A stretch of DNA of 64,000 nucleotides from Clostridium tyrobutyricum DSM 2637 = ATCC 25755 = JCM 11008. GTDB taxonomy: Bacteria > Bacillota > Clostridia > Clostridiales > Clostridiaceae. Numbering within the stretch: the first letter of the stretch is position 1; each line of letters opens with the position of its first letter. Shown piece by piece: positions 1 through 64,000 of this stretch. The position numbers were made by a program, and so were the translations under genes. Under the pieces are notes generated by a model. The model saw only the letters and a program-made list of their open reading frames with translations, was not told the origin of the DNA and ran no database searches. The stretch lies in NCBI RefSeq assembly GCF_000359585.1, contig NZ_APMH01000010.1, positions 1 through 64,000 on the forward strand, given 5' to 3'.

Positions 1-368
1 TAATAACAGTAAAGAACTTTCTGGACCGTGCCAGATACCAGGAATTTATACAGAGATTGAAGAATGATTCTGATGATAATTCAAATAATATAGTTAATGA
101 AAAGTCAGACATTAATTTTGTAGTATTTGCATGTGATGCAGGAATGGGATCTTCGGCAATGGGAGAATCTCTTCTAAAGAAGCAGCTTAAGGATGCTGGA
201 ATTGAAGGTATAAAAGTTGAACACTATTCAGTTGACAGTATTCCAAAGGATACAGATGTAGTATTTGTTCAGGAAAATTTAAGTGAAAGAGCTAGGAATT
301 CAGCACCTGATGCAGAAATAATAACAGTAAAGAACTTTCTGGACCGTGCTAGATACCAGGAATTTATA
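1..368 (+). repeat. Tandem duplication of the IIB-coding segment
   Basis: Bases 1-50 and 319-368 match at 49 of 50 positions, differing only at base 32 (C) versus the matching T. The copies are 318 bases apart, exactly 106 codons, which is one IIB domain plus linker. Near-identity at DNA level means a recent duplication or ongoing gene conversion. Only the tail of the first copy is visible. Confidence 0.85.
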
Positions 369-386
369 AACAGATTAAAAAAATAA
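1..386 (+). CDS. mtlA: Mannitol-specific PTS permease EIICB, C-terminal part with a second IIB domain (5' end outside window)
   Basis: The reading frame is open from the left edge to the TAA at 384-386. It encodes the last 21 residues of one IIB domain, a linker rich in Asn and Asp, and then a complete second IIB domain with the phospho-cysteine motif [17 protein letters not shown] passes phosphate from EIIA to mannitol as it enters through the membrane EIIC part, which lies off the left edge. The first 50 bases of the window recur almost exactly at 319-368, so the IIB domain is duplicated in tandem. A TTG at 57 is internal and not a start. mtlR, mtlF and mtlD follow, as in the usual mannitol operon. 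Confident about the identity; the protein's length is unknown. Confidence 0.9.
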
Positions 387-408
387 GTAATAATCTGGAG
401 GAGGAAAT

Positions 409-2454
409 ATGGATAATTTGACTCCAAGGCAGCAATTTATATTGGATGGATTGTTAAATGGTAATTCTTTTAATGTTGATATTCTCCATGAACAACTGGG
501 GGTAAGTACAAGGACAATTATGAGGGAGATTTCTTTCCTTAATGAAATTTTAAAGAAGAAGAGTCTTACTATATTTGTAAATGAAAATATGGATATATAT
601 ATTTCAGGCAAAAAAGACAGTATTCAAGATGTGAAATCTTCCTTGAACGCAATTCCAGTTCAATGGATATTCAATAAAGAGCAGAGAAGGATTGCCATAG
701 CATGTGAACTTTTGGTTTCAAAAGAATCATTGAAGATATCCTATTTCAGCTATAAATTCAATGTAGTTATGGGGAGTATAAGTCTTGATCTTGATACTAT
801 TGAGAAATTTGTAATTAGAAAAAACTTGTGCTTGATCAGAAAAAGAAATCATGGAGTAAGTATTGAAGGGTCAGAATGGGATAAGAGAAATGCACTTGTA
901 GAATTACTGTTCAATTTTAAACCTTTTGAGTATCTATTGGGATTTTTCTATGATAAAGGTACAGATGAAACAGTTAAGTCACTTTTTAACATGATTTTTG
1001 AAAGTGGCACTATTGAACTTGTAAAGAGTGTATTGAAAAATTTGAATTTAAAACATCTTAAATTAAATGACGTAAAGTATTTCAACCTGTTCATACTAAT
1101 ACTTGTATCAATCAAGAAAACTAAAAACAATGACAATATACATCTGCCAGAGAATGTCAAGGAGAAATTAAGGTCAATGAAGGCATATGAAGAATTAAAG
1201 TCCCTTATTGAACCTTTAGGTGAAAATAATATAAATCTTCCAGAAGATGAAATAGCTTATTTATGTATTTATATTAATGATTATAAATACTATTATGATG
1301 ATTCAAATGAATCTGATATCAATTTTCAGGACATATCTTCTGAAATAATTGCTGATGTGTCCCAGAGAATAGATGTGGATATTACGGATGATGTACAATT
1401 GCTGCAGGATTTAACCAATCATTTGAGGCAGACATTTCACCTGTTGAATATAGGCCTTAATGTATTGAATCCAATGGCATCCGAAATAGAAAAGCATTAT
1501 CCGAAACTGTTCAAGATACTGTTTGATGAATGCAGATTAATATTTTCAAGATACAATATCAAAATATCTTCCAATGAAGTTGGATATATAACAATGCACA
1601 TAGGTGGTGCACTTCAGAGAAAAGAGGAAATTTCAAGTAAGTTAAAGATACTGATTGTATGTCCTGGGGGAATAAGCAGTGCAAGAATACTGGAGAGCAA
1701 AGTGAAATCTCTTTTTCCGGACATAGGCACCATTTATATAAGTGCATTGCATGATATAAATATAGAAAAAGACAGCAGGGAATATGACTTGATTTTGTCC
1801 ACTGTATCTATTGGAACGGGAAGTGAAGAAATCCACAATATAATTGAGGTTTCACCTTTTATGATGAAGAAGGATGTTGAAAAAGTTAATGGCTATATTT
1901 CCAAAATCAAGTATATGGATGAGACAGAAAAGAAGAGCATGAGTGCCCTTGACTCCGATGAAGCAGCAAATAGAAAATGTGAACTTGCAAATACAATCTT
2001 AAAGAATTTTCATATTAGGGAAGTAAATATTGAGAATTTTGAAGAGTTAATAGACTTTGTAGTGGAGGATGTGTCAGAGGCCGATATTGCAGCAGGTAAA
2101 GAGGTTATAAAAGATCTTATTCTAAAAAGAGAAGCCAAGGGAAATTTAGTTGTCCCCAATACCGGTATAGCACTGCTTCACACTAGAAGTGACAAGATGA
2201 AACTACCTTTTGTGGGGGTTTATAGAACAAATAAAGTTTTTAAAATGTCAACTAGAGGATTTTCAATGGAAGATGTAGATACATTTTTAGTCCTGCTTGC
2301 CAGGGATAAAGAGAACAGCTATATATTACGTCTTTTAGGAAAGATCAGTGTGTCTTTAATAGAGGAAAAGGAATTTGTTGAAATATTAAAATCAGGAAGT
2401 TTAAGCGATATAAGAAATCATTTGATAAACATTGTAAATAAAGAAGAGGAATGA
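409..2454 (+). CDS. mtlR: MtlR-type PTS-regulated transcriptional activator of the mannitol operon
   Basis: A 681-residue multidomain activator. An N-terminal helix-turn-helix (about residues 5-55) is followed by a second HTH-like region, two PTS regulation domains (PRD2 includes the stretch around GYITMHIGG), a Gat-type IIB domain beginning near residue 412 (KILIVCPGGISSAR) and a C-terminal EIIA-Mtl domain with phospho-His at residue 591 in LLHTRS. In this family, phosphorylation of the PRD, IIB and IIA parts by PTS proteins tells the activator whether mannitol is present. A strong GGAGGAGG site sits just before the ATG. It lies between mtlA and mtlF, the standard order. The full domain set is present with no breaks. 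Confidence 0.93.
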   Translation: MDNLTPRQQFILDGLLNGNSFNVDILHEQLGVSTRTIMREISFLNEILKKKSLTIFVNENMDIYISGKKDSIQDVKSSLNAIPVQWIFNKEQRRIAIACELLVSKESLKISYFSYKFNVVMGSISLDLDTIEKFVIRKNLCLIRKRNHGVSIEGSEWDKRNALVELLFNFKPFEYLLGFFYDKGTDETVKSLFNMIFESGTIELVKSVLKNLNLKHLKLNDVKYFNLFILILVSIKKTKNNDNIHLPENVKEKLRSMKAYEELKSLIEPLGENNINLPEDEIAYLCIYINDYKYYYDDSNESDINFQDISSEIIADVSQRIDVDITDDVQLLQDLTNHLRQTFHLLNIGLNVLNPMASEIEKHYPKLFKILFDECRLIFSRYNIKISSNEVGYITMHIGGALQRKEEISSKLKILIVCPGGISSARILESKVKSLFPDIGTIYISALHDINIEKDSREYDLILSTVSIGTGSEEIHNIIEVSPFMMKKDVEKVNGYISKIKYMDETEKKSMSALDSDEAANRKCELANTILKNFHIREVNIENFEELIDFVVEDVSEADIAAGKEVIKDLILKREAKGNLVVPNTGIALLHTRSDKMKLPFVGVYRTNKVFKMSTRGFSMEDVDTFLVLLARDKENSYILRLLGKISVSLIEEKEFVEILKSGSLSDIRNHLINIVNKEEE

Positions 2455-2471
2455 AAGGGGAAAATAAAATT

Positions 2472-2912
2472 ATGAACAAGGAAATATTGTCAGAAAAAAA
2501 TATTGTATTAAATGTACCTTCAGAATCAAAAGATGAGGCAATAGAAAGAGTAGGAAAGCTTTTGGTGAAAAATGGTTATGTAAAGGAGAACTATATAGAG
2601 GGCATGAAGGCAAGGGAAGAAGAAGTTACCACCTATATGGGAAACGGTGTTGCCATTCCCCATGGCATGAATGAATATAAAAAACAGATACTCAAAACTG
2701 GAATAGTTATAGCACAGTATCCTGGTGGAGTTGATTTTGGAGAAGAAAATACAGCATATATAGTAATAGGAATAGCAGGTAAGGGAGACGATCATATGGA
2801 AATACTGTCCAGTATAGCCCTGACTGTACAATATGAAGAAAATGTTGAAAAGCTTAGAAATGCAAAGACAGAACAGGAAATTATAGAAATCATAGAAAAG
2901 GGGGACAATTAA
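2472..2912 (+). CDS. mtlF: Mannitol-specific PTS enzyme IIA component
   Basis: Small cytoplasmic phosphocarrier (147 residues) that receives phosphate from HPr and gives it to the IIB domain of MtlA. The active-site motif VAIPHGM places the phospho-His at residue 64. I prefer the ATG at 2472 because AGGGGA lies about 11 bases upstream and the protein then has the usual family length; an ATG at 2451 overlaps the mtlR stop but has almost no spacing to a Shine-Dalgarno sequence. It sits between mtlR and mtlD, and mtlD begins 2 bases after its stop, so the genes are translated as a unit. Confidence 0.93.
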   Translation: MNKEILSEKNIVLNVPSESKDEAIERVGKLLVKNGYVKENYIEGMKAREEEVTTYMGNGVAIPHGMNEYKKQILKTGIVIAQYPGGVDFGEENTAYIVIGIAGKGDDHMEILSSIALTVQYEENVEKLRNAKTEQEIIEIIEKGDN

Positions 2913-2914
2913 TT

Positions 2915-4069
2915 ATGAAAGCAGTTCATTTTGGTGCAGGAAATATAGGAAGAGGATTTATAGGGTATCTGCTCCGTAAATCCGGATACGAAGTTACATT
3001 TGTAGATATAGCAGATTCATTGGTTGACAATATAAACAAATATGGTGAATATACGGTTATAACTTTGAGTACAACACAGAATAAAGAAAAAATTGAGGAT
3101 GTAAAGGCAGTTAGCCTGAAGGATATACCTTCACTTGAAAAAGTTGTACTGGATGCGGATCTCATAACTACATCTCTTGGGGCAAACAACTTGAAGAGTA
3201 CGGGAAATACGCTGAAGGGCATTTTGAAGAAAAGGGCCAAAACCAATCCAAAGCCACTTGATATAATAGCTTGTGAGAATGCCCTCATGGCTACGGATAT
3301 GCTTAAGGATGCGATATTTGAAGGAGAAAATTCAGAATTTAGGGAATATTTAGACAAAAGTGTAGGATTTCCTAATAGTGCAGTGGATAGAATTGTCCCA
3401 AATGTGGATATGAAAAAGGAGCTTCCAATAGATGTAGCAGTGGAGGATTTTTATGAATGGGATATTGAAAAAAACAAGGTCAAGGTAAATGACGGAATAA
3501 AAGGTGCAGAGTATGTTGAAAAGTTGTCACCTTTTCTTGAAAGGAAATTATTTTTGTTAAATGGTGCCCATGCAACTATTGCTTATCTTGGATATCTTAA
3601 AAAATATGAATTTATACATGAAGCTATAAAAGATGATTTTATACAAAAAGTTGCCATTGGATTTCATTCAGAGGCCGTAAAGGCACTTAGCATAAAGCAT
3701 AAAATGGATATTGATTCTCTAACAAGGTATTCTAAAAAAATAATAAACAGATTTAAAAATGCCTATTTGAAGGATCAGGTATTCCGTGTAGGAAGGGATC
3801 CTGTAAGAAAATTATCAGGACATGACAGATTGATAACTCCATTGAATCTATGCTATGAACTCAAATTGGAATATGGAAACATCATTTGTGGTATAGCAGC
3901 AGGATTCCTGTTTGACTATGATGGAGATGAAAAGGCAAAACAGATACAGCAGGGTATAAAGGCAAATGGTATTAAAAAGACAATTTGTGATATAACAGGA
4001 CTTGCAGTAGAAAATCCTTTAAATGCAAAGATAGCAGAGAAATATGAAGAACTAAAGAATAATCTATAA
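2915..4069 (+). CDS. mtlD: Mannitol-1-phosphate 5-dehydrogenase
   Basis: Converts mannitol 1-phosphate, the product of PTS uptake, to fructose 6-phosphate with NAD+. The protein has 384 residues, normal for the family. It opens with the Rossmann motif HFGAGNIGRGF, and the substrate-binding stretch LFLLNGAHATIAYLGYL is conserved around the middle. AAAAGGGGG upstream of the ATG is the ribosome binding site. It is the last gene of the mtl operon and is followed directly by a hairpin terminator. Confidence 0.95.
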   Translation: MKAVHFGAGNIGRGFIGYLLRKSGYEVTFVDIADSLVDNINKYGEYTVITLSTTQNKEKIEDVKAVSLKDIPSLEKVVLDADLITTSLGANNLKSTGNTLKGILKKRAKTNPKPLDIIACENALMATDMLKDAIFEGENSEFREYLDKSVGFPNSAVDRIVPNVDMKKELPIDVAVEDFYEWDIEKNKVKVNDGIKGAEYVEKLSPFLERKLFLLNGAHATIAYLGYLKKYEFIHEAIKDDFIQKVAIGFHSEAVKALSIKHKMDIDSLTRYSKKIINRFKNAYLKDQVFRVGRDPVRKLSGHDRLITPLNLCYELKLEYGNIICGIAAGFLFDYDGDEKAKQIQQGIKANGIKKTICDITGLAVENPLNAKIAEKYEELKNNL

Positions 4070-4075
4070 TGCTTG

Positions 4076-4106
4076 TAAAAAGCAGCCCTATAAGCTGCTT
4101 TTTTCT
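4076..4106. terminator. Rho-independent terminator after mtlD, probably bidirectional
   Basis: Stem AAAGCAGC / GCTGCTTT with a short loop and runs of T on one side and A on the other, so it can stop transcription from mtlD and from the minus-strand aminotransferase. The stop codon of the sortase remnant lies inside it. Confidence 0.85.
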
Positions 4107-4209
4107 TTGGCTTTAATTATAAGCCTGTGTGTTGCAATTCTTATAGGAGTACAGGTAACAAGTGTGATAGTGGAATCCTTTGTAGGATTAAGTACTTCTA
4201 TTGATTTGG
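4089..4209 (-). pseudogene. C-terminal remnant of a sortase
   Basis: On the minus strand this stretch encodes a peptide containing TITLVTCTP and THRLIIKAK before a stop. The TLxTC catalytic-cysteine motif followed by the THRL strand and its arginine is the C-terminal signature of class C/D sortases, which join surface proteins to the cell wall. No start codon, membrane anchor or catalytic His region is present between here and the aminotransferase gene, so only about 35-40 residues of a roughly 200-residue enzyme remain. It is a gene fossil and cannot be functional. Confidence 0.7.
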
Positions 4210-4266
4210 CAAAACAACTTTGATGCTGTATATAGTTTATATTGTGAGGGTATGAGGTTAAATAGG

Positions 4267-5442
4267 TTATAATTTCCCGATTGCTCTGGCAAGTCTTTTA
4301 ATACCTTCTTCAATGGATTTTTCGTCGGAATTTGTATAGTTGAGCCTCAATGTGTTGCTGCCTTTTACATTGACATAAAATGGATCTCCTGGAACAAAGG
4401 CAACATTTTCTTTGGCTGCAAGATCAAACAGTTCCAAAGATGAAATACCTTCAGGAAGGGTTACCCACAGAAACATTCCACCTTCAGGTTTTGTGCTCTT
4501 TATGCCTTCAGGAAAGTATCTTTCAATCATTGACACCATACAGTCTCTCTGCCCCTTGTACAATTTTCTGATCTTTTTTATATGGTCTTCAATGTCATTG
4601 TCCATTAAGAATTGATGGACTACTCTCTGTGAATAATAATTTGTGTGGAGATCAGCTGCCTGTTTCGCAGTTATTAGTTTTTCCATGATTTCACCTTTGG
4701 CACATATCCAGCCAAGCCTCATTGCAGGAGCTACTATCTTAGAAAATGAACCAAGCATAACGGATTTATCTCCCAGATAAGTTTTTATAGGCTGTAGGTC
4801 CTCTCCTATAAATCTCAGTTCACCATAGGGATCATCTTCAATGAGAATTGTATCATATTTTTTCAAAATGTCTGCAGCAGCTTTCCTGTTATTTTCTGAA
4901 TATGTAGTTCCAGAAGGATTTTGAAAGTTGGGAACTGTGTAGAATAATTTTGGACTATTCATAGCAAGGGATTTTTCCAGTAAATCAATATCAACCCCAT
5001 CATTATTTACGGGAACTGAATTAAAAACCGGCTCGAAAATTGAGAATGCCTGTATTGCACCTAAATATCCGGGACGTTCAATAAGAACATTGTCATCCTT
5101 GTTCAAAAATATTTTTCCAAGCAAGTCCAATCCCTGCTGTGAGCCATTTGTTATTAATATTTCATCGGCATCAACCTTTAAACCGAATCTTTTAAGATAT
5201 CTTTGTGCAATGTATTCCCTTAGAGGGCGATAACCTTCAGTTGTACTGTATTGGAGTACATCACTGCCATTTTCATTTAAAACTTTTATAGACGCTTCTT
5301 CAACTTCCTTGATTGGAAAGGATAGAGGATTTGGAAGACCGCCTGCAAAGGATATTATATTTGGATTTTCTGTAACTTTTAAAATTTCTCTTATAAAGGA
5401 TTTTTGGACTTTATTCATTCTTTCAGCAAATTTTATACTCAT
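4267..5442 (-). CDS. PLP-dependent aminotransferase, MocR/LysN-like class I fold
   Basis: A 391-residue fold-type I aminotransferase. Recognisable parts are ISFAGGLPNP near the start, GSQQGLDL in the cofactor phosphate region, NFQNPSG, DDPYGELRF, and the Schiff-base lysine in GSFSKIVAP. The family includes 2-aminoadipate and aromatic or branched-chain transaminases that use 2-oxoglutarate; the exact substrate cannot be read from the sequence. A T-box leader precedes it, so expression answers to an uncharged tRNA, which means the enzyme probably makes or salvages an amino acid. It is monocistronic on the minus strand. Confidence 0.88.
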   Translation of the reverse strand: MSIKFAERMNKVQKSFIREILKVTENPNIISFAGGLPNPLSFPIKEVEEASIKVLNENGSDVLQYSTTEGYRPLREYIAQRYLKRFGLKVDADEILITNGSQQGLDLLGKIFLNKDDNVLIERPGYLGAIQAFSIFEPVFNSVPVNNDGVDIDLLEKSLAMNSPKLFYTVPNFQNPSGTTYSENNRKAAADILKKYDTILIEDDPYGELRFIGEDLQPIKTYLGDKSVMLGSFSKIVAPAMRLGWICAKGEIMEKLITAKQAADLHTNYYSQRVVHQFLMDNDIEDHIKKIRKLYKGQRDCMVSMIERYFPEGIKSTKPEGGMFLWVTLPEGISSLELFDLAAKENVAFVPGDPFYVNVKGSNTLRLNYTNSDEKSIEEGIKRLARAIGKL

Positions 5443-5474
5443 TTATATTTCACCACTTTCTAAAAATTTTTGGT

Positions 5475-5503
5475 GATATTTCCAATGCGCATTTGGAAAT
5501 ATC
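5475..5503 (-). other. Second hairpin between the T-box terminator and the aminotransferase start
   Basis: A nearly perfect inverted repeat (GATATTTCC / GGAAATATC around a GCGC centre) lies immediately 3' of the T-box terminator on the minus strand and about 30 bases before the start codon. It is followed by an A-run and then a T-run. Its role is unknown; a second terminator or an mRNA-stabilising 5' structure are both possible. Confidence 0.5.
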
Positions 5504-5537
5504 AAAAACCCTTCATCCTATATAATAGGACGAAGGG
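5504..5537 (-). terminator. T-box conditional terminator
   Basis: Stem CCCTTCGTCCTA / TAGGATGAAGGG followed by five T residues on the minus strand. It lies directly after the T-box sequence at 5545-5560 and is the terminator that the antiterminator competes with. Confidence 0.85.
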
Positions 5538-5785
5538 TAAATTTCCGTGGTACCACCTAATTTTGTACAAATGTACACTCTCAACATAGTACGGGCAACA
5601 TATGCCGATACTAGTTCCCTCTTAACGGTGGGATTCCGTTAAAGCCTACTTGCCTGAAGCTTTCAGTTTAAAGCTCTGTGACTACCTTTATTACATCAAT
5701 CATGAGAAATTTCCACCTGCATTCTCTCTCTTTGTTTCATGTATGTAATTACTCTTTCACATCAATGCCTTTAATATAATACATA
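5504..5785 (-). ncRNA. T-box leader (tRNA-sensing riboswitch) of the aminotransferase gene
   Basis: Read on the minus strand, the leader carries the hallmark T-box antiterminator sequence AGGTGGTACCACGG at about 5545-5558, preceded by a long structured region containing an AGAGAGA stem and a second purine-rich hairpin (CTTTAACGGAATCC / CCGTTAAGAGG). T-boxes bind a specific tRNA and read through when the tRNA is uncharged. I could not assign the specifier codon with confidence because the Stem I alignment is ambiguous by eye. Confidence 0.92.
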
Positions 5786-5786
5786 T

Positions 5787-5815
5787 ATATTATCAGAATA
5801 ATGACAGATTGTCCA
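5787..5815 (-). promoter_or_regulatory. Promoter of the T-box transcript
   Basis: Minus-strand -35 TGGACA (5810-5815) and -10 TAATAT (5787-5792) with a 17-base spacer, placed just upstream of the T-box leader. Confidence 0.6.
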
Positions 5816-5978
5816 TAATTTATTTTGCAGCTTATTATAACGAATTTAACCTATTAATAAATAAAATATAATGATATAATCTCTATGTATTAAAGGATTA
5901 CAAAATACAGTGCAGGTATCGATTTCCTTGAAATTAATATCTGTATTTTTATTCATGATAATGAGGAAGTGATTAAAA

Positions 5979-7427
5979 GTGGGTTCAAGAAAGAAAAACA
6001 TACTAATGGCATTGACTGTTGCAATGTTTCTGGCAGCGGTTGAGGGTACAGTGGTTACTACGGCCATTCCAACCATATCAAGGGATTTGCAGGGATTTCA
6101 AATTATCAGCCTGGTATTTTCAGTATATTTATTGGCCTCTGCAATTTCTACACCTATATATGGCAAATTGTCGGATTTATATGGAAGAAAAAATATGCTT
6201 TCCATAGGAATAATAATGTTTTTAATTGGAAGTTGTCTGTGCGGACTATCACAGAACATGTACATGCTTATAGGGTTTCGTGTAATTCAGGGATTGGGTG
6301 CAGGTTCGATATTTACACTTACATATACAATAATAGGTGATGTATTTACTATTGAAGAGAGACCGAAAGTTCAGGGCATTATAGGCACTGTATGGGGAGT
6401 AGCAAGCCTTACAGGTCCATTTTTAGGAGGAATTTTAATAGATACTCTGTCCTGGCACTGGATCTTTTTTATAAATATGCCTTTTGGAATACTGTCAGTC
6501 ATACTTATACAAAAAAATATAAAAGAAAATTTTGAAAAGAAAAGATGCAAAATTGATTTTGCAGGAATTGTTACTTTATCATTGGCCATGATTATATTTT
6601 TAAATATTTTTGTGTCAGGCCAAAATAAAAATTCCACTTATATATTCAATATAATATCAGTTTTAGCTGCTGTTGTATTGTTAATTGCATTCTATAAAAT
6701 AGAAGAAAAAGCGGAAGAACCAATTATCCCATTCAGTATATTTACAAGATCAATTACAATAACAAATTTAGTAAGTTTTCTGGCATCAACTGTATTGATA
6801 GGTGCAGATGTATATTTCCCCATATATATACAAAATGTACTTGGATTCAGTGCAAAAATATCAGGTTTGGCTCTTGCTCCAATGTCAGTTGCCTGGCTTA
6901 TAGCTTCAGTAGTTTTGGGAAAACTTATAGTAGTTCGTGGAGCAAAATTCGTAGTTTTGGTTTCAAATTTCATCCTTATAGTAGGTACAATACTGCTTCC
7001 TACCCTGGGCATAAATTCTCCGATTTTACTGGTATTAATATATGTTTTTATAATGGGTTTTGGATTTGGAGGAGCTTTTACTACTTTGACCATAGTTATA
7101 CAGGAATCTGTAGGATACAATCAAAGGGGTGCTGTAACTGCATCCAACGCTCTAGTTAGAACATTGGGACAAACAATAGGAGTAAGTGTATTTGGAGGTA
7201 TATTCAATTTATTTATAGTTAAATATTTTGTGGGGATAGGAATTAAAGGAGTAGATCCGGGTAATTTATACAAGGCATCCGGATATAATTCCAATGCAAC
7301 TGTTGAACAGATAAAGTTTTCCCTGAATAGTTCTCTTCATGTACTATTTATAATATTGATAGCAATATCCGTACTTTCATTGATTATATCCATAGCAATG
7401 CCAAAGGAAGAGAAAAGTGAAATATGA
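5979..7427 (+). CDS. DHA2-family MFS drug/proton antiporter
   Basis: A 482-residue membrane protein with the length and pattern of the 14-helix DHA2 (EmrB/QacA/LmrB) group. It shows the motif A region IYGKLSDLYGRKN after helix 2 and the motif C-like stretch GVASLTGPFLGGIL, which marks drug/proton antiporters. It should export a toxic or hydrophobic compound; the substrate is unknown. The start is a GTG at 5979 with GAGGAAG about ten bases upstream. It stands alone, with no adjacent TetR or MarR regulator, and ends at a 52-base perfect palindrome. Confidence 0.88.
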   Translation: MGSRKKNILMALTVAMFLAAVEGTVVTTAIPTISRDLQGFQIISLVFSVYLLASAISTPIYGKLSDLYGRKNMLSIGIIMFLIGSCLCGLSQNMYMLIGFRVIQGLGAGSIFTLTYTIIGDVFTIEERPKVQGIIGTVWGVASLTGPFLGGILIDTLSWHWIFFINMPFGILSVILIQKNIKENFEKKRCKIDFAGIVTLSLAMIIFLNIFVSGQNKNSTYIFNIISVLAAVVLLIAFYKIEEKAEEPIIPFSIFTRSITITNLVSFLASTVLIGADVYFPIYIQNVLGFSAKISGLALAPMSVAWLIASVVLGKLIVVRGAKFVVLVSNFILIVGTILLPTLGINSPILLVLIYVFIMGFGFGGAFTTLTIVIQESVGYNQRGAVTASNALVRTLGQTIGVSVFGGIFNLFIVKYFVGIGIKGVDPGNLYKASGYNSNATVEQIKFSLNSSLHVLFIILIAISVLSLIISIAMPKEEKSEI

Positions 7428-7435
7428 GTAACGGT

Positions 7436-7492
7436 GACTGCTGAAAATCATCTTCCTATTTAAATAGGAAGATGATTTTCAGCAGTCCTTTT
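7436..7492 (+). terminator. Perfect 52-base palindrome acting as terminator
   Basis: Bases 7436-7487 form an inverted repeat with 26-base arms and no unpaired loop at DNA level, followed by TTTTCT. It lies 8 bases after the exporter stop. It works as a terminator on the plus strand; the unusual length and perfection are discussed in the findings. Confidence 0.75.
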
Positions 7493-7523
7493 CTAAAGAT
7501 TTATTCTATATAATATATAAAAA

Positions 7524-8306
7524 CTATCCTTGTGCATATATACAGTTGTCATCTTGTGCTATTATTAAATTCACATTGTTTTTGTTAATGAATTCTATAT
7601 ATTCTTCTGGTGGCACTTTATCAGTTATTAGATAATCTATATCTCCTATTGAGCAGTATGTCATTAAAGAAGAAGTTCCAAATTTTGAATAGTCTATTAA
7701 CACATATACCAGGCTACTTTTGCTAATCACAAGTTTTTTTATTTCAGCTTCTTGTGGAGAACCATTTGTTACACCATTTGTTAAAGATATTCCTGTAGAA
7801 GCCATAAAAGCTTTGTTTATATTATATTTTTTTAGAAGGTTCAGTGTATCTATACCTACAAATGAATTTGTATTTCTTACCAGACTGCCACCAGTAGAAA
7901 TTATATTTATATTGTCATATTTTATGCATTTATTGATGAAATTGAGATTGTTGGTTATTATGGTTATATTTTTTTTATCCTTTAGAAAATATGCAAGGTT
8001 TACTGTAGTTGTTCCCGAATCTACAAATATTATATCACCATCATTAATCAGTTCAGCTGCTTTTTCAGCTATTAAAGATTTTGGATGGCTGTTTTTTATT
8101 TGCCTTTTATCAAAAGGAATAAGGGGATTGGAATTTACAGATACACCTCCGTATACCTTTTTTATTGTACCTTTTTCAACTAACTCACTTACATCCCTTC
8201 TTATTGTGTTTTTTGAAACATTAAATATATTAGCCAATTGGTCTAGTGTTACTGTCTTATTATCTAATATATATTCTTCTATTTTTTGTATTCTTTTCAG
8301 TTTCAT
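7524..8306 (-). CDS. iolR: DeoR-family transcriptional regulator, likely IolR-type repressor of the inositol operon
   Basis: A 260-residue DeoR/GlpR protein. The N-terminal winged HTH reads LDQLANIFNVSKNTIRRDVSEL at about residues 20-40, followed by the sugar-phosphate-sensing DeoRC domain with VDSGTTTVNLAYFL and ITNNL. Members of this group are released from DNA by a phosphorylated sugar intermediate; for inositol operons the signal is 2-deoxy-5-keto-gluconate 6-phosphate. It is transcribed away from the iol genes, with a 281-base shared control region. The assignment to inositol rests on position, not on specific residues. Confidence 0.82.
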   Translation of the reverse strand: MKLKRIQKIEEYILDNKTVTLDQLANIFNVSKNTIRRDVSELVEKGTIKKVYGGVSVNSNPLIPFDKRQIKNSHPKSLIAEKAAELINDGDIIFVDSGTTTVNLAYFLKDKKNITIITNNLNFINKCIKYDNINIISTGGSLVRNTNSFVGIDTLNLLKKYNINKAFMASTGISLTNGVTNGSPQEAEIKKLVISKSSLVYVLIDYSKFGTSSLMTYCSIGDIDYLITDKVPPEEYIEFINKNNVNLIIAQDDNCIYAQG

Positions 8307-8495
8307 GGCTTTCTCCTTTCATTAAAAGTACAATTAAAATGTTTTTATTAATAAATTTACTATGCCCTTATATATAATTATATATAAAAACTCAAAAAAG
8401 TAAACAATTCAATTCAAATGTTAACAATAACTTGATCAATAAATAACTAAAATATGTTTATCCAAATTTATTTTAACAAAGTTTTAATAAATATA

Positions 8496-8525
8496 TTGAC
8501 ATAATGAAACTATAAGTGGTAATAT
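8496..8525 (+). promoter_or_regulatory. Promoter of the inositol operon
   Basis: TTGACA at 8496-8501 and TAATAT at 8520-8525 with an 18-base spacer, 60 bases upstream of the first gene. Confidence 0.65.
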
Positions 8526-8532
8526 TTAATCA

Positions 8533-8565
8533 ACAAGTAATCATAAATTCACAAACAAATAATCA
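8533..8565 (+). promoter_or_regulatory. Probable operator: direct repeats downstream of the iol promoter
   Basis: ACAAGTAATCA (8533-8543) and ACAAATAATCA (8555-8565) are direct repeats whose starts lie 22 bases, about two helical turns, apart. They lie just after the -10 box, where a bound DeoR repressor would block transcription. This is inference from spacing and position. Confidence 0.45.
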
Positions 8566-8587
8566 AAAAATATAAGAAGGTGAAGTT

Positions 8588-9742
8588 TTGAGTAATTTAT
8601 TTTTAATGCCAAGATATGTTTTTACAGGCCAGGGGGCCCTGGATAAAGCTAGTGAAGATATAAAACTATTGGGCAAGAAGGCACTTATAGTTACAGATGA
8701 TGTGATGATTAAACTGGATAGCATAAGCAATATTACTAATTTATTGGATAAGCTGGAAGTTAATTATTCTATTTATCATGACGTCAATGGAGAACCTACA
8801 GATGTTATGGTCAACAATGGAATCAAGCAGTACAAAGATAACAATTGTGACTTTTTAATAGCACTGGGTGGTGGAAGTCCTATTGATACAATGAAAGCCA
8901 TAGGTGCAATGATAACGAATTCAGGTGAGATAAACGATTATCTTGGAAAGATAATTGAAAAAGAAACTCCTCCATTGGTGGCAATCCCAACCACAGCTGG
9001 AACTGGCTCAGAAGCAACTCAATTTACCATAATAACAGATACTGAAAAAAATATAAAAATGCTGTTAAAAGGACCATATCTAATACCAACTATTGCAGTA
9101 ATAGATCCTATTTTTACAATTACTTCTCCTAAAAATGTTACTTCTTCTACAGGATTGGATGCACTCACCCATGCTATAGAATCCTATACGTCAAAACTTG
9201 TTCAACCTATGTCAGAAATATTTTCTCTATCTGCAGTAAAAAAGATATTTGATAATTTATTGGAAGCTTATAATAATGGAAAAAATGTCAATGCGAGGAC
9301 AGAAATGTCTATAGCTGCACTTCAAGCAGGAATAGCATTTAACAATTCCTCCGTTACTATAGTACACGGTATGAGCAGACCTATAGGTGCATTGTTTCAT
9401 GTACCACATGGATTATCAAATGCAATGCTCTTAACAGATTGCCTTGATTTTATTTTGTCTGGTGCACCTGATAAATTCTGTACTTTGGCCAGGACAATTG
9501 GAGTATATGAAAAAAATATGAGTGATATACAGGCAGGAGAGAAATTTATAGAGGCTGTTAGAAATCTTTGTACAAAATTAAATGTACAGACATTACAGAA
9601 ATTTGGAGTTGAAAAGAGTATATTCATGGAAAATTTGGACAAGATGGCTGAAGATGCACTTCAAAGTGGAAGTCCTCAAAACACAAGAAGAGAAGTTAAA
9701 AAGGAAGATATAATAGAGATATATAAAGGATTATGGAAGTAG
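8588..9742 (+). CDS. Iron-containing alcohol dehydrogenase (group III)
   Basis: A 384-residue NAD(P)-dependent enzyme. The nucleotide motif GGGSPIDT begins at residue 94. Metal ligands are Asp191 and His195 in GLDALTHAIESY, and His260 and His274 in the stretch running from VHGMSRP to HVPHG, the same spacing as in FucO. The start is a TTG at 8588 behind AGAAGGTGAAG. It is the first gene of the iol operon, a place normally held by an inositol dehydrogenase or by IolA. It may reduce an aldehyde produced by the pathway, such as malonate semialdehyde, but the substrate is not shown by the sequence. The next gene follows directly after. Confidence 0.88.
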   Translation: MSNLFLMPRYVFTGQGALDKASEDIKLLGKKALIVTDDVMIKLDSISNITNLLDKLEVNYSIYHDVNGEPTDVMVNNGIKQYKDNNCDFLIALGGGSPIDTMKAIGAMITNSGEINDYLGKIIEKETPPLVAIPTTAGTGSEATQFTIITDTEKNIKMLLKGPYLIPTIAVIDPIFTITSPKNVTSSTGLDALTHAIESYTSKLVQPMSEIFSLSAVKKIFDNLLEAYNNGKNVNARTEMSIAALQAGIAFNNSSVTIVHGMSRPIGALFHVPHGLSNAMLLTDCLDFILSGAPDKFCTLARTIGVYEKNMSDIQAGEKFIEAVRNLCTKLNVQTLQKFGVEKSIFMENLDKMAEDALQSGSPQNTRREVKKEDIIEIYKGLWK

Positions 9743-9750
9743 GTGAAGTT

Positions 9751-10596
9751 ATGTCACTGACAAGATTAAAAGAATTACTGGATGAAGCTGAAGACAGAAA
9801 GTATGCAATAGGTGCTTTTAGTATTGCAAATATGGAAATGATAATAGGAGCTGTCAAGGCTGCAGAAGAATTGAAATCACCTATAATATTGCAGATTGCA
9901 GAAAGCAGGCTGAAGCATTCACCGCTGCATTTAATAGGACCTGTAATGATGGAGGCAGCTAAAAAAGCCAAAGTTCCCGTAGCAGTGCATTTGGATCATG
10001 GTTTGACTATGGATTGTATACATGAGGCACTTGATTTAGGATTTACCTCTGTTATGATAGATGGTTCCAAATATACTCTGAACAAAAATATTGATTTAAC
10101 TAAAAGTGTCATCAAAAAAGCCCAAGAATACGGTGCTTCAGTAGAAGCTGAAATTGGTAGAGTGGGAGGCAGCGAAGATGGTTCAGAGGATATATCTGCC
10201 ATGTATACAGATACGGGTGAGGCATATGAATTCTATAGTGAAACAAAGGTTGATGCGCTTGCAATTGGCATAGGAAATGCTCATGGTGTTTATAAAGGTC
10301 TGCCTAATCTAAATTTCGATGTATTGAAAAATATTTATAAAAAGGTGGATGTCCCTCTGGTTTTACATGGAGGTTCCGGTATAAGTGATGATGATTTTAG
10401 AAAATGTGTTTCATATGGGGTGAGAAAGATAAATATAGCTACTGCTACATTTATTTCGGTTGCTCAGAAGGTAGAAGAATTATGCAGGAAACATGAGCAC
10501 ACAGACTATTTCAAGCTGCATGAAGCTGAAATTGAAGGTGCATATTTAAATGTTAAAAAGCATATAAAAATTTTTGGAAGTAATAATAAAGCCTAG
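9751..10596 (+). CDS. iolJ: Class II aldolase, probably 6-phospho-5-dehydro-2-deoxy-D-gluconate aldolase
   Basis: A 281-residue class II fructose-bisphosphate aldolase-family protein. Zinc ligands sit in VHLDHG, VEAEIGRVGG and LVLHGGSG, and the C-terminal KINIATA phosphate loop is present. Next to iolC, iolB and iolD the likely reaction is cleavage of DKGP to dihydroxyacetone phosphate and malonate semialdehyde. I chose the ATG at 9751, with AGGTGA five bases before it; an ATG at 9733 overlaps the dehydrogenase stop codon but has no good ribosome binding site. Ordinary FBP aldolase function cannot be excluded. Confidence 0.85.
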   Translation: MSLTRLKELLDEAEDRKYAIGAFSIANMEMIIGAVKAAEELKSPIILQIAESRLKHSPLHLIGPVMMEAAKKAKVPVAVHLDHGLTMDCIHEALDLGFTSVMIDGSKYTLNKNIDLTKSVIKKAQEYGASVEAEIGRVGGSEDGSEDISAMYTDTGEAYEFYSETKVDALAIGIGNAHGVYKGLPNLNFDVLKNIYKKVDVPLVLHGGSGISDDDFRKCVSYGVRKINIATATFISVAQKVEELCRKHEHTDYFKLHEAEIEGAYLNVKKHIKIFGSNNKA

Positions 10597-10608
10597 GGAG
10601 GAGAAAAA

Positions 10609-11625
10609 ATGCAGTATATTCAATTTGACAATGGCAGAAAATTTGATGTTATACCTTTGGGAAGAGCAACTATAGATTTAAACCCGGTGGAAATAAACAG
10701 GACTTTGGCACAAAGTGCAACTTTCAAGAAATACCTTGGAGGATCTCCTGCAAATGTAGCTGTAGGGCTTGCTAGACTTGGAAAAAAAGTTGGATTTATA
10801 GGTAAGATATCAGATGATAGATTTGGAGATTTTATTATTGATTACTTTAAAAAGGAAGGCATAGATGTTTCTCAAATTTATAGGGCAGAGAATGGAGAAT
10901 CTCTTGGACTTACTTTTACTGAAATACTCAGCCCTACAGAAAGCAGTATATTGATGTATAGAAACAGTATTGCAGATTTAAGCTTGAATGTAGATGAAAT
11001 TGACGAAGATTATATAAGAAATACAAAAGCAATCTCCATATCAGGAACAGCTCTTGCTCAGAGTCCTTCAAGAGAAGCTGCCCTTAAAGCAATGGAATAT
11101 GCAAAAAAACACAATACAGCTGTAATCTTTGATATAGATTATAGAAAGTACAATTGGAAAAACAAAGATGAAATAGCAATTTATTATTCAATGATGGGTA
11201 AAAACAGTGATCTGGTAATAGGCTCAAGAGAGGAATTCAACCTTATGGAAGGTCTTGTTGCAGAAAACAGCAGTGATATTGAAACGGCAAACAGATGGAT
11301 TGGATATGGAAACAAGATAGTTGTTATAAAGCATGGCAAAGATGGATCTACAGCCTATACGGAAGATGGAAGAAAATACAGTATCAAACCATTCCCTGTT
11401 AAACTGATGAAATCTTTTGGAGGTGGGGATGCTTATGGTTCAGCTTTCATATATGGACTTCTTGAAGGATGGGATATAATAGATGCTCTTGAATTCGGAA
11501 GTGCTTCAGCTGCAATGCTTGTTGCAAGCCATAGTTGTTCAGATGCAATGCCTAAAGTGGAAGAAATAAAAAAATTTATAAAAGAAGAAAAGGCTAAATA
11601 CGGTGAAATGGTGGCAAGATATTAA
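10609..11625 (+). CDS. iolC: 5-dehydro-2-deoxygluconokinase
   Basis: A 338-residue PfkB-family sugar kinase. The N-terminal signature GGSPANVAVGLARLG and the C-terminal catalytic motif GGGDAYGSAFIYGL (anion hole plus catalytic Asp) are intact. IolC phosphorylates 2-deoxy-5-keto-D-gluconic acid, giving the intermediate that is cleaved by IolJ and that usually induces the operon. It begins 12 bases after iolJ behind GGGAGGAG. The match to IolC, not a ribokinase, rests on the GRATIDLNP start and the iol neighbours. Confidence 0.9.
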   Translation: MQYIQFDNGRKFDVIPLGRATIDLNPVEINRTLAQSATFKKYLGGSPANVAVGLARLGKKVGFIGKISDDRFGDFIIDYFKKEGIDVSQIYRAENGESLGLTFTEILSPTESSILMYRNSIADLSLNVDEIDEDYIRNTKAISISGTALAQSPSREAALKAMEYAKKHNTAVIFDIDYRKYNWKNKDEIAIYYSMMGKNSDLVIGSREEFNLMEGLVAENSSDIETANRWIGYGNKIVVIKHGKDGSTAYTEDGRKYSIKPFPVKLMKSFGGGDAYGSAFIYGLLEGWDIIDALEFGSASAAMLVASHSCSDAMPKVEEIKKFIKEEKAKYGEMVARY

Positions 11626-11657
11626 AGCAGAATATTATAGTTGGGAGGAATTAGCAT

Positions 11658-12458
11658 ATGAGTTTAAGTGAATTTGGTAATTTGGGTTCTTTAAAATTTG
11701 GTGAAAATAAAATATGTGGAATAAATGGCCCGCATAAAGAAATGCTTATGGATATATCAGTAAACAGGATTAGAAAAAATTCAGAAGAATCTTATGAAGA
11801 AAATAACAAGGAAATGGCTGTTCTTCTTTTAGACGGCAAAATTGAAGTAGACTGGCATGGCAATAATCAGATAATGGAGAGACATTCAGTGTTTGATGAA
11901 GAACCATGGTGTATTCATGTTCCACATGGTACAAAAGTAACAGTAAAAGCTCAAGAAGAAAGTGAAATAATCTTTCAGGCTGCTGAAAATGAAAACGACT
12001 TTGATCCGAAATTATATTTTCCGAAAGATTGTCAAAGTGATATATTTGGCAAAGGAGTATGGAATGATACTGCAAGAAGAATTGTAAGAACCGTATTTGA
12101 CTATCATAATGCCCCTTATTCAAATATGGTAATGGGAGAAGTTATTACATTCCCAGGAAAATGGTCAAGCTATCCTCCACATTATCATCCTCAGCCTGAA
12201 GTTTATTATTATAAATTCAACAAACCTCAGGGGTTGGGATTATGCCTTACTGGAGATGATGCCCATAAGATATCGGACAACAGCTATGTTGCCATTCATG
12301 GGGGAGATGTCCATCCTCAGACTTCGGCACCTGGATATGCAATGTATTACTGCTGGATGATAAGGCATCTTAAAAATAATCCATGGACTGACAGAATTGA
12401 TGTTGAAGAACATAAATGGTTATGGGAAAAAGACGTAAAAATATGGCCTGACAAATAA
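11658..12458 (+). CDS. iolB: 5-deoxy-glucuronate isomerase
   Basis: A 266-residue bicupin that isomerises 5-deoxy-D-glucuronate to 2-deoxy-5-keto-gluconate, the substrate of IolC. Metal-binding residues are visible in SYPPHYHPQPEVYYYKF and in HGGDVHPQTSAPGYAMYYCW. Length is normal. GGGAGGA precedes the ATG. It lies between iolC and iolD as in many Firmicute inositol operons. Confidence 0.93.
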   Translation: MSLSEFGNLGSLKFGENKICGINGPHKEMLMDISVNRIRKNSEESYEENNKEMAVLLLDGKIEVDWHGNNQIMERHSVFDEEPWCIHVPHGTKVTVKAQEESEIIFQAAENENDFDPKLYFPKDCQSDIFGKGVWNDTARRIVRTVFDYHNAPYSNMVMGEVITFPGKWSSYPPHYHPQPEVYYYKFNKPQGLGLCLTGDDAHKISDNSYVAIHGGDVHPQTSAPGYAMYYCWMIRHLKNNPWTDRIDVEEHKWLWEKDVKIWPDK

Positions 12459-12474
12459 GGAAGGAGGTTAAATT

Positions 12475-14417
12475 ATGAAAAAAATAAGACTTACAGTTGC
12501 ACAGGCACTGGTGAAATTTCTTGACAATCAATATGTTGAATTTGATGGTGTTGAAACTAAATTTGTCAAAGGTATTTTTACAATTTTTGGACATGGAAAT
12601 GTAGTAGGACTTGGTCAGGCGTTGGAAGAAGATCATGGAGATTTGATAGTACATCAGGGAAGAAATGAACAGGGAATGTCTCATGCTGCCATAGGATTTG
12701 CAAAACAAAAATTGAGAAAACAAATATATGCGTGTACTTCATCAGTTGGGCCTGGTGCTGCCAATATGGTGACAGCAGCTGCTACAGCAAGTGCAAACAG
12801 AATACCTGTACTATTCCTTCCAGGAGATGTATATGCTACAAGGCAGCCTGATCCAGTACACTGCAGCAGATGGAACAGTTTAACAATCTTACAATAAGCA
12901 CAAATGATGCTTTTAAAGCTGTAAGCAAATATTGGGACAGGATTTCAAGACCTGAACAGCTCATGACAGCCTACATAAATGCAATGAGGGTTTTGACAGA
13001 CCCTGTAAATACAGGAGCGGTTACCATAGCATTACCTCAGGATGTTGAAGGTGAGGCATATGATTATCCAGAACAATTTTTCCAGAAAAGAGTACACAGA
13101 ATAGAAAGAACACTCGCAACGAAAGAAATGATAAAGGATGCAGTTGAACTTATCTTAAAGAAAAAGAAGCCTATGCTTGTATGCGGTGGTGGAGTAAAAT
13201 ATTCTGAAGCTGCAGAGGCTTTTAAAAATTTTGCAGAAAAATTCAACATACCATTTGGAGAGACTCAGGCTGGTAAAAGTGCAATAGTGTGGGATCATAA
13301 ATTGAACCTTGGAGGAATAGGGGAAACAGGAAGTTTGGCTTCTAATATGATTGCCAAAAAGGCAGATCTTATAATTGGTGTTGGTACAAGATATACAGAT
13401 TTTACAACATCGTCAAAATGGTTGTTTCAAAATCCTGAAGTTGATTTTCTCAATATAAATATAGCTGGATTTGATGCTTATAAATTGGATGGAGTTAGAG
13501 TTGTAGCTGATGCTAAAGCAGCATTGGAAGATTTGACAAATGAACTTTCAAAAACAGGGTATAAGTCCTCATACAAAACTGAAATAAAAGAGGCCAGGGA
13601 CAAACTGGATGCAGAAGTGAGGAGAGTATACAGTACGGAGTATAAAGAAAAAGGTTTTGTGCCTGAAATACAGGATCATCTTGATCCGTCGGTATTTGAA
13701 GAATTCAAGGAAATAACCGGTTCATGCCTGACACAATCAAGAGTTGTAGGTATCTTTAATGAAATGCTTGCTAATGATGATATTGTAGTTGGTGCATCAG
13801 GAAGTTTGCCTGGAGATTTGCAGAGAATATGGAGGCCAAAGGGTGTCAATACCTATCATGTAGAATATGGATTTTCATGCATGGGATATGAAGTAAATGC
13901 ATCACTGGGTGTAAAGATTGCAGAGCCTGACAGGGAAGTGTATGCATTTGTCGGAGATGGTTCTTATATGATGCTTCATTCTGAACTTCCAACCTCTATT
14001 CAGGAAGGAAAAAAGATAAATGTAGTACTGTTTGACAATATGGCTTTTGGATGTATAAACAACCTTGAGATGGAACATGGAATGAACAGTTTTGGAACAG
14101 AATTCAGATTCAGAAATCCAAAAACCGGGAAGTTGGACGGAGGCCTTGTTCCTATGAATTTTGCCATGAATGCAGCTTCCTATGGATGCAAGACCTATAC
14201 TGTAAAGACGATAGAAGAGTTAAAAGAAGCAATAATAGATTCAAAGAAACAAAAGGTATCTACTCTTATAGACATAAAAGTACTGCCAAAGACAATGATT
14301 CATAAATATGGTTCCTGGTGGAGAGTAGGATTGGCCCAGGTATCCAAGAGCAAGAGAATTCATGATGTATATGAAAATGTGATAAAGAAAAATCTTGGTG
14401 AGGCACGTCAGTACTAA
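12475..14417 (+). pseudogene. iolD: 3D-(3,5/4)-trihydroxycyclohexane-1,2-dione hydrolase, frameshifted
   Basis: ThDP-dependent ring-opening enzyme of inositol breakdown. The N-terminal part ([30 protein letters not shown] with the ThDP glutamate region, then [12 protein letters not shown]) runs in one frame to about 12858. The rest ([17 protein letters not shown] onward, then [12 protein letters not shown] with the GDG magnesium motif) runs in a frame shifted by two bases. The break is an extra AC in ACAC at 12858-12861; removing it restores an unbroken protein of about 646 residues, normal for IolD. The gene is therefore inactive as read, unless the dinucleotide is a sequence error. Both halves are otherwise well conserved, so any damage is recent. 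Confidence 0.9.
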
Positions 14418-14481
14418 TTATGGAGGATGTCTTCTAATTTATAAAAGAGTTTATTATTAAGAAAGAAGGTTAAATAAATCA

Positions 14482-15156
14482 TGGATTCGCCGTCTTGTAT
14501 TGATTGGTATAGGAATAGGTATTATACAGCAAATAGCGGGAATTAATGTAATGATGTATTATGGAACTACTGTTTTGGAAAAGGCTGGATTTGGTGTTAA
14601 GGCAGCATTGATTGCCAATATAGGAAATGGATCCATAGCTGTTATAGTTACAATAATTTATATGAAGGTTTTTTCAAATAGAATTAGACGTAGAACTATG
14701 CTGCTTACTGGATATACAGGAAGTACGTTATCTATGCTGACAATAGCTATTCTTACACATTTATTACAAGGACAGGCCATTCTTCCTTATCTGGTAATAA
14801 TATTGACTATGGTTTTCTTGGCTTTTTTCCAGGGAACTGTTGGGCCGGTAATTTGGCTTGTGTTATCTGAAATATTTCCACTTAGATTAAGAGGACTCGG
14901 CATGGGAATATCTACATTTTTCTTATGGATAGCCAATTTCTGTGTTGGAGTTGTATTTCCTACTTTGCTATCAAAATTTGGATTATCAGGTGCATTTATA
15001 ATATTTGTCATACTTGGAGCTATAGCGTGGGCATATACGTATAAATTTGTACCAGAAACCCTTAACAAATCACTGGAAGAAATAGAAGAATCTTTTAGAA
15101 ATTATAAAAAGAAAACTTCAGATAGTTCAAATATAAACAAAATATATAATAAATAA
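14482..15156 (+). pseudogene. C-terminal half of an inositol/sugar MFS symporter (IolT-like), front half deleted
   Basis: The frame begins with SWIRRLVLIGIGIGIIQQ followed by IAGINVMMYYG, the start of helix 7 in sugar porters, and continues through PVIWLVLSEIFPLRLRG and FVPETLNKSLEEIEE, the standard C-terminal signatures. Helices 1-6 are absent: an in-frame stop lies at 14458-14460 and the preceding 60 bases contain a normal-looking ribosome binding site and ATG (14481) in another frame, which reads only about 21 codons. A deletion has apparently joined the original start site to the middle of the gene out of frame. About 225 residues of a roughly 460-residue transporter remain. It is the last iol gene. 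Confidence 0.85.
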
Positions 15157-15172
15157 TTATTTTATAATAGAC

Positions 15173-15233
15173 TATACCTGAACCTGTGCATTAAATGAAA
15201 TTGTATTTCTCTAATAAGTTCAGGTATATTTTA
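15173..15233 (+). terminator. Possible terminator of the inositol operon
   Basis: TATACCTGAAC (15173-15183) and GTTCAGGTATA (15218-15228) form an 11-base stem followed by TTTTAA. The 34-base loop is long, so efficiency is uncertain. Confidence 0.45.
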
Positions 15234-15498
15234 ATGAAAATCAATTACACAATGTTAGCAGGACAGCTGCATATTATATCAATTGCAATATCATACAAGA
15301 ATTAATTACTTTAATATGATATATTTAAAAGAAGATGGAGAAAGGAAGTTAGGATTGTTTACCTGGACAGGGAATTGAATATGGGAGTTTATAATATAGT
15401 AGTATAATTTCATTATAAATAATCGAAAGAGGTTAAAGAAGAGTGCAAGTATACTAATTTGAATAATGGCGTGGCTGCTTATAGGAGATGAGTGATAA
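15234..15498. other. Intergenic region with nothing recognised
   Basis: AT-rich DNA between the inositol transporter remnant and the flavodoxin-like pair. The end carries TAGGAG, the ribosome binding site for the gene at 15499. I see no convincing coding frame or RNA motif. Confidence 0.4.
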
Positions 15499-16002
15499 AT
15501 GAAATTATTAATACATGATCTGAAAGCTGATGATTTAAAAAAGATATTTTCCAATATATTAGATGATATGATAATTATCTCAGACGATGGGACAATACAT
15601 AATTGCATAGGTTGCTTCGGGTGCTGGATAAAGACACCTGCAGCCTGTGTAATACATGATAAATATAAAGATATGGGGGAATATTTATCAAAATGCAGTG
15701 ATGTTATTATTATTAGTGAATGCTGTTATGGGGGATTTAGCCCATTTGTCAAGAATGTATTGGACAGAAGTATTCCTTATCTGCATCCTTATTTTATAAT
15801 AAAAAATGGGGAAATGCATCATAGGAGACGATATAATAATAATATAAACATGCAAGTATATTTTTATGGTCAAAATATAACAGAAAGAGAACGACAAACT
15901 GCTAAAAAAATTGTAAAAGCAAATTCAATTAATTTAGATTGCATTGTAGACAAAGTTGTATTTACCCATAATATTTTTGAAATGAAGGGACAGATATTAT
16001 GA
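15499..16002 (+). CDS. Flavodoxin-fold, NADPH-dependent FMN reductase-like protein
   Basis: A 167-residue protein. The stretch HNCIGCFGCWIKTPAACVIHD is the Cys-rich loop typical of iron-sulfur flavoproteins and their relatives, followed by SDVIIISECCYGGFSPFVKNVLDRS, the FMN-phosphate-side loop of this flavodoxin superfamily. The N-terminal phosphate-binding loop is short, so FMN binding is likely but not certain. Its stop overlaps the next start (ATGA), so the two are co-translated. The redox partner is unknown. Confidence 0.75.
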   Translation: MKLLIHDLKADDLKKIFSNILDDMIIISDDGTIHNCIGCFGCWIKTPAACVIHDKYKDMGEYLSKCSDVIIISECCYGGFSPFVKNVLDRSIPYLHPYFIIKNGEMHHRRRYNNNINMQVYFYGQNITERERQTAKKIVKANSINLDCIVDKVVFTHNIFEMKGQIL

Positions 16003-16631
16003 AGATAGCGTTTATTAACGGAAGTCCTAAAATAAAAGGCAGTGCTTCTGCTTGTATATTAAAGGACTTGAAGCTTTTCTTGAACAATAATATAATTTCC
16101 GAATATAATTTCAATAAAAAGAAATTAACTTTAAAACAGATGGAAGAACTGGCAAGATGTGATATATTGGTATTTGCTTTTCCTCTGTATGTAGATGGAA
16201 TTCCATCTCATCTATTAAACTGCCTTATTCAATTGGAAAAGTTTTTTATAGAAATAGAACAAAAAGAGATTATTGTTTATTGTCTTGTAAATTGTGGCTT
16301 CTATGAAGGACACCAGAATAAGCTGGCAATTGAAATAATGGAGAATTGGTGTAAAAAGTCAGGCATTAAATGGGGACAGGGAATTGGGATTGGAGCAGGT
16401 GGAATGATAACATCTTTAAAAAATGTTCCAATTGGACATGGACCTAAAAAAAATTTAGGAAAAGCATTAAAAGAATTTTCAGGTAATATATTAAAAGGTA
16501 CTTCAGGAGAAAATATATTTATTACAGCAAATTTTCCAAGAATTTTGTATAAACTTGCTGCAGAAATGGGATGGAGGCATTTAATCAAAGCAAATGGTTT
16601 AAAACGAAAAGATTTGTTTTTAAAAAAATAA
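15999..16631 (+). CDS. Flavodoxin-family NAD(P)H oxidoreductase
   Basis: A 210-residue protein starting MKIAFINGSPKIKGSAS, the classic FMN phosphate-binding loop of NAD(P)H:quinone and FMN reductases, with FAFPLYVDGIPSHLLNCLIQLE forming the second flavin loop. It is translationally coupled to the preceding flavodoxin-like gene by a 4-base overlap, so the pair probably works as one two-protein redox unit. A convergent membrane-protein gene ends 26 bases downstream. Confidence 0.8.
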   Translation: MKIAFINGSPKIKGSASACILKDLKLFLNNNIISEYNFNKKKLTLKQMEELARCDILVFAFPLYVDGIPSHLLNCLIQLEKFFIEIEQKEIIVYCLVNCGFYEGHQNKLAIEIMENWCKKSGIKWGQGIGIGAGGMITSLKNVPIGHGPKKNLGKALKEFSGNILKGTSGENIFITANFPRILYKLAAEMGWRHLIKANGLKRKDLFLKK

Positions 16632-16656
16632 ACCGTCCAAATTTTTGTTTATACTA

Positions 16657-17202
16657 TTATTCAAGGGAATACCTCTTTAATAGTTTACTGAAGTTTTTTA
16701 TACCATCATGCAGTGAGATTAGTATGATAATACCAAATATAATTCCTGCAATACACGAGAGAAGCACTTTGGATAAATCATATTTTAAAAGTGATTTAGA
16801 AATATACATTATGTAAATACATACGGGCAAGAATAATGCAGAAGTTACTACACCGGGAACATAGTGTTTGAATTGTATGCATAAATAAAAATGTGCAAAG
16901 ATTAAGTGAAATGTAAAAGCGAACAAAAATCCATACCAAATAAAATAGCTGTTAAAAGTACATGATAATATAGAAGCAACTGAAAGAATCACAAATATAA
17001 TTTCCACTCCAATTGAAAATGCTGCAGTACTCCAATAGCCTGTATCATTTAAACCAAAGGGTTTCTTTTTCATCATAAAAGTGTCTTCCTTCAACTCCTT
17101 TTTAAATCTTTTACTCCATGCTTCAGCCATTATAATTTCTTCAAAGTCATGAATCATAAATAATATAGGCAGTAACCATATGATTGTTTTTATATTATAC
17201 AT
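16657..17202 (-). CDS. HXXEE domain membrane protein
   Basis: A 181-residue integral membrane protein. Near the N-terminus it reads FMIHDFEEIIMAEAW, the H-x-x-E-E motif that names the family, followed by several hydrophobic helices. The motif suggests metal binding; the function is not known. I chose the ATG at 17202 because GAAAGGAGAG lies just upstream. An upstream frame would add 12 residues made from a palindromic operator. The gene has its own promoter with a palindrome over the transcription start. Confidence 0.8.
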   Translation of the reverse strand: MYNIKTIIWLLPILFMIHDFEEIIMAEAWSKRFKKELKEDTFMMKKKPFGLNDTGYWSTAAFSIGVEIIFVILSVASILSCTFNSYFIWYGFLFAFTFHLIFAHFYLCIQFKHYVPGVVTSALFLPVCIYIMYISKSLLKYDLSKVLLSCIAGIIFGIIILISLHDGIKNFSKLLKRYSLE

Positions 17203-17221
17203 AGAATCTCTCCTTTCAATA

Positions 17222-17279
17222 TGACACACTTGTGTCACTTCATAATATAGAGTATAATAATTACAAATTGTTATGTCAA
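17222..17279 (-). promoter_or_regulatory. Promoter and palindromic operator of the HXXEE gene
   Basis: Minus-strand -35 TTGACA (17274-17279) and -10 TATACT (17251-17256) with a 17-base spacer. A perfect palindrome TGACACACTTGTGTCA at 17222-17237 lies just past the expected start site, a normal place for a TetR-type operator. Confidence 0.7.
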
Positions 17280-17293
17280 TAGAAACGGCTTAA

Positions 17294-17449
17294 ACGCTAC
17301 ATTTAAAGGCTATTTGTGACATCTTGTCGGGAGGGCTTTGGAATGTACTTTTAAAATGGATAAAGGAGGGTGCAGAAAAAACTCCAATGGAAATGGAATA
17401 TATTATTATAGATGCAATTAGAAATGCAAATCTAAACATAATAATATAG
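17294..17449 (+). pseudogene. C-terminal remnant of a TetR-family regulator
   Basis: After a stop at 17291-17293 the frame encodes about 51 residues including ILSGGLWNVLLKWIKEGAEK, TPMEMEYIIIDAI and then a stop. This matches the C-terminal dimerisation helix pattern of TetR/AcrR repressors (GG, W, G, P-E-M positions). No HTH is present. The fragment points away from the HXXEE gene and abuts its promoter, which suggests that the lost regulator once bound the palindrome at 17222. Confidence 0.5.
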
Positions 17450-17485
17450 GATGCAATGGATAAAATTTTATCTCATTTGAATTTT

Positions 17486-17517
17486 ATGGCTACATTAAAA
17501 GCCATGGCACTTTTTTA
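17486..17517 (+). terminator. Terminator-like hairpin
   Basis: ATGGCT / AGCCAT stem followed by CACTTTTTT. It lies downstream of the TetR remnant and may be its old terminator. The next 235 bases, up to the gene at 17753, hold only AT-rich upstream sequence. Confidence 0.4.
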
Positions 17518-17752
17518 GAAAAAAATCGACTATTGTATCAAAACATATTTATGAATTTTGATAAAGATTCCAGCATATAGTTGAATTTTCTATAAACAAA
17601 TACTACTTGTATATTTGTAAGTGAAGTATGAGTATTAATGCTTGATATCTTTAATATTGATATCAAATATCTATTTTTTATATTATATAATATAGCACGC
17701 AAAGGTATATAATGTTATATGGAGTCAATTATAAAAAATGGAGGGATTATAA

Positions 17753-18484
17753 ATGACTGATTTTAAAAATTATATATATGTAGCAAGCTGTGTTTTTACT
17801 AGAGAAAATCCAGCTTTAAGTGTAAAAATTCAAAATTATTTAAAAAAACGATTTCGCATGCAGATAATAAGATGTTGTGTTCCAAAGTACAAGCTTAATG
17901 AATTTACAGTTCAAATGCCAGAGTGGCTGCAACAGCGCTGGAGAGACACTCCTGATTTTAAAGGTTTTACTCCAGATAATAAAATGGTATATGTATGCCA
18001 CAATTGTTCTGCTATTTTTCAGGAAACAATGCCTGAAATAAAAAGGGTTTCACTATGGGAGCTTATTTTAAGTGATCCAGAGTATCCTTTTCCCGACTAC
18101 TTGCATGAGAAGATGACAGTACAGGATTGTTGGCGTTCTTATGATAATTTTTCAGAACAAAAAGCTGTACGTTCATTATTAAAGAAAATGAACATAGATA
18201 TTGTAGAACAAGAAGAAAATTATGAAAAGACCAAGTTTTGTGGTATATCTTTGTATAAACCTGCCCCAGGGAGAAATTTGAAATTAGCCCCTAGGAGATT
18301 TGTAGAAAATGCAGATGGAAAGTTTATTCCACATACAAAAGAACAGCAGATACAATTGATGCGGGAACACTGTAAAAAAATCACTACGGATAAAGTTGTT
18401 GCATACTGCCACTATTGTGTTAAAGGACTTGAACTTGGAGAAAAACATGTAAAGCATCTGGCAAGTCTATTGTTTGATGTTTAA
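17753..18484 (+). CDS. Cys-rich protein with CCG/HdrB-like motifs, function unknown
   Basis: A 243-residue soluble protein. It opens with YVASCVFTRENP, then IIRCCVP, VCHNCSAIFQE, FCGISLY and VVAYCHYCVKGLELG. Paired cysteines in CC, C-x-x-C and FCG contexts resemble the CCG domain of heterodisulfide reductase HdrB/HdrD and GlpC, which binds a noncubane iron-sulfur cluster. The usual full CCG signature is not present, so I call this resemblance only. The gene stands alone behind GGAGGGA with a long upstream region. A redox or disulfide role is a guess. Confidence 0.55.
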   Translation: MTDFKNYIYVASCVFTRENPALSVKIQNYLKKRFRMQIIRCCVPKYKLNEFTVQMPEWLQQRWRDTPDFKGFTPDNKMVYVCHNCSAIFQETMPEIKRVSLWELILSDPEYPFPDYLHEKMTVQDCWRSYDNFSEQKAVRSLLKKMNIDIVEQEENYEKTKFCGISLYKPAPGRNLKLAPRRFVENADGKFIPHTKEQQIQLMREHCKKITTDKVVAYCHYCVKGLELGEKHVKHLASLLFDV

Positions 18485-18512
18485 AATTTACGTTTAGAAA
18501 TTTTATTTTAAG

Positions 18513-18959
18513 TTAGGCTGGTTCCTCTTTATTAGTAATATACCAAGTATCATTGGCTGCCTGTATAGTAAATTTAACAGGAACATCACAAGAACCGCTT
18601 ATCGTTTTATTCTGTGAGTCTTTTATAGTGATTGAATAAATCATATTTTCATAAGTTGTACCATTTTTAGTTTCTTGAGATTTTTGCTTTAAATCAAGAT
18701 TGATTTTAACAGGCTTTTTATATTGCTTATCATTTAATGAATATACCTTATATACATTTATATTATTAAAAACAGCTTCTGACATATGTTTGGATATTTC
18801 ATTTGAATATCCACTTTGAGTTAAAAAAGATTCTTTTACAATGGTATATATCTCATTTCTATCTATATTGCTATTTTGAGTGTTTTTATTACATGAAGTA
18901 AAAACAAATGTAAAAATGAATATTGTTACAAATAGAATATACTTTTTATTTTTAATCAA
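18513..18959 (-). CDS. Small lipoprotein
   Basis: About 148 residues. A short positively charged start (KNKKY), a hydrophobic stretch and the lipobox FTSC predict lipidation of Cys and anchoring on the outer face of the membrane. The rest is a hydrophilic beta-rich domain with no family I recognise. I prefer the TTG at 18959, which has AAAGGA upstream; another TTG lies six codons earlier. It converges with the Cys-rich gene, 28 bases between stops. Confidence 0.65.
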   Translation of the reverse strand: MIKNKKYILFVTIFIFTFVFTSCNKNTQNSNIDRNEIYTIVKESFLTQSGYSNEISKHMSEAVFNNINVYKVYSLNDKQYKKPVKINLDLKQKSQETKNGTTYENMIYSITIKDSQNKTISGSCDVPVKFTIQAANDTWYITNKEEPA

Positions 18960-18977
18960 TATATCAAATCCTTTCAA

Positions 18978-19296
18978 TACTCCATCAATTTTTTATACCT
19001 GCAATTCATATATAATTTGTGTTATGATTTATTTTTTAAGTTATACAACTTAATATAATATACTCTATATAAAAAGAATATCATAACTTGTATTTTTATT
19101 CTAAATTATGATTATAATTAAAAAGTAGATTATGAAAATATAATATTAATTTAAGATACTGTTTGAGTTCAAGAAAAGTATAGTTTTGTGGAATCATTAA
19201 ATCTATAAATTTTAAATGTAATTAACAAATAAGATTACAATATATAGACTATTATAAATATAATAGTCTATTAATATATTTGTTTATATAATTGTA
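18978..19296. other. AT-rich intergenic region
   Basis: No coding frame or RNA motif seen. It contains the upstream region of the lipoprotein gene on the minus strand and leads into the ars promoter on the plus strand. Confidence 0.4.
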
Positions 19297-19345
19297 TTGA
19301 TATTGCATAGATAATCATCTATATTATATATAGATGATTATCTAT
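19297..19345 (+). promoter_or_regulatory. ars promoter overlapped by an ArsR operator palindrome
   Basis: TTGATA (19297-19302) and TATATT (19320-19325) with a 17-base spacer. A perfect inverted repeat with 18-base arms and a 3-base centre (19307-19345, arm ATAGATAATCATCTATAT) covers the spacer, the -10 box and the start site. That is the expected layout for ArsR repression relieved by arsenite or antimonite. Confidence 0.8.
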
Positions 19346-19362
19346 ATATAAGGGGCGATTTT

Positions 19363-19683
19363 ATGAAATTAGATTACGAGTTATATGCAAAAATATTTAA
19401 ATCATTATCTGATCAAAGTAGGCTAAAAATTATTGATATATTATCCTGTGGAGAGAAATGTGCCTGTGATTTACTAGAAGACTTTGATTTTACACAGCCT
19501 ACCCTATCTCATCACATGAAAGTATTAATGGATTGTAAAATTGTTAAATGCAGAAAAGAAGGTATATGGAGTTATTATTCATTAGATAAAAATAGTACGG
19601 ATAAATTAGAACTATTTTTAATGAATATTATAACAGATACAGAAGATTGTATTTGTAAAAATAGTAATCAGTGTGAAATATAA
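19363..19683 (+). CDS. arsR: ArsR-family metalloid-responsive repressor
   Basis: A 106-residue winged-helix repressor. The inducer-binding region reads CGEKCACDLL, giving the paired cysteines of arsenite sensors, and TQPTLSHHMKVLMDCKIV is the recognition helix. A C-terminal cluster CICKNSNQC adds more cysteines. Arsenite binding releases it from the large palindrome overlapping its own promoter. It heads the arsR-acr3-arsC operon. Confidence 0.9.
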   Translation: MKLDYELYAKIFKSLSDQSRLKIIDILSCGEKCACDLLEDFDFTQPTLSHHMKVLMDCKIVKCRKEGIWSYYSLDKNSTDKLELFLMNIITDTEDCICKNSNQCEI

Positions 19684-19726
19684 AATAAATTAATATAATT
19701 GAATTAAAAATATGGGGGAAGTATAT

Positions 19727-20767
19727 ATGAAAAATAAATTATCAGTACTTGATCGTTATTTAACATTATGGATATTCACTGCCATGTTTGCAGGGATTTT
19801 ATTAGGATGGGGAGTACCAGAAATATCCCAAGTCTTGGCTAATCTATCTGTAGGCACTACATCTATACCTATAGCTGTTGGGCTTATTTTAATGATGTAT
19901 CCACCACTTGCTAAAGTAAACTACAAAGAACTTGGAAAAGTATTTAAATCTCCAAGGGTATTATCACTATCACTTATTCAGAACTGGGTTATAGGGCCTA
20001 TATTAATGTTTGTACTTGCAGTATTATTTTTACATGCATACCCAGCATACATGACAGGTCTTATTCTTATTGGTCTTGCTAGGTGCATTGCTATGGTTAT
20101 TATATGGAATAGTCTTGCAGATGGTGATACGGAATATGCAGCTGCACTTGTAGCGTTCAATTCTATATTCCAGGTTATATTCTATTCTATATATGCCTAT
20201 ATATTTATAACTGTACTTCCAACCTGGTTTGGACTTACAGGTTATAGTGTGGATATTTCAATGGTAAAAATAGCCTCTTCCGTTGTAGTTTATCTTGGAA
20301 TTCCTTTTGTATTTGGAATGTTAACAAGATTACTTCTTGAGCCTAAAATGGGTACAGAGTGGTACACAAAAAAGTTTATTCCTAAAATAAGCCCTCTGGC
20401 TTTGATAGCACTATTGTTTACTATTATTGTGATGTTTACTTTTAAGGGAAAATATATTATACAATTGCCATTAGATGTAATTAGAATTGCTATACCGCTT
20501 GTAATCTATTTTGTAGTTATGTTTTCAGTTTCATTTTTTATAAGCTATAGATCAAAGATAGATTATAAGAAAACAGCTACACTTTCATTTACTGCTGCAA
20601 GTAATAATTTTGAGCTTGCTATAGCTGTTGCTGTTGCTGTATTTGGTATAGAGTCAAAAGAAGCTTTTACAGCAGTGATAGGGCCCTTGATTGAAGTACC
20701 TGTAATGATAGGACTCGTAAATGTATCATTGCATTGGGGAAAGAGGTATTTTGCATTAAAGAAATAG
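19727..20767 (+). CDS. acr3: Arsenite efflux permease, ACR3 family
   Basis: A 346-residue ten-helix transporter that expels arsenite using the proton gradient. The essential cysteine of ACR3 proteins is Cys120 in [19 protein letters not shown], and the C-terminal [16 protein letters not shown] motif is intact. I take the ATG at 19727, since GGGGGAAG just upstream is the ribosome binding site, and discard an ATG 15 bases earlier. It follows arsR by 43 bases. Confidence 0.95.
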
Positions 20768-20845
20768 AAAATTCCAATGGAATCTATATCAATCATGAAA
20801 TATCAGTATAAAAGTAATATTAGAATTTAATACAGGAGGAACAAA

Positions 20846-21252
20846 ATGAGACCAAAAGTGGCTTTTTATGTGTCCATAATTCGTGCAGATCACAGATGGC
20901 TGAAGCAATAGGAAGACTATATGGAAAAGATGTCTTTGATTCGTATTCAGCTGGTACTGAAACTAAATTTGAAATAAATAAAGATGCAGTTAGAACGATT
21001 AAGAAAGTATACAGTATTGACATAAATGCAGTTCAACATGTTAAGCTTATTAATGATTTACCTGAAATTGATATAGTAATAAAGATGGGATGTAATGTTG
21101 AATGTCCATTTTTGCCATCTAAATGTGAAGAAGATTGGGGACTTGAAGATCCTACGGGAAAAAGCGACGAGGAATTTATTAAAACAGCTGAAATAATTGA
21201 GGAAAAAGTAAAAAATCTAATAAAAAAAATAATAAGTAAAGAAATTAAATAA
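20846..21252 (+). pseudogene. arsC: Arsenate reductase (thioredoxin-linked, LMW phosphatase fold), frameshifted
   Basis: The ATG at 20846 follows a perfect GGAGGA and reads MRPKVAF, but then leaves the frame. One base appears to be missing in or next to CTTTTTA at 20862-20868; from 20869 the correct frame continues CVHNSCRSQMAEAIGRL, which holds the catalytic Cys loop and arginine, then GCNVECPF with the resolving cysteines and EDWGLEDPTGK. With one base restored the protein would be about 135 residues, normal for the family. As read, the catalytic loop is not translated from the normal start. A homopolymer sequence error is the main alternative. Confidence 0.85.
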
Positions 21253-21257
21253 GTTTA

Positions 21258-21291
21258 TTGACAATTACATTCTACACTTGTAGAATGTAAT
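21258..21291 (+). promoter_or_regulatory. blaI promoter containing a BlaI-type operator
   Basis: TTGACA (21258-21263) and TAGAAT (21281-21286), spacer 17. A perfect inverted repeat, ATTACATTCTACA, CT, TGTAGAATGTAAT (21264-21291), fills the spacer and -10 box. TACA/TGTA half-sites are typical for BlaI/MecI repressors, so this is probably autorepression. Confidence 0.8.
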
Positions 21292-21308
21292 TACAGGAGG
21301 TGTTATTA

Positions 21309-21677
21309 TTGTCAATTATAAAAATCCCTGAATCAGAACTGGAAATTATGAAGGCTATATGGTCAAGCCAAATTCCAGTATCTTCTAAGGAAATAGTTAA
21401 AATTATGGAAGATAGGAAAGGGTGGAAAATTACAACTGTTCTAACACTACTTTCACGCCTGACAAAGAAAAAATTTATAGATGCAAAGAGGGAAAAAAGG
21501 ATTACCTATTACACGCCAATTGTAACAGAAGGTGAATATTTAGGATTTGAAACAAAGGATTTTTTCCAAAAGGTTCATGGAAATTCATTAAAAAGTTTTA
21601 TTACCACACTTCATGATAATGATGATATTAGCGATGATGATCTAGATGAACTGGAAAAGTGGATTAAAAACAGATGA
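21309..21677 (+). CDS. blaI: BlaI/MecI/CopY-family repressor
   Basis: A 122-residue winged-helix repressor: ESELEIMKAIWSSQIPVSSKEIV begins the family domain and WKITTVLTLLSRLTKKKFI is the recognition region, followed by a dimerisation tail. AGGAGG at 21295-21300 fits a TTG start at 21309. BlaI is normally inactivated when the partner M56 sensor protease (BlaR1) detects a cell-wall antibiotic. Here the partner gene overlaps the stop by 4 bases but is disrupted, so normal induction is probably lost. Confidence 0.88.
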   Translation: MSIIKIPESELEIMKAIWSSQIPVSSKEIVKIMEDRKGWKITTVLTLLSRLTKKKFIDAKREKRITYYTPIVTEGEYLGFETKDFFQKVHGNSLKSFITTLHDNDDISDDDLDELEKWIKNR

Positions 21678-22441
21678 TATCTATGTTGGAAATTTTTATA
21701 AAAGAGTTATTACATGCATCTTTAGTAGGAAGTTTGGGTATTATTGTCATTGTATTTTTGCAAAAAACTCTATTTAAAAGATATACTCATGCATTTTGTT
21801 ACTATATATGGCTAGCTGTAGTAATAAGAATGATTGTACCTTTTAAAATTCCAATTTACTTATCTCAAGAAGTATATAAATTTTTTGGATAATTAAAGAA
21901 ATCAGACATAAAAGAGAGAAAATTATACGCATTGACTCTCATTAATTCTCTAAGACTTAATAAAAATAATGCATTTCAAAATAATCTTACTATGGGATTC
22001 AATAGTAAGAAAAATATATTAAGAGGGAGACTGGAAAATATGCTGAATTTAAAAAAACGAAAAAAAGGTGTAACTATAGGTGCTCTGGCTGTGATATTAA
22101 CGATAAGTTCAGTAATTAGTGTAAATGCTTTTGCTAAAAACAGTTCTAGTTCTGTAGATAGAACCAATACATCAATTAATAAAACTGTAAAAACTAATAC
22201 ACAAAATAATGTAAGAATTGTATATTCAGGTAAAACAAAAGATATGCCGCAAAAATATAAAAATATGTTTAATATTAAAGATTCTACAGAAGACAACACT
22301 AAATCAATAGTAATTACAGGTTTTAAAGAGTATACTTATTCAAATGCACCAGAATCTGCAAAGAAACAATATGAAGAAGCTTGTAAAAAATTAAATATAA
22401 AGCCAGATCCATCTCATGTTATATTTGCTCATGAAAAATAA
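21674..22441 (+). pseudogene. BlaR1/MecR1-like M56 peptidase with internal deletion and stop codon
   Basis: The first 72 codons encode two membrane helices of an M56 sensor (LEIFIKELLHASLVGSLGII, then YYIWLAVVIRMIVPF). A TAA at 21890-21892 interrupts the frame. The same frame then resumes with KLYALTLINSL and NLTMGFNSKKNILRGRLENML, the part just after the protease core, a further membrane helix and a roughly 110-residue extracytoplasmic tail. The HExxH zinc-protease segment and about 200 residues are missing. Translation of the second part alone from an internal TTG is possible but would give no protease. Coupled to blaI by ATGA. Confidence 0.8.
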
Positions 22442-22625
22442 AATTTTATTAGTATAATCTAGTATTTTCAACGGATATTATAGGTAATTGTGGATAATTA
22501 TTGACGCAGTTACTTTTTTGTTTTAAACATAATTTTTATAGAAAACTATTGTAGACAGTTCAGCAATAGATGTAAACTAAATAATGCACAGTTATACGTT
22601 AGTACGGATTTAGAAAGGAATCAAA

Positions 22626-24992
22626 ATGAAATTAATAATAGCGGAAAAACCAAGCCTGGCAATGAATGTTGTCAAGAGTATTGGCAATATGAATAAACAT
22701 GACGGATACTTTGAAAACAGATATTATATTATAACTTTTGCATTTGGACATTTATTGCAGCTTTTCGATGTAGATGATTATTTTAATAGAGAAAAAACAA
22801 GATGGAGTTTAGAGGAACTGCCTTTCATCCCGGAAAGCTTTAGATTCAAGCTTAGAGATGATGGTGGAGTAAGAAAACAGTATGAAATTATAAGATCCTT
22901 GATTAAAAGAGACGATATATCCGAGATTGTAAATTGTGGTGATGCTGATCGCGAGGGGGAAGTAATTATAAACAATATAATTACTAGAATTTTTCATCAG
23001 GAAAATATAAAAAAGCCTGTAAAGAGATTATGGCTGCCTGAACAGACAACTCAAACTATACGCAATGAATTGAGAAATTTAAAAGATGACGAAGAGTATA
23101 AAAATCTGTACCATGAAGGCCTTGCAAGAACTTATCTTGATTGGACATATGGAATAAATCTAACCAGGTATTTAAGTATAAAATCCAAATCCTTTTTACC
23201 TGTAGGGCGTGTTCTGATACCTATAGTAAAGTTTGTCTATGATAGAGACAAAGCAATAGAGAATTTCAAGCCGGAAACTTATTTTGAAATAGGTGCAATT
23301 ATAAACAAAAACAACTTACAGATAAAGGCAAAACTAAAAGACAGGCATTTTTCAGCAGATGAAAGGAACAAGGCAGATGCCCTGTTAAATAGTTTGAAGG
23401 ATAAAAAAGCTGTAGTTAGTAAAGTTAAAAAGAGAACAGTTAAAAGGCAGCCTCCTAAATTATTTTCCCTTGATACTATCCAAAATAAAATGTTCAGACA
23501 GTATAAAATGGCACTGGATGATACTTTGAAGCATTTGCAAAAATTATATGAAGGCGGATATACGACTTATCCAAGAACCAATACTGAATATCTTGCAGAT
23601 ACGGAAAAGGGAAAAATAAAGCAGGTAATTGCAGCGGTAAAAGAAAAATTTAATGTGGATATAGGTTTTAAAGATAAGAAATCCATATTCAACAGCAGCA
23701 AGGTTGAAAGCCATAGTGCAATTACTCCTACAATTAAAATTCCAGATGAGGGACATTTAAGTGAAGGCGAAAGGAAGGTCTATAATTCAATAAAGAATAG
23801 ATTTATAAGCAATTTTTTAAATGAGGAAACGATAATTGAGGAAACTAGGGTGCTTATAAAAATAGGTGATGAATCCATAGAACTTAAAGGCAATGTTATA
23901 AAGCAGCAGGGATTTTTAAAGTATGAAAAATTGAAAAAGGATAATGAACTTCCTGAATTTATTGAAGGCGAGGAGCTTGATACAAAACTTTCAGTAGATG
24001 AAAAACAAACCCAAAAACCTAAAAATGTTACGGAATCCGAGCTCAATAATTTTCTTAAAAATCCTTTCAAGAAAAAGGAAGTTGAAGAACTGAAAAATAG
24101 CAATGATGACGATGAATACAAGGCTATTTTGGAAGGCTGCGAGATAGGTACTGTTGCAACAAGGTCGGGAATTATAAAAAATGCCAAACGCTATGAGTAC
24201 ATAAAAGAAATTAAATCACATTTGGAATGTGAGGAAAAAGGCATAAAATTAATAGAGGCTCTTGAAAAGCTGAAAATTAATCTGGATAAGGAAAAAACCG
24301 TTGAGTTTGGAAAGCAACTTAAAAATGTATATAAGGGCAATATAGAAATCAATAATATAGTAGATGAAGTTAAAGATGAATTGAATAATATAATTGCCAA
24401 TGGAAGTAGTATTCAAATCGATAGAATATACAGTCAAAAAAATAATAAAAAATTCAAAAGCCTTGGCGTTTGTCCAGTATGTAATAAAGGGAAGATAATA
24501 GTGGGCAGAACAGGGTATGGGTGCAGCAGATGGAAGGAAGACTGTAAATTTTTTATAGCCAAAACCATAGCGGGAAAAACCATAAGTGAGTCTACAGCAA
24601 AAAAGCTTATAAAGAATGGGAAAACCAATATTATAAAAGGTTTTAAAAACAGAGCTGGAAAAAGTTTTGATTCAGTGCTTGTTATTAAAGAAGGAAAAGT
24701 TGTCTTTGATTTTAGCCTGGAAAATAGAAGCTTGGGGAAATGCCCGATATGTGGAGAAGGAGAAATTACCTCCAATAAATCAGGATATGGATGCAGCAGG
24801 TGGAAAGAGGGCTGCAAGTTCTTTATAGGTAAGTGTATAGCAGGAAAAAACATAACTGAATCAATGGCCAAAAAACTTGTAAAAGATAAAAAAACCAATC
24901 TTATAAAAGGATTCAAGAGCAGGGCAGGCAAAAAATTTGATGCTGCATTGATAATTGATAAAGATGGAAAAATTGTTTTCATGTTTGAATAA
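22626..24992 (+). CDS. topB: DNA topoisomerase III
   Basis: A 788-residue type IA topoisomerase that relaxes and decatenates DNA. The Toprim domain begins LIIAEKPSLAMNVV and contains NCGDADREGE; the active-site tyrosine is Tyr315 in TTYPRTNTEYL. The C-terminus carries two copies of a roughly 95-residue unit starting CPVCNKGKI and CPICGEGEI, each with GYGCSRWKE and CKFFI, a zinc-binding repeat typical of clostridial TopB proteins. It stands alone; the 184 bases before it contain no other gene. Such enzymes can be chromosomal or come from conjugative elements; no transfer genes are nearby. Confidence 0.93.
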   Translation: MKLIIAEKPSLAMNVVKSIGNMNKHDGYFENRYYIITFAFGHLLQLFDVDDYFNREKTRWSLEELPFIPESFRFKLRDDGGVRKQYEIIRSLIKRDDISEIVNCGDADREGEVIINNIITRIFHQENIKKPVKRLWLPEQTTQTIRNELRNLKDDEEYKNLYHEGLARTYLDWTYGINLTRYLSIKSKSFLPVGRVLIPIVKFVYDRDKAIENFKPETYFEIGAIINKNNLQIKAKLKDRHFSADERNKADALLNSLKDKKAVVSKVKKRTVKRQPPKLFSLDTIQNKMFRQYKMALDDTLKHLQKLYEGGYTTYPRTNTEYLADTEKGKIKQVIAAVKEKFNVDIGFKDKKSIFNSSKVESHSAITPTIKIPDEGHLSEGERKVYNSIKNRFISNFLNEETIIEETRVLIKIGDESIELKGNVIKQQGFLKYEKLKKDNELPEFIEGEELDTKLSVDEKQTQKPKNVTESELNNFLKNPFKKKEVEELKNSNDDDEYKAILEGCEIGTVATRSGIIKNAKRYEYIKEIKSHLECEEKGIKLIEALEKLKINLDKEKTVEFGKQLKNVYKGNIEINNIVDEVKDELNNIIANGSSIQIDRIYSQKNNKKFKSLGVCPVCNKGKIIVGRTGYGCSRWKEDCKFFIAKTIAGKTISESTAKKLIKNGKTNIIKGFKNRAGKSFDSVLVIKEGKVVFDFSLENRSLGKCPICGEGEITSNKSGYGCSRWKEGCKFFIGKCIAGKNITESMAKKLVKDKKTNLIKGFKSRAGKKFDAALIIDKDGKIVFMFE

Positions 24993-25004
24993 AATATTTT
25001 CCAT

Positions 25005-25883
25005 CTATATAGTTCTTTTCTGTAATCTATTGACAATATAATCAATAAAATATTTAACGGCAAGGGATGGCTTTTCCTTGCATTTTAAAGCAATTTCCAT
25101 TGTACGATAGAAAGTTGGATTGGTTTCCTTGGCTAATATTTCATAAGGGCTTCTTGTAAGGACGAGTTCAGATAATATACTTATCCCAAGGTCATTTTCA
25201 ACCATGGACATTATAGTATAGTCGTCTTTGGCAATATAATGGATGTTGGGAGTTATGTTGTTGTCTTCAAAAATGTGTAAAATAATATTACTGTTGCCTG
25301 TTTCCAGTAAAATAAAAGGTTCGCTGGCAAGTGCCTGAATTGGAAAAAATTTTTCATGGGCATATTTATGATTCTTTGGGATTACCACTTTCAATTTATC
25401 ATTTTTGAGAAAAATTGTTTTAAAGTTCTTTTTATGAGGCGGACATGTAGAACCAAAATCAACAACGCCATTTGCTATCCACGTTTCTATTTCATTATAA
25501 TCGCCCTGTAGTAATTCAAATTTGATATTTGGGTATATAATTTTAAATTCTTTTATAAGAGGTGGCAGCCAATGGCAGGACACGCTTGAAAAAGTACCAA
25601 TTCTGATTAGCCCCGTTTTCATGTTCAAAAGTTCAAAAATCTTCTCAGAAAGTTTATGATGGCTGTTACTGATATTTCTAAGATAGGGAAGTAACTGTTC
25701 GCCTTCTGCAGTTAGCCAGACTCCTGAATGAGTCCTGTTTAGAAGCGATATACCAAGTTCCTTTTCTAAAGAGCTAATTATCTGACTTACAGCAGATTGT
25801 GTATAGTTAAAATATCCGGCAGCTTTTGTTAAATTACCCAATTCAATAACCTTCATAAGAACCTCATATCTTGAAATACGCAT
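25005..25883 (-). CDS. LysR-family transcriptional regulator
   Basis: A 292-residue regulator with an N-terminal HTH (LTKAAGYFNYTQSAVSQIISSLEKELG, residues about 18-45) and a periplasmic-binding-protein-like effector domain. It is divergent from the EamA transporter gene, with 138 bases between starts, the usual arrangement for LysR control of an exporter. Its effector is unknown. Confidence 0.88.
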   Translation of the reverse strand: MRISRYEVLMKVIELGNLTKAAGYFNYTQSAVSQIISSLEKELGISLLNRTHSGVWLTAEGEQLLPYLRNISNSHHKLSEKIFELLNMKTGLIRIGTFSSVSCHWLPPLIKEFKIIYPNIKFELLQGDYNEIETWIANGVVDFGSTCPPHKKNFKTIFLKNDKLKVVIPKNHKYAHEKFFPIQALASEPFILLETGNSNIILHIFEDNNITPNIHYIAKDDYTIMSMVENDLGISILSELVLTRSPYEILAKETNPTFYRTMEIALKCKEKPSLAVKYFIDYIVNRLQKRTI

Positions 25884-26021
25884 GTTTGTCAGCCCTTTCG
25901 TGCATTAGAAAATCTAATGTTAAATATAACAAAAGTTTGTTTTACTTATATAATACGTGATTATATAATAGATTTATAGAAAAGACAAGCATTATAATTT
26001 ATAAAATATGAGGTTAATATT

Positions 26022-26903
26022 ATGACACAGAAAAGAGCAAATCTATTACTTCTAACTGTTTCTATGGCATGGGGAACTTCCTATTTGCTTATGAAAATGG
26101 GACTTGGGGACATAGGTCCTTTCAATTTAATTGCACTCAGATTTGGACTTGCATTTTTCGTAACATTCGTTCTTCTTTTTAAAAGAGTTAAAGATGTAAA
26201 TATGAAAATAATTGTCCATAGTGCAATAATAGGACTTATATTGTTTTGTATATTTACAAGTATTTTGCTGGGACTTAAAGCAACAACAGCTTCCTCAGCA
26301 GGTTTCCTGGTAGGTACTACAGTAGTATTTGTACCTTTAATGCAGGTCTTTATAAATCACAAATTGCCTCAAATAAAAACAATACTGGGTATTTGTGTAG
26401 TACTTGCAGGTATAGGATTTCTAACTTTGAAAAATGGATTTGAGATGGATTTTGGATCAGTATTATGTTTACTGGGTGCAGTTTTTAATGCAATATATAT
26501 TATAACAACAAAGCATTTTGTTAAATCAGGGAATACATTGCAATTGGGAGTTTTTCAGTTGGGATTTGCCTCATTATTTGGAATTCTGTTTTCATTTATT
26601 TTTGAAATTCCCAAATTACCTGATACTCGAAATGGATGGATAGCAGTTTTAGGGCTTGCTGTAATATGCAGTGCTTATGGTTTTGTAGTACAACCTATAG
26701 CACAAAAATATACTACCCCGGAAAGTACCAGCTTTTCATTTGCATTGGAGCCAATATTTTCAGCTGTTTTTGCTTCTTTATTTTTACATGAGGTACTCGG
26801 CATTCAGGAGTATTTTGGAGGTGCACTTATACTGATGAGTTTGTTTATTTCTTCCCAAGGTAAAGCTAATGTTTCTAATAGATTACATGTTAAGACAAGA
26901 TAG
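26022..26903 (+). CDS. EamA/DMT-family transporter
   Basis: A 293-residue ten-helix protein made of two EamA repeats: SMAWGTSYLLMKMGL at the start of repeat one and CLLGAVFNAIYIITTKHFV at the start of repeat two. Such proteins export amino acids or other metabolites. The C-terminal segment FSFALEPIFSAVFASLFLHE is the conserved end of the second repeat. Probably regulated by the divergent LysR gene. Confidence 0.88.
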   Translation: MTQKRANLLLLTVSMAWGTSYLLMKMGLGDIGPFNLIALRFGLAFFVTFVLLFKRVKDVNMKIIVHSAIIGLILFCIFTSILLGLKATTASSAGFLVGTTVVFVPLMQVFINHKLPQIKTILGICVVLAGIGFLTLKNGFEMDFGSVLCLLGAVFNAIYIITTKHFVKSGNTLQLGVFQLGFASLFGILFSFIFEIPKLPDTRNGWIAVLGLAVICSAYGFVVQPIAQKYTTPESTSFSFALEPIFSAVFASLFLHEVLGIQEYFGGALILMSLFISSQGKANVSNRLHVKTR

Positions 26904-26966
26904 GGGCAGTAAACTATAAATTTTGAAAAGGCACAATAAATAATTTAATTATTTATTTACAGTATT

Positions 26967-27209
26967 TTGAATTCAAGGCATGGTGCAAAACAGTATTTGA
27001 TTTTTGCTGCTGCAAGTGAAAAAATGCTTGCAAGCTATTCTTATAGAGAATTGGAAAAGCTATTGGATGATAATAATTTCTTAATTTATGAACATTTGAT
27101 ACCTGATGAAATAACAGACCAGTATTTCAAAAAATATAATCAAGCAAATCCAGAATATCCAATAACAGCTTTTGATAATGTGAATTATTGTTTGGCGGTT
27201 AAACAATAA
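26967..27209 (+). pseudogene. C-terminal fragment of a SAM-dependent methyltransferase-like protein
   Basis: Eighty codons from a TTG without a convincing ribosome binding site. The peptide (KMLASYSYRELEKLLDDNNF, IYEHLIPDEITDQYF, NPEYPITAFDNVNYCLAVK) resembles the C-terminal end of leucine carboxyl methyltransferase-type SAM enzymes. The SAM-binding N-terminal two-thirds is absent. Identification is by resemblance and moderately uncertain; that it is a fragment seems clear. Confidence 0.5.
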
Positions 27210-27275
27210 AGACAAAATTAATAATTATAGATATAATTTTTATATAATGAATCTTATCTGAAGGGGAGATAAAGT

Positions 27276-27752
27276 ATGAAATATTATGTCGTTGACGCTT
27301 TTGCTGATGAGGTATTCAAAGGAAATCCAGCAGGTGTATGTGTTTTAGACGATCCGATAGATGATAATACAATGCAAAAAATTGCAGCATATTTATCCAG
27401 AGATTTATTTGTGGTGCTAGAAACAGAAAAACAATTGAAAGAATTAACTCCAAACTTTTCAAAGATGATAAAACTAAAAGATGGATTGGGAGTTATTGTT
27501 ACAGCCAGGGGTACTGATGTGGATTTTGTATCTCGCTGCTTTTATCCAAAACTTGGTGTAAATGAAGATCCTGTAACAGGTTCGGCACATAGCAATTTAA
27601 TACCATTTTGGTCGCAGAGACTAAACAAAGATGTAATGGTAGCCAGACAGTTGTCATCACGTGGAGGAACATTATACTGTAAACTAGCTGGAGATAGAGT
27701 AAAAATAAGTGGAAAAGCTGTGCCTTATATGATTGGAAATATTAATATATGA
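27276..27752 (+). pseudogene. PhzF-family isomerase with a large in-frame internal deletion
   Basis: Residues 1-38 (VVDAFADEVFKGNPAGVCVL) match the PhzF N-terminus, and the rest from YLSRDLFVVLETEK to GDRVKISGKAV matches the second half, including the conserved NEDPVTGSAH loop. The 158-residue product lacks roughly 110 residues between them, including the catalytic glutamate segment normally found around residue 45. The frame is unbroken and has a GGGGAGA ribosome binding site, so a protein may be made, but it should be inactive. It lies next to the methyltransferase fragment, so one region has lost DNA twice. Confidence 0.8.
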
Positions 27753-27828
27753 TAATTTATAATAGTAAGTAAAAATTAAGTAACTACAAAGTTGCTTGAT
27801 TTTATTCTGAATATTGGGAGTTGATCTT

Positions 27829-28416
27829 ATGAAAAATAAAACATTGGAAATTATTAGTAAACGAAGAAGTATACGAAAATATAAAAAAGAACAGATTTCA
27901 GATGAAAAACTTTCTCTAATTGTTGAAGCCGGGCGTCTTGCTCCAAGTGGTGGAAATAATCAAACAAGTCATTTTATTGTAATACAGAATAGAGAAACTT
28001 TGGAAGAATTAAAATCCGTGGTAGAAAGAGAATTTGCCAAAATGGAGATTAAAGAAGATACTTACAAGAGTATAAAAAATTCAATTTTAGCATCAAAAAA
28101 AGGCGGGTACAACTTTACATATGATGCTCCAACATTAATTGTGGCTGCAAATCAAAAAGAATATGGCAATGCAATGGCAGATTGTTCAGTTGCTTTGGAG
28201 AATATGATGCTGGCAGCAGTGTCACTGGATATAGGTTCTTGTTGGATAAATCAGCTTCACTGGCTGGATGACAATAAATATGTCCGTGAATATATGCTGA
28301 AGCTGGGGCTAAGTAAAGATGAAACAATTTGTGGGGGACTTGCACTTGGTTACCCTCAAATGTCACAAATGGCACCTCTTAAGAGAACAGGAAATACTGT
28401 TACTTATGTCAAGTAA
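27829..28416 (+). CDS. Nitroreductase-family protein
   Basis: A 195-residue FMN-dependent oxidoreductase. It begins EIISKRRSIRKYKKEQIS, the flavin-phosphate-binding start of the family, with GRLAPSGGNNQTSHFIVI and ENMMLAAVSLDIGSCWI as the other conserved blocks. Substrate unknown. The ATG at 27829 has GGGAG upstream; a TTG 15 bases earlier is less likely. Confidence 0.87.
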   Translation: MKNKTLEIISKRRSIRKYKKEQISDEKLSLIVEAGRLAPSGGNNQTSHFIVIQNRETLEELKSVVEREFAKMEIKEDTYKSIKNSILASKKGGYNFTYDAPTLIVAANQKEYGNAMADCSVALENMMLAAVSLDIGSCWINQLHWLDDNKYVREYMLKLGLSKDETICGGLALGYPQMSQMAPLKRTGNTVTYVK

Positions 28417-28522
28417 TAAGTATATTGCTTTCAACAATTAAGACCATATAATGGAATTTAACACCATTATGTGGTCTATATGGGTATAATTTTATGGAGA
28501 TATTTTGATTAGGGGGTTAACT

Positions 28523-29764
28523 TTGAATATATTAAAAAAGGACAATAGATTTTACCTGATTTCAATGTTATCAGCATTGGTATTGTGTGTTTTATGGGTT
28601 GTATTTGTTAAAACTGTGCCTTATTCGGATTTTAACTATTATTATGATTTGGCAAAAAAAATTGCAGATGGTGGAAGTTTTGGAGATACATATACTAGTG
28701 TAGGCTATTCCATTATACTGGGATTTATATTTAGTATCTTTGGAAAAAGCATTATTGTAGGTGAAATATTCAATTTAATTCTCACTGCTATAATCTATTT
28801 ATTAATGTACAATTTACTAAAAAAAATCAATTTAAGTGAAACCAGGAAGAAAATAATTTTTACAATTTTTATATTTTTCCCTACAAATATTTTTTACAAC
28901 AGTATCATTGGAGTTGAAATACTTTTTACTATGCTGCTGCTTCTAATTACAAACATATACTTTTCAAATAACAAATTTAAATATGTTTTTATAGGTATTT
29001 TGGCAGGGGTGGAAAATATGATAAAACCATTTTTTATTGTGTTTTTCTTTGCTCTGTTTTTAGTGGAAATAATTATTGATAAAAAATTGTTGAAACCAAT
29101 GGTAAATTCTCTTATAGTTCTCATACTTACATGTGTTGTTACAGCTCCCATGGTGTATAGGAATACCAAGCTTGTAGGACAATTTACTTATGTGTCGAAT
29201 AATAATGGCATAGTTTTGTATATAAACAATAATTCTCAAAATACAAAGGGAAGGTGGATGGCAGCAGCAGATGTTGAAAATTCCATAGTTTCAACTAACA
29301 AATATAAAGAAGCCAATATGACTCAGAAAAACAAGATGCTTTCAGCTGCAGCTAAAAAATGGATAAAGAATCATCCAAAACAATTTTTGATATTAGGATT
29401 CAAAAGGCTTTTCAATACATATTTTGTAGGGGATGACATACTTTTTACCTACAATCAGGCAGGGCTTGACAATGCTATTCAAATTATACTTTTGATTTAT
29501 ACGAATATAGTAAGAAATATAATATTTGTGCCTGGAATAATTGCAATTATATTATTTAGTATAAAAGTGATAAAAATGCTTTTAAACAGAAAAGGAAATG
29601 AAATTGATAGATTTAGTTTATATGCAGTTGTGATCTTTTATATGTTTACATCAATGTATTTTATAACGGAGGGACAAGGAAGATATGCTTTTCCATTTAT
29701 ATTTATAGTTATATACTTCTTTTGCAGCTGGAGAAATACTTTAAAAATACGAGCTAAACATTAA
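28523..29764 (+). CDS. ArnT/PMT-like GT-C glycosyltransferase (GT39-type) membrane protein
   Basis: About 413 residues with around ten hydrophobic helices. After helix one there is a short extracytoplasmic stretch, TVPYSDFNYYYDLAKK, with the acidic residue expected of GT-C enzymes, which move a sugar from a lipid-linked donor onto lipid or protein outside the membrane. SVGYSIILGFIFSIFGKS and GVENMIKPFFIV fit the family. TTG at 28523 follows AGGGGG. No cell-wall gene is adjacent and the acceptor is unknown. Confidence 0.72.
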   Translation: MNILKKDNRFYLISMLSALVLCVLWVVFVKTVPYSDFNYYYDLAKKIADGGSFGDTYTSVGYSIILGFIFSIFGKSIIVGEIFNLILTAIIYLLMYNLLKKINLSETRKKIIFTIFIFFPTNIFYNSIIGVEILFTMLLLLITNIYFSNNKFKYVFIGILAGVENMIKPFFIVFFFALFLVEIIIDKKLLKPMVNSLIVLILTCVVTAPMVYRNTKLVGQFTYVSNNNGIVLYINNNSQNTKGRWMAAADVENSIVSTNKYKEANMTQKNKMLSAAAKKWIKNHPKQFLILGFKRLFNTYFVGDDILFTYNQAGLDNAIQIILLIYTNIVRNIIFVPGIIAIILFSIKVIKMLLNRKGNEIDRFSLYAVVIFYMFTSMYFITEGQGRYAFPFIFIVIYFFCSWRNTLKIRAKH

Positions 29765-29807
29765 TATTGCTTTGATAATTAATTCTTTTAATTTTAAATT
29801 TAGTTTG

Positions 29808-29855
29808 GAATCTCCAAAGCACTTTTGACTGCTATGCTTTGGGGATTCTTTTTTA
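29808..29855 (+). terminator. Rho-independent terminator
   Basis: GAATCTCCAAAGCA / TGCTTTGGGGATTC stem followed by TTTTTTTA, 44 bases after the GT39-like gene. Confidence 0.88.
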
Positions 29856-29944
29856 TTCATACAAATCTTATAAGAAATATGATATTCTTCATTGGAATAC
29901 AAATACTTATTATTTTTGAAGCTATAAAGATTTATACATTAAGA

Positions 29945-31318
<1,374 letters not shown>

Positions 31319-31479
31319 TTAGTCCTAAATCAATAAATATAGATGCATTACTTGCATCATTTTATTAAATGAACTCAACTTATATGTTATATTAAAATTA
31401 ATGGAATTACAATAATTTAATTTTTATAAGGAGAATTAGACTTATGCAAATCAAATATTTTTTAAAAGAAGGTAAAATA

Positions 31480-32058
31480 ATGACAAATATTACAATACGT
31501 ATGGCAACTAAGGCAGATGCAAAAGAAATTTTGGATATATATGTACCTTATGTGAATAATACTGCAATCTCTTTTGAATATGATGTTCCATCTGTTGAAG
31601 AATTTACTGATAGAATTATTAATATATCAAAACAGTATCCCTACATAGTAGCTATAGACAGTAATCGAATTATTGGTTATGCATATGCTTCGTCATTTAA
31701 CAAGCGAGTTGCATATGATTGGGCTGTTGAAACTACTATATATTTGAGGCAGAATTGTCGAGGTAAAGGTATAGGAAGAAAATTGTATTTAGCTTTGGAG
31801 GAAATATTAAAGAGACAAAATATCCTTAACTTGAATGCATGTATAGCATATACATCTACTGAGAATGCATATCTGACTAATACAAGTATGTATTTTCATG
31901 AGCATTTAGGATATAAAAAAATTGGACATTTTACAAAATGCGGATATAAGTTTGGAAGTTGGTATGATATGATTTGGATGGAGAAAATTATTGGAGAGCA
32001 TTCTGAAACCCCAAAATCAGTTATCCCAATATCAGAATGGCATGAATTACAATTATAA
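31480..32058 (+). CDS. GNAT acetyltransferase, phosphinothricin/methionine sulfoximine acetyltransferase-like
   Basis: Around 192 residues. IRMATKADAKEILDIY begins the domain and LRQNCRGKGIGRKLYLAL is the acetyl-CoA pyrophosphate loop. The pattern with NTAISFEYDVPSVEEF near the start and YHEHLGYKKIGHF-like ending is that of the PAT group. The ATG at 31480 fits the family start and has AGAAGG upstream; an ATG at 31444 behind AAGGAG would add 12 residues and is possible. Confidence 0.82.
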   Translation: MTNITIRMATKADAKEILDIYVPYVNNTAISFEYDVPSVEEFTDRIINISKQYPYIVAIDSNRIIGYAYASSFNKRVAYDWAVETTIYLRQNCRGKGIGRKLYLALEEILKRQNILNLNACIAYTSTENAYLTNTSMYFHEHLGYKKIGHFTKCGYKFGSWYDMIWMEKIIGEHSETPKSVIPISEWHELQL

Positions 32059-32183
32059 ATTAAAGTTGATTTGATTCACAATGTTAGAATTTAGCCATTT
32101 AAAAAAATAAGTTGAAATACATTTTAAATCATTATATGATGAATTCAGGCATCGATGTACTATATTTAAAAAGAAGGTAAGTT

Positions 32184-32639
32184 ATGAATACTAATATTGA
32201 AATGATACCATCATATAAAGTTGCTTATATACGGAGAACAGGACCTTATGGTTCAGAGAATGTACAGATAATGGAACAATTAAAAAATTGGGCTAGAGAA
32301 AAGAACTTATTAAATGAAAGTTCAATCATATTAGGAATAACCCAAGATAACCCTCAATTCACAGAACCTAAAGATTGTCGTTATGATGTATGTTTAGTTA
32401 TTTTAGATGAATTTAAGAATGATAATAAATACATTAATTTTGGAGAAACCATTGGTGGAAAATACTGCGTATTTAAAATAAGTCATACGGCAGCTGCTGT
32501 GCAAAAAGCATGGAAGGAGATATTTGCAGAGTTATCGAAAAGGAATTATGAAATTGATGATAGAAGATCTATTGTTGAACGCTATGCAATGCGGATGATA
32601 GATAAACATTACTGTGAAATTTGTGTACCAATATTATAA
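32184..32639 (+). CDS. GyrI-like small-molecule-binding protein
   Basis: A 151-residue single-domain protein: IPSYKVAYIRRTGPYGSENVQIMEQL and YDVCLVILDEF followed by GGKYCVFKISHTA is the GyrI/AraC effector-binding fold. Proteins of this type without a DNA-binding domain bind or inactivate hydrophobic compounds, or protect gyrase. Its own role is not shown. It has an AAGAAGG ribosome binding site and no operon partner. Confidence 0.78.
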   Translation: MNTNIEMIPSYKVAYIRRTGPYGSENVQIMEQLKNWAREKNLLNESSIILGITQDNPQFTEPKDCRYDVCLVILDEFKNDNKYINFGETIGGKYCVFKISHTAAAVQKAWKEIFAELSKRNYEIDDRRSIVERYAMRMIDKHYCEICVPIL

Positions 32640-32736
32640 AAAATATTAAGATAAATAATAATTTGCAGGATAATTTTGAATTGTGGATTATTTATATTTT
32701 ATGATAAAACATAGATCAATATTAGGAGGAAAAGAA

Positions 32737-33180
32737 ATGGATGTCGTATATAAGAAAATCAGTGAGGATATGCTAGATGAAATTATAGAATTATTTGTAG
32801 AAACTTTCAATTCACAACCCTGGAACGACAATTGGACGGTTCAAACATCTTCTAAAAGATTATGCCCTATTATTTTTACAGAAGGATTTTTTGGATTAAG
32901 TGCATATCAAGATAATAAAATATGTGGCTTTACTATGGGATTTTTTGAACAATATTGTGATGAAAAAGAGTTTATAATCAAAGAATTTGCCATTAGAAAT
33001 ATGGGTAGAGGTCGGGGACTTGGTTCTCAGCTACTTATGGAATTTGAGAAAAGATTAAGGGAAATGGGTGTAAAAAAAATAATCCTGCTTACATTAAAAG
33101 GAAATTTAACAGAACATTTTTATGAAAAGAATGGTTTCAAAACCAATACCAAAATGGCATTTATGAATAAAACTATTTAG
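32737..33180 (+). CDS. GNAT family N-acetyltransferase
   Basis: A 147-residue acetyltransferase. The acetyl-CoA motif is MGRGRGLGSQLLMEFEKRL, and FYEKNGFKTNTKMAFM is the typical C-terminal end. The ATG at 32737 lies behind TAGGAGG; upstream in-frame codons are not needed. Substrate unknown. Confidence 0.8.
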   Translation: MDVVYKKISEDMLDEIIELFVETFNSQPWNDNWTVQTSSKRLCPIIFTEGFFGLSAYQDNKICGFTMGFFEQYCDEKEFIIKEFAIRNMGRGRGLGSQLLMEFEKRLREMGVKKIILLTLKGNLTEHFYEKNGFKTNTKMAFMNKTI

Positions 33181-33625
33181 ATAATAATCAGATAACGGGT
33201 TGATTTTACAGAGAGCTTTTGATTAGTTGGAGAGATCATAATCACGAAGCTGATAAATTTCAATTCGTAGAGTTCAAGTAACATAATTTTGTCTTTAATT
33301 AAGTCGTAAAAACGATGATTTAGAAAATATAGTATATAAGATTTTCATGATTTAGATAATGAAGCTGATCTGAAGAACTGTTTTACTGTCAGGCAATAGA
33401 TAAAATTATAAATGCTTCATTTTGGCAATCCATGTATTTTTTATTGCTGTTTTTTGTTCTATTACTATAGCGACCCCTATTATGTTAGATAGATGTTTTT
33501 TATATTTATAAACTTCATTCCCCCATTCACCTAAGGACTTTAAAGCAACTATGAGTTTTACATGTATTATAATTACGATTGTTGATCTTCTCACTGTGAT
33601 GATTTATCTCTTAGTATCACTGAAC
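33181..33625. other. Degenerate intergenic DNA with no intact gene
   Basis: About 450 bases with broken reading frames on both strands. A short minus-strand frame at about 33406-33594 reads ALKSLGEWGNEVYKYKKHL, which vaguely recalls the end of an HxlR regulator, but I cannot support that call. Confidence 0.35.
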
Positions 33626-33730
33626 TCATATATCTTTTAATCTGTTTTTTATAATTTCTAGTTCAATATAGTTGGATTTCAAAAGAGCTTCTGTAAGTTT
33701 TACTCCCAATTTTCCAGCAATATGGTCATA
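33626..33730 (-). pseudogene. Fragment resembling the C-terminus of an ArsR-family regulator
   Basis: Minus-strand peptide YDHIAGKLGVKLTEALLKSN followed by about 14 residues and a stop. Some ArsR-type regulators carry a CYDHLAGxLGV-TEAL motif in their C-terminal part, and this matches it closely. No HTH or start is present. Confidence 0.45.
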
Positions 33731-33742
33731 ACAATTTTATGT

Positions 33743-33882
33743 AATACTTGGGATATAGCAGATGCCAAAAGCTATGGATTTAATGTATCATGTATAAATC
33801 GTTTCAATAGTAAAAAGAAGCATTGACTTTTACACCAGATATTGAGTTGAAATCTTTAACTGAATTACCCAAGGTTCTATAA
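33743..33882 (+). pseudogene. Fragment of a haloacid dehalogenase-like hydrolase (type II), frameshifted
   Basis: NTWDIADAKSYGFNVSCINRF in one frame and LTFTPDIELKSLTELPKVL with a stop in another, joined by a frameshift near 33820. The pattern DxxxAKxxGF..WINR and the final SLTELP are the C-terminal part of type II haloacid dehalogenases. The catalytic N-terminal half is gone. Confidence 0.6.
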
Positions 33883-33979
33883 ATACCCAGTTGTTTTAGG
33901 GACTGAAAAAGTCAGTTATTTTTAGTTCCTAATTTTTATTATTTCATGCATTGTTTATATTTTAAAATAAATCCGATAA

Positions 33980-34768
33980 TCAAATTTCAAGCAATTGAGC
34001 CATATTTTCTCCTAATACTGCCCTAGCAACAGATTGAGATTCGGAAACTTTTAATATGGCCTCTATAGACAATGCAAGGTCACCAAAAGGTCTATCTACT
34101 CCAAAAATACATTTTTCAGGCAATTCATTAATTACAGTTTTTAAAACAAATGTAGAATAGTAAGCGGAGGTATCAAGAAATAAATTAGGAGTTTCTCTTA
34201 CAATGTCCATTGTTTCAAGCCAGTTAATTCCACCTAAATGTCCTAGAATAACAGGTGTAGCAGGATATCTACATGCAAAATTAGATATTTCTCTGATATC
34301 CTTCAATGTAAGTGGGAAAAAAGCATGTATCCAAATTGGAAGATTTCCAAATTCACTTGAAGCTTTGAAAATATTTTTTAGAAGATGAACTTGACCACTT
34401 CCTAGAGTAAATTCACCCATTCCAACCAAGTGATTTTTTTGAATATTATTGTTGATGTACTGTTCTGTAGTATTTAAATCTAAATTTGGCGGAACAGCAC
34501 CGAATCCAACATAATGACTTGGATATTGATTAATAGCTTTTACCAATTCTTCAATTGATTTTTTACGTATTTCTGTCATATTTCCTTTTTTACCAGCAAG
34601 CAAATCCTGAAGATACTGCATTGAAGTCTTAACCTCTTGTGCATTTGCAGCCATTTCAGGGTGAAAGGAGGTAGAAAATAATACTGTTTTGTCTACACCA
34701 CAATTGTTCATGTCTTTTATATGTTCTTCGACAGGTAAAGTAAGGTGTGAATGTCCATCAATAATCAT
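33980..34768 (-). CDS. Amidohydrolase family 2 (TIM-barrel metal-dependent hydrolase)
   Basis: A 262-residue protein starting MIIDGHSHL, where the HxH metal ligands lie. Further conserved points are WIHAFFP with a metal His, VILGHLGG and LFLDTSA, and a late Asp in FGVDRPFG. Members hydrolyse or decarboxylate small ring compounds; the substrate cannot be named. The ATG at 34768 has AAAGGA at a sensible distance. It is divergent from the HxlR regulator, which probably controls it. Confidence 0.83.
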   Translation of the reverse strand: MIIDGHSHLTLPVEEHIKDMNNCGVDKTVLFSTSFHPEMAANAQEVKTSMQYLQDLLAGKKGNMTEIRKKSIEELVKAINQYPSHYVGFGAVPPNLDLNTTEQYINNNIQKNHLVGMGEFTLGSGQVHLLKNIFKASSEFGNLPIWIHAFFPLTLKDIREISNFACRYPATPVILGHLGGINWLETMDIVRETPNLFLDTSAYYSTFVLKTVINELPEKCIFGVDRPFGDLALSIEAILKVSESQSVARAVLGENMAQLLEI

Positions 34769-34834
34769 AAATATCATTCCTTTATTAATTTATTTTTACT
34801 ATAATCAATTATATATAATATAAATAAAATTAAT

Positions 34835-34859
34835 AGTATGCACTTTTTTGTGATATACT
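34835..34859. promoter_or_regulatory. Candidate HxlR operator
   Basis: Imperfect inverted repeat AGTATGCAC, TTTTTT, GTGATATACT between the divergent amidohydrolase and HxlR genes, 22 bases before the HxlR start. HxlR proteins commonly bind such a dyad to control themselves and the divergent gene. Confidence 0.5.
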
Positions 34860-34880
34860 TTCGAAAAGGAGAGTAATTAT

Positions 34881-35207
34881 ATGAAAGAGAAACTTTGCTA
34901 TGTAGGAAATAGAGAACCATTTGAATATACTTTGTCCATTATAAGTGAAAAATGGAAATTGAAAATAATTTACTTTCTTGTATGTATGGGCACTGTAAGA
35001 TACGGTGCCCTTAAAAAGAATATTGATGGAATAACTCACAAGATGTTGAGTTCGCAGCTAAAAGAATTACAAAATAAAGATATTATACTAAGAAAACAAT
35101 ATATGGAAATGCCTCCAAAGGTAGAATATTCTCTTAGTAAAAAGGGAGAAAGTCTTATTCCTATTGTAAAGGCGATGTGCAAATGGGGAGAAGAACATAA
35201 TACTTGA
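34881..35207 (+). CDS. HxlR-family transcriptional regulator
   Basis: A 108-residue winged-helix protein: FEYTLSIISEKWKLKIIYFL, GITHKMLSSQLKELQNKDII and PPKVEYSLSKKGESLIPIV are the three conserved blocks, ending in CKWGEEH. HxlR proteins often sense electrophiles or redox state; here a cysteine lies near the N-terminus (KLCYVGNREPFEYT). Likely regulator of the divergent amidohydrolase gene. Confidence 0.88.
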   Translation: MKEKLCYVGNREPFEYTLSIISEKWKLKIIYFLVCMGTVRYGALKKNIDGITHKMLSSQLKELQNKDIILRKQYMEMPPKVEYSLSKKGESLIPIVKAMCKWGEEHNT

Positions 35208-35234
35208 CTTGCACCCTACAGACACCCTTATACT
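35204..35234 (+). promoter_or_regulatory. MerR-type promoter with 19-base spacer
   Basis: TTGACT (35204-35209) and TATACT (35229-35234) separated by 19 bases. The overlong spacer, with ACCCT repeated within it, is the hallmark of promoters that MerR-family activators untwist. The gene immediately downstream is a MerR regulator. The -35 box overlaps the hxlR stop codon. Confidence 0.75.
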
Positions 35235-35278
35235 TAAATTATAGGTTGGCTAACTTGTTAATTTTGGAGGTGTTGTTT

Positions 35279-36232
35279 GTGAATATTAAAATTGCAGCTG
35301 AGAAAACTGGATTGACCAAAAAAGCTATAAAGTATTATGAATGTGAAGGATTAATCAATCCTTCAAAAAATAGTTCTAATAATTATAGAGAGTATACAGA
35401 TACTGACATTGTAAAACTTAATTTGATTGGTGCATTGAGAGTTATAGATATACCAGTAAGTGAAATAAAATGCTTGATAGAGGGCAATAAGAGTCTCCCA
35501 GATATTATGAAGAATACACTGAATAAGATAACGGAGAATATTAGCAATTTAGAAAAAAGCAGACTTATTATTAGCAATATCCTTAACAAGAATCTAGAAG
35601 ATTATAGTACGATTGGTGAACAAGTAAGAAAATTAAGAGAGACTTTGGAATTTTCCATATCTGAAAAGAAAGAATTTATTTCTACTAGATTGCTGAAAAT
35701 TTTCCCCGGAAACTTTGGAAAGATTTTTGTGAATTCATATGAGCCTTTTTTAAATATTACTGTAGATAGTGACGAAAAAAAAGATGCATGGGTGAAACTT
35801 GTTGAGTTTTTGGATGATTTAAATGAGATTGATAACACCCAACCATTTATAAAACTTATGAACAGTATAGATGTCAATAAAATAGAAGAATATAGACAAA
35901 AATCTAAAGAAGATATATTGGAAAATTTCAATAATAATATTTTTATTGAAAAAATTAAAAAACAATATGTAGAATTTATAAGATTTATGAATAAAGATAA
36001 GGAAAAGAAAAAAATATTTGCTAAATCAGTATCTCAAACAATGGATATGTTTAACGGTCTTGGAGTAGATGAGAATATCTTTGATGAATACTTAGAAATA
36101 CTAAATGAAGATTATAAACAATATAGACAGATAGGTAAAAAATTTATGAGTGAGATAGATGAAGAGCTAAAAAAAGAGTTTGGATTTACAGCAAAGGAGT
36201 TTTTCGAAAATCTGAAAACTACAGAAAATTAA
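35279..36232 (+). CDS. MerR-family transcriptional regulator with a long C-terminal sensor domain
   Basis: A 317-residue regulator. The MerR HTH reads IKIAAEKTGLTKKAIKYYECEGLINPSKNSSNNYREYTDTDI from the N-terminus, followed by a coiled helix and a roughly 200-residue, all-helical C-terminal domain with no family I can name. GTG at 35279 follows GGAGGTG. The gene has its own MerR-type promoter, so it is probably autoregulated. Plain MerR metal-sensor cysteines are absent, so a small-molecule ligand is more likely. Confidence 0.83.
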   Translation: MNIKIAAEKTGLTKKAIKYYECEGLINPSKNSSNNYREYTDTDIVKLNLIGALRVIDIPVSEIKCLIEGNKSLPDIMKNTLNKITENISNLEKSRLIISNILNKNLEDYSTIGEQVRKLRETLEFSISEKKEFISTRLLKIFPGNFGKIFVNSYEPFLNITVDSDEKKDAWVKLVEFLDDLNEIDNTQPFIKLMNSIDVNKIEEYRQKSKEDILENFNNNIFIEKIKKQYVEFIRFMNKDKEKKKIFAKSVSQTMDMFNGLGVDENIFDEYLEILNEDYKQYRQIGKKFMSEIDEELKKEFGFTAKEFFENLKTTEN

Positions 36233-36240
36233 AATGACAA

Positions 36241-36266
36241 ATAGGGATTACAAGGCTAATCCCTAT
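36241..36266 (+). terminator. Terminator-like inverted repeat
   Basis: ATAGGGATT / AATCCCTAT with an 8-base loop, 8 bases after the MerR gene. There is no T-run, so it may be a weak terminator or mRNA end structure. Confidence 0.4.
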
Positions 36267-36339
36267 GAAATTAATCTTCAAATTTGAACAACTCTTCAAC
36301 AGTAGTATTGAATACTTTAGTGATGGATTGTATTTCCCA

Positions 36340-37218
36340 TTAATTTTTAGGCTTTCTGCTTAGATTAAATCCCTGTCCTAAAACCTCGTGAGTATCACTT
36401 ATTATTATAAATGCTCCCGGATCAATATTTTTAACTAAATCCTTAAATTTATTAACTTCTGATTGATCCATTACAACAACTAAAACTGTAAGTTTTCTAT
36501 CTGTATAGCCTCCAAAACCAGATAATTTTGTAATTCCTCTGTCCAAATTTTTTAGTATAGCATCTTTAATGATTTCCGATTTGTCGGATATTACAAATGC
36601 AACTTTTGATCCGCTGAAGCCCAATTGTATCATATCAATGGATTTGCTTGTTATGAATAAAGTTATAATTGCATAAAGAGCCTTTTCGATGTCAAAAACA
36701 TACGCTGAAGCAATGACAACAAATCCGTCTATAATACCCTGGCAATTTCCTATACTTAATGGTGTATATTTGTTGACAATTTTGGCTATTATTGATGTAC
36801 CTCCAGTTGAAGCATGTCCTTTAAAAACTAATCCAAGTCCTATTCCAGAAATTATACCGCCGTATATACATCCAAGAAATGGACTTAAAGTAATTGCTTT
36901 TAAATTTGATGTCAATAGTATAAATAAAGGCAAAATTAAAGAACCTAAAATCGTATTTACTGTAAATCTTTTCCCAAGTATAATTAATCCGATAAGAAAT
37001 AAAGGTATGTTTGCACACCATTGTACAACTGCAGGCTCTATTCCAAATAAACGATTTATAAGCAAAGATAAACCTACTATTCCACCTGAGGCTATATTAT
37101 TGGGCTTGAGAAATAAATTAAATGCTAGAGCAATTAGTATGCAGCCAATTATTACTTGTAAATATTGAATTATGTAATAATATATAATATTTTTTTTTAT
37201 AACAAAACTTTTAAGCAT
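36340..37218 (-). CDS. YitT-family membrane protein
   Basis: A 292-residue protein with about five N-terminal membrane helices (AFNLFLKPNNIASGGIVGLS is the family signature) and a C-terminal DUF2179 domain, FGGYTDRKLTVLVVVMD onward. Function is not firmly established; related proteins are common in Firmicutes. AGGAGG precedes the ATG. It is monocistronic. Confidence 0.87.
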   Translation of the reverse strand: MLKSFVIKKNIIYYYIIQYLQVIIGCILIALAFNLFLKPNNIASGGIVGLSLLINRLFGIEPAVVQWCANIPLFLIGLIILGKRFTVNTILGSLILPLFILLTSNLKAITLSPFLGCIYGGIISGIGLGLVFKGHASTGGTSIIAKIVNKYTPLSIGNCQGIIDGFVVIASAYVFDIEKALYAIITLFITSKSIDMIQLGFSGSKVAFVISDKSEIIKDAILKNLDRGITKLSGFGGYTDRKLTVLVVVMDQSEVNKFKDLVKNIDPGAFIIISDTHEVLGQGFNLSRKPKN

Positions 37219-37402
37219 TCAAGAAGCCTCCTAAATTAGTAGTTTTATATTTATATTGTATCATTATGTATAAAAGCTATCTATAACAAAATCAATATAT
37301 GTGAAGTGACAAATGACGATGTAACTTCTGTTTTAAATTTAGTTTTCCACTAATAATACATTGGTTTGTAAAATTAGTATATTTATAAAGGGAATGGAAT
37401 CA

Positions 37403-37442
37403 ATAAAAAAATGGATAAATATTATATAAAAGATTTATCCAT
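37403..37442 (-). terminator. Terminator of the DUF2798 gene
   Basis: ATGGATAAAT / ATTTATCCAT stem; on the minus strand a run of seven T follows. It lies 38 bases after the DUF2798 stop. Confidence 0.8.
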
Positions 37443-37479
37443 ACTTATTATTATTATATAATTGTGAAAATTCTTTATT

Positions 37480-37974
37480 TTATGCGCTTAATGTAACATT
37501 ATCCACATCATTTTTATGCATTGTTTTTATTACAGTTCTTGCAATAGGTTGCACAATGAGTAATTCCAAAAATATAACTAAACAAAAGTTACGTGGCCAG
37601 CAAATTGGGAAATTTTTAAGGACCTCAATATTTAACCCACTTGCCAAACTTCCACCTACATTTGTCATGATAATTGACATACCAATAACGGTAAAAAATG
37701 TCCTGAACAGAATATGAGCATTTAAGCTGTCTGTTGGTGCAGTAAAAACATTCATCAGTTTATTGGCTATTTTACCTACAATAAAAGTTTCAATTATCAT
37801 TGCAATTATAAAAACTAATGGAAATACTTTTAGTGATGTAATTATAGCTTTTCCTGATACTCCACCCATATTAATACAAATGTTTATAGTTGCCATGAAA
37901 ATACAGGTCAATGCACATATAATACTACCATACAGTAAACCTTCTTTGCCATTTCTAGGCATACATTTTTCCAT
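37480..37974 (-). CDS. DUF2798 membrane protein
   Basis: A 164-residue protein with four hydrophobic helices in two similar halves (GLLYGSIICALTCIFMATIN and ILFRTFFTVIGMSIIMTN), the DUF2798 pattern. Function unknown. AAAGGAGG lies five bases before the ATG. About 300 bases upstream to the next gene's terminator contain no other gene, only a short GC-richer repeat at 38028-38052. Confidence 0.75.
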   Translation of the reverse strand: MEKCMPRNGKEGLLYGSIICALTCIFMATINICINMGGVSGKAIITSLKVFPLVFIIAMIIETFIVGKIANKLMNVFTAPTDSLNAHILFRTFFTVIGMSIIMTNVGGSLASGLNIEVLKNFPICWPRNFCLVIFLELLIVQPIARTVIKTMHKNDVDNVTLSA

Positions 37975-38202
37975 AATATCCTCCTTTGCTTTTATTAAAC
38001 TAAAAAATGAGTTATATCTACAACAGGCGGTGTGCCCTACAGGTATGCCTCACTGACTAATAGTATATCATAAATATTTTAATTGATGTAATACCCTAAT
38101 TTTAATTTTTTTAAATAAATTTTAAACTTTCAAAAGAAATTACAAATAATTCTGTCAATTAAAAAATCTATGAAGAGGATTAAGAAAGTAATTATCAATT
38201 CA

Positions 38203-38254
38203 CACAATAAAACAGCCTTCTATGATATTTTTATTTCATCATAGAAGGCTGTTT
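38203..38254 (-). terminator. Terminator of the GH4 gene
   Basis: AAACAGCCTTCTATGA / TCATAGAAGGCTGTTT with 16-base arms, followed on the minus strand by TTTTATTG. Confidence 0.88.
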
Positions 38255-38278
38255 CTTATGGTATTTTATAGCCACATT

Positions 38279-39616
38279 TTATTTTAATTCATTCCAATAA
38301 TCCTTGTTTGCTTCCATTAAATCAGACAACAATTCCTTTGCAACATCCGTATTCACAACAGTACGATTTAATACAAGGGCTTGAAGAGCCTTTTTATAAC
38401 TTCCTTCAAGACATGCATCGACTGTCAGCTTTTCATAAGCATATTGATTTTCTATCAAGCCTTTATAGAAACTTGGAATCTTTCCTACTGTCAAAGTCTC
38501 AACTCCATTGCTTCCTATGCGGCAAGGTAACTCAACCATTGCTTCAGAATCAATATTTTCAATAGTGCCCTTGTTTTCAGTAATAGTTAAAAATATCTCT
38601 TTTGTATTGTTTGCAAGGGCAGTTGCCAAATCCACTATATATTCTGCATGGCATCCTACATCGCTTGTAAGTTCAAATTCAGTTCCTTTCATCTTTCCAA
38701 GGGAGATGATTTTTTCCATTTTTTCATAGGTTTCTTTTTCGTTTCCGTCCATAACCTCATTTGCTCTTGTGTAGTTTGGATCTTCTTTTTCAAACATCTT
38801 CTTTGGATACAGATAGTATTGCAAATAAGTATTTGGAAGATATTCATCATAGTCATTTATCATCTGACTCATGAAGTGGAAAGTTGCCTTCCATGAAGGT
38901 TCCTGGAAAAGAGGTTCTGTTTGAACATCTACTGGTTTCTTCAATATTTCTCTAAGTTTTGGAAGATAATCTTCTCCTGTTTTCTTGTCTAGAATATGAG
39001 TAAACCAACCAAAATGATTTAATCCAAAATATTTAGGTTCCAAATCTCTTCTCTTCATTCCAAGAACAGCAGCATACATGTCCATAATTGCAATTGGCAT
39101 ATCACATATATTTATGATTCTATAATCATCAGGAAATACTCTCTTAGTTGCTTCTGCTACTATAGCAGCTGGATTTGAGTAGTTTAAAATCCAGCACTCT
39201 GGAGAATATTTGCGGATTGACTTGATTATGTCAATTACTGCAGGAACACTTCTCATTCCATATGCAAATCCACCAGGGCCGCAGGTTTCCTGTCCCAGGC
39301 ATCCATGTTTTATGGAAATTTTTTCATCTTTTTCACGCATTTTCATTCTTCCTGCACGAATCTGCATTAGTGCAAAATCTATATCTTTAAAAGCTTCTTC
39401 CGGATCAGTTGTATAAACAAGTTCTTCCAACTCTGGGTAGTACTCTTTAAATAGAATCTTTGAATACTTTCCAACAATCTCCTGTCTTTCACTTTCATTA
39501 TCATACAATACAATTTTTTTAAGTGGAAATCTTTCTTTGTGGTTGCATAGCATAGCTAGCATATCTGGTGTATAACGACTTCCTCCGCCTACGATACAAA
39601 TTGAATATTTTTTCAT
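38279..39616 (-). CDS. 6-phospho-alpha-glucosidase, glycoside hydrolase family 4
   Basis: A 445-residue NAD+- and Mn2+-dependent hydrolase that splits phosphorylated disaccharides imported by a PTS. The Rossmann start is YSICIVGGGSRYTPDML, and NICDMPIAI holds the metal-binding cysteine while FGLNHFGW holds the metal histidine. The overall pattern resembles MalH/GlvA, which act on maltose 6'-phosphate and related alpha-glucosides, more than the beta-specific GH4 enzymes. AGGGGGA precedes the ATG at 39616. The RpiR regulator upstream and the PTS permease across the divergent region fit uptake followed by hydrolysis. Confidence 0.88.
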   Translation of the reverse strand: MKKYSICIVGGGSRYTPDMLAMLCNHKERFPLKKIVLYDNESERQEIVGKYSKILFKEYYPELEELVYTTDPEEAFKDIDFALMQIRAGRMKMREKDEKISIKHGCLGQETCGPGGFAYGMRSVPAVIDIIKSIRKYSPECWILNYSNPAAIVAEATKRVFPDDYRIINICDMPIAIMDMYAAVLGMKRRDLEPKYFGLNHFGWFTHILDKKTGEDYLPKLREILKKPVDVQTEPLFQEPSWKATFHFMSQMINDYDEYLPNTYLQYYLYPKKMFEKEDPNYTRANEVMDGNEKETYEKMEKIISLGKMKGTEFELTSDVGCHAEYIVDLATALANNTKEIFLTITENKGTIENIDSEAMVELPCRIGSNGVETLTVGKIPSFYKGLIENQYAYEKLTVDACLEGSYKKALQALVLNRTVVNTDVAKELLSDLMEANKDYWNELK

Positions 39617-39753
39617 TTTGATTCCCCCTAAATTAAAATAAATTTTCTGTTCCACTTCCTTATGACTCTATTATATTTTTTTAAGATTATTATTCAATAG
39701 GTTTTGGACTTTAATGAAATTGTTTACCAACAATAAAAATTTTCACTAACTAA

Positions 39754-39792
39754 AACAAGAAATGATGCAAATCTCTTTACATCATTTCTCAT
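39754..39792 (-). terminator. Terminator at the end of the RpiR gene
   Basis: GAAATGATG / CATCATTTC stem that overlaps the last codons of the RpiR gene, followed on the minus strand by TTGTTTTAG. It should partly separate this gene from the GH4 gene downstream. Confidence 0.6.
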
Positions 39793-40495
39793 AATTAGTA
39801 TTTTGTTCACTTTTCAAGTATTTCTCTGAATATCTGCTTAAAACAAATTCAAATAAAATAATCAAATTTGCCGTAAATAAATTTGGCTTGTAATCTTCTA
39901 TAGATGACCTATTCCCGGATACTACAATAGTAGAATTTGCAAGTTCTCCAAGAAGTGAATTCTGATTTGCTGTTAAGGCAATGACATTAAAATCATTGTC
40001 AATAGCAATTTTAATCTTGTCTATAACTGTTGAATTATTCCCAGAATATGACATAAACATATATAATCCCGGATTCTTTACGTGAAATGCCTGGGAATGA
40101 TAACTGCTGGAAGCATTAAAACCAAAAATAAGCAATTTCTGGAGATAATAATCTCTTGCAGTATCACATATTCCAAGAGAATCTATATATATTTTGGAGT
40201 TTCGGTAATTCCAAAGCAGATCACAAAGTGTATTGACATAATTTTGAGACCTGTCATTTTGAAAAATTTGTTTTACATCAGAATAATCAGCGGAAAATGG
40301 TTTTTTACTTGACGCCAGTGTTACATAGTACATTTCGCTGTATCCGCTAAATCCAAGTTTCTTTGCCAATTTGACAATGGTTCCTTTAGAAACAAAGCAA
40401 TCCTTTGCTATAGTTTCTATGTTTACTCTTTTATTTTTACCAATATAATAATTGATTCTATTTAAAATAGTATTTTCTAGATCTGTGAAGTTCAT
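39782..40495 (-). CDS. RpiR-family transcriptional regulator with SIS domain
   Basis: About 237 residues. The N-terminal HTH includes IETIAKDCFVSKGTIVKLAKKLGF, and the C-terminal half is a SIS (sugar isomerase) domain with YMFMSYSGNNSTVIDKIKIA, which binds a phosphosugar. Likely regulator of the GH4 gene behind it or of the divergent PTS. The exact start is unsure: ATG at 40495 is chosen, but TTG at 40510 or GTG at 40507 behind GAGGCAGG are also reasonable. Confidence 0.85.
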   Translation of the reverse strand: MNFTDLENTILNRINYYIGKNKRVNIETIAKDCFVSKGTIVKLAKKLGFSGYSEMYYVTLASSKKPFSADYSDVKQIFQNDRSQNYVNTLCDLLWNYRNSKIYIDSLGICDTARDYYLQKLLIFGFNASSSYHSQAFHVKNPGLYMFMSYSGNNSTVIDKIKIAIDNDFNVIALTANQNSLLGELANSTIVVSGNRSSIEDYKPNLFTANLIILFEFVLSRYSEKYLKSEQNTNYEK

Positions 40496-40651
40496 GTTAT
40501 TATGCACCAAACCAACCTGCCTCTCTGATTTGTTATACTATTATTTTAGGCATTAATAAAAAAAATAACAAGGTAATGTCAGTAAAATAGATAAAAATGT
40601 ATCTATGTATATGTTTTTGAGAAAGTATAGTTATTTTCAATGAAATTTGAG

Positions 40652-40704
40652 TTGACAAAATCCAAATAGGAATATATAATTTAATTACTGTCTAAACGGT
40701 TACA
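40652..40704 (+). promoter_or_regulatory. Consensus promoter with cre-like site, upstream of the antiterminator gene
   Basis: TTGACA (40652-40657) and TATAAT (40675-40680) with a 17-base spacer, both perfect. TCTAAACGGTTACA at 40691-40704, just after the start site, resembles a CcpA catabolite-responsive element and would act as a roadblock. This is pattern matching only. Confidence 0.75.
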
Positions 40705-40714
40705 AAATAATATC

Positions 40715-40798
40715 GAGATTGTTACTGATTCGATCAGGCGAAACCTTAATTGATGAGATGAGAAATTTTGTCTCTTTTCATTAAATTGGGGTTTTTAT
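40715..40798 (+). promoter_or_regulatory. RAT antiterminator and overlapping terminator, copy 1
   Basis: The ribonucleic antiterminator at 40715-40745 reads GATTGTTACTGATTCGATCAG plus flanks, a near match to the bgl/sac/lic RAT. Its 3' end (AAACC) pairs with GGGTTTTT at the end of a terminator hairpin ending near 40798, so RAT and terminator are mutually exclusive. LicT bound to the RAT would allow transcription of its own gene. Confidence 0.92.
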
Positions 40799-40839
40799 TG
40801 TCTAAAATTCAGTAATATATGCAGATAGGAGGGATGGAA

Positions 40840-41667
40840 ATGATAATAAAAAAGATATTCAACAACAATGCCATAGTAGTTAAGGATTCAGATAAACATG
40901 AATATGTAGTTATGGGCTGTGGAATTGCATTTAAAAAAAGTCCAGGAGAAAAAGTTGATGAAAGCTTGATAGAAAAAACTTTTATTCTTAAACAAAAAGA
41001 TGCATCTGAAAAATTTAAACTGCTGTTAGAAGACATTCCTTCAGAATATGTTTCTCTATGTTATGATATTATTGAATATGCTAAAAATATATTGGATGTT
41101 GAGTTAAATGATTATATATATGTTACATTTACAGATCACATTAACAATGCCATAAAACTGTTTGATTCTGGAATCAGTACTTCGAATCCACTGATCTGGG
41201 AAATAAAAAAGTTTTATCCAAAAGAATTCAAGGTAGGGTTAAAGGCTCTTGAATTTATTGAAGATGAACTTGGAAAACAACTGCCCGAAGATGAAGCTGC
41301 CAATATTGCACTTCATTTAATAAATGCACAGGGGAATGTTTCAAATAATAAAATAGATATTACAAGGCAGACAAAAATGGTAAGGGACATTTTGAATATT
41401 GTTAAATATACGTATAATATTGTTTTAGATGAAAAATCCATTAATTATGAGAGGTTTGTAACTCATTTGAGATTTTTCTTTCAAAGGCTTGGTCAGAAAG
41501 AAAGAGAAGATTCAGAGGATGACTTCCTGTTGAGACAGGTTAAGGCAAAGTACAAGAAGGCTTACAACTGTATGTTGAGGATACAGAAATATTTGGAAAT
41601 AAGTCTGTCTAGTGAGGAGCAGCTATATCTAACTGTTCACATTCAGAGAGTGACTCAGAGAAATTAA
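40840..41667 (+). CDS. licT: BglG/LicT-family transcription antiterminator
   Basis: A 275-residue RNA-binding regulator. The N-terminal co-antiterminator domain reads IIKKIFNNNAIVVKDSDKHE, VVMGCGIAFKKSPGE, followed by two PRD domains (VTFTDHINNAIKLFDSG in PRD1; VTHLRFFFQRLG in PRD2) with phospho-His residues. Phosphorylation by HPr and by the cognate PTS sets its activity. TAGGAGGG fits the ATG at 40840. RAT targets occur before this gene and before the PTS gene. Confidence 0.93.
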   Translation: MIIKKIFNNNAIVVKDSDKHEYVVMGCGIAFKKSPGEKVDESLIEKTFILKQKDASEKFKLLLEDIPSEYVSLCYDIIEYAKNILDVELNDYIYVTFTDHINNAIKLFDSGISTSNPLIWEIKKFYPKEFKVGLKALEFIEDELGKQLPEDEAANIALHLINAQGNVSNNKIDITRQTKMVRDILNIVKYTYNIVLDEKSINYERFVTHLRFFFQRLGQKEREDSEDDFLLRQVKAKYKKAYNCMLRIQKYLEISLSSEEQLYLTVHIQRVTQRN

Positions 41668-41683
41668 AAAGTATAAAAAGGTA

Positions 41684-41735
41684 TTGACAATTAATAAAAG
41701 ACAAGTTATTATTTAAGCATAGATAATCGTTTACA
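41684..41735 (+). promoter_or_regulatory. Second promoter and cre-like site, before the PTS gene
   Basis: TTGACA (41684-41689) and TATTAT (41707-41712), spacer 17, only 17 bases after the licT stop codon. GATAATCGTTTACA at 41722-41735 resembles a cre site. The arrangement copies the one before licT. Confidence 0.7.
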
Positions 41736-41745
41736 AATAAATATT

Positions 41746-41831
41746 GAGATTGTTACTGATTCGATCAGGCGAGACCTTAATTAATGAGAAAAAATCATTT
41801 GTATTTTTTCTGATTGGTTGGGGTCTTTATT
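41746..41831 (+). promoter_or_regulatory. RAT antiterminator and terminator, copy 2
   Basis: Bases 41746-41776 carry the same RAT core as copy 1, with GATTGTTACTGATTCGATCAG conserved base for base. The 3' GACC pairs with GGGTC at the end of the following terminator hairpin, ending near 41831 in TTTATTATTT. LicT should control PTS expression here. Confidence 0.92.
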
Positions 41832-41862
41832 ATTTAAAAATAATAAAAAAGGAGAGAGATGA

Positions 41863-43755
<1,893 letters not shown>

Positions 43756-43928
43756 AGGGAACTTTGGGAAAACGATTCAAAATAGCTAAAAACAGATATA
43801 TAGACAATAATTTCATGATAAATAAATTTTCAAGTCCTCAATGATGGTTTTTAAGTAGAATTAAGGTATTTTTTGAAATTGTAGTACAAGTTATCTTGAT
43901 ATATAATCAATCATTAGAGGTGGGACTT

Positions 43929-45767
43929 ATGTTTGATAGTATTAAAAAATTTTTAATTGGAAAATCCCTTAAGACAGAACAGCTTAAATCGCAAAAATTC
44001 AATATATTCTGGGGCCTGCCACTTTTGTCCAGTGATGCAATATCTTCAGTAGCATATGCAGGTCAGGAGATACTCTATGTACTTGTTCCTGCAGTAGGAT
44101 TTATGGCATTTACCGATATGGTACATGCAGTACTTATGGTTATACTCCTGCTGTTCATACTTATATTTTCATATAGACAAGTTATTGACTCCTATCCACA
44201 GGGCGGCGGAGCCTATATAGTTGCACAGGACAATCTGGGAGTTACGCCAAGTTTGATAGCAGCAGCGGCTTTGTGTATAGATTATATTTTAACTGTTGCA
44301 GTTAGTATTTCAGCTGGTGCCGCTGCAATTACTTCTGCATTTCCAGAGTTACTTCCATATAATGTGGTTATATGTATTTTGCTAATAATTTTAATGACTA
44401 TAGGCAATCTAAGAGGTATTAGTGAATCTGCAAAAACTTTTGCCATACCTCCATATTTGTTTATTATTATCTTAGTTATAACTATTGTATGTGGATTTGT
44501 AAAATACAATATAATGGGGATTCATCCGCAGCCAATTTACAAGATACCAAACTTTACAAATACACTTTCGCTGTTAGTGTTTTTAAAAGCTTTTGCTGCA
44601 GGTTGTACAGCACTTACCGGAGTTGAAGCTGTAAGTAATGGAGTACCTAATTTTAAAGAACCGGCGCAGAAAAATGCAAAAATCGTATTGCTGCTTTTAG
44701 GTTGCGTTTCACTTGTATTGTTTGGAGGAATTTCATATCTTTCTACAATATACAAGGCTGTTTATAATCCCAATATGACTGTAATTGCACAGCTAGGTAT
44801 TCAGATATTTGGAAAGGGAGTCATGTTCTATATTATTCAGGCATTTACGGCTTTGATATTGGTTATGGCTGCGAATACTTCATATAATGGATTCCCTATT
44901 TTACTTTCAATAATAGCAAGGGATGGATATGTTCCAAGACAATTTTCAAAGAGAGGATCAAGACTTAGCTATTCAAATGGTATAATGTTTTTATCTTTTA
45001 TAGCTGTGATCCTAATTATATGTTTCAAAGGGGACAACCATAGATTATTGCCACTTTATGCAGTGGGGGTTTTTGTATCATTTACAATTGCACAAACTGG
45101 TATGGTTTTGAAGTGGTTCAAGGACAAAAGTGGTTCATGGAAACACAAGGCAGTAATTAATTTAATCGGTGCAATAATTTCATGTGTTACAACTATAGTC
45201 CTAGGTGTTACAAAATTCAAGGAAGGTTCATGGATTGTATGTATGTTAATACCGATTTTGGTGTTTATAATGTGGAGAATCAAAGCACACTATAATGTAG
45301 TTGCATCTGACTTGAAACTTGACTGGTCCCAAAAGCCAAAGAATATAGATCGCCATAAACAGAGAAATTATATGATAATACCTATTGATTCACTTAACAA
45401 ATCATTTTTAAAGTCGTATAATTATGCGAGAAATTTTACTGATGATATAATAGTCTTCCATGTATCGGTAAATGAAGAGGCAACTAAAAAATTGCTTTCA
45501 GACTGGGAAGAATATGGAATAAAAATTCCTATAGTTGTAAGAAAATCACCTTATAGAAATTTAATAGGTCCTATTATAAAATTTGTAGAATCTGAAGAAT
45601 TTGAAGTAATGCCTCAAGACACAATAACAGTTGTAATGCCGCAGCTTGTCGTAAAGAGATGGTGGCAAAATATTCTCCATAATCAAACTTCTCTATTTAT
45701 AAGGAGTACATTATTAAAGAAAAGGAATATAGGATTGATTACATTGCCATATATAATAAGCAAATAA
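43929..45767 (+). CDS. APC-superfamily permease (amino acid/potassium-type)
   Basis: A 612-residue protein with 12 membrane helices followed by a roughly 130-residue soluble C-terminal domain (RNYMIIPIDSLNKSFLKSYN, DDIIVFHVSVNE). The first helix SSDAISSVAYAGQEILY and GVEAVSNGVPNFKEP are typical of the large clostridial and bacillar APC permeases related to KimA potassium importers. Substrate is not fixed. GAGGTGGG fits the ATG at 43929. A TTGTAG / TATAAT promoter-like pair lies just upstream. Confidence 0.8.
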   Translation: MFDSIKKFLIGKSLKTEQLKSQKFNIFWGLPLLSSDAISSVAYAGQEILYVLVPAVGFMAFTDMVHAVLMVILLLFILIFSYRQVIDSYPQGGGAYIVAQDNLGVTPSLIAAAALCIDYILTVAVSISAGAAAITSAFPELLPYNVVICILLIILMTIGNLRGISESAKTFAIPPYLFIIILVITIVCGFVKYNIMGIHPQPIYKIPNFTNTLSLLVFLKAFAAGCTALTGVEAVSNGVPNFKEPAQKNAKIVLLLLGCVSLVLFGGISYLSTIYKAVYNPNMTVIAQLGIQIFGKGVMFYIIQAFTALILVMAANTSYNGFPILLSIIARDGYVPRQFSKRGSRLSYSNGIMFLSFIAVILIICFKGDNHRLLPLYAVGVFVSFTIAQTGMVLKWFKDKSGSWKHKAVINLIGAIISCVTTIVLGVTKFKEGSWIVCMLIPILVFIMWRIKAHYNVVASDLKLDWSQKPKNIDRHKQRNYMIIPIDSLNKSFLKSYNYARNFTDDIIVFHVSVNEEATKKLLSDWEEYGIKIPIVVRKSPYRNLIGPIIKFVESEEFEVMPQDTITVVMPQLVVKRWWQNILHNQTSLFIRSTLLKKRNIGLITLPYIISK

Positions 45768-45793
45768 GAAAAGAAATATATTATAAAGTGCTA

Positions 45794-45828
45794 AAAATCC
45801 GCAGCCTTTAAAGGTTACGGGTTTTTTG
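45794..45828 (+). terminator. Rho-independent terminator
   Basis: AATCCGCAGCCTTT / AAAGGTTACGGGTT stem followed by TTTT, 30 bases after the permease. Confidence 0.8.
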
Positions 45829-45845
45829 AAAAACATGTTATTTCC

Positions 45846-46076
45846 TTAATCCTGATTGTATTTTTCAAGTACTTTCTGGAATTCCTCTCCTGTACCTATT
45901 GCAAAATACTGGGTTTCACCATTTTTAGTAATTGACTTGTAGGCAAAAGCTTCATTTGAACCTTTTGGCCCGAGTATTACGTATTCCTGATCATCTACTT
46001 TTATAGTGTCTATAAACTCCAACTCCACCTTTTCACCATCTTCATTTTCCACAGTTATCAATTTGCTTGTTTCCAT
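45846..46076 (-). CDS. DUF1292 protein (YrzB-like)
   Basis: A 76-residue acidic protein: ENEDGEKVELEFIDTIKVDD followed by EYVILGPKGSNEAFAYKS is the DUF1292 pattern, widely kept in Firmicutes with no known function. GAGAGGTGG precedes the ATG at 46076. Confidence 0.85.
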   Translation of the reverse strand: METSKLITVENEDGEKVELEFIDTIKVDDQEYVILGPKGSNEAFAYKSITKNGETQYFAIGTGEEFQKVLEKYNQD

Positions 46077-46161
46077 ATATACACCACCTCTCATAATTAT
46101 TATATTTCCTCTAGGGGAGATATTTTATACAAATTTCCATATGCTATTTACATTATATGGA

Positions 46162-46191
46162 ATAAAAAAATAAGCAGCCGGATTGGCTGCT
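46162..46191 (-). terminator. Terminator reading on the minus strand
   Basis: AGCAGCC / GGCTGCT stem with a 5-base loop; the minus strand continues TTATTTTTTTATT. It serves the small broken gene at 46219-46410. Confidence 0.8.
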
Positions 46192-46218
46192 ATAAATTTA
46201 TATCTATTAGGAGGTTTT

Positions 46219-46410
46219 TTATTTTGAATTACCAGTTGTAATTGCTGCCATCTCAAATGAGTATGGCGCATTAATTATCAGATAGACCTTTGCTATATGA
46301 GAAGTTGCAAGGTTCACCATCACAGTTCAAAGCTACATCGTCTCCCTCAGCTGCAAATATAACATTTTCATGTACTTTTTCTTCTGGTCTTGCATTTTTT
46401 TATTTTTCAT
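46219..46410 (-). pseudogene. Small protein gene broken by frameshifts
   Basis: An ATG at 46410 with GAGGGA upstream reads only MKNKK before a seven-A run; the frame it keeps soon meets a stop. A coherent acidic peptide, ARPEEKVHENVIFAAEGDDV then ALNCDGEPC, continues in another frame, and a third block, HIAKVYLIINAPYSFEMAAI followed by TTGNSK and a stop, is back in the first frame. Two compensating indels would give a protein of roughly 63 residues. A dedicated terminator follows. I do not recognise the family. Confidence 0.4.
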
Positions 46411-46610
46411 AATTAATCCCTCTGTTTACTAAATTCAATAACTAATAACTACTATTTATTAATTATTATTATAGCATACAAATGAAAATAATCAATACCT
46501 TTTTGGTACAAATTAAAAACTATTTTTAAATCTGTTTTAAAGAGGGTAGGCGATTATATATTAATTGTTCAATAGACCAATATAATAAATTTAAAGTATG
46601 TCACATATAT

Positions 46611-46665
46611 GTGTCCGTCTATTAGGCGGACATTTTTAAAATTTGTTTTTATAATAGACGGACAC
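46611..46665. repeat. Inverted repeat resembling abutted insertion-sequence ends
   Basis: GTGTCCGTCTATTA (46611-46624) and TAATAGACGGACAC (46652-46665) are perfect 14-base inverted repeats 27 bases apart. A further GCGGACA copy (46626-46632) lies inside. The GC content stands out from the AT-rich surroundings. No transposase is nearby; a deletion footprint or miniature element is the likeliest reading. Confidence 0.5.
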
Positions 46666-46781
46666 ACAAACGCATATACCTTTATACTTTGTCGAATTTT
46701 GCTATAATAATTTAAATTTGCACGTTACACGGGGTAATGTTATATAATACAAGTATTTTAAAAATGAAAAGAGGATAAAAA

Positions 46782-47204
46782 ATGAATCTAAAAATTCAAT
46801 ATAATTGTTCAAATGTTGATTGGAATCGTGTATCTAAAATTTTGGAAGAAGTAAATATGGCTTATTTTGATCCAGAAATACATAAAAAGGCATTTCAAAA
46901 TAGTCATACAGTTGTATTTGTTTATCATAGCGATAAATTGATTGGTTTTGGACGTGTAATTTCAGATGGAGTATACCAGGCGGCAATCTACGATGTGGCA
47001 GTACTGCCTGAATATCAAGGAAAACATGTAGGTAGTACAATTATAAAGAGTATTATAAAGAAAATTCCATACTGCAATTTTATACTATATGCTTCACCGG
47101 GGAAAGAGAAATTTTATGAAAAAATGAATTTCAAGAAAATGAAAACGGGAATGGCTCTATTCAATGATGTAGAGAAAATGCAATCAAAAGGCTTTACAAA
47201 GTGA
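46782..47204 (+). CDS. GNAT family N-acetyltransferase
   Basis: A 140-residue acetyltransferase. The acetyl-CoA loop reads VLPEYQGKHVGSTIIKSII and the end FYEKMNFKKMKTGMALF is typical for the group with YjcF/AttT-like members. AGAGGA lies before the ATG. Its last 11 bases overlap the end of the convergent EAL/HDOD gene. Substrate unknown. Confidence 0.83.
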   Translation: MNLKIQYNCSNVDWNRVSKILEEVNMAYFDPEIHKKAFQNSHTVVFVYHSDKLIGFGRVISDGVYQAAIYDVAVLPEYQGKHVGSTIIKSIIKKIPYCNFILYASPGKEKFYEKMNFKKMKTGMALFNDVEKMQSKGFTK

Positions 47205-48417
47205 CCTCATCCACCCATTGAATAGATTCCATATAACAGTTTTGTAAATCTCTATAATTGAGATTAAAATAAGAAGATGCCATAAGCATACTTTTATTTA
47301 AATTGCCAGTTCTAAAAGAGATTACTATGTCAAGCATTTTGCTGTAATAATTTGATTCTCTGCCTGTCAATGCATATTTGACATCATCTGAAATCATAAG
47401 TTCATCTAATACTTTGGATAATGGCATTTGGAGGATTACGTCCATAAGGGACATTATACCCATTAGATAGAAATTAGAGGAATTTTTATCTAATGAAGAT
47501 TTTTTAGCCAACTTTTCTAAAAATTCAGCTCTTAATAGGGATTCCAGCATAACTATTTGTGGCCTGTTGCTGCATATAGGCTTCATACATATAAAGTAAA
47601 GCCACCTTTTTATCTCACTTTCCCCTAACAAAGATACAGCATGATTTATTGATTTAATCTTATTTTTAAAATAATATTTTGCCGAATTTATCAGTTTTAA
47701 TATTTCGTAGGACATTGATATATCTTTTTTTATCAAGTCCTGAATATTTTCCAGAGAAAATTCTTTAGAACTAAGTTCCTTTATAAGCTTCAGATAAATA
47801 AGTTTATTACCTTCTAGTTTTTTTCCTTTAACTATTTGAGGTTTGCTAAAATAATATCCTTGAAAATAGGAATAACCCAAAGATAAAGCCTCATTAAACT
47901 CCTCTAAAGTTTCAACTTTTTCAGCTAAAAATTTTAAATGTGGGTTTATATTTCTTGCTATATCTATTATTTCTTTTCTTTTGTTCCCTTTAGTTAAAAT
48001 AAAATCTACTTTTATAATATCCGCAAGTTTAACAAGTTCTATATATGAGTCATCAAATATGAAGTCATCCAAAGCAATTGTAAAACCATTTTTCTTTAAA
48101 ATTTTACATGAATTAACGACGGATTCACTTGGAACAATATCTTCTAAAAGTTCTATTACAATATTTTCAGATGGAATTAGAGAGTATAAATCTGATTTTA
48201 AAATATTTTCAGTAAAATTTATAAAGGCTTTTTTATGTCCAACGATTTTTTCCATACCAATATTGATTAAAATATTTTGCATAACTTTAATAGTGGCCTC
48301 ATCACCATCGTTAAATTTATATGTATTACCTGTGCCGCTATTTCTAAATAAGATTTCATAGCTTATTATTTTGCCGTACTTATCAAGAATTGGCTGACGT
48401 GCTAAAAAAATATCCAT
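47194..48417 (-). CDS. EAL and HDOD domain signalling protein (YuxH-like)
   Basis: A 407-residue protein with an N-terminal EAL-type fold and a C-terminal HDOD domain. EAL landmarks are present in altered form: EILFRN, FINFTENIL, VIELLEDI, IALDDFIFDD, IIKVDF, LAEKVET and YFQGYYF. The EAL signature itself is EIL, and the usual Gly after DDF is Ile, so catalysis of cyclic di-GMP breakdown is doubtful. HDOD begins near ISMSYEILKLINSAKYYF. Proteins of this architecture are usually regulators. It is divergent from the chemotaxis receptor gene. Confidence 0.85.
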   Translation of the reverse strand: MDIFLARQPILDKYGKIISYEILFRNSGTGNTYKFNDGDEATIKVMQNILINIGMEKIVGHKKAFINFTENILKSDLYSLIPSENIVIELLEDIVPSESVVNSCKILKKNGFTIALDDFIFDDSYIELVKLADIIKVDFILTKGNKRKEIIDIARNINPHLKFLAEKVETLEEFNEALSLGYSYFQGYYFSKPQIVKGKKLEGNKLIYLKLIKELSSKEFSLENIQDLIKKDISMSYEILKLINSAKYYFKNKIKSINHAVSLLGESEIKRWLYFICMKPICSNRPQIVMLESLLRAEFLEKLAKKSSLDKNSSNFYLMGIMSLMDVILQMPLSKVLDELMISDDVKYALTGRESNYYSKMLDIVISFRTGNLNKSMLMASSYFNLNYRDLQNCYMESIQWVDEVTL

Positions 48418-48594
48418 AATACCATTCTTCCTTTTAACAAATAATATTTCATAATAAATATTATTATATAATATATTGTATTTTTCAAGTGCTTAAGATA
48501 TAATAACATTATACACTTTTTAAACGAATAATATTGATTACTAACATTGTCGATGTTATAATTTATCTGTTAATAACTTAACAAGTTTTATGTG

Positions 48595-48631
48595 CTCTCC
48601 TGGCGGGGTTAAATTTACCGCAATTGGGAGG
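48595..48631 (+). other. GC-rich structured element in the leader of the chemotaxis receptor gene
   Basis: CTCTCC (48595-48600) can pair with GGGAG (48626-48630) around an inner GCGG / CCGC hairpin (48603-48621). It is the only GC-rich patch in a 283-base AT-rich intergenic region. It does not match the cyclic di-GMP-I or -II consensus that I know. Function unknown. Confidence 0.3.
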
Positions 48632-48721
48632 CTATTTTAAAGTAATTAAATTTTTCAAGTAAATGTGTGCATTTATTAATTCTGTTTATAAAACTTAAAC
48701 ATGTATTGGGGAGGTTATATT

Positions 48722-50437
48722 GTGAAGTCCATCAGTAATATGAAAGTAAAAAAATTGTTAGTGCTAAGTTTTTGTGTAGTAGCTGCATTTATTGTAATAG
48801 TAGGTGCAATAGGTATTATAGATATTGGGAGAGTAAATTCATCTTCCCAAAAACTATATAATGAAAATTTGCTTGATATTAGAAATCTTAATAAATTAGA
48901 TAGCAATACTTTAAATGCCAGATTGGATATAATAAATTTGGTGGAAAGCCATAATAAAAATGGAACTCAAAAGACAATACAGCAGTTGGATTCATATATG
49001 AAGCAAAATAACAATATATTGGATTCATACAAAAAAACCAATTCAGATTCTGATCAGAAGGATATGATTTCACAACTTGAGAATAATTTAGCTGCATACA
49101 GAAATAGTATCAATGATATTTTTGATGCAATGTCTGCAGGAAAGTATGACGATGCCATGAATTTAAATAGAAAGTCAGCAAGTTATAGAGAAAAGGTGAC
49201 ATCTACGATAGAAGACCTGGTTAAGGTGGAATCACAAAAGTCCATTGACAGAAATAATAACAGCAATTCCATATTTAAATCAGCTTTTTTTACTATAATG
49301 ATACTCACCATAATTGGATTTGCTATTGCAATACTATTGGGCAATTTCCTTTCTCGTATTACAGGTAAAGTACTTGATGAAATTTTAGCATTTACAAATT
49401 CTATGAGTGATGGGGATTTGACCAAATCCTTGAATATTTCAAGCACAAATGAGTTTGGTATAATAGCCAATGGATTAAACAATGCAAATAAAAGTATAAA
49501 TAATCTTATTAGTGAAGTAACGAAAACCATAAAAGATATAAATGATTCCAGTCAGGATTTATCTGCTACAACTCAGGAAATATCATCAATGATGTCCTCC
49601 GTAAATGAGTCGACAGGGCAAATAGCTGATGGATCACAAAATTTAAGCAGTATTACAGAAGAAATAAGTGCATCATCAGAGGAAATGGAATCAAATACAA
49701 GTGAACTTTCAGGAAAAGCTGATGAGGCTGCAAAATCATCTGTTGAAATAAAAAACCGTGCTGTAAAAATAAAGCAGAAAGCTTCCAAAAGCATAGAAGA
49801 GAGTACATCTGTATATGAAGAAAAGAACAATAGAATTTTAAAGGCTATTGAAGCTGGAAAGGTAGTCTCAGAAGTAAAGACAATGGCAGCTTCCATTGGA
49901 AATATAGCCGAGCAGACCAATCTTCTTGCATTAAATGCAGCTATTGAAGCAGCAAGAGCTGGTGAGCAGGGAAAAGGATTTTCCGTAGTTGCAGATGAAG
50001 TTAGAAAACTTGCGGAAGAATCATCGAATGCCGTTGAAAATATAAACAAAATGGTACTGGCTGTAGAAGCAGCTTTTAAGAATTTATCTGACAGCAGCAA
50101 AGAAGTGCTTGAATACATAGCAAATAGTGTCAAACCGGATTATCAGTTCCTTATGGATACGGGAATTCAGTATGAGAAGGATTCTGAATTTATAAATAAT
50201 ATATCCAATCAAATAGACATCTCTTCAAAACAGATGCACGAAGCTGTATCCCAGGTAAGTACTGCCATACAGAATGCAGCATCTACAGCAGGGGAATCCG
50301 CTTCAGGTTCTGAAGAGATACTTGGAAGTGTAGGCGAAGTTACAAAAGCCGTTGAAGGAATTTCAGAGTCTTCTCAAAGACAGGCTGAAATGGCAGAAAA
50401 ACTTTCTGATTTGATAAGTAAATTCAAAATAAATTAA
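48722..50437 (+). CDS. Methyl-accepting chemotaxis protein
   Basis: A 571-residue receptor: N-terminal helix [20 protein letters not shown], a four-helix-bundle extracellular domain, a second membrane helix around [18 protein letters not shown]-like residues 185-205, HAMP, then a cytoplasmic signalling domain with the CheA/CheW tip [19 protein letters not shown]. No C-terminal CheR pentapeptide. The GTG at 48722 has GGGGAGG upstream. The ligand is unknown. Confidence 0.92.
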
Positions 50438-50471
50438 ACTTGGTGTAAAGTGCAATATATTATAGATATAG

Positions 50472-50508
50472 GGATGGCTCAAATATTATTTTGGGTCATC
50501 CTTTTTTT
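50472..50508 (+). terminator. Rho-independent terminator
   Basis: GGATGGCTCAAA / TTTGGGTCATCC stem followed by seven T, 34 bases after the chemotaxis receptor. Confidence 0.88.
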
Positions 50509-50640
50509 ATTCAACTGTTATTTATCATTTCAAAATCTTTTTATGATACATAAAATATTGAAAAATATACACATAGATAATTCAGAGATTATCATTATAA
50601 CGCGATAAAATATAAAATATTGATAATATTTTAAATAAAT

Positions 50641-50683
50641 CGTGATATATATCACAGTTAAAAGCAGCCAACTATGATATTAT
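50641..50683 (+). promoter_or_regulatory. Crp/Fnr-type operator and promoter of the nitrate operon
   Basis: CGTGATATATATCACA (50641-50656) fits the TGTGA-N6-TCACA palindrome of Crp/Fnr/HcpR regulators. A TATTAT box at 50678-50683 would put transcription start near 50690, with the palindrome centred at -41.5, the class II activation position. There is no good -35 box, as expected for an activated promoter. A Crp/Fnr gene lies inside the operon. Confidence 0.75.
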
Positions 50684-50720
50684 TGTAACAATAAATTTTA
50701 TAGATGGAGGTTTTGGCATT

Positions 50721-52025
50721 ATGAATGATTTGTATTTAAAAGGAAATTCAAAGCAAGGGCTTACAGGAGCTACTTTAGGATTCTTTATAGGTTTTGCAGC
50801 AGTAGCACTTTATGGCTCCACTGCGGCACTTTTTAAAAATAGTTTTTCAGGAGTCAGCCCTATTCTGCTTGCACTTCTTGTAGCAGCACCGTCTTTATCA
50901 GGTTCTCTCCTTAGAATACCATTTGCTGCCTGGGTGGATACCACAGGTGGAAGGAAACCATTTATCGTACTATTGGTGCTTTCTATAATTGGAATGTTTG
51001 GGTTATACGTTGTCATGGCATTTTTTAGGCAGAATCTAAGTGAATATTACTGGGTTCTCTTTATTCTTGCACTCCTGTCAGGCTGTGGCATAGCTACATT
51101 TTCTGTAGGTGTAAGCCAGGCATCTTACTGGTTTCCACAGGACAAGCAGGGATCTGCACTTGGAATCTATGCAGGTGTAGGAAATATAGCACCTGGAATA
51201 TTCATGATTATAGTTCCCAATATAGCAATTCCACTTTGGGGATTATCAGGCTCATATCTTGCATGGCTTATTTTTCTAGTTATAGGAACTATAATTTATA
51301 TATTTATAGGTCAGAATGCATGGTATTTTCAGCTTATGGATAAAGGCATTAAGAAAGATGAAGCAAGAAAAATAGCAAATGAAAAATATGGACAGGAACT
51401 CTTTCCCAATGATAAGGCGAGTGAAAGCCTGGTTTTGTCAGCTGGAATGTGGAAAACATGGGCACTTGTAATTATATATTTTACTACCTTTGGAGGGTTC
51501 ATGGCACTTACAAGTTGGCTTCCTACTTATTGGACAGGATTTTTTAAATTGAGCATAAAATATGCAGGACTTCTTACTGCACTTTATTCAATAGTAACTT
51601 CCATAACAAGAGCATGTACAGGTAAAATAGCAGACTCATATGGAGGAGAAAGAACAGCTGCCATTGCTCTATTTATATCAATATTAGGTACATTATGCAT
51701 GGTGTTCAGTTCATCAATTCCTTTATCTGTTGTAGGAATATTGCTTCTGGCTGTAGGCATGGGAGCTGTAAATGCTGCAGTATTCAAGATAGTACCAAGA
51801 GCTATACCTAAGGCAATTGGAGGAGCATCTGGATGGATAGGTGGAATAGGTGCATTTGGAGGATTTTTAATACCGCCTTTAATGGCATCTTTTATAGATA
51901 AATCAAATAAAAGCCTTGTAGGTTATTCAAGAGGATTTATAATTTTTATAATATTGATAATAATTTCCTCTATAATACTTGGTTTGATTTCAAAAGATAG
52001 AAAGTGTGAAGAGGCAGTGAGGTGA
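50721..52025 (+). CDS. narK: NarK-type nitrate/nitrite MFS transporter
   Basis: A 434-residue 12-helix transporter. The nitrate-signature-like regions are present in GNIAPGIFMIIVPNIAIPLWG and GGIGAFGGFLIPPLMAS, with RIPFAAWVDTTGGRKPF as the loop 2-3 motif. It should bring in nitrate or export nitrite. TGGAGG precedes the ATG. It is the first gene of a nine-gene run ending with asrC; the nitrate reductase begins 5 bases after its stop. Confidence 0.92.
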   Translation: MNDLYLKGNSKQGLTGATLGFFIGFAAVALYGSTAALFKNSFSGVSPILLALLVAAPSLSGSLLRIPFAAWVDTTGGRKPFIVLLVLSIIGMFGLYVVMAFFRQNLSEYYWVLFILALLSGCGIATFSVGVSQASYWFPQDKQGSALGIYAGVGNIAPGIFMIIVPNIAIPLWGLSGSYLAWLIFLVIGTIIYIFIGQNAWYFQLMDKGIKKDEARKIANEKYGQELFPNDKASESLVLSAGMWKTWALVIIYFTTFGGFMALTSWLPTYWTGFFKLSIKYAGLLTALYSIVTSITRACTGKIADSYGGERTAAIALFISILGTLCMVFSSSIPLSVVGILLLAVGMGAVNAAVFKIVPRAIPKAIGGASGWIGGIGAFGGFLIPPLMASFIDKSNKSLVGYSRGFIIFIILIIISSIILGLISKDRKCEEAVR

Positions 52026-52030
52026 GATAA

Positions 52031-54103
52031 ATGGAGATAAAACAGTCCACTTGTAATTATTGTTCTCTAGCCTGTAATCTGGAATTTTATGTAGAAGATA
52101 ATATGATTAAAAAAATATTGCCTAAAAAAGATTACCCTGTGAATGGAAAATTCACCTGTTTAAAAGGTATAAATCTTGATAAACAGTGCAGTAGATATGG
52201 AAAAGATAAACTACCTGTGCTGAAAGACAAATATGGAAATAAAAGGGCTATTTCATGGAATGAGGCCTTTGAATTATTTGCAGATAAAATGCGGTACATA
52301 CAAAATAAATACGGAGTTGAAAGTGCTGCATATATAAGCACAGGCCAGATAACTACAGAAGAACTTGCACTTTTGGGACTTGTAGGCAGAATACACATGG
52401 GCATAAATGGAGATGGCAATACAAGGCTTTGCATGGCTTCTACAGTTATGGCGTATAAACAGAGTTTTGGATTTGACGCTCCTCCCTATACATTAAAGGA
52501 TCTTGAAACTTCAGATACACTTGTATTTATAGGAGCAAACCCCGCTATTGCCCATCCTGTAGCCTGGTCTAGAGTCAAAAAAAATAAATCTGCCAGTATA
52601 GTGGTCATAGATCCAAGAGAATCAGAGACAGCACAAAATGCGGATATTTGGCTGGATATAATTCCAAAGTCAGATATTTATCTTTTGTATACACTTGCCA
52701 ATGTGCTTATAGAAAACAACTGGATTGACAGAGAATATATAGATAATTATACTATGGATTTTGATGGATTTAGAGACCACGTAAAAAAGTATAATATTGC
52801 AAGTGTGGAGAAAAATACCGGTATATCGAGTGAAAGAGTGCTTGAACTTGCGCAGTTGATTCACAATGGAAAGAGAGTGTCATTTTGGTGGACCATGGGT
52901 GTAAACCAGGGGTATCAGGCTGTAAGAACTGCACAGGCAATTATAAACATTGCAGTTATGACTGGGAATATTGGAAGAGAGGGAACAGGACCAAATTCAT
53001 TAACTGGACAGTGCAATGCAATGGGATCTAGAATGTTCAGCAATACCACGGCCCTTTATGGAGGAAGGAACTTTGACAATCCTAAACACCGAAGGGATAC
53101 AGCTGAAATTCTTGGAGTGGATGAAGAAAAGATTCCTAAAAAGCCTACTATACCCTACAGTGAAATAATAAACAGGATAGATAGGGGTGAGATAAAATCA
53201 CTTTGGGTTATTGCCACCAATCCCAGGCATTCATGGGCCAACAACAAGGAATTTGAAAATGCAGTAAAAAAACTGGACTTTTTTGTAGTACAGGATCTCT
53301 ATGGAGATACAGACAGTTCAAAAATATGTGACCTGTTTCTTCCTTCCGTTCCACTTACAAAAAAGCAAGGATCCATTATAAATACTGAGAGAAGATTGTC
53401 GGCAGTAGTACCTGTAATTGATATGGGAAAAGATGAGATGAGTGACTATGATATATTCCTGGGAATAGGGAGAGCTCTTGGAATGAAACAAGAACTTGAA
53501 AAGTGGAAAACCCCACTTGACGCATTTAATACCATAAAAGAACTCAGCAGGGGAATGCCCTGTGATATAACAGGCATAGATTATGAAATGCTTGTAAACT
53601 CCAAAGGGATACAATGGCCTTTTAAAAGTGGGGACAAATTACTTCAAGATGAAAGAAGACTTTTTGAGGACAATATATACTTTACCCAAAACGGAAGGAT
53701 GAAGTTCATATATGAGAATGTAATGGAAAATCCGTGTCCGGTCGATTCAAAATTTCCATATATATTGAATACGGGCAGAATATCCGTAGGCCAGTGGCAT
53801 ACTCAGAGCAGAACAAGAGAAATAAATTCAGGAAATTCTTCAATTGTTAAAGCAGCATATGTAATACTCAATGTGAAATTGGCTGAAACACTTGGCATAG
53901 AAGAAGGTGACAATGTAATAATTTCATCTATAAATGGAAACAACAGTAAATTCAAGGCGAGATTAAGTAGTATGATTAAAGAAAACCAACTGTATGCGCC
54001 TCTGCACTATATAGAGACAAATGTACTTTCTGTTTCAGTATTTGATACCTATTCAAAAGAACCTTCTTATAAATATATACCTGTAAATTTAGAGAAAATC
54101 TAA
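52031..54103 (+). CDS. Molybdopterin nitrate reductase, catalytic subunit (NarB/NasA-like)
   Basis: A 690-residue Mo-bisMGD enzyme. The N-terminal 4Fe-4S cluster ligands are Cys8, Cys11, Cys15 and Cys43 (STCNYCSLACN, KFTCLKG). Cys134 in NTRLCMAS is the likely Mo ligand, and the pattern resembles single-subunit cytoplasmic nitrate reductases. The C-terminal molybdopterin-binding domain has ILNTGRISVGQWHTQSRTRE. No signal peptide, so it acts in the cytoplasm. Electron donor is not encoded next to it; ferredoxin is likely. A formate dehydrogenase was considered but the neighbours favour nitrate. Confidence 0.88.
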   Translation: MEIKQSTCNYCSLACNLEFYVEDNMIKKILPKKDYPVNGKFTCLKGINLDKQCSRYGKDKLPVLKDKYGNKRAISWNEAFELFADKMRYIQNKYGVESAAYISTGQITTEELALLGLVGRIHMGINGDGNTRLCMASTVMAYKQSFGFDAPPYTLKDLETSDTLVFIGANPAIAHPVAWSRVKKNKSASIVVIDPRESETAQNADIWLDIIPKSDIYLLYTLANVLIENNWIDREYIDNYTMDFDGFRDHVKKYNIASVEKNTGISSERVLELAQLIHNGKRVSFWWTMGVNQGYQAVRTAQAIINIAVMTGNIGREGTGPNSLTGQCNAMGSRMFSNTTALYGGRNFDNPKHRRDTAEILGVDEEKIPKKPTIPYSEIINRIDRGEIKSLWVIATNPRHSWANNKEFENAVKKLDFFVVQDLYGDTDSSKICDLFLPSVPLTKKQGSIINTERRLSAVVPVIDMGKDEMSDYDIFLGIGRALGMKQELEKWKTPLDAFNTIKELSRGMPCDITGIDYEMLVNSKGIQWPFKSGDKLLQDERRLFEDNIYFTQNGRMKFIYENVMENPCPVDSKFPYILNTGRISVGQWHTQSRTREINSGNSSIVKAAYVILNVKLAETLGIEEGDNVIISSINGNNSKFKARLSSMIKENQLYAPLHYIETNVLSVSVFDTYSKEPSYKYIPVNLEKI

Positions 54104-54125
54104 ATAAAGGGAAAGGAGTATATAT

Positions 54126-55319
54126 ATGATTGACAAACAGGATGCAGTTAGGATTATTGTTCAGGAAACCAATCAGATGAAAATTGAAAATAGAGATATA
54201 GTTTCCTGTTTGGGCAAAGTACTGGCAGAAGATATATATTCAAGAGATAATTTGCCCAATTTCGACAAGTCCGCTATGGATGGATATGCAATTCGAAGCA
54301 GTGATAGTGAAAGAAAGTTATTTAAAATAAAAGGCATAATAAGAGCAGGAGATACCAACAAGTATGAACTGAAAAGTGGAGAAACATACAAGATTATGAC
54401 AGGAGCGGCTTTGCCATTTGGAGCAGATGCAGTTATCGAGAAAGAAAAAGTCCATGTGGAAAATGGATGTATTTTTATAGAAAACAATGTTAAAAAGTAC
54501 AATAATACAATCAAATATGGAGAAGAAATTAGAAAAGGTGATCTGGCACTTGAAAGAGGTACAGCTATAAGACCCGCAGAAATAGGATTCATGGCATCAC
54601 TTGGATACAGTTCTGTCAATATATATGGAAGCCCAAAGATTGCAATATTGCTTACCGGGGATGAACTTGTTGATATAGAGTCAAGTCTTACTCATGGAAA
54701 AATAAGAAATTCTAACGGATATTCTTTAAAAGCCATGATAGATAATGTATCGGCAGTTGCAATATCCTATGGTATTATACCAGACGATAAAAAAATAATA
54801 AAGTTTAAAATTGAAGATGCACTAAAGAGGGCAGATATAGTAATAATATCTGGAGGAGCTTCTGCAGGTGACTATGATTTTGTAGAAGATGTGCTTGAGG
54901 AAATAGGAGCTCATGTTAAATTTTCGGGGGTGGCGGTAAAGCCTGGAAAGCCAGTTACATTTGCCGAATATCATAATAAACTTATATTTTCACTTCCGGG
55001 CAATCCACTGTCACTTATAAACAGTTTTGAAGAATTTGTAAAACCAGCAATATATAAAATGATGGGAAGAGGTTCCCAGAATCACAGTGAATTTCCTGTA
55101 ATTTTAAGAGATGATTTTCATGGAAAAATCGGAAGGGAAAAGAATATATACGTCAAAATAGTAAAGCATGGTGAAAAATATTATGCATTTCAGACAGGTT
55201 CTCAATGTTCAAATACGCTTTATACTTTAACTAGGTCAAATGGTGTTGTAATAGTACCAAAAGATTATGGAAGTGTAAAGGCAGGGAGTGTTTTAAATGG
55301 AAAATTCATATTTAGGTAA
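54126..55319 (+). CDS. moeA: Molybdopterin molybdenumtransferase
   Basis: A 397-residue enzyme that inserts molybdenum into adenylated molybdopterin. It shows NFDKSAMDGYAIRSSD, MTGAALPFGADAVIEKE, ISGGASAGDYDFVEDVLEE with the GGxSxGDYD motif, and SLPGNPLSLINSFEEFV. The C-terminal 75 residues form domain IV. It follows the nitrate reductase that needs the cofactor, and its last 23 bases overlap mobB. Confidence 0.95.
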   Translation: MIDKQDAVRIIVQETNQMKIENRDIVSCLGKVLAEDIYSRDNLPNFDKSAMDGYAIRSSDSERKLFKIKGIIRAGDTNKYELKSGETYKIMTGAALPFGADAVIEKEKVHVENGCIFIENNVKKYNNTIKYGEEIRKGDLALERGTAIRPAEIGFMASLGYSSVNIYGSPKIAILLTGDELVDIESSLTHGKIRNSNGYSLKAMIDNVSAVAISYGIIPDDKKIIKFKIEDALKRADIVIISGGASAGDYDFVEDVLEEIGAHVKFSGVAVKPGKPVTFAEYHNKLIFSLPGNPLSLINSFEEFVKPAIYKMMGRGSQNHSEFPVILRDDFHGKIGREKNIYVKIVKHGEKYYAFQTGSQCSNTLYTLTRSNGVVIVPKDYGSVKAGSVLNGKFIFR

Positions 55320-55839
55320 TCTTAATACCAAGAGAAAACCTGCAGTAATTTCCATAATTGCTGCAGGTTCCAACTCCGGTAAGACCACACTTATTGAAAA
55401 ACTTGTGAAAATTTTAAAAGATAGAAATTATAGAGTTGGAGTTTTGAAACATGGAACTCATGAATTTGAGATAGATAAAGAGGGCAAAGACACTTATAGA
55501 TTTACCAGAGCAGGTGCAGACAACGTAATAATATCAAATTCCAGTAAAATGGCGATAATGAAGGTTTTACCTCAAGAACTGGATATTGAGGAAGTCTTGA
55601 GATTATTCAATGATATTGATATTGTATTTATAGAAGGTTTCAGGGAAAATAAATACCCTAAAATAGAAGTACACAGAAGTAAAATAAATGATGAATTGCT
55701 CTACCAAAATTCAAAAAGAGTTGACCCCGAAAAATATATTGGGATAGCAAGTGATGAACCTTTAGATATGCCTATTCCGGTTTTTAATTTGAATGATGCT
55801 TGCTCCATAGCAGATTTTATTGAAAATGGATACATTTAA
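55297..55839 (+). CDS. mobB: Molybdopterin-guanine dinucleotide biosynthesis adapter protein
   Basis: A 180-residue GTP-binding protein with the P-loop AAGSNSGKTTLIEKL, then KHGTHEFEIDKEGKDTYRFTRAGAD and IDIVFIEGFRENKYPKIEV. MobB assists MobA in forming the guanine dinucleotide form of Moco used by nitrate reductase. It starts inside moeA and ends inside mobA, so the three genes are translationally coupled. Confidence 0.93.
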   Translation: MENSYLGNLNTKRKPAVISIIAAGSNSGKTTLIEKLVKILKDRNYRVGVLKHGTHEFEIDKEGKDTYRFTRAGADNVIISNSSKMAIMKVLPQELDIEEVLRLFNDIDIVFIEGFRENKYPKIEVHRSKINDELLYQNSKRVDPEKYIGIASDEPLDMPIPVFNLNDACSIADFIENGYI

Positions 55840-56425
55840 AACAGCAGTAATTCTGGCTGGCGGCATGAGTTCCAGGATGGGATTTGACAAACAGCTTCTA
55901 AAGATAGGCGGAAGATATGTAATGGATATGTTGATATCCAATCTTAAAATGGAATTTGAAGAAATAATAATATCCGCCAATAAATTTTATGGAGAATACA
56001 GCGGATGTAAATTGGCTTTTGATAAGCTCAGAACAGGTGGACCCCTTGCAGGTATTCATTCAGCACTCTATGAAAGTTCAAGTAGATACGTGTATTTTAT
56101 TTCATGTGATATGCCTAATATAAATTTGGATTATATAAGATTTATGAAAAATTGTATAAAGGACATTAATGTAGATGCATGTGTTACTAAAGGATTTGAA
56201 GGCAGGGAATACATTGAGCCATTTAATGGGTTTTATTCAAAAAATCTAGTGGGATATATAGAGAAAATGTTAAAACAGGATAAAAGGTCTGTGAAGGAAC
56301 TTATAAAAACCGTAAATACATTTTATATAAAAAAGGATATTATAGCAAGGTATGATCCAGGGATGGATATGTTTTTCAATATCAATACAAAAGAGGATAT
56401 GTACAGATTATTATGTTTACGTTAG
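55826..56425 (+). CDS. mobA: Molybdenum cofactor guanylyltransferase
   Basis: A 199-residue nucleotidyltransferase: VILAGGMSSRMGFDKQLLKIGG is the GTP-binding motif and YVYFISCDMPNINL holds the metal-binding Asp. It adds GMP to molybdopterin. The ATG at 55826 overlaps mobB by 14 bases; a TTG two codons earlier is possible. Normal family length. Confidence 0.93.
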   Translation: MDTFKTAVILAGGMSSRMGFDKQLLKIGGRYVMDMLISNLKMEFEEIIISANKFYGEYSGCKLAFDKLRTGGPLAGIHSALYESSSRYVYFISCDMPNINLDYIRFMKNCIKDINVDACVTKGFEGREYIEPFNGFYSKNLVGYIEKMLKQDKRSVKELIKTVNTFYIKKDIIARYDPGMDMFFNINTKEDMYRLLCLR

Positions 56426-56437
56426 AGAGATGAGGAA

Positions 56438-57118
56438 ATGATTAAAGTTACTTATGATGATTTAAAAATATTTGAGGACATGGATGAATCTACATTGAAT
56501 ATTCTTCAACAAAAATGCTTTAAAAGAAAATTGAAAAAAGGTGATGCACTGTTTTATGAAAAAGACAGGATAGATGAAATATATATAGTGATATATGGAA
56601 AGGTAACTGTATACAGGATATCTGAAAATGGACAGAAAAGAATTATCTATATTCTTGACAATGGAAATTTGATAAATGAGGACATATTTGGGAATGCATC
56701 CGTATCTGTAAGCTGTGAAGCATTTGAAGACAGTTGGGTACTGTGTATCTCAAAACAGGATATTGTCGAGATTATGGCTAAAGATTGCAAATTTTCAAGT
56801 CTAGTATTAACCTCAATGTCCAAAAAGATAAGAAGACTCTACAGGCAGTTGAAAAATGCAGTTCCAATACGAATGGACAAAAAACTGGCTGCCAAGCTAT
56901 GGAAATTGTCGAGGGATTATGGTGTAGAAGTTGAAGGTGGAGTTTTAATAGATCTGGATATAAGCATAACCTATCTGGCAGATATGCTTGGAAGTACAAG
57001 AGAAACTATATCAAGATGTATAAGTGACTTTAAGAAGAAAAATATGGTTGAATTTCACGATAAGAAGATAATAATTCCAGATGTTCACATGCTGTCTTCC
57101 TATTTTAGAGGAATTTAA
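56438..57118 (+). CDS. Crp/Fnr-family transcriptional regulator
   Basis: A 226-residue regulator with an N-terminal cyclic-nucleotide-binding-type beta barrel (KKGDALFYEKDRIDEIYIVI) and a C-terminal HTH, ISITYLADMLGSTRETISRC, with the Crp-family recognition helix. The Fnr N-terminal Cys cluster is absent, so it probably senses a nitrogen oxide or other ligand, as HcpR-type regulators do. It lies 12 bases after mobA. It most likely binds the palindrome at 50641 and switches on its own operon. Confidence 0.9.
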   Translation: MIKVTYDDLKIFEDMDESTLNILQQKCFKRKLKKGDALFYEKDRIDEIYIVIYGKVTVYRISENGQKRIIYILDNGNLINEDIFGNASVSVSCEAFEDSWVLCISKQDIVEIMAKDCKFSSLVLTSMSKKIRRLYRQLKNAVPIRMDKKLAAKLWKLSRDYGVEVEGGVLIDLDISITYLADMLGSTRETISRCISDFKKKNMVEFHDKKIIIPDVHMLSSYFRGI

Positions 57119-57204
57119 AAGATAATTACAGAGTGTGATTTGTGTCATATCCATATTTTCGAGTTTGTAGTATATTTAATATAATTTTAAATAGGAGGTG
57201 TGAT

Positions 57205-58188
57205 ATGGGGTATAGTACAACTACTGAAAAGTTTGATGAATTTTTAAATAGTATAGGTGGAGAATATAATATTTATGCTCCAGTAGATATGGAAGGTATG
57301 GGAAGATTTTCTGATACTGATTCAGTTAGATATGAAAAGATAAAATCCATTGCAGACATAGAGTTTGTCAGAAAATCTGACTTTTCGCCAAAGGAAGTAC
57401 TTCTTCCAATTACTCAGACACTTTTTTATTTTACTGAAGATAGTGTAAAGGAACCTAAAATCAGTGACAAAAAGATACTTTTATTTTTGAGAAGCTGTGA
57501 TATTCATGCAATTAAAAGATTGGATCAAATCTATTTGAAAAGTGGTTTTGAAGATATATATTATAAAGAATTAAGGCAAAAAGTCAAACTTGTCCTTATG
57601 GAATGCGAGCATAGTTTTGAAAACTGTTTTTGTACAAGTATGAACAGTAATAAAACTGATGAATACAATATGTTTGTAAGGTACAGAGATGGAAAAGTAT
57701 TCGTAGAGTGCAGGGATGAATGTTTTGGTAAATATTTTGAGAATACTGAAACATGTGACCTGAAACCTAAATTTGTTGAGGAAAATGATATAAATGTAAA
57801 TGTTCCTGAAAATGTGGATGAGAGTATAATAAAAAGTCCGGTATGGAAGGAATATTCATCAAGGTGTATAGCCTGTGGGCGATGCAATGTAGTATGTGGA
57901 ACCTGTACATGCTTCTCAATGCAGGACATTTTCTACAGCGAAAATAAAAATGCAGGAGAAAGAAGAAGGGTATGGAGTTCATGTGAAGTGGATGGATATA
58001 CGGATATAGCTGGTGGACACAGTTTCAGGCAGGACAAGGGAGATAGAATGAGATTTAAAGTACTGCATAAAATTTCTCATTTCAAGAAAAGATTTGGATA
58101 TGATATGTGTGTTGGATGTGGAAGATGTGATGATGTCTGTCCGGAATATATATCTTTTTCCAATTGCATAAACAAATTATCGCAATAA
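57205..58188 (+). CDS. asrA: Anaerobic sulfite reductase-type subunit A (4Fe-4S electron transfer)
   Basis: A 327-residue protein. After an N-terminal half with LLFLRSCDIHAIKRLDQIYL it carries two 4Fe-4S motifs, CIACGRCNVVCGTC and MCVGCGRCDDVCPEYI, in the pattern of AsrA. AsrA passes electrons to the catalytic subunit AsrC. AGGAGGTG sits before the ATG at 57205; upstream in-frame ATG lacks such a site. In this operon the acceptor is likely nitrite. Confidence 0.9.
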   Translation: MGYSTTTEKFDEFLNSIGGEYNIYAPVDMEGMGRFSDTDSVRYEKIKSIADIEFVRKSDFSPKEVLLPITQTLFYFTEDSVKEPKISDKKILLFLRSCDIHAIKRLDQIYLKSGFEDIYYKELRQKVKLVLMECEHSFENCFCTSMNSNKTDEYNMFVRYRDGKVFVECRDECFGKYFENTETCDLKPKFVEENDINVNVPENVDESIIKSPVWKEYSSRCIACGRCNVVCGTCTCFSMQDIFYSENKNAGERRRVWSSCEVDGYTDIAGGHSFRQDKGDRMRFKVLHKISHFKKRFGYDMCVGCGRCDDVCPEYISFSNCINKLSQ

Positions 58189-58211
58189 TACAGGTTATGG
58201 AGGTGGAACAA

Positions 58212-59003
58212 GTGGAAAATGTATATTTGCCGGAAGTGAGCAAAATAATTGATATAAAAAAGCATACGGATATTGATTATACTTTTAGAATGGAGTTTAG
58301 AGGTGAAGTAAAACCTGGACAGTTTTTTGAAGTGTCAATTCCAAAATACGGTGAAGCTCCTATATCTGTCTGTGGAATAGGAAATGGATATGTGGATTTG
58401 ACAATAAGACGTGTTGGAGTAGTTACTGATATTATTCACACATTTTCAACAGGTCAGAAACTTTTTATGAGAGGGCCTTATGGGAATGGATTTGATGTGG
58501 ATATATATATAAACAAGGAACTTGTTATAGCTGCAGGAGGAACAGGAGTTGCACCTGTAAAAGCCATCATAGATCATTTTTCCAACAATAGAGGAGAAGT
58601 TAAAAATCTCAATGTTCTAATGGGATTTAAATCACCGGAAGATATTCTTTTTAAAGATGATATAGAAAGATGGAAAAAGAATTTGAATGTGACTCTAACT
58701 GTAGACAAGGCCAGTGAAAACTACAGTGGCAATACAGGATTGATTACAAATTATATTGCAGATATTAAAATTGAAAATCTTGAAAAAGCGCAGGCTATTG
58801 TGGTAGGTCCTCCTATAATGATGAAATTTACCATTCAGGAACTTTTGAAAAGAGGAATCAGAGAGGAAAATCTATGGGTTTCATATGAGAGAAAAATGTG
58901 CTGTGGCATAGGAAAATGTGGACACTGTAGAATGAATGATACTTATATATGTTTAGATGGACCTGTGTTTAATTATACGAAGGCCAAACATCTTATAGAT
59001 TAG
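58212..59003 (+). CDS. asrB: Anaerobic sulfite reductase-type subunit B (FAD/NAD(P)H reductase)
   Basis: A 263-residue ferredoxin-NADP reductase-like flavoprotein. FAD and NAD binding parts read RRVGVVTDIIHTFSTGQ and VIAAGGTGVAPVKAIID. The C-terminal CCGIGKCGHC plus a later Cys in ICLDGPVFNY binds a 2Fe-2S cluster. It takes electrons from NAD(P)H. GGAGGTGG fits the GTG at 58212. It lies between asrA and asrC. Confidence 0.92.
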   Translation: MENVYLPEVSKIIDIKKHTDIDYTFRMEFRGEVKPGQFFEVSIPKYGEAPISVCGIGNGYVDLTIRRVGVVTDIIHTFSTGQKLFMRGPYGNGFDVDIYINKELVIAAGGTGVAPVKAIIDHFSNNRGEVKNLNVLMGFKSPEDILFKDDIERWKKNLNVTLTVDKASENYSGNTGLITNYIADIKIENLEKAQAIVVGPPIMMKFTIQELLKRGIREENLWVSYERKMCCGIGKCGHCRMNDTYICLDGPVFNYTKAKHLID

Positions 59004-59019
59004 AACAGGAGGTGTAAAT

Positions 59020-59967
59020 GTGGATATCAATACAAAACAGCTTAAGAAAAATGCTTTTAGGATAACCAAGGAAAGAGGAAAGACAGCTATAAGAATAAGA
59101 GTTCCGGGAGGATATCTTAAGGCTGAATACCTTACTGTACTTCAAAAGGTAGCAGGGCAATATGGAAATGGTACACTTCACATGACGACAAGGCAGGGAT
59201 TTGAAATACCAGGCATTGATATGAAAAATATTCCTGTAATAAACAAGATTATACAGCCTGTTATTGAAGGTCTTGAAATAAATCAGAAAAGTCCTGACAC
59301 TGGATATCCTGCTTCAGGTACTAGAAATGTATGTGCCTGTATAGGAAACAGGGTTTGTACTTTTGCAAACTATGATACTACTGCGTTTGCGAAAAAAATA
59401 GAAAAGGCAATATTTCCAAATGACAGACATGTAAAAATAGCTCTGACAGGTTGTCCTAATGACTGTATAAAGTCAAGAATGCATGATTTTGGAATTATGG
59501 GAATGACGGAACCACAGTATGACAGTTATAGATGTATAGGTTGCAAGGCATGTGTGAACAATTGCAGAAAGAGATCTGCAGATGCACTGATATTTAAGAA
59601 TTTCAAGGTTATAAGAGATCCTGAAAAATGTATAGGTTGTGGTGAATGTATAGGAAAATGTCCAACAGGTGCATGGACAAGAAGCAGTGAAAAATATTAC
59701 AATCTTTTTATAATGGGAAGAACGGGAAAGAAAAATCCAAGGCTTTCTCAAAATTTCATAAAGTGGATAGATGAAGAGAGTATTATAAAAATAATATTGA
59801 ATACCTATGACTATATAGAAGATTATATAGATGAAAATGCTCCAGGTGGAAAAGAGCATATAGGTTATATTGTAGATAGGACCGGTTATCAAAAGTTTAA
59901 AGAGTATGCACTAAAAGATGTAAAGCTGGGACCAAAAGCTCAAGTAAAACAGAATATAAACTGGTAG
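59020..59967 (+). CDS. asrC: Anaerobic sulfite reductase-type subunit C (siroheme catalytic subunit)
   Basis: A 315-residue siroheme/4Fe-4S reductase. The siroheme cluster ligands are Cys107 and Cys113 (CACIGNRVC) and Cys145 and Cys149 (TGCPNDC), the exact C-x5-C and C-x3-C spacing. A following two-cluster ferredoxin domain has CIGCKACVNNC and CIGCGECIGKC. The family reduces sulfite to sulfide by six electrons; the same chemistry takes nitrite to ammonium. GTG start behind AGGAGGTG. Its place at the end of a nitrate operon favours nitrite as substrate. Confidence 0.92.
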   Translation: MDINTKQLKKNAFRITKERGKTAIRIRVPGGYLKAEYLTVLQKVAGQYGNGTLHMTTRQGFEIPGIDMKNIPVINKIIQPVIEGLEINQKSPDTGYPASGTRNVCACIGNRVCTFANYDTTAFAKKIEKAIFPNDRHVKIALTGCPNDCIKSRMHDFGIMGMTEPQYDSYRCIGCKACVNNCRKRSADALIFKNFKVIRDPEKCIGCGECIGKCPTGAWTRSSEKYYNLFIMGRTGKKNPRLSQNFIKWIDEESIIKIILNTYDYIEDYIDENAPGGKEHIGYIVDRTGYQKFKEYALKDVKLGPKAQVKQNINW

Positions 59968-59976
59968 TATGGACAA

Positions 59977-60001
59977 GTATGGGGTCAGGTCCCCAATACT
60001 T
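59977..60001 (+). terminator. Hairpin after asrC
   Basis: AAGTATGGGG / CCCCAATACTT with one bulge, 10 bases after the stop. No T-run follows, so it may be a weak terminator or 3'-end structure. Confidence 0.45.
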
Positions 60002-60003
60002 AT

Positions 60004-60345
60004 TTAGCCAAGGGACAGTAATTTTTTCCTTAGCTTTTTATCTGCTGCGTAAATGTACATGCCTTTTCTTCCACGTGTCATAAGTACATTTATGGAGTTT
60101 AATATGATTCTGGACTTGGCTTCATCTGGAGAGTCTATATTGGGGCTCCCCATATATGCGAGCCTATCTTCATATCTGTCTGAAAAAACAATTATTTCAT
60201 CTCTTTATTGAGCTTAAAAGGAGTCTCTTCCCAGTTCCTGAGTTCCCCTTAATTAAAAATATAGCATGTTCATCATTTTGGTGGCTATAGCAGAATCTGA
60301 ATATGGATTCTTTTAGTTTTCCTGTTCTTCTGTTAATTTTTTATA
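60004..60345 (-). pseudogene. Degraded remnant of a DUF2075-type ATPase/helicase
   Basis: Two recognisable pieces survive on the minus strand. One reads LKESIFRFCYSHQNDEHAIF then LIKGNSGTGKRLLLSSIKR, with a Walker A motif in which the usual T is R. The other, in a different frame near the end, reads DEAKSRIILNSINVLMTRGR then KGMYIYAAD, the C-terminal TRGRKG signature of DUF2075 proteins. Hundreds of residues between them are missing. The region up to the gene at 60483 holds no intact gene. Confidence 0.65.
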
Positions 60346-60482
60346 TGGATCTAATTTGTATATTGAATTATTTGCGCCCATTGAGTCGTATCTCTTTTCC
60401 AATTTCAAGCCATTATAGTAAAACTATCATAACATATAAAGGCAGGATGCTGGTAACATCCTGCAGATACAATCCAATTAGG

Positions 60483-60749
60483 CTAGTCTTCCTTTTTTAT
60501 CTCAAAGACAACTGGTTCACAGTAGTCGGGACATTGAACTATAAATTTATCTCCAAATCCAACCTGTTGGGGAGTTACGCCCTTCCTAGCAGCAAATACA
60601 AATGGAAAAAATGACTGAAGTGCCATAACACAAACTTTTTTTGTTTTCTCCATGTCTATAAGTGCATCTTTTATATATATTTTATCTCCAGGTTTGTAAT
60701 GATCACATTTGGATTCCAAAACCTCTATTACAACATTTTCACTTTTCAT
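60483..60749 (-). CDS. TIGR04076-family protein
   Basis: An 88-residue protein with the family pattern: VIEVLESKCDHYKPGDKIYI, CVMALQSFFPFVFAARKGV and QCPDYCEPVVFEIK. Members occur mainly in anaerobes, and the conserved Cys residues suggest a metal or redox role, but no function is known. AGAGGA lies ten bases before the ATG at 60749. Confidence 0.85.
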   Translation of the reverse strand: MKSENVVIEVLESKCDHYKPGDKIYIKDALIDMEKTKKVCVMALQSFFPFVFAARKGVTPQQVGFGDKFIVQCPDYCEPVVFEIKKED

Positions 60750-60897
60750 AATTACACATCCTCTTTTCAAATTTTCATTTATGAGGCAAATTATAAATTA
60801 AATTTTTATTATAGTCAATATAATTTGATTCATATTTAGATATATTGGCTATTTTTTTTATTAATTTGTTAAAATGATATTGAGGACATTTGTAAAA

Positions 60898-61749
60898 TTA
60901 ATTGTTAAAATCCTTGACCCATATATTCATATCTTCAAATTCTCCATATATATTGCAATTGTTTATCAATCTTCCTCTGAATTTATAGTTGTTTTTACTT
61001 AAGGCAAAATTAATGCTCGTACATGTAGCACGTGATAAACTGTATATGCCCATGTATCCCATAGATATCAAGTCTGATTCAAAAGAGGATATAATATTAG
61101 ATACTACTCCTTTATTTCTATAGTTTGGATGGGTTGCACAGTTTATTAATTCGGCATTTAAATCTTCTTCATTTAAATATGCTGAAGCTGCACTTATAAT
61201 TTTCCCATTGTATACAGCTGTCTTATACAATATCCTTTTATTCATGTTATCTTTTAAGTATTTCTCGTCAAACAGTGGAGATGGGCATTCGAAAAATACT
61301 TTTGAGAAAAGTTCCGACATCTGTTTTGCATCACGTTTTTCCGCATATCTTATATTATATTTTAAAGTAGTATCAGGTACAAAAGTGCTTTCTGCATTTA
61401 AACTCTGTATTAAAATTAAATTTTCCATTGAATGCTTGTTATATAGTTTTCTCTTTTTGCTAATAAAATAAGACATACAAAATGCACTTTCACCTTTGAA
61501 ATAACTGTCTATTTTACCCTCCAGTTTAAATCCTGCTTTAATGAAATTCTTAAATGATGCGGCATCACAATTACAAATAATTTTGCCTAAATGCTGCCTT
61601 GAAGCAAAGTGTACCAATCTTTTTATATTTTGAACTGATATATTATGAAAGTCAACTATTTTTGCAAGGCTGTTTACGTAATCCACGTATATTTTTGATT
61701 GATTTATTTTAGCATAATAATTATCTGATTTATAATTAGTTAGTATCAT
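60898..61749 (-). CDS. ablB: Putative beta-lysine N-acetyltransferase
   Basis: A 283-residue protein with a C-terminal GNAT domain; ATHPNYRNKGVVSNIISSFE is its acetyl-CoA loop and STFVPDTTLKYNIRYAEKRD marks the AblB-type middle. The N-terminal half, KIYVDYVNSLAKIVDFHNIS then IVQNIKRL-like helices, is specific to this family. AblB acetylates beta-lysine to N-epsilon-acetyl-beta-lysine, an osmoprotectant. The usual partner ablA (lysine 2,3-aminomutase) is not in the window. AAGGGGGA precedes the ATG at 61749. A cyclic di-AMP riboswitch lies upstream, fitting an osmolyte gene. Confidence 0.88.
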   Translation of the reverse strand: MILTNYKSDNYYAKINQSKIYVDYVNSLAKIVDFHNISVQNIKRLVHFASRQHLGKIICNCDAASFKNFIKAGFKLEGKIDSYFKGESAFCMSYFISKKRKLYNKHSMENLILIQSLNAESTFVPDTTLKYNIRYAEKRDAKQMSELFSKVFFECPSPLFDEKYLKDNMNKRILYKTAVYNGKIISAASAYLNEEDLNAELINCATHPNYRNKGVVSNIISSFESDLISMGYMGIYSLSRATCTSINFALSKNNYKFRGRLINNCNIYGEFEDMNIWVKDFNN

Positions 61750-61797
61750 TACACTGTTCCCCCTTGCGTGTAATTTATTAATTCCCAAAAATAATAA

Positions 61798-61822
61798 GCT
61801 GCAGAGAGAAGTCTCTGCAGCT
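61798..61822 (-). terminator. Terminator of the ydaO riboswitch expression platform
   Basis: Perfect 11-base stem AGCTGCAGAGA / TCTCTGCAGCT, followed on the minus strand by TTATTATTTTT, between the riboswitch and ablB. Binding of cyclic di-AMP should favour it. Confidence 0.8.
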
Positions 61823-61867
61823 CAATTTTAGGTATATTAAAAATAAAATTCATAATTTACATACCAA

Positions 61868-61993
61868 AAAACTTCTCTTCAACGCTTACGAGATTAGCTG
61901 ACGGATTCGGATCGAAGAAATTAACCCTACTTGTTTTAATACAAGATTCACCCCAAAAGTGGTTCTCCCGTTCATAATTGATTAAGCGCTTTC
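61868..61993 (-). ncRNA. ydaO/yuaA (cyclic di-AMP) riboswitch
   Basis: On the minus strand the conserved blocks occur in order: GCGCTTAATCA, GAACGGGAGAACCA, TTTTGGGGTGAATC, a variable hairpin, TAGGGTTAATTTCTTCG, ATCCGAATCCGTCAGCTAAT, CTCGTAAGCG. This is an almost complete match to the ydaO consensus. The class turns genes off when cyclic di-AMP is high and usually governs potassium uptake, osmolyte and cell-wall genes. The downstream gene is ablB. Confidence 0.95.
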
Positions 61994-62028
61994 AATATTT
62001 ATTTTTACGGTTTAATACTTGTACATAA

Positions 62029-62057
62029 ACATTATCACGTTAATATATGCATGTCAA
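62029..62057 (-). promoter_or_regulatory. Promoter of the ydaO-ablB transcript
   Basis: Minus-strand -35 TTGACA (62052-62057) and -10 TAATGT (62029-62034), spacer 17, about 35 bases upstream of the riboswitch. Confidence 0.7.
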
Positions 62058-62127
62058 TTAATTATATGAAAATTTATTGGAAAAATCAATAATATTATGA
62101 TATAAAGAATTTATGGAGTTGATGTAT

Positions 62128-62421
62128 ATGAGTAATTTTTTAAATAGGGATAAAAGGGTCTATAAATTCAATAAAGATGAAATGATATTGAGAGATTTTC
62201 TTGCAGTGGACAGAACTCTCCTTGCTAATGAAAGAACCCTACTGGCATACATAAGAACAGGGGTGAGTTTAATTGCTGTAGCAATTACTCTTATAAAATT
62301 GTTTGATACCACTTTTACATACGTGGTTGGAATAATTTTTGCAGTTTTAGGTATAAGTGGTATGGTATTTGGTGTATATAGATACAAAAATATAAATGAC
62401 AAGATGAAAAATATAGTTTAA
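62128..62421 (+). CDS. DUF202 (YidH-like) membrane protein
   Basis: A 97-residue protein: DFLAVDRTLLANERTLLAYI followed by RTGVSLIAVAITLIKL is the DUF202 signature, with two to three membrane helices. No established function. GGAG precedes the ATG at 62128. Confidence 0.87.
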   Translation: MSNFLNRDKRVYKFNKDEMILRDFLAVDRTLLANERTLLAYIRTGVSLIAVAITLIKLFDTTFTYVVGIIFAVLGISGMVFGVYRYKNINDKMKNIV

Positions 62422-62570
62422 TAAATGTAGTAATATATTTTATGTTGAGATAAACACATGCCAAATTAAAGTATATTTCACATAATTCTCACATAATTTT
62501 AAGTGAATTTTAAGGAATGATTTATAAAATCTAAATATATGTAATATTTTATAGGAGAAGGTGATATATA

Positions 62571-62588
62571 TGAGTATCGTAAATTAAA
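62571..62588 (+). CDS. Five-codon leader frame before the protease gene
   Basis: TAGGAGAAGGTG, the best ribosome binding site in this intergenic region, is followed by an ATG at 62571 that reads only MSIVN and a stop. The protease start lies 64 bases further. It may be a translated leader or a degenerated former start; the sequence does not decide. Confidence 0.3.
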
Positions 62589-62651
62589 ATCAATTATATT
62601 ATGAAAAATAATACAAATTTAATTTTTTATGATGGGATAGTGATTGATATT

Positions 62652-63851
62652 ATGAAAAAGAAAATACTTTCTCTGTTGGCAGGTATTTTTATAATACTTG
62701 GACTTTTTCAAAATGTTAGTGCAAGCACTTATAAAGATCAACTGAAAATGAATACTTCAAGATACATAGTTACAGTATCTTCAAAACAGGATATTAGCAA
62801 GATAAAGTCCAGTATTCCTAAGGCTGAGGTAAAGGATCTATCTAATGGACAAGCAGTTGTGTACTCTGAGGATATCTCTAAAAATACACTGAAAAAAGAT
62901 TTGTCTAAAGTCAAGAATATAAGGAGCATAAGAAATCCAGTCAAAATGAAAATTGATGGATACTCAAGAAAAATGAATGTTAATTCTGCAAGAAGTCTAG
63001 AGTGGGATATTCCAGATGTAATGGCAGATAGTGCATGGTCAAATATAAGCCAGAAAAAAACTGTAAAAATAGCTGTAGTTGATACAGGTGTAGATTATAA
63101 TAATTCACTATTAAAAGGGAAAATTGATGTTTCAGATGGTTATAATTTTATTTCCAACAATTCAAATGCAATGGATGATAGTGGACATGGAACAGGGGTA
63201 ACTGGGATTATAGCTACAAATTCAAATGTAAAGAGTAAGGATCTTATTGGGGTAACTGGAAATTTAAATGTTGAAATTATTCCTGTGAAAGTACTGGATA
63301 GTTCCGGAACAGGTGATTCCGATATAATTGCAGAAGGTATACAATATGCAGCAGACAAGGGTGCAGATATAATAAACCTTAGTTTTGGAGGAAAAGGATT
63401 GGCACCTGAGATAGATTCAGCAATACAATATGCAAAATCCAAGGGATCCTTTGTTGTAGCAGCAGCAGGAAATGACAATGCAGATGTAAAAGACTATTCA
63501 CCTGCATCTAATTCCAATGTATTTACTGTATCGGCTTTAAATATGCGAAATTCAAAATCATATTATTCGAACTACGGTTACAATGTGCAGGGAGCAGCAC
63601 CAGGGGACAATATTTTAAGTGTGGAACTCAATAATCAATATTATTTTATGACGGGAACGTCAATGGCAGCACCTATAGTATCTTCAGTTGCGGCTATGGT
63701 AAAAGCTGCAAATCCGAATTTGAATTCAACCCAGATAGCACAAATACTTGATGAATCAACAGATAAAATTGGTAACCAACATCGAAACATATATTATGGA
63801 TATGGAAAGATAAATGCAGTAAAGGCTGTAAAACAGGCTGTTGCCAAATAG
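62652..63851 (+). CDS. Secreted subtilisin-like serine protease (S8 family)
   Basis: A 399-residue preproenzyme. KKKILSLLAGIFIILGLFQN then VSAS is a Sec signal peptide, followed by an inhibitor-like propeptide of about 85 residues. The catalytic triad is Asp144 (VVDTGVDY), His179 (GHGTGVTGI) and Ser337 (GTSMAAPIV), with AAAGND holding the oxyanion Asn. It should act outside the cell. I chose the ATG at 62652 because it yields a normal signal peptide; an ATG at 62601 adds 17 residues. Both lack a strong ribosome binding site. Confidence 0.9.
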   Translation: MKKKILSLLAGIFIILGLFQNVSASTYKDQLKMNTSRYIVTVSSKQDISKIKSSIPKAEVKDLSNGQAVVYSEDISKNTLKKDLSKVKNIRSIRNPVKMKIDGYSRKMNVNSARSLEWDIPDVMADSAWSNISQKKTVKIAVVDTGVDYNNSLLKGKIDVSDGYNFISNNSNAMDDSGHGTGVTGIIATNSNVKSKDLIGVTGNLNVEIIPVKVLDSSGTGDSDIIAEGIQYAADKGADIINLSFGGKGLAPEIDSAIQYAKSKGSFVVAAAGNDNADVKDYSPASNSNVFTVSALNMRNSKSYYSNYGYNVQGAAPGDNILSVELNNQYYFMTGTSMAAPIVSSVAAMVKAANPNLNSTQIAQILDESTDKIGNQHRNIYYGYGKINAVKAVKQAVAK

Positions 63852-63857
63852 AATCCA

Positions 63858-63889
63858 GTCAGGGCAAAAGGGTTTGCCCTGACTTTTTA
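63858..63889 (+). terminator. Rho-independent terminator
   Basis: GTCAGGGCAAA / TTTGCCCTGAC stem with an AGGG loop, followed by five T, just after the protease gene. Confidence 0.92.
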
Positions 63890-64000
63890 TATACTTGTTT
63901 TAATGTTGATATAGTATAAATATCAATAATGTTTTATAACATCAAGCCATAAGTACATAAATTAAATAAATATGATATAATTTTATACAAGTAATTGATA

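Follow-up and report, generated by a model that had tools for sequence, protein, structure and literature searches.

A cyclic di-AMP riboswitch ahead of a partnerless, apparently re-specified AblB acetyltransferase in Clostridium tyrobutyricum

Results

In the window, the 64,000-nucleotide stretch of Clostridium tyrobutyricum DNA that was analysed, an ablB-family gene stands alone behind a cyclic di-AMP (c-di-AMP) riboswitch, in a genome without a detectable lysine 2,3-aminomutase (AblA). We propose, at roughly even probability, that a c-di-AMP OFF switch here controls a one-gene osmolyte module and that the acceptor of AblB is probably not beta-lysine and most likely L-lysine. The unit is best read as a riboswitch-(dapB)-ablA-ablB operon reduced to its riboswitch and last gene.

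The ablB gene and its leader

The ablB-family acetyltransferase gene (60898-61749, minus strand) is an intact frame of 283 codons for a protein of 283 amino acids, with an ATG at 61749 and a ribosome-binding site, AAGGGGG, legible at 61759-61765 on the same strand. A longer start, TTG at 61788, is unlikely because it falls inside the T-rich tail of the terminator. Scanned in its TTG-started form of 296 amino acids, the protein exceeds the curated cut-off of the GNAT_ablB equivalog TIGR03827 (219.8 versus 205.1 bits), which upholds the first-pass annotation of an AblB-family gene behind the riboswitch, and this is the lowest score among the over-cut-off AblBs in the family search. The downstream gene (60770-60483, TIGR04076) has its own promoter-like site at 60818-60790. 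Elsewhere in the window, a T-box leader is located at 5774-5523 on the minus strand (119.5 bits), and a subtilase-family peptidase gene (PF00082; 62601-63851, plus strand) adjoins a DUF202 gene at 62113-62421.

The c-di-AMP (ydaO/yuaA) riboswitch aptamer lies at 61868-61998 on the minus strand and matches RF00379 over the full model, positions 1-134, with 108.4 bits (gathering threshold 38, E = 7.1e-25). Beginning 43 bases past the aptamer, an intrinsic terminator (61795-61824, minus strand) consists of a hairpin of 13 pairs followed by TTATTTTT; the stretch 61840-61785 folds with a z-score of -7.5, and none of 200 shuffles was equally stable. The leader is thus an expression platform with its terminator downstream of the aptamer, and the ydaO-type riboswitch and terminator described earlier as standing directly upstream of ablB are confirmed. 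For the promoter placed ahead of them, the candidate is the site TTGATT-17-TATAAT (62061-62089, minus strand), a consensus match alone, at 10 of 12 positions; shuffled versions of this AT-rich region contain such sites about as often (20 observed, 16.6 expected, s.d. 3.9). Transcription of the ablB unit would start near 62054 if this site is used.

The sequence ACTTCTCT, which lies within the terminator loop and 3' arm, is complementary to AGAGAAGT at the aptamer 3' end, so that an antiterminator could form without ligand. In all 24 leaders surveyed of the class I loci defined below (the survey omitted G039a and G084c), a terminator of similar sequence is found 43-56 bases 3' of the aptamer. 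Runs of 5-11 bases complementary to the aptamer 3' end also occur, counted without a chance control. In the available text of PMC9337991, c-di-AMP is an OFF switch before Dehalobacter ablA, where it drives termination with less than 5% read-through in vitro; by analogy, c-di-AMP would turn the window's riboswitch OFF, and the base complementarity points to antitermination as the route. The Na+ aptamer RF03071 was detected neither at gathering threshold in the window nor at up to E = 1 in 60800-62500, and a tandem Na+/c-di-AMP gate was rejected on these grounds. Four further Rfam matches in 60800-62500 were sub-threshold and are regarded as chance.

At high c-di-AMP, with turgor and potassium sufficient, the aptamer would be closed, the terminator would form and transcription would halt before ablB. 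A drop in c-di-AMP would let the aptamer 3' end pair with terminator sequence, so that ablB is transcribed and AblB could acetylate an amine already present in the cell.

AblA is not detected anywhere in the genome

The genome of the window (G000; 3.01 Mb in 76 contigs, 99.99% complete) yielded no match to the AblA model TIGR03820 at E ≤ 0.001 in any contig, whereas the same search was positive in 8 of 14 control genomes including E. coli, in 4 of them over cut-off. The earlier remark that ablA is absent nearby consequently extends to the entire assembly. It had also been asked whether ablA might lie elsewhere under the same control. This was rejected, since there are just two ydaO sites genome-wide, neither before ablA, and no AblA homologue was found. 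The second site, on contig C24, precedes an ORF of 174 amino acids that looks like a cell-wall hydrolase, and the site adjoins a gene that we take for cdaA, which encodes diadenylate cyclase. Across the genus, the remaining ydaO sites stand before a hydrolase-like ORF of 174 residues or a LysM-like ORF of 252-254 amino acids; the latter type is not among the sites of the window's genome. A single ablB and a single dapB (TIGR00036) are present, the latter beside ORFs that, from their likeness, are presumably dapA and asd.

Probable recurrent loss of the partner genes in Clostridiaceae

Genomes are denoted by the G numbers of the analysis, with a, b and c for separate ablB loci. Of 13 species in the genus, 5 carry an ablB that scores over cut-off, either as riboswitch-ablA-ablB (G002, G008, G011) or as riboswitch-ablB with no ablA over or near cut-off (G000, G010). 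Across the family, ablB scores over cut-off in 31 of 187 genomes, 19 of which also have AblA over cut-off and 12 of which lack an intact over-cut-off AblA (G000, G010, G029, G030, G034, G040, G058, G108, G109, G110, G133, G134). In G058 the ablA is a short fossil and in G110, taken as C. magnum, it is interrupted, possibly through a sequencing fault; an assembly gap is unlikely for G133, G134 and G040, as these are single-contig assemblies. Elsewhere, AblB genomes rarely lack AblA. A further 49 were examined, 21 of them taken from an even sampling of 393 genomes in the class and 28 selected, nearly all of these for having no ablA nearby. AblA exceeds the cut-off in 41, a strong homologue falls below it in 4 (G254, G572, G588, G593), and 4 have neither (G277, G292, G576, G581).

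Class I comprises 26 ablB loci in 24 genomes, the window included, at 51-63% identity to the window's protein; the other 15 AblB loci of the family (27-38% identity) were excluded from the class I tree. All class I loci except G084c (25/26) have a c-di-AMP aptamer upstream, and they divide into 13 with a partner gene and 13 solo. Partnered loci are arranged as riboswitch-dapB-ablA-ablB (G031, G039a with an interrupted dapB, G056a, G070, G085, G114b, G143), as riboswitch-ablA-ablB (G002, G008, G011 and G110 with its broken ablA) or as riboswitch-dapB-ablB without ablA (G034a and G058), and both genomes of the last type have another copy of the lysine-synthesis gene dapB elsewhere. The solo loci are G000, G010, G029, G030, G034b, G040, G056b, G084c, G104, G108, G109, G133 and G134. 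Some of them look like second copies: G034 and G056 each hold a solo and an operon copy, and G056b carries a dapB fragment. A decayed second copy of the operon is present in G029, where a riboswitch and dapB are followed by remnants of ablA and ablB (L270, 2205-3822). G104, taken as C. oryzae, has a KamA-like AblA homologue elsewhere, in a cluster with a lysine riboswitch that may serve lysine fermentation.

Several neighbourhoods have further features. In G108 and G109 (L219, 2110-2480; L220, 3695-4070) the c-di-AMP riboswitch of ablB stands back to back with a Na+ riboswitch on the opposite strand, which in G108 faces an ORF of 414 amino acids resembling a Na+/H+ antiporter by likeness. A CLC-type channel gene is found beyond but close to ablB in L059, L056, L058 and L086, in the last three by sequence likeness; that of L059 carries a TrkA_C domain, a domain that binds c-di-AMP in other proteins.

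On a tree of the 26 class I AblB proteins and 5 out-group rows, the state without AblA needs five changes, at least three of them on well-supported branches. The solo state is taken as derived because ablA adjoins ablB in all five out-group rows. Solo ablB as one old paralogue in a single clade was rejected (p-AU = 4e-23); a clade of G000, G010, G108, G109, G133 and G134 was not (p = 0.144), so that there may be fewer independent solo origins than the tree suggests.

Most solo AblBs differ at conserved positions

The window's AblB deviates by R28L, Y155C, T202I, D203N and L223F at five of the 47 columns whose conservation is 90% or more across a set of 47 other AblBs; some other rows deviate equally or more, at different columns (up to seven, in L107). 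When the comparison was confined to these five columns and the window's own sequence was set aside, deviation at one or more of them was seen in 8 of 12 solo and 0 of 13 partnered class I AblBs (Fisher P = 4.6e-4, for columns chosen from the window's protein and with relatedness ignored). A relatedness-aware pair test yielded three independent pairs on supported branches (six on all), with two for, none against and one showing no difference; just three independent pairs cannot reach significance. Among the 69 columns that show no variation in 15 AblA-linked rows, a scan put D191 on top with six events, one being a mild D191E in the partnered G034a; R28 had four, and D203, T202, D193 and G73 three each, one G73 event occurring in the partnered G110. 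The mirror control, 64 columns conserved in 12 solo rows, reached a maximum of three. D193 and G73 were dropped as marker columns because they vary outside class I (D193 is kept in 68 of 106).

AblBs of AblA-bearing genomes keep R28 in 96/98, Y155 in 103/103, D/E191 in 102/103, E200 in 103/103, T202 in 102/103 and D203 in 103/103 cases, in a comparison that excludes solo class I and to which D191 and E200 were added after viewing the class I rows. Here AblA-bearing status was taken from an ablA match beside ablB for 33 rows and from TIGR03820 searches for the rest, and 16 of the 80 collected loci were omitted (15 duplicates of G rows, and L101). Among the 13 solo class I AblBs, R28 is changed in five, Y155 in three, D/E191 in seven, T202 in five and D203 in four; ten have at least one of these columns broken. 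The window's protein has L28, C155, Y191, I202 and N203, and thus departs at all five, a set of columns that was defined in this analysis rather than taken from the literature. E200, which we take to align with the general base of Gcn5, is changed in G010. G034a, G058 and G110, which lack AblA and are dapB-partnered or freshly broken, keep all five columns, as do four distant AblA-less AblBs, one of which is without the R28 stretch. G056b, G084c and G104 deviate even though their genomes hold AblA or KamA elsewhere, so that deviation goes with a solo locus more closely than with a genome that lacks AblA.

These data bear on whether AblB might still acetylate beta-lysine, taken up from the surroundings or from producing neighbours, and act as a salvage enzyme. 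The family is annotated for beta-lysine, all five columns persist in three solo AblBs from AblA-less genomes of the C. beijerinckii group (G029, G030, G040), and G104 has its KamA-like gene in the lysine-riboswitch cluster. However, 12 of the 31 AblB genomes of the family would then rely on external beta-lysine, no importer gene is seen adjoining ablB among the ORFs of the window, five otherwise kept columns are changed in the window's protein and dapB persists in two AblA-less operons. We consider salvage unlikely and favour a changed acceptor: with no recognisable route to beta-lysine in the genome and with substitutions at several conserved positions, this AblB probably acetylates something else, and the earlier assignment of N-acetyl-beta-lysine as the product is not sustained.

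Predicted structure

The predicted structure of AblB (pLDDT 91.7) combines a C-terminal GNAT domain with an N-terminal alpha/beta domain. Structure alignments to RimI, phosphinothricin and ArsN acetyltransferases span residues 129-283, in agreement with a GNAT fold of the modelled C-terminal domain; the order of elements in the N-terminal domain appears to resemble part of a GNAT domain. The strand and helix assignments of the model put Y155 in the loop that connects helices one and two of the GNAT domain. Strand 183-193 carries D191 close to its end, strand 198-206 includes E200-D203, and R28 sits where a strand of the N-terminal domain begins. The acceptor site of GNAT enzymes is commonly shaped by that first loop and by the strand beside the cofactor.

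Alternatively, AblB might now act on an amine that lacks the amino-acid head group, such as putrescine, cadaverine or 5-aminovalerate, and serve polyamine or amine handling rather than osmolyte storage. Each of the four class I lineages without R28 (G000, G104, G108/G109, G084c) also lacks the acidic residue at 191 or 203, which looks like the surrender of a clamp that held a charged head group, and profile positions 29-81 weakly match diamine acetyltransferase (E 0.24-0.26). The riboswitch class and the link to dapB nevertheless point to osmolytes and lysine, and the changes differ between lineages; we judge such a shift improbable.

AblB remains under selection in AblA-less relatives

Pairwise dN/dS of AblB was determined for 17 pairs (Nei-Gojobori with codon bootstrap). 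Seven solo AblA-less pairs (G029, G030 and G040 with one another, G034b with G029 and G030, G108/G109 and G133/G134) gave 0.047-0.126, with upper bootstrap limits of up to 0.21 and dS of 0.15-1.80; the dapB-partnered AblA-less pair G034a-G058 gave 0.102 and four AblA-bearing pairs 0.110-0.197. Solo AblB is thus under purifying selection in AblA-less relatives. Selection likewise acts on the operon dapB of the AblA-less G029, G034 and G058, with dN/dS of 0.085-0.114 in three pairs. G133 and G134 share D191Y and T202A at dS 1.29 and dN/dS 0.115, the two changes presumably being older than their split; G108 and G109 share R28C, Y155S and D203N at dN/dS 0.126.

Selection on the window's own ablB can be gauged from a single, distant pair, G000-G010 (dN/dS 0.175, interval 0.09-0.28; dS 1.59). 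The window's AblB has a branch length of 0.41 on the class I tree and alters 5 of 51 columns that are invariant in the other rows; of the 26 rows, G133 alone (5/50) has a higher share. Conceivably, after the loss of ablA the ablB of this lineage is decaying, and its riboswitch controls a functionless gene. The long branch, the five changes at conserved columns, the lowest over-cut-off TIGR03827 score in the family and the broken or fossil ablA and ablB copies of relatives agree with decay. The intact frame, ribosome-binding site, high-scoring aptamer and strong terminator do not, nor does the strong selection in AblA-less relatives such as G133/G134 and G108/G109. We hold it doubtful that ablB is a relic, and retain the reading of a working enzyme with a changed acceptor.

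Discussion

The leading candidate for the acceptor is L-lysine, which would be converted to N-epsilon-acetyl-lysine, with other diamines ranked behind. L-lysine is favoured on three counts: dapB has stayed behind the riboswitch in two AblA-less genomes that carry another copy of it, lysine had always been the starting compound, and N-epsilon-acetyl-alpha-lysine has been observed as a cytoprotectant (PMC4685198, in its available text). The osmolyte logic of a direct riboswitch-ablB link, put forward at first sight of the sequence, gains support, and we infer the new acceptor, its identity as L-lysine and the osmolyte role of the window's AblB. At family scale we are more tentative, and give somewhat less than even probability to a history in which the operon shed its aminomutase in several Clostridiaceae lineages and recurrent changes at the same few positions led AblB to acetylate L-lysine or some other amine that the cell already contains.

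Should N-epsilon-acetyl-alpha-lysine be the product of partnerless AblBs, the beta-lysine annotation would be wrong for a recognisable subset of AblBs, ablB would become a candidate gene for a solute that has no named gene in the available text of PMC4685198, and a handful of residues would constitute a testable switch between beta- and alpha-lysine. Acetylation of L-lysine or another amine would also place a second and cheaper osmolyte route under control of the same second messenger, and re-specification would provide a natural experiment in how an enzyme changes its specificity.

The ablA-ablB (kamA-yodP) pathway makes N-epsilon-acetyl-beta-lysine in methanogens and bacteria. The window shares with it a member of the AblB family, but has no detectable lysine 2,3-aminomutase and changes in conserved AblB columns. 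Also related are the riboswitch-dapB-ablA-ablB operons of other Clostridiaceae (among them G143, taken as C. homopropionicum, and G114, C. thailandense), which have the same aptamer class, a homologous ablB and a closely similar terminator; dapB and ablA are kept there, whereas the window keeps ablB alone. N-epsilon-acetyl-alpha-lysine is made as a cytoprotectant by an acetyltransferase in Planococcus sp. VITP21 and Salinicoccus hispanicus (PMC4685198). The product that we propose and its one-step acetyltransferase route from lysine are alike, but these organisms are Bacilli and not Clostridia, and the available text of that paper names no gene and makes no link to c-di-AMP.

According to the available text of PMC9337991, a tandem Na+/c-di-AMP riboswitch precedes ablA in Dehalobacter sp. 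CF, and dapB under such tandem switches is also reported. The window resembles the Dehalobacter ablA leader in having a ydaO-class aptamer with its own terminator before a gene for osmolyte synthesis of the acetyl-beta-lysine type. It differs in that ablB stands alone, with no ablA and no Na+ switch ahead found. Our search of mostly open-access literature found no publication on ablB alone under a c-di-AMP riboswitch. c-di-AMP riboswitches before ablA and dapB are known, and what appears to be new is a partnerless and apparently re-specified AblB under such control.
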